Program-made: the position numbers and the translations under genes | Part shown: piece by piece, positions 1 through 25,706 of the stretch | How positions within the stretch are numbered: the first letter of the stretch is position 1 | Layout: every line of letters starts with the position of its first letter | Virus record (IMG/VR): IMGVR_UViG_3300032286_000851 | Coordinates: 1-25,706 of that record | Source of the DNA: a virus | Strand: one strand, 5' to 3' | Length of the DNA: 25,706 nucleotides | The notes under the pieces: generated by a model | Database searches by the model: none | What the model saw: the letters and a program-made list of their open reading frames with translations, nothing else | What the model was told of the DNA's origin: nothing

Positions 1-153
1 ATCAGCCGTTTCCGTGTTAGCAGAGCCATTGCTCAATTCCTCGGGTTGAGTGTTGGCCGGCTCTGTCCGCTCGATGAGCTTCCGCTTGCCGGTTTTGGAA
101 TCAAGAAGGTAAGAACCACCTTGGCCCCAATATTCATCCATCATGATAGCCAT
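1..153 (-). CDS. Hypothetical phage protein, N-terminal part only (truncated by window edge)
   Basis: The frame opens with ATG at 153 and stays open for 51 codons to the window edge, so the C-terminus is missing. The start lies two bases after the stop of the tail-terminator-like gene, and no earlier start is possible because of that in-frame stop. The visible protein begins MAIMMDEYWGQGGSYLL and continues with a charged, polar stretch (KTGKRKLIERTEP). I see no domain, signal peptide or membrane segment. By position (next gene after a gpU-like protein) it could be a tail protein such as a tail tube or chaperone-region gene, but nothing in the 51 residues proves this. Confidence 0.6.
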   Translation of the reverse strand, partial: MAIMMDEYWGQGGSYLLDSKTGKRKLIERTEPANTQPEELSNGSANTETAD

Positions 154-155
154 GA

Positions 156-581
156 TCAGCTCGCAAGATTTGCGACCGAGGTGCGGTAAAGCACTCGATA
201 ATCACACATTACCACGCCCGCTGGTTGATCTGCTTCAACGGTTTCAAATGTCACCCCAACTGGCTGAATGTCGATGGCATAGCCGCCAAGCGTAAGATCG
301 GCCATTAGTTTGCCGTGCAGGCTTTCAACTATTGGATCGGCAATTTGATCCGGGATGTTGCCGCGCACAATTACTGCAACACGAACGGTAAGGCTCCAAT
401 CCAGCGTGGGGAGGCTTGTGTTTTGGCTGGCCTGGTCGCTGATAGGTTCAACCACGATTGCAGGGCTTTCAGCGCGAGCTATGGGCTCCACGCGGCTGCG
501 ATAGATCCTGGTGCTAACGCCGGTGGTACCGGTAAGTGCAGTACGGATCGCGGTGATAATTGTTTCGCGTTTGGTCGTCAT
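156..581 (-). CDS. Tail terminator / minor tail protein (gpU-like)
   Basis: This 141-residue protein has the look of phage tail terminator proteins: an N-terminal helix (TKRETIITAIRTAL), a central segment with PAIVVEP, alternating hydrophobic strands (WSLTVRVAVIV), and a C-terminal strand with a CDYRVLYRT pattern. Lambda gpU, which caps the tail tube and joins it to the head, has the same size and strand order. The ATG at 581 overlaps the upstream stop as ATGA, which decides the start against a longer in-frame opening at 605. Its place after the head-tail adaptor region supports a role at the head-tail junction. The family call rests on length, predicted fold pattern and order, not on a residue signature. 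Confidence 0.6.
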   Translation of the reverse strand: MTTKRETIITAIRTALTGTTGVSTRIYRSRVEPIARAESPAIVVEPISDQASQNTSLPTLDWSLTVRVAVIVRGNIPDQIADPIVESLHGKLMADLTLGGYAIDIQPVGVTFETVEADQPAGVVMCDYRVLYRTSVANLAS

Positions 582-1210
582 GACGCAACCTGGACGATGG
601 TGCAAATTACGCCAGGAATGCTTGGACGCACCGGCGAACTGGTGCTAGCAGCTTCGGCGTGAATGTAAGCAGCCACGTCGCTCGTATTCCAAATCAATTC
701 GATAAAATCTTTTGCTTGTAATCTTGTGACAAAATTAACAGTGCCAATTACGTTGCCATCGGTTCCGCCATGCCTAGAAATAATACTAAATTTGCTATTG
801 CTTGCTGGTACATCGCCAGCCGCATTATTATCGTTTTTTCTTAGCCATACGTTAATGTCATGAATACTGTTGTCAGTATTGCTGAATTGAATTGAAAACG
901 TAATGCTATAAACGCCGGTATAATCAAAAGTTATTCTGCTGTTTGACGCTATTGCAATCCCGCGGCTGTTGGTATCGCTGGAACGCAGCAGAATAGACGT
1001 TGGCGTGTTGGCGGTTGCGGTTTGAGAAGTTTCGTCCCAAAAGGATCCCCAGTAACCAGGACAGCCAAAATATGGCAATTGATTCCATGGTTTTATGCCG
1101 TTCCCAATCTTTAGATTACCTGTGTCAATTTCATGGCCAGTTTCACCCATCAATAGTGTCGGGTTCAATGCCGACCACACGGAAGCTTTGTCAGCCTTGA
1201 AATTACTCAT
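578..1210 (-). CDS. Tail-fibre-like protein: Mtd-N/hyaluronidase-type N-terminus plus C1q-like jelly-roll
   Basis: This 210-residue protein has two parts. Residues about 5-50 carry the phage tail-fibre N-terminal pattern (GETGHEIDTGNLKIGNG followed by WNQLPYF), as in major-tropism-determinant and phage hyaluronidase N-termini. Residues about 55-210 are beta-rich (GSFWDETSQTATANTPTSI, later ITFDYTGVYSITFSIQF), as in trimeric C1q/TNF-like jelly-roll heads that bind receptors or stabilise fibres. The start codon shares one base with the stop of the preceding gene (TGATG). The position is odd: it lies between an FII-like adaptor and a gpU-like terminator, where lambda has gpZ. The stretch 680-1000 is more AT-rich than its neighbours, which hints at later acquisition. 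It may be a capsid- or neck-attached fibre. Confidence 0.6.
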   Translation of the reverse strand: MSNFKADKASVWSALNPTLLMGETGHEIDTGNLKIGNGIKPWNQLPYFGCPGYWGSFWDETSQTATANTPTSILLRSSDTNSRGIAIASNSRITFDYTGVYSITFSIQFSNTDNSIHDINVWLRKNDNNAAGDVPASNSKFSIISRHGGTDGNVIGTVNFVTRLQAKDFIELIWNTSDVAAYIHAEAASTSSPVRPSIPGVICTIVQVAS

Positions 1211-1488
1211 CAGGTTTTTTGCAATCCAATTTCTACAAAAGCACCATCATCAATTAACCTTGTCTCGCGCACTGTATAGGCAGTGCCAGCCACTGTAATC
1301 GAATTGCCGTAGACCAAAGTGCCAAAGCTGCTGGCTTTTGCTGTCAATGTATAATCAGTGCTCAGCACCATATCGCCGGCGATCACCTGGGCAGGCATAT
1401 CTAAAATTCCCAATGCAGTAACGGCGCCAGCTGTGCAGCTGACGCCGAAATCGTTGAGGAACGTCGATAGGTCCTCAGTAAAAGCCAT
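1210..1488 (-). CDS. Head-tail adaptor, FII-position protein
   Basis: This 92-residue protein begins MAFTEDLSTFLNDFGV and ends in beta-strands with VRETRLIDDGAFVEIGLQK. Small phage attachment proteins of the lambda gpFII type share the N-terminal 'F..D...F..DFGV' opening, a central strand region with D-M..Y.L, and a final strand that reports on a DG turn. They bind the head-tail junction where the tail docks. The gene sits after capsid and capsid-accessory genes and before the terminator-like gene, as expected. Its stop and the next start overlap by one base, as do its own start and the previous stop, so the block is translationally coupled. Confidence 0.55.
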   Translation of the reverse strand: MAFTEDLSTFLNDFGVSCTAGAVTALGILDMPAQVIAGDMVLSTDYTLTAKASSFGTLVYGNSITVAGTAYTVRETRLIDDGAFVEIGLQKT

Positions 1489-1877
1489 CAGACGTACTTC
1501 TTAGAAGCAAGAGCTGTGACTGAAACTGAACCGGTACCGCTACCACCGCTCACAGTAAACAACACGCGCACATAACGCAGCAGGTTGTCGCTGTTGAGAT
1601 AGATCTTTTCGCTGAATGCGGTATTAGCAGCAGCAGCGGTAAAGCCGCCACCAGTAATATCAGCGAAATCGCCAGCGGTAGTTGTAGCGGAATGCTGCAA
1701 CTTGGCGGTACGGGTGACGCCTGAACCAGCGGCGGCGGCATCAATCATGAAAGCAACGTCGCCTTCATAGTTGAGCAGGTCAACATAGGCAGGAGTGCCA
1801 GCGCCAGTGGAGGCAACCACAGCGGTGTTATGCAGGTTCAACAGATCGGTCTTAGAACCGAGATTGTGGATGGTCAT
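1488..1877 (-). CDS. Putative capsid decoration or head accessory protein
   Basis: This 129-residue, Ala/Gly/Thr-rich, beta-dominated protein begins MTIHNLGSKTDLLNLHNTAV. It has a middle AKLQHSATTTAGDFADITG and ends with RYVRVLFTV...SVSVTALASKKYV. Proteins of this size and pattern ('KLQ.SD...GDF.D', then 'RYVRV.....G.....S....') are common two genes after the HK97-type capsid gene and are thought to decorate or stabilise the head. The ATG overlaps the upstream stop as ATGA. There are no transmembrane segments or cysteines. I recognise the general type, not a named family. Confidence 0.5.
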   Translation of the reverse strand: MTIHNLGSKTDLLNLHNTAVVASTGAGTPAYVDLLNYEGDVAFMIDAAAAGSGVTRTAKLQHSATTTAGDFADITGGGFTAAAANTAFSEKIYLNSDNLLRYVRVLFTVSGGSGTGSVSVTALASKKYV

Positions 1878-2065
1878 TTGCTAGTTCTCCGTTTTGGGGG
1901 TGTGGGTTGAATCGTTTCAATTGCCTGGGCTATAGCGTCTGCAGCCCTAATTGCTTTGCCAATGCCGATCAGGAATTTGGCATCCGCAGGGGAAGCATTA
2001 AGCACTTCCCCAATACGGACCACCTGGCCTGCCAACATTGTTTGCCGCAAGACCTCAATCTTCAT
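1874..2065 (-). CDS. Small conserved phage protein after the capsid gene
   Basis: This 63-residue basic-tailed protein (MKIEVLRQTMLAGQVVRIGE, then DAKFLIGIGKA) matches the layout of small phage proteins that follow capsid genes: a short beta-barrel-like segment, then 'A.FL...GKA', then a basic tail (PPKRRTSK). Its role is unknown. Lambda has gpFI in a comparable position, but I see no sequence reason to equate them. It starts two bases after the capsid stop and its own stop overlaps the next start, so it belongs to the head operon. Confidence 0.55.
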   Translation of the reverse strand: MKIEVLRQTMLAGQVVRIGEVLNASPADAKFLIGIGKAIRAADAIAQAIETIQPTPPKRRTSK

Positions 2066-2067
2066 GA

Positions 2068-3822
2068 TCAGAGGGTGTTGTTGCCACGGGTGAAGGACTC
2101 AGGATGGCGAACGGCGATGTCCACATCCTGCATCGCTACAACGCGCACAGTGCCAGAGGTGCTGTGGGTGTAGGGGTCCACCATGATGTCCAGACCAGAG
2201 AAGTAAGCAATGATCAGGTCAGCAAAATTGCCAAACCACAGATCGTTGCTTGCAACTTGGTTGCTCACCAGACCACGGTAACCATTCACTTCGCCGTCCA
2301 TGTAGATGAACTGAGCGGTGTTGCTGGCTTTTTCGGTGGTCTTCAGAGAACCGCGCATGGCGGCGTTCATTAGATACACAGGGCTGCCCAGCAATGCGTT
2401 AGCAGTTGCAAGGTCAGATTCAAGTGCCACCACCTCGGTGAATGTCGGGGTGTTAGCGGCGAAATCTTCGGTGCCGATGCCGGTGGTCAGCTTCAGGCCG
2501 AGGGGCTCGCTGTTGGTGCCAGTGCCATAAAGGCCGGCGTAATCGATCTTGAGCGCCAGTACGGTGGCAAGATCACGGCGAACCATTTGCTCAACGTCGA
2601 TGCTGGATTGCAGCATCAGGCGACGGCTGTAGTCGGTGTAAGCGGCAACGCTCTTGGGGGTCAGGCTTACCTGATCGACAGACTGTTGGCTTTCGGTAGG
2701 AGCACCGGATTCTGCAACCCAATAAGCGGTAGCAGCGCCATTTTGGCGGGGAATTGCAACGTTGCCGGTCAGGCCGGTGAGCACAGTGGCACCAGCTTGA
2801 TCGAGTGCGGATGCATTGCGTAGCAGGTCGATGAAACTGCCGGAATCCAGCATGGTTTCAATCAACGCACCACCACCGGAGCTAACACCAGCGGTCAGGT
2901 CGCGGCGCAGCACATCAGCGGGAATTGTGATGCCGCGGGATTGGCGGCCCAGTTGAGCGGCAGCAGCTTCAGAAGCTTCAATCTCAAATGCAGCAGCTTC
3001 GCGGGCTCCACGGTCGGTGGGATTAGCCAGGAAGTTGATCGCCCGCAGGAAAGAAAAGTTCTTGGCTTCCTTGGAAGTAAGGCCAATTTCAGGAGCGCTG
3101 ACGGGCTCTTGCTTAGAGCCAATCTTTTCTAGTACAGCAGCGCGAGCTTCATCAAGGCTGCGGCCACCTTCAATGAGTTGACGGCTAAGATCGGTCATTG
3201 AATGCTTATCGCACAGGGCGGAAATAGCGGAAATGCGGCTGCGCTCAGCTTTGGCGGCTTCTTCAGCCACCACCGCCGTATTGTCGGGGGTGTTGTCCAT
3301 GATTTCAACAGTGGGTTGTGGTGGTGCGGCAGAAGCCGCAGGTTGAGCATCAAGCGAACGCCCGATGCCGACACTGGGGTCTGCAGGTATACTAACCATG
3401 CTCACTTCGTGTACGCCCCATGAAGTGGCAATAAACTCGCCGGAGCCGCGTTGCTCCATGTCGTTGATCTGATAACCAAACGACACGTTACGCAATATTC
3501 CATCTTTTACATCAGTCAAAACCTCCTGAGCAAAAGGGTTTTGGCTGAATCGCACCGTTACATAACCACGCTTAAGTTGTTCGTCAATCCAGCCGCGCTC
3601 GACGACGCCGATCACTTTGGCGGGATCATGATTGAACAGCAGCGGCGCGCCATCGTTCAAGCGTTGCAGGTCAGCGGCGCCACGTTCATGGCTTAGCACC
3701 TCAGTGCCAAAATAACGCTGCACCGGATACTCAGAACTAAACGGAAATTCAAAGGTGCGTTCGTCGTCGCTGATTTGAAAATCAACGGCTTGCGCCCTGG
3801 TCAATTTTTCCATTGGGATCAT
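2068..3822 (-). CDS. Prohead protease fused to HK97-fold major capsid protein
   Basis: One 584-residue frame joins two head functions usually encoded separately. Residues about 20-160 are an HK97-type prohead protease (family S78-like), with candidate catalytic His65 in LLFNHD and Ser114 in RNVSFGY, and a following HEVSMVSIPADP strand. Residues about 175-285 are charged and helical, like a scaffolding delta domain. Residues about 290-584 are a HK97-family capsid protein (GGALIETMLDSGSF, AYWVAESGAPTESQQ, SRRLMLQSSIDVEQMVRRDL, YGTGTNSEPLGL). Maturation would cut off the protease and delta parts. The start at 3822 overlaps the portal stop (ATGA) and has GAGG about 6 bases upstream; an in-frame ATG at 3813 is the alternative. 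I see no frameshift or internal stop. Confidence 0.9.
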   Translation of the reverse strand: MIPMEKLTRAQAVDFQISDDERTFEFPFSSEYPVQRYFGTEVLSHERGAADLQRLNDGAPLLFNHDPAKVIGVVERGWIDEQLKRGYVTVRFSQNPFAQEVLTDVKDGILRNVSFGYQINDMEQRGSGEFIATSWGVHEVSMVSIPADPSVGIGRSLDAQPAASAAPPQPTVEIMDNTPDNTAVVAEEAAKAERSRISAISALCDKHSMTDLSRQLIEGGRSLDEARAAVLEKIGSKQEPVSAPEIGLTSKEAKNFSFLRAINFLANPTDRGAREAAAFEIEASEAAAAQLGRQSRGITIPADVLRRDLTAGVSSGGGALIETMLDSGSFIDLLRNASALDQAGATVLTGLTGNVAIPRQNGAATAYWVAESGAPTESQQSVDQVSLTPKSVAAYTDYSRRLMLQSSIDVEQMVRRDLATVLALKIDYAGLYGTGTNSEPLGLKLTTGIGTEDFAANTPTFTEVVALESDLATANALLGSPVYLMNAAMRGSLKTTEKASNTAQFIYMDGEVNGYRGLVSNQVASNDLWFGNFADLIIAYFSGLDIMVDPYTHSTSGTVRVVAMQDVDIAVRHPESFTRGNNTL

Positions 3823-5348
3823 GCGATTACCTCATCTTCAGAATCATATTCGGTGGGTGTTGATGTTTCCACCAATGGCACCGGCTGTTGGGCGCCGGCA
3901 TCATTCACCTGAGTTGGATCTGTATCCAACACAATGCCAAGCTCGTCAAACTTGGCCAGCTCGGCCTGTCGTTGCAGCAGTAGATCTTCAAGGTCGCCAC
4001 CTTGTTCTGACACAACATCAGATAACGTCTTAAACCCACAGCGGACGGCGGTCTTATACGCTTCAACTTCCTTCTGCGGATCAACCCAGCTCCAGCCGCG
4101 AGGCATCCATTGAATCTTGCGGAATCGCTCTGGACTAATTTCATACCCTTGAATTGGCAGCTCACCGCTCATTACTGCCATTTCGAGCCATGCTTCATAT
4201 ATAGGCTGATGAAAATTCTCGATCATGAATTTCTGTAGCACCCGCCAAGTATCGCGTTCTTCCAACAGGCTCAACCGACTGCTGCTGTAATTGGTTTGGG
4301 TAAAATCTTTTGATACAGATTCAAAACTGCAACCAACACCAGCCGCAACAGCGCGTAACATTGAGCGCATAAATGGCTCAAATTGACCATCAGGCGCATC
4401 AAGGCTTGGAACCGATACAGTCTCGCCGGGTTGCAAATATTTAAACACTCCGGGCTCAAAATTGCTTACTCGTTCGCCGTTGTAAATCTCATCACCATGC
4501 AGCTCGCCGTCAGGACTAGTGATAAACCCCATCAGGCTACTGCTGGCCCGCGCACGGATAACTTCAGCTTCCTCATAGCCAGCTAGATGGTGCAACCGTT
4601 GGATGGCGCTAGAAAACCAGCTCACGCCACGGGTTTGGCCAGGGCGCTCTGTAATAAACAAATGCAGCACATCCGCTGCTGGTACCCGAATGCGGCGCAT
4701 ATTCTGCCGATTAGCGCCAACAAACTGGTCACCAGGATGCGATTGGTAAAAGTGATAAGCGACAGGCCGTCCCCAACGATCAACCTCGACGCCCATCCGC
4801 ACCATGTTGCCGTTTACTGGCTGCGGCACTTCATCATCAATCAGATAATCGCTTTCAAGAATTTCAAGCGCAAATGGAGTTTTGCCGCCGCCAAATGGTT
4901 GACGCACCAATCGTATAAATACTTCCCCTGATTCGCAAATTGATCGAATTGCCAAGCGCTCAATATCGCTAAAGCACAACATGCCAGCAGTGTGGCAGCT
5001 TTGCTTACGGCTCCATTCTTCCCACTTTTCGTGGATTTGTTCGTTCAATGTTTCGTCTAATTTGCCGCCGCGTTGCATCTTGACCTGCGGCTGCATCTTG
5101 ATGCCTTGACCGATCACATTATTTTGCACTGACCGCAACGCTTGCCGCGCAAAATCATTATCACGAACCAGTTGCCGCGCACGATTGCGTAATGTTCTAA
5201 AGCTAGATTTAATCTCAGAATCAACGCTGGTTGAACTGGTAATCCAGTCAGCCGTCAGCCTTGTCACCGAAGCGCCTTGATACCCGCGTTGCCGTGGCTT
5301 AGGTGCCCCGCTCCGTAGCCAGCTATAAATTGCAGAACGAATGCCCAT
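3819..5348 (-). CDS. Portal protein, lambda gpB family
   Basis: This 509-residue protein is a lambda-type portal. The N-terminus has the basic, aromatic opening and the diagnostic block SFRTLRNRARQLVRDNDFAR followed by NNVIGQGIKMQP. Further on are ICESGEVFIRL, an RPGQTRGVSWF segment and SLLEERDTWRVLQ. Twelve copies would form the ring through which terminase pumps DNA and to which the connector binds. Length is normal for the family. Its start shares one base with the preceding stop (TGATG), and its end overlaps the capsid start. The acidic C-terminal tail (TEYDSEDEVIA) is variable in this family. Confidence 0.92.
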   Translation of the reverse strand: MGIRSAIYSWLRSGAPKPRQRGYQGASVTRLTADWITSSTSVDSEIKSSFRTLRNRARQLVRDNDFARQALRSVQNNVIGQGIKMQPQVKMQRGGKLDETLNEQIHEKWEEWSRKQSCHTAGMLCFSDIERLAIRSICESGEVFIRLVRQPFGGGKTPFALEILESDYLIDDEVPQPVNGNMVRMGVEVDRWGRPVAYHFYQSHPGDQFVGANRQNMRRIRVPAADVLHLFITERPGQTRGVSWFSSAIQRLHHLAGYEEAEVIRARASSSLMGFITSPDGELHGDEIYNGERVSNFEPGVFKYLQPGETVSVPSLDAPDGQFEPFMRSMLRAVAAGVGCSFESVSKDFTQTNYSSSRLSLLEERDTWRVLQKFMIENFHQPIYEAWLEMAVMSGELPIQGYEISPERFRKIQWMPRGWSWVDPQKEVEAYKTAVRCGFKTLSDVVSEQGGDLEDLLLQRQAELAKFDELGIVLDTDPTQVNDAGAQQPVPLVETSTPTEYDSEDEVIA

Positions 5349-5917
5349 CAGAAGCGCACAAACAGGTTATGGGGGTTGCCCAGGCCGTTGGCCTGCAGCT
5401 GGGCGGCTTGCTCGCGCTTCACCTCAGCCTTTAGTTTACCCTCAAGCATCAACAAATCAGCCATCTCATATTTCTTCAAATTTCTGGTGCCAATCCGATA
5501 TTCCTGCACCACGCCGCCGGATACGATCGTTCTAATCGCAGCCTGCACAGCCTCCAAATCCTTTTGCGCTTGCGTCCTACCGTCAAATGCGCCTGGTGTG
5601 CTGGTGTAATTAAGCGCTGGCAGCACCTCAAGCTGGCCGGCACCAAGCGTAATCTTTTCGCTGTTATACGTTGCAATTGCCTGCCAAAACCATTGCCCTG
5701 CATCGAAGCCAGCGCTGGTCGCGGCTGAAATCGTCATCTCCCAGCCGATGCCATAAGCGCTGCCAACCACCGTTGCGCCTTCGCTTGCTGTATTGGTGCG
5801 GAGGTAATAAGTCAGCGTCCACGTTGCGCTGGTAATTGCATTACCGAATACATCAACACCCGAATCATCGCGCCATTTGACCGTATTGTCCGCTCGGATT
5901 TGGCTTGGAATGTTCAC
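5348..5917 (-). CDS. Head-tail joining gpW-position protein with beta-rich N-terminal extension
   Basis: This 189-residue protein begins at a GTG codon (5917) four bases after the terL stop. The C-terminal ~75 residues are helical and end with the pattern GTRNLKKYEMADLLMLEGKL...GLGNPHNLFVRF, which I recall from gpW-like and related small connector proteins between terminase and portal genes. The N-terminal ~110 residues are beta-rich (WTLTYYLRTN, GQWFWQAIATY) and resemble an Ig-like or fibre-base fold, so this is longer than lambda gpW (68 residues). The order terL - this gene - portal mirrors lambda A-W-B. Confidence 0.6.
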   Translation of the reverse strand: MNIPSQIRADNTVKWRDDSGVDVFGNAITSATWTLTYYLRTNTASEGATVVGSAYGIGWEMTISAATSAGFDAGQWFWQAIATYNSEKITLGAGQLEVLPALNYTSTPGAFDGRTQAQKDLEAVQAAIRTIVSGGVVQEYRIGTRNLKKYEMADLLMLEGKLKAEVKREQAAQLQANGLGNPHNLFVRF

Positions 5918-5921
5918 GGCA

Positions 5922-7769
5922 TTACCAATTGTTGACGAATGCAGGGCCAGCAGCGGCGGCCTTCTTTGATCTTAGCGGAGCTGTTGGTTGTTCCAAGCGG
6001 CGTTCCAGCTGATCCCATATTGTGCGTCGATCATAGCGCTGGTACATCAAATTCAATGCCGCATACGCATAGACCAAGCAATCAAGCGCTTCATTCCGTG
6101 CCGATGGTTTCTTGACCCACTCACGAACCGGAAAACCCTTCACGAAACGTAATGCCTGCTTTTCAGCGGTCAGTTGCTCAAAATATTCAGTGCCTGTTTC
6201 GTTATGAAAATGTAAAAACCCGGGGCCGATCTCGTTATGGCGCAACCGGCCAAATAACGTCGTCTTAATGGTGTCGCCACCAACCGGGTAGACCGATGCG
6301 CCGCGCTTCAGCGATTTACCTGCGCTATTAAGGTCCACCTTGCTAGCTTTTCCGATTGGTGGCTTGCCCCGCTGGCTGGAGCCTTTGATCGCCACCACGC
6401 CCTGGCGGCCGCGTTCACGCGCATATTGATACACCTCATTTGTCATATGACCGCCACTATCGATTGCAACTACATCGGGTCGCAGCTTTCCGTTTAGCTC
6501 ATGCGGCCATTCACGCAGCACTACCTCGTCCAATTGCTTCCATACCTCCGCCCTGGCTGGATCGCCAAAGATCTCTTGGTGATGTATCAACCAGCCCTCC
6601 TCATCGCGGCCCCAGCCCCATACGCTTACGGCTAGCCGGTTGTCCTGTACGTCAACACCAGCCGTCAATGCCAGCGCTCCGGCAGGAAGCACATCAGGCT
6701 CATAGGCCTCGCAGCGTTCCAGCAACGCGTCAGCGCCGATCTTGCTTGCATAATCTTCTTCCCATGTTTCGCCCAGCACCGTATTGACCCATGTCTTCAA
6801 CGCTTCCGGGTTGGTCTTGGCTTCCAAGAATTCTTCCACCAAATGCGGCCACGTTGCATTAGGGCTATAGCTATACGCTGCCCAGATATGAAAACCGATA
6901 TGCCTACCGTTGCCCGGTGCAGTTGCTAGCCATTCGCCATTTTCTACCATCCACCGCTTTTTGCTATGCGGAATCAAGACACCGCATGATTCGCAGCAAT
7001 ATGCAGCAGTGCTTGGATCGTTATCGCTCCAGCGCATATTGGCCCATTTCAAATATTGCTTATGGTTGCAATCAGGGCACGGCACAAAATAACGCCGCTG
7101 GTCTGTTTCGCCAAACATCCGCTCAATGCGGCTGAAATCTTTGACAGTGGGCGTACTGCCCGCAATGATCTTGCGGTTCCAATAATATTCAGATCGCCTG
7201 ATGCCAAGCTTGATCTGGTCACCTTCGGTGCCAGCGCTAGGCGGATAACCATCGACTTCGTCAAACAACACCACCCGCCGGCTGACACGGCGAAAACCCC
7301 GAGGGCTATTGGCGCCAACAAGGCTTAATGTCCCGCCAGGGAATTGTTTCTGCAAGATTGTATTGGCGCCATCTTTAGCCTTGGCATCACTAACCAATCC
7401 AGCCAGTACAGGCGTATCACGCAGCATTGGCGCTATCTCTTCCTTTGAGTAGCCTTGCGCGTCTTCGATCGTTGGTTGGATCAACATAATCGGGCATGGA
7501 TCCTGGTGGATGTGAAACGCAATTGCGTGGTTAAGAATCTTGGTGTAGCCAACCCGCGCAGACTTCATCACCGTGATCTGCTCCACCCGTGGGTCAGTCA
7601 CTGCATCCATAATCCCTTTCTGGTATGGCAACGTATGCCACCGCCCTGCCTCGGCGCTGCTTTCAGCCGACAGAAACGCAAACTTATCGGCCCATTGGCT
7701 AAGGGTCAGCTTTTCCGGTGGCCTGAAGCCCTCCAACGCATCAAGCACCAAGGAATTGATATCAGCCAT
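5922..7769 (-). CDS. terL: Terminase large subunit, lambda GpA family
   Basis: This 615-residue motor-nuclease packages DNA into the prohead. The Walker A-like motif KSARVGYTK (residues 69-77) is the lambda-type variant, and Walker B is VVLFDEVDG (D170, E171). A zinc-finger-like insert has CPDC at 231-234 and CCESC at 258-262. The C-terminal nuclease domain has GVDVQDNRL (D373) and VAIDSGG (D437). GpA terminases normally act on cos sites, so the element probably has cohesive ends. The ATG at 7769 lies inside the 3' end of terS (8-bp overlap), the usual coupling of the two subunits. I see no damage. Confidence 0.93.
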   Translation of the reverse strand: MADINSLVLDALEGFRPPEKLTLSQWADKFAFLSAESSAEAGRWHTLPYQKGIMDAVTDPRVEQITVMKSARVGYTKILNHAIAFHIHQDPCPIMLIQPTIEDAQGYSKEEIAPMLRDTPVLAGLVSDAKAKDGANTILQKQFPGGTLSLVGANSPRGFRRVSRRVVLFDEVDGYPPSAGTEGDQIKLGIRRSEYYWNRKIIAGSTPTVKDFSRIERMFGETDQRRYFVPCPDCNHKQYLKWANMRWSDNDPSTAAYCCESCGVLIPHSKKRWMVENGEWLATAPGNGRHIGFHIWAAYSYSPNATWPHLVEEFLEAKTNPEALKTWVNTVLGETWEEDYASKIGADALLERCEAYEPDVLPAGALALTAGVDVQDNRLAVSVWGWGRDEEGWLIHHQEIFGDPARAEVWKQLDEVVLREWPHELNGKLRPDVVAIDSGGHMTNEVYQYARERGRQGVVAIKGSSQRGKPPIGKASKVDLNSAGKSLKRGASVYPVGGDTIKTTLFGRLRHNEIGPGFLHFHNETGTEYFEQLTAEKQALRFVKGFPVREWVKKPSARNEALDCLVYAYAALNLMYQRYDRRTIWDQLERRLEQPTAPLRSKKAAAAGPAFVNNW

Positions 7770-8238
7770 CAGCTACGTCTTCCAGCGCTTCACGCACAAT
7801 ATCTTCCAAAATCACAAAGGCATCCTGCGGAAAATCTGGTATTCGTTGCTTAGCCTTAGACGGAATTCCAAGGATCTTAGTCCTTGCTATTGCCACTACT
7901 TCGCCCCATTTTAACGCTATTTCTCTTGCGCTAACCAGCTCTTTTTGTTTCTCTGCGCGTTCAAGTTCAAGCAACTCTGCCTTCAGAAACTCAGTCCTGG
8001 CCCGGCTTTCGTTGTAATCCGGTATAGACTTGTCAGTTGGTGATTGATCTGCTACCTTACCCCCGTTTATCCGTGTTTGAGTTGTTAGTGCCCAGTGTTC
8101 ACGCAAACCCTCCAGCTCGATCATTTCCTTGCCAGTTACGCTCATCTTTGTTTTGACGCGACCCTCTTTGATCGCCCGCGTGATTGCAGACGGACCAATA
8201 TTTAATGCCCTGGCGGCTTCGGCTTTAGTGACAAGCAT
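7762..8238 (-). CDS. terS: Terminase small subunit (Nu1-like)
   Basis: This 158-residue protein has an N-terminal winged-helix/HTH motif (TKAEAARALNIGPSAITRAI, residues about 4-23), as in lambda Nu1. A middle helical region (SRARTEFLKAELLELERAEK) probably mediates assembly, and the C-terminal part (about 100-158) would contact the large subunit. It would recognise the packaging site and recruit TerL, whose gene overlaps its end. The 331-bp gene-free stretch just upstream carries phased repeats, which is where lambda has cosB, the Nu1 target. The ATG at 8238 has only a weak upstream GGTGAG, about 12 bases away. Confidence 0.8.
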   Translation of the reverse strand: MLVTKAEAARALNIGPSAITRAIKEGRVKTKMSVTGKEMIELEGLREHWALTTQTRINGGKVADQSPTDKSIPDYNESRARTEFLKAELLELERAEKQKELVSAREIALKWGEVVAIARTKILGIPSKAKQRIPDFPQDAFVILEDIVREALEDVADG

Positions 8239-8267
8239 GCCGGCATATTAGCTCACCAGCAAAAAGC

Positions 8268-8296
8268 TTGCACAGTGCTGGGGTAGGGGTTATAAT
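8268..8296 (+). promoter_or_regulatory. Sigma70-type promoter, plus strand, antisense to neighbouring operons
   Basis: TTGCAC (8268-8273), a 17-base spacer and a perfect TATAAT (8291-8296) predict transcription starting near 8303 on the plus strand. No plus-strand gene of convincing length follows; the longest is an 18-codon frame from ATG 8342. A transcript would run through the repeat region and into antisense of the genes at 8570-10036. The LexA-type palindrome at 8318-8331 lies just downstream of the start point. The seen facts are the two hexamers and their spacing; use as a promoter is inferred. Confidence 0.5.
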
Positions 8297-8317
8297 GCCT
8301 GGCCCCGTTCACAAAGT

Positions 8318-8331
8318 AGTACGGTTGTACC
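8318..8331. promoter_or_regulatory. LexA-type palindrome upstream of terS
   Basis: AGTACGGTTGTACC fits the pattern RGTACNNNDGTWCB reported for cyanobacterial LexA boxes (recalled, not looked up). The half-sites AGTAC and GTACC are separated as in the units of the array at 10249-10473. A further left half-unit, TAGTACAAA, lies at 8371-8379. The site sits about 15 bases downstream of the predicted plus-strand start near 8303, and on the minus side in the leader of terS. It may bind host LexA or a phage repressor with the same specificity. Confidence 0.45.
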
Positions 8332-8393
8332 TAGTTATATAATGAGCCTCGAATTCACCCGCGGCCAGGGTAGTACAAAGGACCCAATTTGCT

Positions 8394-8512
8394 ATTGATT
8401 GTCAATAACAATAAGCTATTGATAGTGAGAATCAATTCTCAATAGTGCAAGCGATAATGACAATCAATTGCAATAAAATGGGCTTGCAATTGACAATCAA
8501 TCGCAATAAAAT
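8394..8512. repeat. Phased repeats in the terS leader: candidate TerS binding (cosB/pac) region
   Basis: Three direct copies of TGA(C/G)AATCAAT occur at 8426, 8458 and 8491, with spacings of 32 and 33 bp, close to three helical turns. The last two extend to 22 bp (8458-8479 and 8491-8512) with a single mismatch. An exact inverted copy of 13 bp (ATTGATTGTCAAT, 8394-8406) pairs with 8489-8501. A hairpin-like GAGAAT-CA-ATTCTC lies at 8427-8440. The block is AT-rich and directly precedes terS, as cosB does in lambda. Function is inferred; no cosN cut site could be identified. Confidence 0.5.
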
Positions 8513-8520
8513 CGCACACT

Positions 8521-8549
8521 AAAAAGCCCCTAGCTTTAGGCCAGGGGCT
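8521..8549 (-). terminator. Rho-independent terminator ending the 8570-10036 minus operon
   Basis: Read on the minus strand, AGCCCCTGGC and GCTAGGGGCT form a 10-bp stem with one G-U pair, a 5-base loop and a following run of five T. It lies 21 bases after the stop of the 61-residue gene at 8570. It separates the accessory operon from the terS-led packaging operon, so the latter needs its own promoter or antitermination. Confidence 0.8.
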
Positions 8550-8569
8550 GAGACTTGGTGTCAATTAAG

Positions 8570-8755
8570 CTAGAATTCAGGGTCTAGTTTGCATTGAAAA
8601 ATCAATTCATCTAATTCTTCGATTAACTCTATCAATTCGGTGCAGTCCAGCCGTTGCCGGCGCCTATGCAATAGATTAGTTTTTAGGTCGCCTAAGTGCT
8701 CCTCAGCATCTGCAATGCTGCTGAAATGGATATCCGGCCAAGATAGGTTGTGCAT
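8570..8755 (-). CDS. Small hypothetical phage protein (61 aa)
   Basis: The gene begins at ATG 8755, sharing one base with the stop of the Cys-rich protein gene upstream (TAATG), which decides this start over longer in-frame openings. The 61-residue product is acidic and helical, with a central basic patch (HRRRQRL) and a Leu/Glu-rich helix (TELIELIEELDELIF) that could mediate a coiled-coil or protein contact. I do not recognise the family. It is the last gene before the terminator at 8521. Confidence 0.6.
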   Translation of the reverse strand: MHNLSWPDIHFSSIADAEEHLGDLKTNLLHRRRQRLDCTELIELIEELDELIFQCKLDPEF

Positions 8756-9435
8756 TATTGAGCCCCCGCGATAGCGGCCGAGGCCTTGGCCTTGCTGGCA
8801 CCGTGAGCAATAAAGGCCACAATCAACTTCGCTGGCCTGGTATGGCATATGGCGCATGTTGCACAGGTAACGGTGCTATCTGGCCTTTGAGCGGGGCAAA
8901 TTACTACCCGATTGCCGGCTGGTGTATTCCAAGCGGTTCTAGTCTCACTAGCTGGCACTGCTAGCACCGCAGGCAAGCCAGCAGACACGGCAGCATCGGC
9001 CGCTAATTCGGTCTCAGTGCTTACGTTAACGGCGAATCCTTGCCGGTTGGCTTGCCTGATTAACGCTAAGTTCTCGCCCTTGCTTAAGTCGTGGTGAGTG
9101 TAAGTATAACCGCGTTTGCCTTTGTTAGCTGCAATCATACGCCTTACAAAGCGCCTAGATATCCGGCCGCCAGTGTGCACTAGGTCGCCCGCTTGATCGT
9201 GGCGCCATAACTGAGCGTAAGGCAATGCATCAATATCTGCCAAGAATTCAGATAAGGGCTTGCCTCGCTTGCCATTGGTAACAGCATCCCAATGAATTTT
9301 TAGCGGAAAGTTTTCGGCATAACAGCCGTTACCAAGAAAGGGACAGGTCGGGGAACATGTAGCGCGGCTGCTGGTGCTAACAGGAATTGGGCCGGTTTTA
9401 GTGTTGCTAGATACTAATGAAAGGTGGAATAACAT
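8755..9435 (-). CDS. Cys-rich conserved phage protein, radical-SAM-like (Gp37/Gp68 type) candidate
   Basis: From ATG 9435 the product has 226 residues. A TTG at 9492 would add 19 residues, but the ATG start gives MLFHLSLVSSNTKTGPIPVS, the opening I recall for this phage family. Cys27, Cys31 and Cys38 (CSPTC...GNGCYAE) form CX3CX6C, and a second cluster is C180 and C191-X2-C194-X2-C197. Alternating strands (LWRHDQAGD, GYTYTHHD, FAVNVSTE, AVLAVPA, VVICPAQ) suggest a partial (beta/alpha) barrel, like the phage Gp37/Gp68 proteins related to radical-SAM enzymes. The first cluster lacks the classic CX3CX2C spacing, so iron-sulfur chemistry is unproven. Function is unknown. Confidence 0.65.
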   Translation of the reverse strand: MLFHLSLVSSNTKTGPIPVSTSSRATCSPTCPFLGNGCYAENFPLKIHWDAVTNGKRGKPLSEFLADIDALPYAQLWRHDQAGDLVHTGGRISRRFVRRMIAANKGKRGYTYTHHDLSKGENLALIRQANRQGFAVNVSTETELAADAAVSAGLPAVLAVPASETRTAWNTPAGNRVVICPAQRPDSTVTCATCAICHTRPAKLIVAFIAHGASKAKASAAIAGAQ

Positions 9436-9492
9436 TTGAGGGACTGCGTTGGGATTGGGGCCAGTGAGCCACTGGCAGGGCTTTGGTAACAA

Positions 9493-9714
9493 TCAAGCGC
9501 GCTTGATTTGATCGATCTCAGCATCTACAGGGAACTGGCCGGTGCTACGGCCCTCTAGAAAACAGTCAACCGCTTCGCCGCGATCGCGGCACTCTTCAAC
9601 AGTAAGCCAGCCCCAGCGGCCGGATGGTGTTGACCAAACAATGGAGAAAGTAAGCATGGCAGGGAAGTTGCAGTAGGGACAGGGGATGGAATTAAACGTA
9701 TCGAGGCGATGCAT
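9493..9714 (-). CDS. Small CPYC-motif hypothetical protein
   Basis: This is a 73-residue protein with CPYC near the N-terminus (MHRLDTFNSIPCPYCNFPAM), tryptophans in WSTPSGRWGWLTVEECRDRG, and an acidic end. A single CxxC plus a later Cys could bind zinc if paired with another chain. An in-frame stop directly precedes ATG 9714, so the start is fixed. The stop is immediately followed by the TTG that is the alternative start of the next gene. I do not recognise the family. A competing frame starting at 9740 overlaps an ATGA but has a biased Pro/Leu/Arg composition and was not chosen. Confidence 0.5.
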   Translation of the reverse strand: MHRLDTFNSIPCPYCNFPAMLTFSIVWSTPSGRWGWLTVEECRDRGEAVDCFLEGRSTGQFPVDAEIDQIKRA

Positions 9715-9736
9715 TCACCGGGCAAGGTCGGGCCGG

Positions 9737-10036
9737 TCATGCGAGGCCCCTCCGCACTTGGTGGCGGGTGATGCCGAGGCGGGCCGCTATGGCGCGTTGG
9801 CTTAGGCCGGCAGCTGCTAGCGATTGGATAGTAGAGGGCTGGGCCTGAGCATCGATGCGATCGGCTAGTAGCCGCAGCCAAGCGGCGACATAAGGCGCCA
9901 ACCTGACGGCGAGAACATGCACTACGGCGACGGCGATCATTGCGGCACCGATCACGGCCGAGGCAATTGCCACTAGGTCCAGGCTGCGAAGCCAAGCGGC
10001 CAGATCATCAATAGGAGGGAAGGACGGGGAGGTCAT
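9737..10036 (-). CDS. Membrane-anchored helix-turn-helix protein
   Basis: From ATG 10036 the 99-residue product has a transmembrane helix at about 19-48 (VAIASAVIGAAMIAVAVVHV) and an amphipathic linker. A C-terminal Hin-recombinase-like HTH follows (IQSLAAAGLSQRAIAARLG, then ITRHQVRRGLA) and runs to the last residue. The protein could hold DNA at the membrane or act as a membrane-tethered regulator. The same frame is open upstream to a GTG at 10159, but that extra sequence looks non-coding. It is the first gene downstream of the palindrome array, so the array may control it. The TM-HTH order is unusual for a protein of this size. Confidence 0.55.
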   Translation of the reverse strand: MTSPSFPPIDDLAAWLRSLDLVAIASAVIGAAMIAVAVVHVLAVRLAPYVAAWLRLLADRIDAQAQPSTIQSLAAAGLSQRAIAARLGITRHQVRRGLA

Positions 10037-10248
10037 AGGAGGGAAGTGCGACGGGATGACGCAAGGGACAGCTGTCGCCTCGCTCTTGCATTCTGCCGAT
10101 ATATAGGCCACTGGCGACCCATTGCGGCCAATTTGCCAATTGGCACAAAGTGCGGCCACCTAGGCCAGCTTGCGGCTGTGGCGCGTTACTTGGCACGGCG
10201 GCGCCTCGGCACCTTGGGGAAGCGGGCAGCACCAACCGGCACCGCAGC
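10037..10248. other. GC-rich stretch without a confident gene, between array and HTH gene
   Basis: No frame here is convincing. Open frames exist on both strands but have skewed Arg/Pro/Ala composition. A 12-bp perfect palindrome TGCCAATTGGCA lies at 10134-10145, inside a wider inverted repeat CCAATT-N4-AATTGG at 10128-10143. If promoters in the array drive the minus operon, this stretch is a ~200-nt leader, and the palindrome could be an operator or RNA structure. Confidence 0.35.
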
Positions 10249-10473
10249 TAGTACAAATGCACACTAATACAAATGTATTAATTAACGGTAGTGTTATAAA
10301 ATAATATTGCGCTCTAAATATAATGCAAATGTACTATAGTACAAATGTACTATTAATACAAATGTACTTTAGTATGCATGCACTATAGTACAAACGTATT
10401 AATCAACGATAGCGTTATATAGTAATATTATGCTTTTGTTATAGTACAAATGCACTATAGTACAAATATACCA
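10249..10473. repeat. Array of nine 16-bp palindromic units (LexA-box-like operators or iterons)
   Basis: Units related to TAGTACAAATGTACTA start at 10249, 10265, 10321, 10337, 10354, 10370, 10386, 10442 and 10458. Most neighbours abut at a 16-bp pitch (one at 17). The unit at 10337 is a perfect AGTACA-AA-TGTACT palindrome and fits the recalled cyanobacterial LexA pattern RGTACNNNDGTWCB. The unit at 10265 is a perfect palindrome with both half-sites changed together (TAATACA-AA-TGTATTA). Two 40-bp spacers (10281-10320 and 10402-10441) match at 29 of 40 positions. So 10265-10352 and 10386-10473 form a larger direct repeat offset by 121 bp. The block is strongly AT-rich and gene-free. Confidence 0.85.
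10333..10361 (-). promoter_or_regulatory. Promoter-like pair inside the array, minus strand
   Basis: On the minus strand, TTGTAT (10361-10356), 17 bases and TATAGT (10338-10333) form a plausible promoter made from two array units. A further pair, TTGTAC (10344-10339), 16 bases and TATATT (10322-10317), lies just downstream. Protein bound to the palindromes would cover both hexamers. Direction is towards the HTH gene at 10036. Confidence 0.35.
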
Positions 10474-10482
10474 AACACTCAA
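10454..10482 (-). promoter_or_regulatory. Outermost promoter candidate of the array, minus strand
   Basis: TTGAGT (10482-10477), a 17-base spacer and TATAGT (10459-10454) predict a start near 10447 on the minus strand. The spacer and -10 are covered by the units at 10442 and 10458, so occupancy of these would repress it. It would transcribe the whole array and then the 8570-10036 operon. Confidence 0.4.
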
Positions 10483-10541
10483 TTTATAAATTAGGCAAAA
10501 ACTACATATAAACCAACTTCGCGCCGTCTCAAAAAACACCC

Positions 10542-10589
10542 TTTAAACCGACCCCTTGCAAGTCCCTTAAACCGACCCCTTGCAAGTCC
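10542..10589. repeat. Two tandem 24-bp repeats downstream of the gpZ-like gene
   Basis: Two head-to-tail units, 10542-10565 and 10566-10589, differ only at the first base. Each reads TTAAACCGACCCCTTGCAAG plus TCC and contains the 8-bp palindrome CTTGCAAG. The second unit ends at the stop codon of the 255-residue gene. No stem-loop with a U-run fits a terminator. Possible roles are a protein site, part of an origin with the adjacent array, or a slippage duplication. Confidence 0.8.
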
Positions 10590-11356
10590 TAAATTTTTTT
10601 GACAAATTGCAAAACGGCTTGATTGAAGATCGGCAAAACATTTTTGTTAATTGCATCTTCTGCTGTAAACATAAAGTCGTAACGTTTAGCAACAGTTGGC
10701 ACCCGTTCCAATTGCTTAAACACCTGCACCGGTGTCTGCCGCATTATCCGGTAAATGCCAGGTGCTGGGATCTTGCCCTTGCCCAAGGCCCTCATCTGCT
10801 TCGCCAGAGCGTCCCTGCTGCCCACGTAAGGCACATAGGCGTAGCTGCCCTCTGTCCGGTACCTCCCGGGCCTTACAGAGGCCCTGATGTCCTCAAAAGC
10901 CTTGATCCCATAAAGTGCCTCCACATACTGCGATGCCCGCATCCGGCCCTGGGCATTGCGCTTGGTGCCAGCGGAGTTCTCGATCGGCAGCATGTAACGG
11001 CCGTTATAGCCCTCAAGCTGCGAACCCAGTCGCACTTGAAACCGAGTTTGATACACCATGCCGCCCTTGATCTGCGGCAGCAGATAGCTAGACGGCGGCT
11101 GACCCTTTGTCGCTTCGTCCCGCAGGTATATCTCGGTGTAAGGCGCAGCCTTGGTGGCTAGGTGGCGGTACAGGACGCTTTTGAGCGTAAAAGGGCTTAC
11201 ACGGTTGAACGAGTCGGTCATCTCATGCTGCAGGGCCTTACGGACCACGCTGGCAAGCCTGTTGACCGTCACTGCCGCCAGGAACGGCAATTGCACCTGG
11301 GTGACAAGGTCCAGCTCGCGCTGCAGCTGCTGACCATTGAACGAAACGGTGGCCAA
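10589..11356 (-). CDS. Phage structural protein, tail-completion gpZ-like candidate
   Basis: This 255-residue basic protein begins with a helical region (LPFLAAVTVNRLASVVRKAL, residues about 23-42), followed by FNRVSPFTLKSVLYR, then YLLPQIKGGMVYQ and a C-terminal EDAINKNVLPIFNQAV helix. I recall this arrangement from prophage proteins of 200-260 residues often grouped with minor tail protein Z or neck proteins, but the match is to general pattern only. The only possible start near the N-terminus is TTG 11356, because an in-frame stop lies upstream. That start sits directly after the U-run of a terminator, so its transcription is puzzling. It is distant from the other tail genes. Confidence 0.5.
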   Translation of the reverse strand: MATVSFNGQQLQRELDLVTQVQLPFLAAVTVNRLASVVRKALQHEMTDSFNRVSPFTLKSVLYRHLATKAAPYTEIYLRDEATKGQPPSSYLLPQIKGGMVYQTRFQVRLGSQLEGYNGRYMLPIENSAGTKRNAQGRMRASQYVEALYGIKAFEDIRASVRPGRYRTEGSYAYVPYVGSRDALAKQMRALGKGKIPAPGIYRIMRQTPVQVFKQLERVPTVAKRYDFMFTAEDAINKNVLPIFNQAVLQFVKKI

Positions 11357-11357
11357 G

Positions 11358-11394
11358 AAAAAACCCCCGGGTTACCCCATGGTAACGCCGGAGG
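11358..11394 (-). terminator. Strong Rho-independent terminator after the primase operon
   Basis: On the minus strand, CCTCCGG-C-GTTACC and GGTAAC-CCGGGGG form a 13-bp stem with one bulged C and one G-U pair, a 4-base ATGG loop, then six T. It would end transcripts of the helicase-primase operon just before the gpZ-like gene. Confidence 0.8.
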
Positions 11395-11446
11395 CCCCAA
11401 TCGCTCCTCAACTGTAGCACCAGGTGGTGGGCGGCAGCCCGGGGAT

Positions 11447-11613
11447 CTTTCCTACCTACCTACCTACCTACCTACCGCCTAACACTGGTCCGTTTATCCC
11501 CCCCTCTCCCCTTTTATACAAAGTTATAGAAATAGGTAGGTAGGTAGGAAGTAGGAAGAACGCAGTGGTGAACTGGGAAGTGCCTTTCCTACCTACCCTT
11601 TTCTTTCCTACCT
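11447..11613. repeat. CCTA/TAGG tetranucleotide repeats in opposite orientations
   Basis: Six CCTA units plus CC lie at 11451-11476, four TAGG units at 11533-11548, and shorter CCTACCTACC and CCTACC tracts at 11588-11598 and 11608-11613. In minus-strand RNA, the middle tract (CCUA)4 can pair over 16 bp with the downstream (UAGG)6, or with the shorter upstream GGUAGG tract that overlaps the primase stop. The spacer 11477-11532 holds a C-rich run. No gene lies between 11357 and 11607. Confidence 0.85.
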
Positions 11614-13635
11614 CGCCTTGGCGTAGACCCATTTGAGGGCTCCATCGAGCTGTTTTCGATGCCGTTCGTATCCCATGTCTCTCAAAATAGACGCAACTTG
11701 CATCTGATCTGAACGGGTTTGGCGCTCGATCGGTTTACAGATCGCCTCGCTCAAAAGCACCTGGCTGGTGATGGTCCTCCCTTGGTTTCGTGGCTGCTGG
11801 AGCCACGACGCGATTGGTTCAATCCAGGGTGATTCGATCAGGTAGTTCTCGTTCTCTCGATCGATGGTCGCCGCCTGCTGCTGGGACAGGTGGCTGGTGG
11901 CGCCATTGCGTACGGCTAGGACTGCTGCCGCCCATATGGCGTCCCGCTCTGCTGTGAGCGTCGTGATGTCGATCATGGGGCCATCGACTGCAACTGGAAT
12001 GATCCAAAAGCGGCGGTTGCCGGTGTCATCAGCGAGGAAGCCAGCTTCCCGGTTGGTGGAACCAACGATGATCGAACGACGCGGGAAATCCTCGGTAGTG
12101 CGGGCATATGGCATGCGAAAGGTGTCCACCTGCTGGGACAGGAACGACTTGACCTGGCCGGCATGGCGACGACCCGTTACATGATCGAGTTCGGCCCATT
12201 CCATGATCCAACTGCGGTGCAAGATCATTAAGTCGTCTTTGGATGTGATGTCGCGCAAGGCATCACTGAACCAAAGGCCGCCTAATACGCGCCAAAACCA
12301 AGACTTACCAATGCCTTGAGCACCCATTAATACGCAGGCTGAATCATGCTTACAGCCGGGGTGATAGATGCGCCTGACGGCGGCGATCAATGTGGCCCTG
12401 ACCATTGCGTCGTATAAGGTGCCAGGCTTGTCGGCGGTTCTTAAGTATTTGGTTGCCAGATGGTCAATGTTTGCTGGCGGCACCTGTGATGCAACAGAAT
12501 CAAGCCATTGCTTAACCGGATCATGCGGGTTTTCTGTTGCTACTTTGATTAAACAATCAGACGCAAGTTCTTTCGATACTTTAACGCCCTGCTCTGCAAG
12601 TCGTAAATAATAAAGGTCTATTTTGTCAATTGGCTTCCACATCAATGGATCGCCCTCTAACTGTTCTATTTGCTGCGTGAAGATATTCCAACGTAGGGTG
12701 TGGCCATGCTCTAGGCGCAATAAACGCAGTAAATCATGCGCTTCAAATTTTGGTTGCCGGCCATTGTCGGCAGGTTTAGGTAGTTGAGTTGGCTGTCGCT
12801 TGCCTAGCGTGATGGGCGCTGGTGTTGCTAGGTGGTGAAGAGTGCCAAGACCTACGCCGCCTGATGGCGAGAATGATTTCCATTTTGCTTCGCAGATGCC
12901 GGCTTCAAATTTGCCAGAGGTAGCCGACCATCCCACCCAATCTTGAAGAAGGGAATCATCGGTTGCATGTAGGGCCATGCCAACCCGTAGCCAATCGTCG
13001 TAGCTATCGGCGTAGGAAGTGGAAATGCGCGATAGATAATCACGGGCACGTTGCGCGTCTTGGAATGGATCCGGCAACCGCAATAGCGGCATTGGATCGG
13101 GTTGTTTTAACATTTGCTGAAGCAGCTCAGTTGGTGCTTCCGCAATTGGCAGTGATGATGGATCGCGATTTGGTATCCAGCGATAGGCACCGGTTGTGGG
13201 ATGAGCGCCTATTACTACTGATTGACAACCGGACCAACGCAATTCAAGCTGTTCATTTTCAATGCTGGATTTTATCTTGGTAGTTTTGATCTGATCCCAA
13301 AATGGTTTGGGAACCTGGTAGATGATTTGTAAGCGAGCGTCGCGGCCAGAGGTTACGGCCCAAGATTTAGGCAACGAGCTTAATGGCGCGTCGATCTTGT
13401 CTAAAACTTCAGATGCACCTGGGCCGTCGTGATCAACAAATAGCAACCCTTGAGATTGGGGACCTGCTATTACACCAACGGCATGGGCGCGACCTGAATT
13501 TAGCTCTGCTGCTACCTGCGATTTGGTGAGCGGATTTTTTTGCCATGCGGGCTGGTAGGGCCGCTTTTTGTCATCAACTGCAACAAACCCCCAATGGTCT
13601 GGTAGCTGCTGGAGTTGATCAAGGAGGGTCGTCAT
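11608..13635 (-). CDS. Phage primase-helicase: PrimPol + PriCT + VapE-type ATPase
   Basis: From ATG 13635 the product has 675 residues; an upstream in-frame opening to 13761 was rejected because it lies inside the VRR-NUC gene. Residues about 12-110 are a primase-polymerase domain with GLLFVDHDG (D68, D70). About 193-270 match a PriCT-2 linker domain (YDDWLRVGMALHA, W..WS). About 430-600 are a VapE/D5-like SF3-type ATPase: Walker A GAQGIGKS at 438-445, Walker B IMEWAELD at 477-484, then RRSIIVGSTN and GNRRFWIIP. It would prime and unwind DNA at the phage origin. It overlaps the VRR-NUC gene by 17 bp, and its TAG stop lies in the TAGG repeat. Confidence 0.9.
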   Translation of the reverse strand: MTTLLDQLQQLPDHWGFVAVDDKKRPYQPAWQKNPLTKSQVAAELNSGRAHAVGVIAGPQSQGLLFVDHDGPGASEVLDKIDAPLSSLPKSWAVTSGRDARLQIIYQVPKPFWDQIKTTKIKSSIENEQLELRWSGCQSVVIGAHPTTGAYRWIPNRDPSSLPIAEAPTELLQQMLKQPDPMPLLRLPDPFQDAQRARDYLSRISTSYADSYDDWLRVGMALHATDDSLLQDWVGWSATSGKFEAGICEAKWKSFSPSGGVGLGTLHHLATPAPITLGKRQPTQLPKPADNGRQPKFEAHDLLRLLRLEHGHTLRWNIFTQQIEQLEGDPLMWKPIDKIDLYYLRLAEQGVKVSKELASDCLIKVATENPHDPVKQWLDSVASQVPPANIDHLATKYLRTADKPGTLYDAMVRATLIAAVRRIYHPGCKHDSACVLMGAQGIGKSWFWRVLGGLWFSDALRDITSKDDLMILHRSWIMEWAELDHVTGRRHAGQVKSFLSQQVDTFRMPYARTTEDFPRRSIIVGSTNREAGFLADDTGNRRFWIIPVAVDGPMIDITTLTAERDAIWAAAVLAVRNGATSHLSQQQAATIDRENENYLIESPWIEPIASWLQQPRNQGRTITSQVLLSEAICKPIERQTRSDQMQVASILRDMGYERHRKQLDGALKWVYAKAR

Positions 13636-14014
13636 CACTAAAAATTTTGAGGGCGTCGGGGACAGATCGAGCGATGCCGGCGATACCACCAGCTGAGCTG
13701 ACTGCGGCATGCCACGCATGTTGCTCAGGTGATATGCGACCGGTAGGCGTTTTAACCTCAATGGAGGTGAAGACCGCTACCTGCTGGCCAACCATATCTG
13801 GCGTAATGGTTACGGTACGCCAGCCGATGAGGTCGGCGCTACCTTTGCAGAGGCCAAACTGGACGGGGCGTCCATGCTGGTCCTTAAGGGTACCGGTGTT
13901 GTTGCGAAATAACCGTAGGCCTGGCCTAGTACCTAAGGCAAGGCGGATATTTTGCTGGATCGTTTGCTCAGATGACAAGTAAAAACTGGCCGTTACGATC
14001 AAGCTTAGGCGCAC
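13619..14014 (-). CDS. VRR-NUC nuclease
   Basis: This 131-residue protein carries the VRR-NUC signature: GSADLIG (D61), SIEVKTPTG (E86, K88) and SPEQHAW (Q98). Such stand-alone phage nucleases are thought to cut branched or flapped DNA during replication. The frame opens at ATG 14014 inside the 3' end of the HNH/AP2 gene (47-bp overlap); a TTG at 13978, just past the HNH stop, would give 119 residues and keep all motifs. The true start may have been altered when the endonuclease gene inserted. It precedes the primase with a 17-bp overlap. Confidence 0.8.
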   Translation of the reverse strand: MRLSLIVTASFYLSSEQTIQQNIRLALGTRPGLRLFRNNTGTLKDQHGRPVQFGLCKGSADLIGWRTVTITPDMVGQQVAVFTSIEVKTPTGRISPEQHAWHAAVSSAGGIAGIARSVPDALKIFSDDDPP

Positions 14015-14588
14015 CGTATGGACGGCCTATGGCTTTGCTAATGAGCTTGCAAGCATATTCCGTTAATTTTTCAGGATGTTTACATTTTTCATATGCAAAT
14101 TCACCATACACTTCTTCGGCGGCAGCCCGGTGGACGTTGCTGGCTTCTTCGATGGTGTCATAAGAACCAAGATAATATTTCTTTCCATTTTTTTTAATTT
14201 GAGTTATAAATTTGCTGCCTTCATAATGTACTCCTTTAACACCTAATTTGTTGTTTTTTTGTGGACCAGCGTAAGCACTATTTGGTCCATGGTTTGCAAG
14301 CCTTAAATTTATAATTTTATTGTTAGATTTATTTTTATCTATGTGATCAATTTCTATTGCACCTGGATCTTGGTTGCAATAAAATGCCCACGCCAGTCGA
14401 TGAGCTTTAAAATGTTTTTTATTTATTGTTACATCAATATAACCTTTGCTATGTAAAGAACCGGCCACGCTGTTAGCCTTAATTTTTTTACCAACATTAA
14501 TCTTCCACCTAAACAACCCAGTATCAGGCTCATAATGAAGCAATTCTCTTAGCTCTTCAATTGGCGGCAAAGGTTTGATGGTTTTCAT
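13968..14588 (-). CDS. HNH-AP2 homing-type endonuclease (inserted)
   Basis: This 206-residue protein has an HNH fold at about 65-110 (KAHRLAWAFYCNQ, EIDHIDKNKSNN, NLRLA) and an AP2 DNA-binding domain at about 120-170 (GVKGVHYEGSKFITQIKKNG, YLGSYDTIEEAS). This pairing is typical of free-standing homing endonucleases in phages, which copy their gene into cut relatives. ATG 14588 overlaps the helicase stop as ATGA. The gene is clearly more AT-rich and Lys/Asn-rich than its neighbours, separates helicase from VRR-NUC, and its last codons overlap the next gene, all consistent with recent arrival. Confidence 0.9.
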   Translation of the reverse strand: MKTIKPLPPIEELRELLHYEPDTGLFRWKINVGKKIKANSVAGSLHSKGYIDVTINKKHFKAHRLAWAFYCNQDPGAIEIDHIDKNKSNNKIINLRLANHGPNSAYAGPQKNNKLGVKGVHYEGSKFITQIKKNGKKYYLGSYDTIEEASNVHRAAAEEVYGEFAYEKCKHPEKLTEYACKLISKAIGRPYGAPKLDRNGQFLLVI

Positions 14589-15946
14589 GACGAGCGGGAT
14601 TGGTAAACCTTGTAAGCCCAACCACGGCTGTAGCCGCGTTGGTCTGCGATGGCAAGGAGTTGATCAAGGGTACGGGCTTGGCCGACTTGGCGGCGATCAC
14701 GGGCGCGAGCACGCTCCAGGGCGTCACGAGTAAGTTCCTGTAGTTCGCCCTCCTGCTGCTGGATTTCACGGGGTGAAGGCAGCGCAGGGGTGCCGCAGAC
14801 CGGGCATTGAGGTGCTGGTTTGAAGGCTGCAAAACAAATAGTACAGGTCCTAACTGCAGGCGCCACCTCCTTTGTCTTGGATGGCCGGCCCTGTAACGAC
14901 CAGTCACGACAATCATCTGGAAACCCATGCCGGTGGACGTTGCCGACGTGATCAAGGATCACCGCCTCTCGCTTGCCGGGTGATGGCCGCAGAACACGGC
15001 CCACCTGTTGTAGAAACAAGCCTTCGGATTGGGTCGGTCGCAGAAGGATCGCCACCTCGGCTGCGCAGCAGTCAAATCCCTCGCTTACAACGTCAACGGT
15101 TACCAGCACCTGCAGTTTGCCATTAGCTAGTGCGTTGATCGCACGATCACGCTCGGCTGGCACTGTGGAACCCAGCAATGTGGTTGCGGTGATGTTGGCT
15201 GCCTTGAATTGCTCGACGACGTGGTTGGCGTGAGCAACTGTGCAGCAGAATACGATGGCCAATTTGCCACGAGCGTAATGCAGGTAATGCCCGATCGCAT
15301 CACCCGTTACTGATGAGCGATCCATGCGGGCGGCTGCACCCTCGATGGTGTAGTCACCAGCGCGAGATTTTAGGCCCGATAGGTCGGCTGCCATTGGCGG
15401 CGCATAAATCCGCGACGGACAGAGGAAACCCTCGGCGGTAAGGTCAGCAACTGACGGGCCTAGGACTAGGTGATCAAATGTTTCGCTGAGGCCGCGACCA
15501 TCAAGTCGGATTGGGGTAGCGGTAACACCTAAACGTGAGGCATCTGGCCAGTGAGCAAGGATCTTACCCCAGGTGCTACCGGTAGTGGCGTGATGCGCCT
15601 CATCGATGATGATGAGATCCGGTTGGGCTGCTGTATCAAGGCGCCGAATCAGCGTTTGCACGGATGCGATTTGAATTGATGCATCTGCACGATCGACGCC
15701 GGCAGCGATGATGCCATGGGGCACCTGCAGGGCCGTGAGTTTGGCTGAGGTCTGATGGATCAGCTCGCGGCGATGGACAAGGATTAACACGCGAGCGCCA
15801 CGGGTAAGCGCTTGATGGGTGATAGCGGCCAGGATGATGGTTTTACCGCCGCCGGTGGGCAGCACCAAGAGCGGTGCCCTGGCGCCTGAACGGAAGGCAA
15901 TGCGTAAATTACTGACCGCTTGATGCTGATAATGCCGAAGAATCAT
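14585..15946 (-). CDS. SF2 DEAD/DEAH-box helicase with C-terminal zinc ribbon
   Basis: From ATG 15946 the 453-residue protein starts MILRHYQHQAV, the Q-motif-like opening of SF2 helicases. Motif I is LPTGGGKT (30-36), motif II DEAH (115-118), motif III TATP (141-144), and motif VI QQVGRVLRP (312-320). A zinc ribbon has C367-X2-C370 and C380-X2-C383. The C-terminal end is helical and Arg/Gln-rich. It is related to phage UvsW/RadD-like helicases used to remodel forks and recombination intermediates. It heads the minus operon leading to VRR-NUC and primase, and diverges from the RecE/RecT operon. In-frame openings upstream of 15946 cross the promoter region and were rejected. Confidence 0.9.
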   Translation of the reverse strand: MILRHYQHQAVSNLRIAFRSGARAPLLVLPTGGGKTIILAAITHQALTRGARVLILVHRRELIHQTSAKLTALQVPHGIIAAGVDRADASIQIASVQTLIRRLDTAAQPDLIIIDEAHHATTGSTWGKILAHWPDASRLGVTATPIRLDGRGLSETFDHLVLGPSVADLTAEGFLCPSRIYAPPMAADLSGLKSRAGDYTIEGAAARMDRSSVTGDAIGHYLHYARGKLAIVFCCTVAHANHVVEQFKAANITATTLLGSTVPAERDRAINALANGKLQVLVTVDVVSEGFDCCAAEVAILLRPTQSEGLFLQQVGRVLRPSPGKREAVILDHVGNVHRHGFPDDCRDWSLQGRPSKTKEVAPAVRTCTICFAAFKPAPQCPVCGTPALPSPREIQQQEGELQELTRDALERARARDRRQVGQARTLDQLLAIADQRGYSRGWAYKVYQSRSS

Positions 15947-15968
15947 GGATGCGATTGGGTGCGATCTG

Positions 15969-15998
15969 AGTGTAACGGTATTGACTGGATGCTGTCCA
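15969..15998 (-). promoter_or_regulatory. Promoter of the helicase-primase operon
   Basis: On the minus strand, TGGACA (15998-15993), an 18-base spacer and TACACT (15974-15969) predict a start near 15962, about 16 bases before ATG 15946. The -35 lies within the inverted repeat at 15984-16000, so this promoter and the divergent one should be controlled together. Confidence 0.45.
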
Positions 15999-16009
15999 GT
16001 GTGTATTGT
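15981..16009 (+). promoter_or_regulatory. Promoter of the RecE/RecT operon
   Basis: TTGACT (15981-15986), a 17-base spacer and TATTGT (16004-16009) predict a start near 16016, 17 bases before ATG 16033. There is no ribosome-binding site in that short leader. The predicted start excludes the earlier TTG codon at 16006 as a translation start. Confidence 0.55.
15984..16000. promoter_or_regulatory. Inverted-repeat operator shared by divergent promoters
   Basis: ACTGGA-N5-TCCAGT is a perfect 6-bp inverted repeat. It spans the end of the plus -35 and the plus spacer, and covers the minus -35. A regulator bound here would block both promoters at once. It differs from the TAGTACA units, so a different protein is implied. 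Confidence 0.45.
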
Positions 16010-16032
16010 GTGTGGGTCCCCAGCGCACTCCA

Positions 16033-16860
16033 ATGGAAAACGCGGACTACCACCGCCACAAGGCGGTCAGCAAAAGCCACCTGGACCAAATCGCCAAATC
16101 ACCGCTGCATTATTGGGGCAAATACCTTGATCCCAACCGCAAGCCATTTGAGGAGACTGCTGCAATGGCGCTTGGCACTGCTGTTCATACGGCGGTGCTT
16201 GAGCCTGATGAGCTGCAGAATAGGTACGCACTAGCGCCTGATGTAGACCGTCGCAGTAAAGCCGGCAAAGAGGAATGGGCCGCTGCCGCTAATGGCGGAC
16301 GCAAGCTGCTCAAATCGGAAGAATTTGATCAAGTCAACGCCATGGCCACCAGCGTTAGGAATCATCCTGCTGCTGCGTTTTTGTTGTCACAGCCCGGCAA
16401 GGCCGAGACCTCATGGATGTGGAACGATGACGTAACCGGCGCTGAATGCAAATGCAGGCCCGACTGGTTGACCAATGACCACCGGCTGCTGGTGGATCTT
16501 AAAACCACCAAGGATGCAAGCTCGCGCGAATTTAAGCGTTCGATTGCAAACTTTAGGTATTTTGTGCAGGCCGGCTGGTATCTGCACGGGATTGAAAAAG
16601 CTGGCAGCCAGCGACCCGAGCAATTTATTTTTGTTTGCGTTGAATCCAGCGCTCCTTATGCTTGTGCGGTTTATGCAGCTGATGCCGAAATGATTAAGGT
16701 TGGCTGGGATACAGCCCGTCGCGATCTGGATAAGTTAGTTGAATGCCGCAAAACTAACCAATGGCCTGGCTACAGCACACAAATTGAACCCATTGGCCTC
16801 CCCGGCTGGATGATACCTGGCCAACAACAAAACGTTCTTCCTGACATTGAGATGTACTAA
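16033..16860 (+). CDS. RecE-like PD-(D/E)XK exonuclease
   Basis: This 275-residue protein has the layout of the exodeoxyribonuclease VIII / PDDEXK group. It has an N-terminal SHLDQIAKSPLHYW, then MALGTAVHTAVLEP (H52), the metal site CKCRPDWL (D144) and LLVDLKTTKDAS (D155, K157), then YFVQAGWYLHG (Q179). It would resect double-stranded ends to give the single strands loaded by the RecT protein encoded next. ATG 16033 was chosen over a TTG at 16006 because the latter lies in the promoter. Its TAA stop shares one base with the recT start, the usual RecE-RecT pairing. Confidence 0.85.
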   Translation: MENADYHRHKAVSKSHLDQIAKSPLHYWGKYLDPNRKPFEETAAMALGTAVHTAVLEPDELQNRYALAPDVDRRSKAGKEEWAAAANGGRKLLKSEEFDQVNAMATSVRNHPAAAFLLSQPGKAETSWMWNDDVTGAECKCRPDWLTNDHRLLVDLKTTKDASSREFKRSIANFRYFVQAGWYLHGIEKAGSQRPEQFIFVCVESSAPYACAVYAADAEMIKVGWDTARRDLDKLVECRKTNQWPGYSTQIEPIGLPGWMIPGQQQNVLPDIEMY

Positions 16861-17507
16861 TGACAGATTCCACAGCACTTGCCACGACTAGCACCGGATC
16901 GGTGTTTAGCGGCCTGCAAGCATTTGAAAATGCACAACGGATTGCTAAGGCTTTGGCTAGCAGCACGTTGATCCCAATTCAGTTTCAAGGCCAAAACGGT
17001 TTTGCTAATTGCCTGGTGGCATTGGAAATTGCCAACCGAATGCGGATGAGCCCGTTTCAGGTTATGCAGAATTTGCATATTATCCATGGCCGCCCCAGCT
17101 GGAGCAGCCAGTTTATTATTGCGTTGATCAATGGTTGCGGGCGTTTCAAACCGTTGCAGTATGAGCTGAGCGGCAGCGGTGATTCATTGGCTTGCCATTG
17201 CGTGGCTGTTGACATTGAAACCAATACGCCGCTGGTGGGACCAAAGATCACGATGGCCATGGCCAAAAAGGAAGGCTGGGCTACCAAGACCGGATCCAAG
17301 TGGATCACAATGCCTGAGCTTATGATCAGGTATCGAGCGGCATCATTTTGGGGCCGGCTTTATATTCCTGATTTGTTAGTTGGCATTCAAAGCGAAGAAG
17401 AGGTAATTGATGTTGAACCGGTTGCAGTAAAAGCAACTGAAACGCTGAAAGATCTAAACCAGCAGATTGTTGTAAAGGAGGTGCCAAAGGTTGACGACAT
17501 CTTCTGA
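16860..17507 (+). CDS. recT: RecT-family single-strand annealing protein
   Basis: The 215-residue protein matches the RecT family: FENAQRIAKALASSTLIP, NCLVALEIANRMRMSPFQVM, HGRPSWSSQFIIALIN, and MPELMIRYRAASFWGRLY. Such proteins coat single-stranded DNA and anneal it to complementary strands in phage recombination and replication. Its start shares one base with the stop of the RecE-like gene. The C-terminal ~35 residues (after GIQSEEEVIDVE) are acidic and probably disordered. They overlap the start of the next gene, whose strong ribosome-binding site lies inside recT. Confidence 0.88.
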   Translation: MTDSTALATTSTGSVFSGLQAFENAQRIAKALASSTLIPIQFQGQNGFANCLVALEIANRMRMSPFQVMQNLHIIHGRPSWSSQFIIALINGCGRFKPLQYELSGSGDSLACHCVAVDIETNTPLVGPKITMAMAKKEGWATKTGSKWITMPELMIRYRAASFWGRLYIPDLLVGIQSEEEVIDVEPVAVKATETLKDLNQQIVVKEVPKVDDIF

Positions 17508-17679
17508 TTTTTTTACGCCAAAGGAATTGGCCGAACGTTGGCGCGGGGTTGTTAAACCACAAACGCTGGCGTTATGGCGCAGAATTGACACTGGCCCCAA
17601 ATTTATTAAGGTCGGCAACCGGATTTTATATCCGTTGGCCGAGGTTACAGCTTACGAAAATTCTTCTTTGCAATCTTGA
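17491..17679 (+). CDS. Small HTH protein, excisionase/AlpA-like, TTG start
   Basis: This 62-residue protein has an HTH of the helix_turn_helix_17 type: FFTPKELAERWRGVVKPQTL, then WRRIDTGPKFIKVGNRILY and LAEVTAYE. Such proteins act as excisionases or small regulators. The start is TTG 17491. It is supported by one of the strongest Shine-Dalgarno sequences in the window, AAGGAGGTG at 17475-17483, seven bases upstream and inside recT. No integrase is visible here, so whether it directs excision or transcription cannot be decided. Confidence 0.75.
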   Translation: MTTSSDFFTPKELAERWRGVVKPQTLALWRRIDTGPKFIKVGNRILYPLAEVTAYENSSLQS

Positions 17680-17681
17680 TC

Positions 17682-18056
17682 ATGACTTTCAAGGCTAACG
17701 GTGCATTGTTTAAGCAAGGACCCGCTGAACTGCAAAAGCGGATGGGCGATCGCTATGACGCAAGCAAAAATTACCCCGAATATGACGGGGTACTAAGCAT
17801 TGCTGCGGATCAAGTTGAGCTACTGGTGCATTACCTGATGAACGCGGTGCCATCAGGCGACCGGCAGGAGGTGCCCGTTCGTATTAGCGGATGGCGCAAA
17901 ACTGCCAACAGCGGTGTTCAGTATTTGAGCCTGCAGTTCCAGCCAGACCTAAAGGTGCTGCGCCAAATCCAAGATGCGTCAGTTCCAACCCAACAGGCGG
18001 CGCAGTCGCTGGCCCAGGCTACGGGCGGGGTTGTAGTTAGCGGTGATCTGTTCTAG
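17682..18056 (+). CDS. Putative OB-fold ssDNA-binding-like protein of the recombination operon
   Basis: The product from ATG 17682 has 124 residues. The core (about 35-100) contains strand patterns EYDGVLSIAADQVELLVHY and VPVRISGWRKTANSGVQYLS followed by LQF. This resembles small OB-like phage proteins of the DUF736 type ('GW.K....G..YLSL'). The C-terminus ends VVVSGDLF, an acidic-hydrophobic tip that recalls the SSB tail, though short. Position right after exonuclease, annealase and HTH genes supports a single-strand-binding role, but this is inference. It begins three bases after the previous stop. Confidence 0.6.
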   Translation: MTFKANGALFKQGPAELQKRMGDRYDASKNYPEYDGVLSIAADQVELLVHYLMNAVPSGDRQEVPVRISGWRKTANSGVQYLSLQFQPDLKVLRQIQDASVPTQQAAQSLAQATGGVVVSGDLF

Positions 18057-18230
18057 CTCTAGGCGCGAGATCTCACCGATCGCCTGCCGTAGGAGCTTTT
18101 CCTGGTAACGGGACTGCTTCCATACGCTGGCGGCTAGGGCCCGCACTTGCTGATCGTCCTGGGCGTTTAGCAGGCTGCGGGCTTCTAGCTCTAGCTGGAG
18201 CAGCTGTTCTGGGGTGAATTCGACGATCAT
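17979..18230 (-). CDS. Opposing small helical protein
   Basis: This minus-strand gene faces the plus operon and overlaps the 3' end of the OB-like gene by 78 bp. From ATG 18230 it has 83 residues: MIVEFTPEQLLQLELEARSL, then VRALAASVWKQSRYQEKLLR and a basic end (RSLGQRLRRLLGWN). It is mostly helical and shows no membrane segment. I recall similar proteins from cyanobacterial elements, with no known function. ATG at 18248 or 18296 are longer alternatives. The composition is far more protein-like than typical antisense frames. Confidence 0.5.
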   Translation of the reverse strand: MIVEFTPEQLLQLELEARSLLNAQDDQQVRALAASVWKQSRYQEKLLRQAIGEISRLELEQITANYNPARSLGQRLRRLLGWN

Positions 18231-18279
18231 CCATTGACCGAATGCCATGAGAAAAGCGGTGCATTGCGTGTATAGGGTA

Positions 18280-18308
18280 TTGCCCCCTGGCGTCATTGCT
18301 GCTATCGT
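18280..18308 (+). promoter_or_regulatory. Possible promoter for the second half of the plus operon
   Basis: TTGCCC (18280-18285), 17 bases and TATCGT (18303-18308) lie 26 bases before ATG 18334. On the opposite strand ATGACG-N16-TATACA could serve the minus gene at 17979-18230. Each hexamer matches only four of six positions, so support is weak. Confidence 0.3.
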
Positions 18309-18333
18309 TCAAGGGTCCAAGGCACTCAAGCCC

Positions 18334-18447
18334 ATGCCCTCTCGCATCATTTGTTTTTTACTTCCGGCCTTTATGGCTTTTGCCATTGTCTCAAGCTTTG
18401 GCACCCAACCCAACACCAACCCAGTCCCCATCGTTTACCATGATTAA
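18334..18447 (+). CDS. 37-aa putative membrane or secreted peptide
   Basis: From ATG 18334 the peptide starts with a Ser-Arg and a hydrophobic helix (IICFLLPAFMAFAIVSSFG), followed by a short Pro/Asn-rich tail. That could be a membrane anchor or signal peptide. The stop overlaps the next gene's ATG by 8 bp, as in the rest of the operon, which argues that it is translated. A longer in-frame start at 18247 exists. Function is unknown. Confidence 0.45.
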   Translation: MPSRIICFLLPAFMAFAIVSSFGTQPNTNPVPIVYHD

Positions 18448-18607
18448 TCGTTTTTACTTTCGGATACCAGAAGCCAACATTTACGAATGCATTTGCGCTG
18501 TAAGTTTTACTGAAGCCAAAGCGCAAGCATTTAAAGATTGGGCACCATTTTGGAACAAGATCGAATGGCTTACACCAACAACACACGCTGAGGTTAAATT
18601 GCCGTGA
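18440..18607 (+). CDS. Small conserved phage protein (55 aa)
   Basis: The 55-residue product (MINRFYFRIPEANIYECICA, then SFTEAKAQAFKDWAPFWNKI) is aromatic and compact. I recall near-identical small proteins in cyanobacterial phage-like regions. It overlaps the previous gene by 8 bp and its TGA overlaps the GTG of the next (GTGA). No domain with known function. Confidence 0.65.
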   Translation: MINRFYFRIPEANIYECICAVSFTEAKAQAFKDWAPFWNKIEWLTPTTHAEVKLP

Positions 18608-18930
18608 GCGATCATTTAATCACCCCACCGCCTGAAATGGTGAACGAGTGGGTCCGTATGTTTGAGTTTCTCCCGGACAAACAAGTATTTAGCGAAGTTG
18701 CCCAATGGGGCGCCGACCAGGAGCTTGATGCGTGTTGTAAGTGGCTTGGACCCCTTGGAATTAAGGGTGGATATAATCTTCGCCGTGCCCGCCGCCCCAA
18801 GCCGCCGAGTTTGAAGGAGCAGGCGCTGGAGGCACTGGAAGTAGAAGACGATGCAATGCCTCTTAGGAGCTTGGAAAGAAGCGAACGCTTTGACACCATT
18901 CGCCGCGCACTGGAGGCCCTCAATGACTGA
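18604..18930 (+). CDS. Hypothetical protein of the accessory chain (108 aa)
   Basis: Starts at GTG 18604 (GTGA overlap). Residues 1-50 (ITPPPEMVNEWVRMFEFLPD, WGADQELDACCKWLG) form one segment. A basic linker (RRARRPKPPSLKEQ) and a C-terminal helix (RFDTIRRALEALND) follow. I recall this arrangement from picocyanobacterial elements. No function is known. Its stop overlaps the next ATG by 8 bp. Confidence 0.65.
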   Translation: MSDHLITPPPEMVNEWVRMFEFLPDKQVFSEVAQWGADQELDACCKWLGPLGIKGGYNLRRARRPKPPSLKEQALEALEVEDDAMPLRSLERSERFDTIRRALEALND

Positions 18931-19228
18931 CTACCGCGCCCTGTGCGCTGAGCTTGTCGATGCCCTTAAAGACGAAAACACCTACACGATAAGGATTGAG
19001 CTGATTGATCGCGCCCGCACCGCCCTAGCCCAGCCCGAGCAAGATGACAAAACCCTCAACGCCATCAGAGAGACTACGCCACGCTACCGAGTGTCTGTCA
19101 TTGTCAGTACAAATGATAGTGCTATTGATACCAGGATGAATGTTATTTGGCAAGCTCTCGATTTGAGCAAGGAGATTCTTGAATCAGTTTCACTTCCAGA
19201 ACAACTACCACCGCTAAGAAACCAATGA
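18923..19228 (+). CDS. Hypothetical protein of the accessory chain (101 aa)
   Basis: ATG 18923 lies inside the end of the preceding gene (ATGACTGA). The N-terminal ~40 residues, MTDYRALCAELVDALKDENT and RARTALAQPE, form a helical module repeated across many cyanobacterial phage-type genes. The C-terminal half is unrelated to it and beta/alpha mixed (RYRVSVIVSTNDS). It could be a fusion of a conserved helical head to a variable tail. Function unknown. Confidence 0.65.
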   Translation: MTDYRALCAELVDALKDENTYTIRIELIDRARTALAQPEQDDKTLNAIRETTPRYRVSVIVSTNDSAIDTRMNVIWQALDLSKEILESVSLPEQLPPLRNQ

Positions 19229-19560
19229 GCACCGACTCTCGCGCCCAACGCCTAGTTGACGAGTTTGAGGAGGCTGCCAGCTCTTACGAGGGATACAGCG
19301 TTCGTCACGGCATTGCCGCCGTTCTGCGCCATCTAGCCGATACCGATGCCCAATACGGCGACATAGAATCGTTCTATGCCGTTCCAACCAACACCCTTGA
19401 AGACCTAGCCGACGCGCTAGAGGCTCCAACCTTGATGGAACGTGCTATGGCCGGTGACGCCATCGCCGCTAAACAATTCCTGTATGAGGCTGGCTTCACC
19501 GACGAGCACGGCCAATTGCTGCCGCAGTATCAACCCATTTCTGAAACCACCAATGACTAA
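19225..19560 (+). CDS. Hypothetical protein of the accessory chain (111 aa)
   Basis: ATGA overlap fixes the start at 19225. The protein is acidic and helical (SRAQRLVDEFEEAASSYEGY, GIAAVLRHLADT). The segment GIAAVLRHLAD resembles the IAAALRAAADQ core of the two genes that follow, so it may be a distant member of the same family. The C-terminus (AAKQFLYEAGFTDEHGQLLP) looks like a second short domain. No known function. Confidence 0.65.
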   Translation: MSTDSRAQRLVDEFEEAASSYEGYSVRHGIAAVLRHLADTDAQYGDIESFYAVPTNTLEDLADALEAPTLMERAMAGDAIAAKQFLYEAGFTDEHGQLLPQYQPISETTND

Positions 19561-19783
19561 CCTTTCCCCCGCAGCGCAGCAAGTTTACGACAGTTTTTGG
19601 GGTGAAGGATACATTGAGGCCGGTGAATTTCCTAGCCGTCTTGCCGCCGCCCTGCGGGCTGCTGCGGATCAGGTGGTGCCAGAAGATGGTGACCCTATCT
19701 ACGGCCTTACGCCAACGGAAGCTGATCGCCAGGTTGTGCGGCGCAAATTCCTCGCCATCGCCGACGAACTGGAGGCACTATGA
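19553..19783 (+). CDS. MTNLSPAAQ-family small protein, first copy
   Basis: A 76-residue helical protein: MTNLSPAAQQVYDSF at the start, LAAALRAAADQVVPEDG in the middle and RRKFLAIADELEAL at the end. I recall this family as multi-copy in picocyanobacterial genomes and phages. It is followed directly by a paralogue. Start ATG 19553 overlaps the previous stop by 8 bp. Function unknown; the conserved helices suggest a protein-binding role. Confidence 0.7.
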   Translation: MTNLSPAAQQVYDSFWGEGYIEAGEFPSRLAAALRAAADQVVPEDGDPIYGLTPTEADRQVVRRKFLAIADELEAL

Positions 19784-20019
19784 CTAACCTTTCCCCTGCG
19801 GCTCAGTCCGTGCTGGATGCAGCAACAGTTCCCACTGGAGACTTCTGCCTAGAGAATGTTAATGAAATTGCCGCCGCCGCCCTGCGGGCTGCTGCTGATC
19901 AGGTGGTGCCAGAAGAGGGCAAAGAGTGTGAATGTTTCACCAACGAAGCCATTCGCCTGAACCGAATGGGCGTTCGCGCCGAATTCCGCGCCATCGCCGA
20001 CGAACTGGAGGGACAATGA
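19780..20019 (+). CDS. MTNLSPAAQ-family small protein, second copy
   Basis: A 79-residue paralogue of the preceding gene: MTNLSPAAQSVLDAA, IAAAALRAAADQVVPEEG, and FRAIADELEGQ. The middle variable part has two Cys (ECECF) absent from copy one. Nucleotides 19873-19915 match 19643-19685 with one difference, while the segments between are diverged, so the pair is mosaic. Start ATG 19780 overlaps the previous stop (ATGA). Confidence 0.7.
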   Translation: MTNLSPAAQSVLDAATVPTGDFCLENVNEIAAAALRAAADQVVPEEGKECECFTNEAIRLNRMGVRAEFRAIADELEGQ

Positions 20020-20333
20020 GTAACCCCTCATGGCGCCAACTGGCAGCCATTCCAGAATCCAAACTCAAAGCGCAAATCCTAAACGCTTGTGGCATTGAGC
20101 CCGAGGTTGCTGGCGTGTGCCATATATTCCATGCAGGGGATATTCAGATCTACGCCAGCGATCCGCCAACCAGTAAAGACAAGATTTGGTTTACGTTATA
20201 CCCAGCACCCGGCACTCGGTGTTTTAATTCTCCGCGTGAATTACTAAAAGCTATTAAATGGCCGCCTGGCACACCAACTGGTGATGCTTTGCGTAAATGG
20301 CTAAATCACTATGGATGGAAACCAGCCAAATGA
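20016..20333 (+). CDS. Hypothetical protein of the accessory chain (105 aa)
   Basis: ATG 20016 overlaps the previous stop (ATGA). The product has a helical start (SWRQLAAIPESKLKAQILNA), a strand-rich centre (HIFHAGDIQIYAS, KIWFTLYP) and an end with KAIKWPPGTPTGDALRKWL. No motif I can assign. Composition and overlap support a real gene. Confidence 0.6.
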   Translation: MSNPSWRQLAAIPESKLKAQILNACGIEPEVAGVCHIFHAGDIQIYASDPPTSKDKIWFTLYPAPGTRCFNSPRELLKAIKWPPGTPTGDALRKWLNHYGWKPAK

Positions 20334-20656
20334 AACCAACATGCCCTAAATGCGGCGGTCGAATCCGAATGCTTAACACAGAACCCAACCGCGAAGGTTC
20401 TAGGTCTAGGCGCTATGGCTGCCAAGATTGTGGCCATAGATTTAGCACCATTGAGGTGCCGCTTGATTGGGTAGAGGAATTGCGCGATTTGCGTCAATTG
20501 CGCTCGCAATTGCGTGGCCTTGTTGGCGGCAGTAAGGTTGCTCCAATAGTTTCCTGCGATCAATGCGTTCATTGGTATAAAGACAGTTGCGGCCTTGGCA
20601 TTCCCGAAGCTGGCGCAACATTTGCAACTGATTGTTCTTCTTTTGATCATGCCTGA
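20330..20656 (+). CDS. Double zinc-binding protein: NrdR-like ribbon plus C-terminal Cys module
   Basis: The 108-residue product has an N-terminal zinc ribbon with C5-X2-C8 and C31-X2-C34 (CPKCGG, RRYGCQDCGHRF), close to the zinc ribbon of NrdR, followed by a Leu/Arg helix. The C-terminal module has C76-X2-C79, C87 and C102 in the order C..CVHW....C.LGIPEA....FA..C..F. The same module ends the 113-residue protein at 21685. The ATP-cone of true NrdR is absent, so this is not NrdR itself. It might bind DNA. Start fixed by ATGA overlap. Confidence 0.7.
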   Translation: MKPTCPKCGGRIRMLNTEPNREGSRSRRYGCQDCGHRFSTIEVPLDWVEELRDLRQLRSQLRGLVGGSKVAPIVSCDQCVHWYKDSCGLGIPEAGATFATDCSSFDHA

Positions 20657-20882
20657 TTTTTCTTCTTTTTTATTTCAAAACGACGAACCAGTTTGCCCTA
20701 ATTTAGGCGAAGGCATTAGTCGGCCGCGGCCACAAGATCAGGTTAAACCTTACCGAATATTGGTAAAGATACCTGGATCATTGCCAATGAAAACAACACT
20801 CAACGCACCATCACCTAGCGAGGCTTTACGTTATGCAAGCAACAGATGGCCAACAGCAGCATGGGAATTGCTCGATGACTAA
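20649..20882 (+). CDS. Hypothetical protein of the accessory chain (77 aa)
   Basis: ATG 20649 overlaps the previous stop by 8 bp. After a hydrophilic N-terminus the end has PYRILVKIPGSLPMKTTLNA followed by SEALRYASNRWP, a beta-strand, strand, helix pattern seen in small phage proteins of unknown role. No Cys or membrane features. Confidence 0.6.
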   Translation: MPDFSSFLFQNDEPVCPNLGEGISRPRPQDQVKPYRILVKIPGSLPMKTTLNAPSPSEALRYASNRWPTAAWELLDD

Positions 20883-21069
20883 CACAACATTAAGCAGGAT
20901 CCAGCGGATTTTGACCGATAGCGGCTTGTTTAAGGCTGGCCAGCAAGAAGAACGCCGTAGGATCCAGTATCTAATCGATGCCAGGATTGACGAGCTTAGC
21001 CATGCTGGCCGTTATGGTTCCAGCAGGTGCATTGAGCTGTTGCAGCTGCGGCAGGCAATAGAACCATGA
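20875..21069 (+). CDS. Hypothetical helical protein (64 aa)
   Basis: ATG 20875 overlaps the previous stop by 8 bp. The product is charged and helical (RIQRILTDSGLFKAGQQEER, IQYLIDARIDELSHAG, CIELLQLRQAI), plausibly a two-helix hairpin. No function can be assigned. Confidence 0.6.
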   Translation: MTNTTLSRIQRILTDSGLFKAGQQEERRRIQYLIDARIDELSHAGRYGSSRCIELLQLRQAIEP

Positions 21070-21248
21070 CGACTTGGGGCATTGATTCCGATTGCATGTT
21101 TTCAATGCCCGTATTCCGCCCATGGTGGATGGATGGCGTTAAACTCATGCACGGCCCACTTTTTCTAAATCCAACCAGCGCCGAAGATTATGGTAAATGC
21201 ATGGCAACTGCAGCAGAGACGCGCCGATCTGATCGATCAACTTTATGA
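21066..21248 (+). CDS. Hypothetical protein (60 aa)
   Basis: Starts at ATG 21066 with an ATGA overlap. The sequence is aromatic and Met-rich (CMFSMPVFRPWWMDGVKLM), without a recognisable domain. Its last 59 bases overlap the next gene in another frame, an unusually long overlap for this operon, so one of the two boundaries may be wrong. Confidence 0.45.
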   Translation: MTTWGIDSDCMFSMPVFRPWWMDGVKLMHGPLFLNPTSAEDYGKCMATAAETRRSDRSTL

Positions 21249-21456
21249 TCGCAGCGGTCGCACCAATGGGTTATATACAGGACTATGGCAAGAGTTTGCG
21301 GCTGATGTAGCTGTCAATGCAAGGGATACACAATATGATGATGTAATTCATGATATTGCAATTGCAATTGGCGCCACTGAAACAATTGATTTAGCAGTTG
21401 AAGCTGCGGCTGCATTAGAAGTTATTCGTTTGCATTTATTTGGAAAATGGATTTAA
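21190..21456 (+). CDS. Hypothetical helical protein (88 aa)
   Basis: The 88-residue product begins MVNAWQLQQRRADLIDQLYD and continues RTNGLYTGLWQEFAADVA, ending with a long Ala/Ile helix (TIDLAVEAAAALEVIRLHLF). The pattern RADLIDQLYD.SGR.NGLYTGLW is one I recall from picocyanobacterial proteins. It overlaps both the preceding gene (59 bp) and the following one (10 bp). Confidence 0.6.
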   Translation: MVNAWQLQQRRADLIDQLYDRSGRTNGLYTGLWQEFAADVAVNARDTQYDDVIHDIAIAIGATETIDLAVEAAAALEVIRLHLFGKWI

Positions 21457-21647
21457 TCAATGACCCACCTCACTACCGACAGGGGGAAATTGAATGCATT
21501 GATGCAATTAGGTCGGCATTAACGCCGGAAGAATTTGCAGGGTTTTGCAAGGGCAATGCGTTTAAATACCTATGGCGCGAAAAGCATAAGGGTGGCCTTG
21601 AGTCGCTTGGCAAGGCGGCATGGTACCTAGACCAATTGCAGTCTTAA
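21447..21647 (+). CDS. DUF3310-family protein
   Basis: This 66-residue protein has the clear DUF3310 pattern: NDPPHYRQGEIECIDAIRSA, FCKGNAFKYLWREKHKGG and LGKAAWYLDQL. The family is widespread in phages, sometimes fused to or beside nucleotide-metabolism enzymes; its activity is not established. It is shorter than many members but spans the whole core. It starts within the end of the previous gene. A 37-bp gap follows. Confidence 0.85.
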   Translation: MDLINDPPHYRQGEIECIDAIRSALTPEEFAGFCKGNAFKYLWREKHKGGLESLGKAAWYLDQLQS

Positions 21648-21684
21648 CCTGTGCAAGCCAAACTAAGGCGGTCGTAATTTTCCC

Positions 21685-22026
21685 ATGATCGCACTGCACG
21701 GTGGCCGCTTGCTGCTGGAACGCTATGAGCTGACCAGCAATTGGCAATGCCGAATAAGACTAGGCCCAAATAAAGCGCAACAGATGCGACAAGATCTGGA
21801 AACGATGAGCTTGCGCTTGGCCGTCATCAAAGCTCAAAGCGTTTACCATGAGTTTCGCACTGGCAAACCAGACGACGACAAAAGGAAATGCTGGGAATGC
21901 ATCCATTGGTTACCAAGCGCAAACAACTGCGATCTCGGTTTTCCCGAGGCTTGTCATACTAGTGGAAGATTTGCCCGCAGATGTGAACTGTTTCACTTCC
22001 ATTCTGACCCGGTACGAGGTGACTAA
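21685..22026 (+). CDS. Hypothetical protein with C-terminal Cys module
   Basis: This 113-residue protein starts at ATG 21685 after the only gap in this stretch of the chain. The N-terminal part has strands and a helix (RLLLERYELTSNWQCRIRLG, AQQMRQDLETM). Residues 69-103 hold C69-X2-C72, C82, C90 and C100 with CIHW, CDLGFPEA and FARRCELF. This is the same module as the C-terminus of the 108-residue protein at 20330. It is probably zinc-binding. The fused N-terminal parts of the two proteins are unrelated. Confidence 0.65.
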   Translation: MIALHGGRLLLERYELTSNWQCRIRLGPNKAQQMRQDLETMSLRLAVIKAQSVYHEFRTGKPDDDKRKCWECIHWLPSANNCDLGFPEACHTSGRFARRCELFHFHSDPVRGD

Positions 22027-22162
22027 TGATTGCTACGTTGAGCAGTTAGAAAATGAACGCGGTGAAATGTACTACAGAGCCTGCCGCAATGGTGTGTGCA
22101 GGTATTGCGAAGATTTATGGATGGCGCAAATGTACGCCGAATCTATGTCAGATCGCGGGTAA
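22019..22162 (+). CDS. Tiny Cys-containing protein (47 aa), GTG start
   Basis: GTG 22019 lies within the stop region of the previous gene (GTGACTAA, 8-bp overlap), matching the coupling used along this operon. The product has C5 and three further Cys in YRACRNGVCRYCEDLW, which could hold one zinc. It converges with the HNH gene, overlapping by 20 bp. Last gene of the plus operon. Confidence 0.5.
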   Translation: MTNDCYVEQLENERGEMYYRACRNGVCRYCEDLWMAQMYAESMSDRG

Positions 22163-22460
22163 TCCAGTCATGTAGTCGGATTTCACGGGTCAGACAATAA
22201 AATGTCTGGCTGCGATACCAAGCAAAAACATCATGGGATGATTTCATGCTGTTGCAATGCAAGCAACAAGCGACCAAATTAGTTTCAACGGTTTCACCGC
22301 CCAGGCTGCGAGGTTTGACATGATCAAGCGTTGCGTTTTTACCTAATGGCTCATCACAATAAGCGCAGCAATTATCCCATGCCCTTAGGATGCGTTGCCG
22401 GTAGCGTGATTTGCTGGTTTTCTTGGGAACCAGTTCAGAGCCATCAATTTGATGATCCAT
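22143..22460 (-). CDS. HNH endonuclease
   Basis: This 105-residue HNH protein has zinc knuckles CAYC and CLHC around the core ATLDHVKPRSLGG and ETNLVACC. The basic N-terminus (KKTSKSRYRQRIL) would bind DNA. Small HNH nucleases near lysis or terminase genes can assist cos cleavage and packaging in many phages; others are homing enzymes. This one lacks an extra DNA-binding domain such as AP2. It overlaps the upstream 75-residue gene by 17 bp. Confidence 0.85.
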   Translation of the reverse strand: MDHQIDGSELVPKKTSKSRYRQRILRAWDNCCAYCDEPLGKNATLDHVKPRSLGGETVETNLVACCLHCNSMKSSHDVFAWYRSQTFYCLTREIRLHDWITRDLT

Positions 22461-22671
22461 TGGTAGGAAAACAAAAAACTTCTACCTCTAAATCCATCAA
22501 ATCATTGTCTGGAATATATTCTGAAATACGCGAATATAAATCAGCCGGAAGTTCTTCCGGCTCTCGATCACTATCTAAAATAAATTTGGCAGAGACTTCG
22601 ACCAGATAACGATCCATCAATCCGCCGTCGTTACCTCTAGCGTAACGGATTGCTACGCTAAACCTGTCCAT
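22444..22671 (-). CDS. Hypothetical acidic protein (75 aa)
   Basis: The product is acidic and strand-rich (RFSVAIRYARGNDGG, RYLVEVSAKFILD, DLMDLEVEVFCFP), like small beta-sheet phage proteins, with no motif I can name. Its ATG 22671 is only 11 bp from the divergent ATG of the small plus-strand gene at 22683. A 7-bp inverted repeat lies within its first codons (22638-22660). Confidence 0.55.
   Translation of the reverse strand: MDRFSVAIRYARGNDGGLMDRYLVEVSAKFILDSDREPEELPADLYSRISEYIPDNDLMDLEVEVFCFPTNGSSN
22638..22660. repeat. Inverted repeat near the divergent starts at 22.67 kb
   Basis: TAGCGTA and TACGCTA are perfect 7-bp arms separated by nine bases. They lie in the first codons of the minus gene and 23 bases before the plus ATG. 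This could be an operator for the divergent pair, or chance within coding sequence. Confidence 0.3.
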
Positions 22672-22682
22672 CCCCTTGACCC

Positions 22683-22817
22683 ATGGCCTATTACCTGATC
22701 ACTGGCGAAGACGTACTGATCGGCCCTTTTGCCGGTCATCTGGAGGCGCAACAATGGGCCGAGGCCCATGCGCTTGATGATTACGACATGGAGCAGGACG
22801 AGGCGCTTGCTGACTAG
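22683..22817 (+). CDS. 44-aa small acidic protein
   Basis: ATG 22683 opens a 44-codon frame: MAYYLITGEDVLIGPFAGHL, then EAQQWAEAHALDDYDMEQDE and a final ALAD. The strand-turn-helix pattern ('YYLITGED.LIGPFAG...A..WAE.HA') is protein-like and recalls small cyanophage proteins. Its TAG stop overlaps that of the convergent dCTP deaminase gene within one CTAG, so both genes end on the same bases. No function known. Confidence 0.6.
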   Translation: MAYYLITGEDVLIGPFAGHLEAQQWAEAHALDDYDMEQDEALAD

Positions 22818-23329
22818 CCCAGGCTTGATTGGACGTGTGGCTGGCTGTTGTAGCGGCCAGTCACCGCATAATTGCGTGTTGGCTTGGCGGCCAGCATATG
22901 GAACACCATTTGGCCAATCTTGAGCCCTGGGTGCAGGGGCAGCGGGTGAAACCTGCGAGCGTTCTGTAGCTCTAGCGTCAGCTTGCTGCCATGCCAGCCT
23001 GGATCGCAGTAGCCAGCCAGCATATGGCTGTACCCTTGGCGGGCGCGGCTGGATTTAAGGACAAATTGAGCCCCAATATCGTCGGGCAGGTTGAAAATTT
23101 CCTGGGTTTCAGCCAAGACAAATTCACCGGGCATCAGCAAAAATGGATCTTCGGCCGTTGCGCTGGCAATGCTGTGGATTCGCAGGCCGGTGTGTTCCTG
23201 TTCCTCTAGCATCAAACGATCGCCAAGTCTTACGTCAAGACTTGCTGGATTCAGCAGTTCTTCATCGTATGGCAACACCATGCCGTGTTCACGGCACATA
23301 TGGCGGATTTCAAAATCAGGAAGGATCAC
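22814..23329 (-). CDS. dcd: dCTP deaminase (dUTPase-fold family)
   Basis: The 171-residue protein has the Dcd/dUTPase fold motifs: LLNPASLDVRLGD, the SSRARQG signature (93-99), GYCDPGWHGSKLTLELQN with the candidate catalytic Glu120, HPGLKIGQMVF and GRYNSQPHVQSS at the C-terminus. The conserved Glu argues for deamination of dCTP to dUTP, possibly bifunctional, feeding dTTP synthesis during phage replication. It follows the endolysin with a 6-bp gap. C-terminal length is normal. Confidence 0.88.
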   Translation of the reverse strand: MILPDFEIRHMCREHGMVLPYDEELLNPASLDVRLGDRLMLEEQEHTGLRIHSIASATAEDPFLLMPGEFVLAETQEIFNLPDDIGAQFVLKSSRARQGYSHMLAGYCDPGWHGSKLTLELQNARRFHPLPLHPGLKIGQMVFHMLAAKPTRNYAVTGRYNSQPHVQSSLG

Positions 23330-23335
23330 AGGCGT

Positions 23336-24376
23336 TTAGTAGTCCCACCGAATCTTACGACGGCCAGGGCGTATTCCAAGGTGAACAAAGCCTTTAGGCG
23401 CACCATAGCCAAGCGAATAAAGCCAAGTACGATCGCACCAATTTTGCAGCTGATATACATCAACACCATCAATATAAAAATCAACCGCTCCAGTGTCTGT
23501 TGCATCGTACAAATGCTCTGATTGAGTTGCGCCACCAACGGCAGCATTGATCGCAGGTGGACGGTAACCGGATGTAATAATCAATGGTTTGCCGCCAAAT
23601 GCAGCACGGGCTTTTTCCATGAATTGCGCTAATTCCAGCGCTGTATCGCATTGATATTGTTTAACAAAACGACGAGCATTTTCATTTAATGCAAATTCGC
23701 CATAGGTAATATTGGGCGTAACTTTAAAAGCAAATGAGCTAGCTGGCGTAAATTTGCCTGTTTCTTGCTTGCGATTGCGTTTCCATAGTTCGCCTTCCGC
23801 TTTACGCCGGCGCTTTAGACCGGCCTCAACATTGCTGCCGGGGTTGCGGTAAAGCATCATCGCGTCTGGGACCTGATCCCAAAGCCTATGGTGCAACGTG
23901 TGGCTGATCGTTTCAAAACCACTGGCACCATAGAAGCCGGCGCCTAGGTTGTAAGCAAAGCTGATCAGCGCACAACGTTGGTTTGAAGTCATTTCCCCCC
24001 AGTGGGGGATGGTGCCCGATATATGATCAGCAAATTCACGCACTTCAGCCTCAAGCAACTGATCCGCCTTGGCCTGGGTGATTGTCAAATCATGCGGCAC
24101 CGGTTTGCCATTGATCCTGGTTGTGCCATAGCCAATAGTCCATGGATCGCCGCCAGATAATGGGTCAGGGTAAGCCTTGAGCTGACACCCTTCAAATTCC
24201 TTGATCAGCTGAAGCGCTTGATTTAAATCTTCCTGTTTTCCTCCAGCCTGCCAAGTTTGATACCAATCCGCGTCACGGGTCAGCAATGCTGCTGGCATTG
24301 CATCTTGAAGCTGCTTAATTGCAGCATCTTGATGCGGCAAGCCACGATAAAAACGGAAAAAATCCCGGAGTTCCAT
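23336..24376 (-). CDS. Endolysin: GH24 lysozyme + M15 peptidase
   Basis: This 346-residue two-domain lysin acts on the cell wall. Residues about 50-200 are a T4-type GH24 lysozyme with the triad Glu62 (KEFEG), Asp71 (AYPD) and Thr85 (GYGTT), and MTSNQRCALISFAYNLGAG. Residues about 225-340 are an M15-type D,D-carboxypeptidase/endopeptidase-like domain with ITSGYRPP and the zinc ligands His288 (SEH), Asp299 (AVDF) and His332 (FVHLG). The double activity would cut both glycan and peptide. No signal peptide is seen, so a holin is needed. ATG 24376 follows the small membrane gene's stop by one base. Confidence 0.9.
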   Translation of the reverse strand: MELRDFFRFYRGLPHQDAAIKQLQDAMPAALLTRDADWYQTWQAGGKQEDLNQALQLIKEFEGCQLKAYPDPLSGGDPWTIGYGTTRINGKPVPHDLTITQAKADQLLEAEVREFADHISGTIPHWGEMTSNQRCALISFAYNLGAGFYGASGFETISHTLHHRLWDQVPDAMMLYRNPGSNVEAGLKRRRKAEGELWKRNRKQETGKFTPASSFAFKVTPNITYGEFALNENARRFVKQYQCDTALELAQFMEKARAAFGGKPLIITSGYRPPAINAAVGGATQSEHLYDATDTGAVDFYIDGVDVYQLQNWCDRTWLYSLGYGAPKGFVHLGIRPGRRKIRWDY

Positions 24377-24377
24377 A

Positions 24378-24515
24378 TCAACGACGGGGGAAGGCAAGCC
24401 GTGCAAATTGCAAAACTAGCTGAATCCAGCTATTGGCCTTTAATGGGCTTAGGGCAATAAGTTCAGAGCCAGCGGCCACGACAATGGCAATAGCTGCAAT
24501 GGTGTTAGCGTCCAT
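24378..24515 (-). CDS. 45-aa membrane protein, candidate holin
   Basis: ATG 24515 (with GAGG about 7 bases upstream) opens a 45-codon frame: MDANTIAAIAIVVAAGSELI, then ALSPLKANSWIQLVLQFA and a basic end RLAFPRR. There is one clear transmembrane helix, a short loop, a second weakly hydrophobic helix and a positive C-terminus. That fits a small holin or pinholin. It lies directly before the endolysin, the usual holin position. Experimental activity is unknown. Confidence 0.65.
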   Translation of the reverse strand: MDANTIAAIAIVVAAGSELIALSPLKANSWIQLVLQFARLAFPRR

Positions 24516-24529
24516 GGGAAAACCTCGGG

Positions 24530-24775
24530 TTAACGTTGTGCTTCAAGTGCCGCGATGCGTTGCTCTATTTGGCCAATACGACCAAACAGCTCAGTACGAT
24601 CTTCGCGCATTTCACCGCGCATCAGACTTACCTCGCCAGCAATGTGTTCCACCGCTGCAGTAAGGCGCACCACGGCGGGGGCATTGTCGCGGCGCAACAT
24701 TCCACCTAGGCCGGATACGGCAATGCCGATAACGGCGCCAGTAGCAGCAGCAAGAACTTCAATCACTGGCGGCAA
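24530..24775 (-). CDS. Lysis-associated membrane protein with coiled-coil (holin or spanin-like)
   Basis: This 81-residue protein has an N-terminal transmembrane helix (VIEVLAAATGAVIGIAVSGL) and a long charged coiled-coil (VEHIAGEVSLMRGEMREDRT, ELFGRIGQIEQRIAALEA). The start is TTG 24775, with GTG 24766 as an alternative. The TM-then-coil order fits an inner-membrane spanin (i-spanin) or a holin accessory. XhlA-type proteins have the reverse order. It sits between a tail gene and the 45-residue membrane gene in the lysis cassette. Confidence 0.65.
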   Translation of the reverse strand: MPPVIEVLAAATGAVIGIAVSGLGGMLRRDNAPAVVRLTAAVEHIAGEVSLMRGEMREDRTELFGRIGQIEQRIAALEAQR

Positions 24776-24793
24776 TCGACCATCACCGTCAGT

Positions 24794-25297
24794 CTAGCTG
24801 AACGCCGTGGTCGTGCTGTTAGATGAGAACACCACAGGCGCCTCTGGCTCTGGCTCCGGTGCGCTCCAGCTTGAGTGTGCAGGGCTAGTGACGTAGTTGG
24901 CGAGTTCCTCGGTGGTGGTGGTGGCGTTGATGGCAGCTACTTTGGTGCCAGCAACCTCGCGGATACGTTGGCGCTCGGCCTTGATGGCAGCGTCCATGGG
25001 CTTGCCGTTATCGGCCTCGCGAATCACCATCCAATCAGTTGGCGCCAGCAACGTGTTTGCCGTGGCACGGGTCTGGCCGATCCACTGCTCAACGAGTTGG
25101 CCGTGGTCCTTCGGTAACTCTGGACCCCAGTAGAAGCGCTGGTCGTACCAAACGGGTTCGGGCTGCTCCGTAATTCCGATTGCGGAGCGATCCTCAGGGC
25201 TGGACAACCTCAGCCAATTGGCCGGATATTGGATGCCAGTTGCCGGATCTGTAAAACAGGCGTCGATTGGAAGTGTTACGCCATTCAGTAGGAACAT
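24794..25297 (-). CDS. Tail-fibre assembly-like / tail accessory protein
   Basis: The 167-residue product starts MFLLNGVTLPIDACFTDPAT and continues QYPANWLRLSSPEDRSAIGI and YDQRFYWGPELPKDH. It then has a Gln/Trp helix (QLVEQWIGQTRATANTLLAP) and a C-terminal E-P repeat tail. The 'YPANWLRL.SPE.R.AIGI' block is typical of phage tail-fibre chaperone or DUF4376-like proteins near the end of tail genes. The last 20 residues are Ser/Thr-rich. It probably acts in fibre assembly. Confidence 0.6.
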   Translation of the reverse strand: MFLLNGVTLPIDACFTDPATGIQYPANWLRLSSPEDRSAIGITEQPEPVWYDQRFYWGPELPKDHGQLVEQWIGQTRATANTLLAPTDWMVIREADNGKPMDAAIKAERQRIREVAGTKVAAINATTTTEELANYVTSPAHSSWSAPEPEPEAPVVFSSNSTTTAFS

Positions 25298-25347
25298 GCC
25301 ACGCGGGCGGTTTGCTCTTAGTTTAACAGGGACACACCAACCAGCTT

Positions 25348-25536
25348 ATGACTGACGACGAAATCCGCAGCATCATGTATAACCACGTTAGTGAATTCAC
25401 CAGCGGTATCTTATTTACCGATCAGGGCATCCTTGATTTTGCCCATGAATTACTTGGCACGGTCCCACCAGAGCCGGAAGATGAAGACCCACGCGCCAGC
25501 TACAAGCACCTGATCGACGCTATCCTTGCAAGCTAG
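25348..25536 (+). CDS. Antisense-oriented small acidic protein (62 aa)
   Basis: ATG 25348 opens a 62-codon frame on the plus strand between two minus-strand tail genes. The product is acidic and helical (MTDDEIRSIMYNHVSEFTSG, FTDQGILDFAHELLGT, YKHLIDAILAS) and resembles small phage proteins with 'I..FA.ELL'. No promoter hexamers are clear in the 50-bp gap upstream. A moron-like extra gene is possible. Function unknown. Confidence 0.55.
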   Translation: MTDDEIRSIMYNHVSEFTSGILFTDQGILDFAHELLGTVPPEPEDEDPRASYKHLIDAILAS

Positions 25537-25549
25537 TCGCGTCCACTAC

Positions 25550-25706
25550 TCACCTGGCGCGGGAGTAGTTGAAGGGTGATTCCGCCACGGCAAGATAAAT
25601 AAATGTCCCACCAGATGCGTTAACTGCTGTAGCCCCACCGCTGCGTATTTTGAAACCGTTAGACAAGAAATCAAAGATCGGTGGCGAATACGGTCCACCT
25701 TCGGCA
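25550..25706 (-). CDS. Tail fibre / tail protein, C-terminal end only
   Basis: The frame is open from the right edge (its first base is a partial codon) to TGA 25552-25550, giving 51 residues. The sequence (GGPYSPPIFDFLSNGFKIRS, NASGGTFIYLAVAESPFNYS and a final RAR) matches the C-terminal pattern of large phage tail fibre proteins that end 'NASG.T.IY.A.AE.PF.Y..AR'. The N-terminal part lies outside the window. Confidence 0.65.
   Translation of the reverse strand, partial: AEGGPYSPPIFDFLSNGFKIRSGGATAVNASGGTFIYLAVAESPFNYSRAR

Follow-up and report, generated by a model that had tools for sequence, protein, structure and literature searches.

The closest described packaging system is that of phage lambda, in which cos is arranged as cosQ-cosN-cosB and is served by the Nu1/gpA terminase; the sites for the small terminase subunit (TerS), cosB, are located between cosN and terS, and the overhang is 12 nt long. 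Fur boxes of the 7-1-7 type (TGATAATNATTATCA) represent a second point of comparison, with one box before an iron gene. The consensus of the cyanobacterial LexA (SOS) box has been given as AGTACWNWTGTACT and as RGTACNNNDGTWCB, and host genes were listed with a single box per promoter (PMC3091678). There is precedent for a cyanophage that makes use of a host regulator by carrying its sites: in the marine cyanophage S-PM2d, host PhoB binds the phage promoters, with Pho boxes placed before individual genes (PMC10976474). Headful packaging was assigned by PhageTerm to phage S-LBS1 (PMC6157547).

We analysed a 25,706-nt stretch of viral DNA, referred to here as the window. The initial annotation had described its large terminase subunit (TerL) as GpA-type, and both Pfam domains found in the protein agree with this (Table 1). 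By TerL, the closest isolate is the freshwater Synechococcus phage S-LBS1 (MG271909), with 47% identity, and a cyanobacterial host is therefore likely rather than proven. A TerL search of genome contigs for the host returned only three distant MAG matches, none of them cyanobacterial. The right arm also encodes a conserved DUF7227 protein (8755-9492), which is present in large Pseudomonas phages and in P-SSP2-like cyanophages as well.

The repeats of interest, termed slot 1, sit between the terminator (8549-8525) and terS (8238-7762), both on the minus strand. A pattern scan of the window for TGASAATCAAT gave four matches at 8394-8501, the only ones in 25.7 kb, and the reversed control pattern gave 0 matches in the same 25.7-kb window. 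The three direct copies reported previously at 8426, 8458 and 8491, 32-33 bp apart, are indeed present, as TGAGAATCAAT at 8426-8436 and TGACAATCAAT at 8458-8468 and 8491-8501 (spacings of 32 and 33 bp), and a fourth copy lies in reverse complement at 8394-8404. The inverted 13-mer noted at 8394-8406 (ATTGATTGTCAAT) is likewise exact, being the reverse complement of 8489-8501. The top repeated 11-mer in 8360-8520 has four copies (at most one mismatch, both strands), compared with a maximum of three copies of any 11-mer, and a mean of 1.6, in 500 dinucleotide shuffles of this region. The repeat units are longer than was first seen, forming boxes of ~17-23 bp (e.g., TTGCAATTGACAATCAATCGCAA), and the inverted 13-mer is a further copy of the same near-palindromic box. 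A sigma-70 promoter reading of 8200-8620 was rejected as not interpretable, with six hits against 1.0 expected, mostly inside the repeats.

Table 1. Features of the window considered in this study.
Feature	Position	Strand	Sequence or support
terL, GpA type	5922..7769	minus	PF05876 + PF20454 (GpA ATPase and nuclease domains); PHROG 15
terS	7762..8238	minus	PHROG 57 terminase small subunit, E 3e-23
Left-end element in the cosN-terS interval, candidate TerS/cosB site	8325..8334	minus	CTAGGTACAA; CTAGG conserved
cosN, inferred 13-nt 5' overhang	8347..8359	minus	GGTGAATTCGAGG; contig ends and adapters
GGGTCCT, cosQ-like position	8379..8385	minus	19 nt before the overhang, right-end side
Slot 1, box 1	8389..8411	none	TTGCTATTGATTGTCAATAACAA
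Slot 1, box 2	8423..8444	none	Includes TGAGAATCAATTCTCA, a Fur-type palindrome lengthened by one base at its centre
Slot 1, box 3	8454..8474	none	ATAATGACAATCAATTGCAAT; 4 mismatches to TGAGAATNATTCTCA
Slot 1, box 4	8484..8507	none	TTGCAATTGACAATCAATCGCAAT; 3 mismatches to TGAGAATNATTCTCA
Intrinsic terminator of last right-arm operon (upstream)	8525..8549	minus	Marks the array as intergenic
Slot 2, LexA/SOS-type boxes	10250..10472	none	AGTACAAATGTACT and variants; matches consensus AGTACWNWTGTACT (PMC3091678)
Third box type, two copies inside slot 2 (10284, 10405)	10284..10421	none	AACGRTAGYGTTATA; related boxes in L035, L121, L208

The contig ends of related phages place the virion left end at 8359, running downwards, and the right end at 8347. 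In a TerL search of viral contigs, those of three near-identical phages (L006-L008) all begin at window position 8359 with GGTGAATTCGAGG, or a sequence very like it, and run leftward, and those of L089 and L090 (90% identity in a right-arm protein) stop at window position 8347 with GGTGAATTCRAGG. Left and right ends thus share 13 nt, the overlap that filling-in of 5' overhangs during library making would produce. The overhang forms the start of 41 of 80 TerL loci (in 39 to within two bases; in the other two, adapter or vector sequence comes first). Scanning the relatives with the pattern GGGTCCTT-N18/19-GGTNNNTYCGRA yielded 87 stretches, in 17 of which the contig stops exactly 13 nt past the first overhang base. 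An Illumina adapter (AGATCGGAAGAGC) follows directly after the 13 nt in L122 and L177, and adapter sequence precedes GGTTG in L018. Untrimmed adapter or vector sequence was observed at the ends of five public viral contigs (L018, L122, L177, L009 and L049) and represents a direct mark of physical DNA ends.

These ends indicate a lambda-like cosN, 35 bp from the first repeat, in agreement with the earlier expectation of a cut site nearby; the mapping is strong, albeit indirect, and comes from assemblies rather than from virion DNA. Defined ends with a 5' overhang, as inferred from the assemblies, are found together with a GpA-family TerL and an adjacent TerS. The locus shares with lambda cos the GpA-family TerL, an HTH-bearing TerS whose gene adjoins the cut, a staggered 5' overhang, and short conserved elements flanking the cut on either side. 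Throughout the family GGGTCCT keeps a distance of 18-20 nt to the overhang, with varying flanks, and CTAGG, ~26 nt inwards from the left terminus, is the same in all 14 left ends that were aligned. Between cosN and terS the repeat array is absent, and the conserved CTAGG is a candidate cosB element. A LexA-like sequence in this interval (AGTACGGTTGTACC, 8318-8331) overlaps the conserved CTAGGTACAA and was set aside as probably incidental. The S-LBS1 record begins at the terS start codon. Uniform 13-nt cos ends were seen in metagenome contigs of the S-LBS1 TerL family, in contrast to the published headful mode; the headful call may concern another situation or may merit a second look.

Among relatives, slot 1 was significantly repetitive (exceeding all 40 shuffles) in 41 of 74 distinct right ends, compared with three of 41 left ends, and ~45% of the right ends are without a significant array. 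The repeated word differs between the arrays of different phages. The word is often the Fur-type palindrome TGAGAATNATTCTCA, exact copies of which number 22 in 31 kb of right-end DNA and 0 in 49 kb of left-end DNA. L035 has as many as five that match exactly or nearly so, and some phages have the longer form GAGAATGAGAATCATTCTC. Slot 1 is occupied by the LexA box AGTACAAATGTACT in L211 and L208, and by a related RGTACNNNDGTWCB box in L177; in L175 and L221, box types are mixed inside one slot. Box types without a matched regulator also occur, such as TTGCANNNNNTGCAA or ATAACGNTATCGTTAT in some phages.

A second array, slot 2, lies 2-4 kb upstream of cos; in the window it is flanked by the minor tail gene on one side and a small gene on the other. 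It has about nine box positions (10250, 10266, 10322, 10338, 10355, 10371, 10387, 10443 and 10459), mostly 16-17 bp apart. Matches to AGTACWNWTGTACT within 10250-10472 include an exact copy at 10338, two copies with one mismatch and five with two, which identifies these as LexA boxes. The content of slot 2 changes between close relatives, with Fur boxes in L035 and five LexA boxes in the near-identical L039. Across the 14 whole records (~half a megabase), exact AGTACNNNTGTACT and GAGAATNATTCTC matches were confined to the two slots, as located from cos, and reversed control patterns of the LexA- and Fur-type boxes gave 0 matches in the same records; these two results are the main safeguards for a matching of arrays to consensus sequences that was done after the arrays had been seen.

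Other repeats were observed around slot 2. Direct repeats of 24 bp (GACTTGCAAGGGGTCGGTTTAAGG, minus strand) are present at 10548-10585, right after the minor tail gene, and GACTTGCAAGGGGTCGGTTTAAGG also precedes slot 2 in L047, L059, L091, L095, L132 and L208. The palindromic box AAACAGTGCTGTTT stands beside LexA boxes in slot 2 of L047, L059 and L121, and slot 2 of L208 (8437-8650) is an array of TTGCANNNNNTGCAA palindromes. Tandem TAGG/CCTA repeats in both orientations occupy 11430-11610 of the window, just after the primase gene; similar repeats, CCTAACCT, follow the primase gene of S-LBS1. A Pho-box reading of the S-LBS1 repeats was set aside because of this direct adjacency to the primase gene and their resemblance to the TAGG repeats of the window.

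The identity of the boxes differs in certainty between the slots. Exact cyanobacterial LexA boxes are present in slot 2 of the window and in the slots of L039, L047, L211 and L221; unlike host promoters, the phage intergenic DNA holds 4-9 tiled boxes, mostly one every 16-17 bp. Exact Fur-type sequences (TGAGAATNATTCTCA, GAGAATGAGAATCATTCTC) are present in the slots of relatives, whereas the slot-1 boxes of the window are variants in the same place, with 3-4 mismatches of 14 to the strict palindrome, and 4-8 boxes lie beside cos instead of one before an iron gene. The window boxes are tied to the Fur type by the alternation of orthologous boxes between ATTGATTGTCA and ATTGATTCTCA in L089 and L090, by a slot-1-type box (TTGCAATTAATTCTCA) with which the LexA array in the second slot of L089 ends, and by mixed forms such as TTGAGAATCAATTGCAAT in relatives. 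A Fur assignment, with slot 1 of the window as a degenerate Fur-type array, appears only moderately likely; the description as an operator-like array is firmer. A 50-kb stretch of plasmid pAQ7 with iron genes, from a different cyanobacterium, contained no strict TGANAATNATTNTCA box and one 2-mismatch site only, located in the initial part of a gene for an iron transporter. S-LBS1 showed no LexA box (at most two mismatches) and no Fur-type box (at most three mismatches). No Fur or LexA domain was detected by Pfam in the 14 whole records; the LexA model also missed the S. elongatus control, so that the absence of a phage LexA is weakly supported.

The initial annotation interpreted the repeats as TerS binding sites like those of lambda cosB. 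A TerS-binding element of this kind, cosB- or cosQ-like and needed for packaging, would suit an A+T-rich, roughly helically phased array that lies 35 bp from the mapped nick and is also present in the close relatives L089 and L090. However, the cut separates the array from terS: the array lies towards the right end, the wrong side for cosB. Nor is it conserved with TerS: five phages (L188, L155, L164, L130 and L199) have a TerS 100% identical to that of L181 over 150 aa and left ends 87-97% identical to it, yet share 0 10-mers with it in slot 1, at 19-37% aligned identity. As these five come from different metagenomes, a single assembly chimera is argued against, although each contig could individually be a chimera joined at cos; the comparison covers relatives outside the window's own clade. 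Similarly, the TerS HTH region is at least 96% shared between L035, L039 and L139, with 6-8 boxes, and L047 and L060, with no boxes. GGGTCCT, the overhang and CTAGG stay fixed at cos across the family while the array varies, which makes GGGTCCT and CTAGG the better-conserved candidates for TerS elements, and the box types of the array recur 2-4 kb away in slot 2. The comparison of related phages that had been proposed contradicts the earlier interpretation; a lambda cosB role for the array was rejected on position and on the TerS-identical phages, and any TerS-binding role needed for packaging seems quite improbable. Weak or non-specific contact of TerS with the array may nonetheless occur.

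Rapid turnover of box types between close relatives, as seen here, is typical of phage immunity regions, and the boxes could be operators of a phage-encoded regulator that is exchanged with its sites, their likeness to Fur and LexA boxes being convergent or inherited. Just downstream of slot 2, 9737-10159 encodes a small protein whose C-terminus carries an HTH (HTH_23 below the cut-off), and the box types for which no factor is known (TTGCANNNNNTGCAA, ATAACGNTATCGTTAT) would fit as well. We nevertheless consider a phage regulator unlikely, given that many boxes exactly match the published cyanobacterial LexA consensus (PMC3091678) and the Fur-type palindrome, that no LexA or Fur domain was found in the 14 records, and that single slots mix box types (L175, L221). 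The motif is wholly different between phages with similar genes, there are two separate slots, and many boxes are recognisable regulator sites; these observations leave replication-origin iterons or a recombination hot spot very doubtful, even though A+T-rich tandem near-palindromic repeats at a genome end, next to a right arm exchanged between relatives at cos, are what such elements might look like.

The reading that we favour, and regard as somewhat probable, is that 8394-8507, between cosN and the terminator at the right end of a cos-packaged cyanophage genome, comprises four operator-like boxes rather than a terminase site, forming one of two changing slots in the family, and that these are most likely bound by host regulators, with a gating or titrating effect. 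Since the records yielded no gene for Fur or LexA, host regulators are the most likely binders. The repeats, the position of cos, the identity of the LexA boxes, that of the Fur boxes in relatives, the slot confinement and the lack of linkage to TerS are read directly from sequence; from these we infer binding by host Fur or LexA and an effect on transcription or titration. After infection, joining of the ends at cos would bring slot 1 upstream of terS and the late operon, and slot 2 would lie upstream of the right-arm operon. Bound host regulators could then control both the right-arm operon and, after sealing of cos, the late operon with terS, according to the SOS or iron state of the cell, much as PhoB acts at the S-PM2d promoters. 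Alternatively, the tiled boxes could soak up the host regulator as the phage DNA multiplies. The position before operons fits gating; the 16-bp tiling, and the change of regulator type without a change of neighbouring genes, would fit titration somewhat better. More tentatively, and less probably than not by some distance, the two-slot exchangeable arrays of host operators (LexA, Fur-type and others) may, as the phage genome is copied, serve as decoys and draw regulators away from the host chromosome, a counter-regulation by DNA only whose targets are swapped fast. The cyanophage Pho boxes differ in this respect, as they are not multi-copy exchangeable arrays at fixed slots.

These results correct a natural but probably wrong reading of the repeats as cosB, and provide a base-exact candidate cos for a widespread cyanophage group, the best isolated relative of which had been described as a headful packager. 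Arrays of host-regulator-like boxes, exchanged between close relatives at constant sites, would make the use or titration of host SOS and iron regulators by these phages directly testable.

Follow-up and report, generated by a model that had tools for sequence, protein, structure and literature searches.

The stretch of DNA analysed here (the window) is a single IMG/VR virus record of 25,706 bases. Its gene set includes lambda-like head genes (gpA-type terminase, portal and head protein), and a PriCT/VapE primase-helicase and a RecT-like protein are also encoded. Neither tRNA genes (ARAGORN) nor Rfam families at gathering score were found within it. Among isolates, the Lake Bourget phage S-LBS1 of Synechococcus came out closest, with identities of 46.7% for terL and 48.8% for the primase, and judging from this nearest isolate phage the hosts of the window virus are probably freshwater picocyanobacteria. 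Between the stop of a minor-tail-type gene and a leftward block, which consists of a small helix-turn-helix (HTH) protein, DUF7227, terS, terL and head genes, stands an array of nine palindrome-like units. The features of this region are collected in Table 1.

Table 1. Features in and around the repeat array (positions in the window; bits refer to the host-LexA matrix described in the text)
Feature	Position	Strand	Evidence or remark
Terminase small subunit gene (terS)	7762..8238	-	PHROG 57, E=3.2e-23
Isolated LexA-box consensus match AGTACGGTTGTACC	8318..8331	+	Upstream of terS; sole strict match outside the array
DUF7227 gene	8755..9492	-	Pfam PF23872, E=4.8e-78; synteny; 5' end towards the array
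Small ORF, hydrophobic stretch and C-terminal HTH, first gene of leftward block	9737..10036	-	Pfam HTH_23, E=1e-4 (22.4 bits, below the cut-off of 24.6); hydrophobic stretch and start codon assigned by eye
Unit 1 TAGTACAAATGCACAC	10249..10264	+	9.8 bits
Unit 2 TAATACAAATGTATTA	10265..10280	+	17.6 bits
Spacer 1, 40 bp, contains TAACGGTAGTGTTA	10281..10320		ATAACG N4 CGTTAT-like palindrome
Unit 3 TAATGCAAATGTACTA	10321..10336	+	12.5 bits
Unit 4 TAGTACAAATGTACTA, consensus unit	10337..10352	+	21.2 bits, top LexA-matrix score of the window
Unit 5 TAATACAAATGTACTT	10354..10369	+	19.2 bits
Unit 6 TAGTATGCATGCACTA	10370..10385	+	9.3 bits
Unit 7 TAGTACAAACGTATTA	10386..10401	+	16.9 bits
Spacer 2, 40 bp, contains CAACGATAGCGTTA	10402..10441		Second ATAACG-type palindrome
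Unit 8 TAGTACAAATGCACTA	10442..10457	+	14.6 bits
Unit 9 TAGTACAAATATACCA	10458..10473	+	15.5 bits
Weak sigma-70-like promoter TTGAGT-17-TATAGT	10454..10482	-	9/12 matches; its spacer takes in most of unit 9
Two direct 24-bp repeats, core CTTGCAAGGGGTCGGTTTAA / CTTGCAAGGGGTCGGTTTA	10540..10587	-	At the stop of the tail gene
Minor tail protein gene	10589..11356	-	PHROG 1924, E=4.8e-34

The preliminary description had reported nine 16-bp units, mostly abutting, at 10249-10473, and all nine are found there. Two 40-bp spacers divide them into groups of 2, 5 and 2, within which neighbours abut or stand one base apart. When up to three mismatches to AGTACAAATGTACT are allowed on either strand, the window contains 13 matches, 11 of them inside the array, compared with a mean of 1.2 and a maximum of 5 in 100 shuffles of the window. 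These 11 matches represent eight of the nine units, three of which are matched on both strands. The asymmetric core has the same orientation in eight of the nine units. Unit 2 does carry the compensating changes that had been ascribed to it, in the form of symmetric G>A/C>T substitutions in both half-sites. Unit 4, which had been called a perfect palindrome, pairs at only seven of eight positions, as its central A/A is not complementary. The surrounding block is AT-rich as described, with 34% G+C in 10251-10750 versus 63% in 9751-10250 and 59% in 10751-11250. It had also been called gene-free, and no ORF of at least 60 aa lies within 10268-10588, but a 73-aa ORF (10046-10267, plus strand) overlaps the left edge. 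Absent from that earlier account were a higher-order duplication and the two ATAACG..CGTTAT-like palindromes in the spacers. The 102 bp starting at 10249 are repeated 121 bp downstream with 78% identity, so that part of the array looks duplicated. Because two relatives on separate IMG/VR contigs (L033 and L034) have the array as well, an assembly artefact is unlikely.

Cyanobacterial LexA boxes (RGTACNNNDGTWCB / AGTACWNWTGTACT; PMC3091678) contain the same 14-bp site as the array. In Table 1 of that source GGTACAAATGTATT is listed upstream of lexA in Synechococcus CC9605 and CC9902 and in Prochlorococcus MED4, and the core of this sequence in the three marine lexA promoters, CAAATG, is identical to the core of the array. 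The 48 host sites of the same table, themselves mostly predictions, were used to build a LexA matrix that includes no phage sequence. All nine units score at least 9 bits with this matrix and seven exceed 11.3 bits, the 10th percentile of the host sites, while unit 4 ranks first in the window, its score exceeding the host median of 17.0 bits. Sites of at least 9 bits averaged 0.53, with a maximum of 4, in 2000 shuffles of the array region; the whole window holds 14 of them versus a mean of 3.84 and a maximum of 10 in 100 shuffles. At 14 bits or more there are eight sites in the window, two of them outside the array (7405, in terL, and 8318). The core unit had been said to fit RGTACNNNDGTWCB, and positions 10338-10351 do so on both strands, but only one of the nine units follows this consensus strictly. 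Taken as sequences, the array sites bear a well-supported resemblance to LexA boxes, given the host-only matrix, the core shared with lexA promoters and the occurrence of the site in different phage lineages. The layout differs from that of the host sites, since PMC3091678 gives one predicted site per transcription unit, whereas the array has nine in tandem at 16-17 bp, mostly imperfect, within a phage.

In the open-access titles and abstract openings covered, we came across no account of such arrays, and the array had no blastn match among GenBank phages. A pattern of two adjacent CAAATG units, scanned without a control, occurs in 25 viral-contig stretches, among which L016 looks like a chance match. 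The same pattern was found in five stretches of a genome collection, where the phage sequence in L030 is that of L023 again and no record concerned has a cyanobacterium in its title. With the centre left free, the tandem AGTACN4GTACT-NN-AGTACN4GTACT was present in 50 viral-contig stretches versus one for the reversed control. Carriers of arrays include relatives of the window's lambda-like siphophage as well as T7-like contigs. The T7-like L020 has a T7-type RNA polymerase and a terminase sharing 89% identity with its counterpart in P-SSP10, a Prochlorococcus phage, L010 has a different terminase type, and L107, with ribonucleotide reductase genes, has Synechococcus phage S-CBS4 as its nearest GenBank record (70.7% over 29% of the stretch).

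For comparison between arrays, 58 dereplicated arrays with 236 sites were used. Their site centres take many forms. The half-sites are near-constant across the 236 sites, but site selection required most of that constancy. The outer T is kept in 182 and the outer A in 197 of the 236 sites; these bases were not selected by the free-centre scan, but the 3' TA was selected for in the first scan with the paired CAAATG pattern. Successive sites follow each other at a pitch of 16 bp in 94 pairs and 17 bp in 14, which is partly a product of selection, and 42 of the 58 arrays have only two to four sites. Hits to the LexA matrix of at least 14 bits lie nearly all in one spot in 8 of 11 records examined (the window plus ten further records, of which two are slightly incomplete). 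All six hits of G007 fall inside about 150 bp at 38.8 kb, all three of G020 inside 50 bp at 53 kb, and 13 of the 14 in the T7-like G008 inside 1 kb. The exceptions are the window, with its two hits outside the array, G012, with three hits in two places, and G029, with two scattered hits and no array. None of six isolate cyanophages carries an array (S-LBS1, S-CBS1, S-CBS4 and P-SSP7 searched whole, P-SSP10 and 9515-10a in part); S-CBS4 has four scattered LexA-matrix hits.

The order of tail gene, array and DUF7227 is kept in L006, L008 and L026, with terS next in L026, while in L013 and L024 the two units lie on the downstream side of DUF7227. Among the 66 loci found by DNA pattern, a set that leaves out the window and the loci fetched by protein (L033-L098), a DUF7227/GP88 gene lies inside the fetched stretch in 28, and its 5' end is towards the array in 25 of these. 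After dereplication the corresponding counts are 22 of 49 and 19 of 22, and where 1.6 kb or more was available on each side (27 loci), 13 have such a gene. 'DUF7227' and 'GP88' denote sequence clusters here, each named from the Pfam match of one member. Loci that were fetched by their DUF7227 gene (L073-L098) have at least two sites in 6 of 26 cases and none in 20, some of the stretches being short, and DUF7227 thus often occurs without an array. A promoter scan of 8200-10620 gave weak matches only, with 8 sites versus a shuffle mean of 3.4. The LexA-type boxes of the window lie in a probable control region in which the promoter matches are weak.

Several further observations concern these two proteins. 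Kinship between DUF7227 and GP88 was considered and is not detectable (hhalign probability 0.2%). The predicted model of DUF7227 is confident (pLDDT 92.7) and has no match in the PDB at E<=0.001. The protein also has several cysteines and histidines that are invariant and may make up a metal site. Relatives of GP88 (L107 4124-5035) occur in 84 GenBank phage records, Pelagibacter phages included, and the position of the gene within the first 1.6 kb of some Pelagibacter phage records hints at an early gene.

With moderate confidence we propose that the array is a set of host-LexA operators (SOS boxes) controlling the leftward HTH-DUF7227-terminase-head block. What the sequences themselves show is the sites, their match to published host LexA sites, their position and their recurrence in different phages. 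Binding by LexA, repression and SOS release are what we infer from the sequences. With LexA dimers on the sites at their 16-bp spacing, the leftward block would stay repressed. Damage to host DNA, or single-stranded DNA arising from phage replication, would activate RecA, upon which LexA would cleave itself and the leftward block would be released. The host's cleavable repressor would in this way serve the phage where lambda has CI. Weighing against the operator reading are the lack of arrays in the six isolate cyanophages, the loci with DUF7227 or the tail gene that have few or no sites, the weak promoter matches and the divergence of half-sites described below.

The nearest known case appears to be Bacillus thuringiensis phage GIL01, in which host LexA together with phage gp7 represses promoter P1 (PMC4551915). 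Phage transcription in GIL01 is kept down by host LexA bound to SOS boxes of the phage and is freed by SOS, as we propose for the array. As described in that source, GIL01 has dinBox1 with a single non-canonical site beside it, and also the helper gp7. The arrays of picocyanophage type have 2-13 tandem sites, some mixed with other palindromes, are found in other phage families and have no gp7 known, so that by our analysis they would be larger than the GIL01 arrangement and sometimes composite. GIL01 itself also has a LexA homologue, which activates lytic genes. Phage release from natural Synechococcus populations upon mitomycin C is reported in the S-LBS1 paper of 2018 (PMC6157547), which adds that no inducible prophage was at that time known from isolates of Synechococcus or Prochlorococcus. 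If true, operators for host LexA would be a direct link from DNA damage to phage development in dominant photosynthetic bacteria.

The preliminary description had suggested comparing related phages for unit number and conservation, and the outcome is mixed. Both of the closest relatives retain the array as a whole, yet individual half-sites diverge at the pace of the spacers. Between the window and L034, differences amount to 21/86 in half-sites (24%), 5/36 in centres, 11/49 in spacers (22%) and 4/127 in the tail-side flank; the respective figures for L033 are 5/90, 0/36, 4/80 and 3/127. Two of the nine units can no longer be recognised in L034 or have been lost there, and the unit with the full consensus shifts from 10337 in the window to 10321 in L033 and 10442 in L034. 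Half-site divergence, lost units and a shifting consensus unit thus indicate fast turnover of units. Among more distant loci, fetched by their tail gene (L033-L072), 25 of 40 have at least two sites, but 15 have at most one (one in 6, none in 9), some of these stretches being short. The summed LexA score of the seven units shared with L034 is 107.2 bits in the window and 116.5 in L034, compared with 64.7 +/- 10.9 under random change, and the summed unit score of L033 is 140.4 versus 121.5 +/- 6.7. We do not regard this retained score as proof of selection, because an initially perfect array decaying symmetrically would give the same outcome, and the Ts/Tv ratio of the units is no different from that elsewhere (P=0.23 and 0.26).

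Such turnover would also fit a repressor sponge, the main rival to the operator reading. Its LexA boxes would soak up LexA as phage DNA multiplies, and those of relatives Fur-like regulators too, so that host repair and metal-uptake genes would be derepressed. The packing of many sites into one short non-coding stretch, the adjacency of several kinds of palindrome in relatives and the presence of arrays in records without a detected integrase are likewise in keeping with a sponge. Yet a sponge could lie anywhere, whereas the 5' end of DUF7227/GP88 is towards the array in 25 of 28 loci, and two to four sites, as in most arrays, are few for that purpose. We consider the sponge unlikely.

The operator reading assigns the sites to a host protein, and the regulators and lysogeny genes of the phages themselves bear on this. 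There is no LexA-family match in the window. Peptidase_S24, as in S24-type repressors, was found in none of 40 records, many of them fragmentary. A tyrosine integrase is present in 5 of the 40, one with a stop and the window not among them, and a serine recombinase in none of 21. With no cyanobacterial title among the five genome-collection stretches either, a prophage state is at most hypothetical. HTH_3 matches lie above the cut-off in 4 of 21 records and reach E<=0.001 in 10; that of the window, below the cut-off, is the HTH protein at 9737-10036. Proteins of this type recur beside such arrays and could be membrane-bound regulators. The single family shared by the window and the T7-like G008 in BLAST comparisons at E<=1e-4 is an HNH-like protein (named by eye). 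That phages share the site and yet no regulator argues for recognition by a host protein.

A phage repressor or initiator acting on the LexA half-site, which the preliminary description had offered as its alternative, is accordingly the less likely option, with no S24-type repressor in the 40 records and only the HNH-like protein shared with G008. In the form of operators for a phage-encoded regulator such as the HTH protein at 9737-10036, we place it slightly below the sponge. The HTH gene adjoins the array in the window and several relatives, and the HTH_3 matches given above count in its favour. However, L048 has a relative of the HTH protein and no LexA-type site in its 5.3 kb. The HTH cluster is also absent from the ORFs of at least 70 aa of T7-like contigs with large arrays, though this ORF calling also overlooked the copy in the window, where it had picked a different frame. 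A plasmid-type partition site was considered too and rejected, as PF13614 / AAA_31 (ParA) is above the cut-off in none of 21 records, with one weak match in G008.

The iterons of the lambda origin are tandem imperfect palindromes in one orientation within an AT-rich stretch. The array has the same layout, the PriCT/VapE primase gene is close by, eight of the nine unit cores point one way and direct repeats follow at 10540-10587, so that an origin of replication with iterons like those bound by lambda O has to be weighed. The unit of the array, however, matches a host repressor site and is common to different phages. One site would have to serve phages with different replication and transcription genes, the centres differ between phages, and the match to the host-LexA matrix would be a coincidence. 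Of all the explanations weighed here we hold an origin to be the least probable.

Only marginally better placed, and in our opinion improbable, is a packaging site (cos/pac) or a functionless remnant of slipped duplication. The array is upstream of terS, the 121-bp duplication and fast divergence of units would suit a relic, and in S-LBS1 the interval from primase to terS holds a repeat block of another kind. The place of that block in this nearest isolate is comparable to that of the window array, but its repeats (L032 34236-34641) are of the CCTAACCT / GGGCAGGTT type, a motif unlike that of the array, and S-LBS1 differs from the window in having an integrase and no LexA site of at least 14 bits. 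Neither packaging nor a relic accounts for the LexA match or for the repeated appearance of the site, with differing centres, among different phages.

Other palindromes occur in the array regions without having been selected for, namely GAGAAT-N1-ATTCTC in 8 of 58, TAAGCT-N1-AGCTTA in 7 and TATGCG-N6-CGCATA in 11. Exact ATAACG-N4-CGTTAT is found in 4 of the 58, and each of these four kinds is found in none of 281 background windows. The 7-base form TGAGAAT-N1-ATTCTCA has 7 of 58 versus 1 of 281 in a second draw of background windows. The GAGAAT-N1-ATTCTC palindrome presumably resembles Fur-family boxes. There is no Fur-like site in the window, where the spacers hold the two ATAACG-type palindromes. 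As a host Fur box GAGAATNATTCTC found no confirmation, the Zur box given in PMC9337993 being related to it and not equal. Paired Fur-like GAGAATNATTCTC palindromes, scanned without a control, were seen in 48 viral-contig stretches (L291-L335) of widely varying G+C. Several cyanophage-like stretches (L107, L117, L131, L132, L138 etc.) have dense mixed palindromes (GTAC, ATAAGCT, ATATGCGCATAT, ATAACG) upstream of GP88/DUF7227.

Tandem boxes of another kind, CGAACN4GTTCG, are present in at least 120 viral-contig stretches versus 3 for the reversed control, with a pitch of mostly 15-16 bp (L171 4698-4727; L172-L290). L171 is Gordonia phage Marietta, where the boxes lie between the divergent genes 77 and 78. 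Actinobacterial LexA uses the CGAACN4GTTCG box. The same box is cited in PMC3091678 as the B. subtilis LexA type. Similar arrays in unrelated viruses suggest that the phages carrying them tap the host's own stress sensors. More tentatively, many picocyanobacterial phages might have no known cleavable repressor and bear in its place composite islands of operators for several global repressors of the host (LexA, Fur-family and others) through which both DNA damage and metal state are read, the type of box being matched to the host and the arrangement recurring in, for example, Gordonia phages. If this is true, some relatives would respond to metal state in addition, through their Fur-like boxes.

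The 24-bp repeats at 10540-10587 may be iterons or processing sites. At least two copies of this repeat are found near the tail-gene stop in 29 of 53 loci with this gene, some of these loci being from the same contig.
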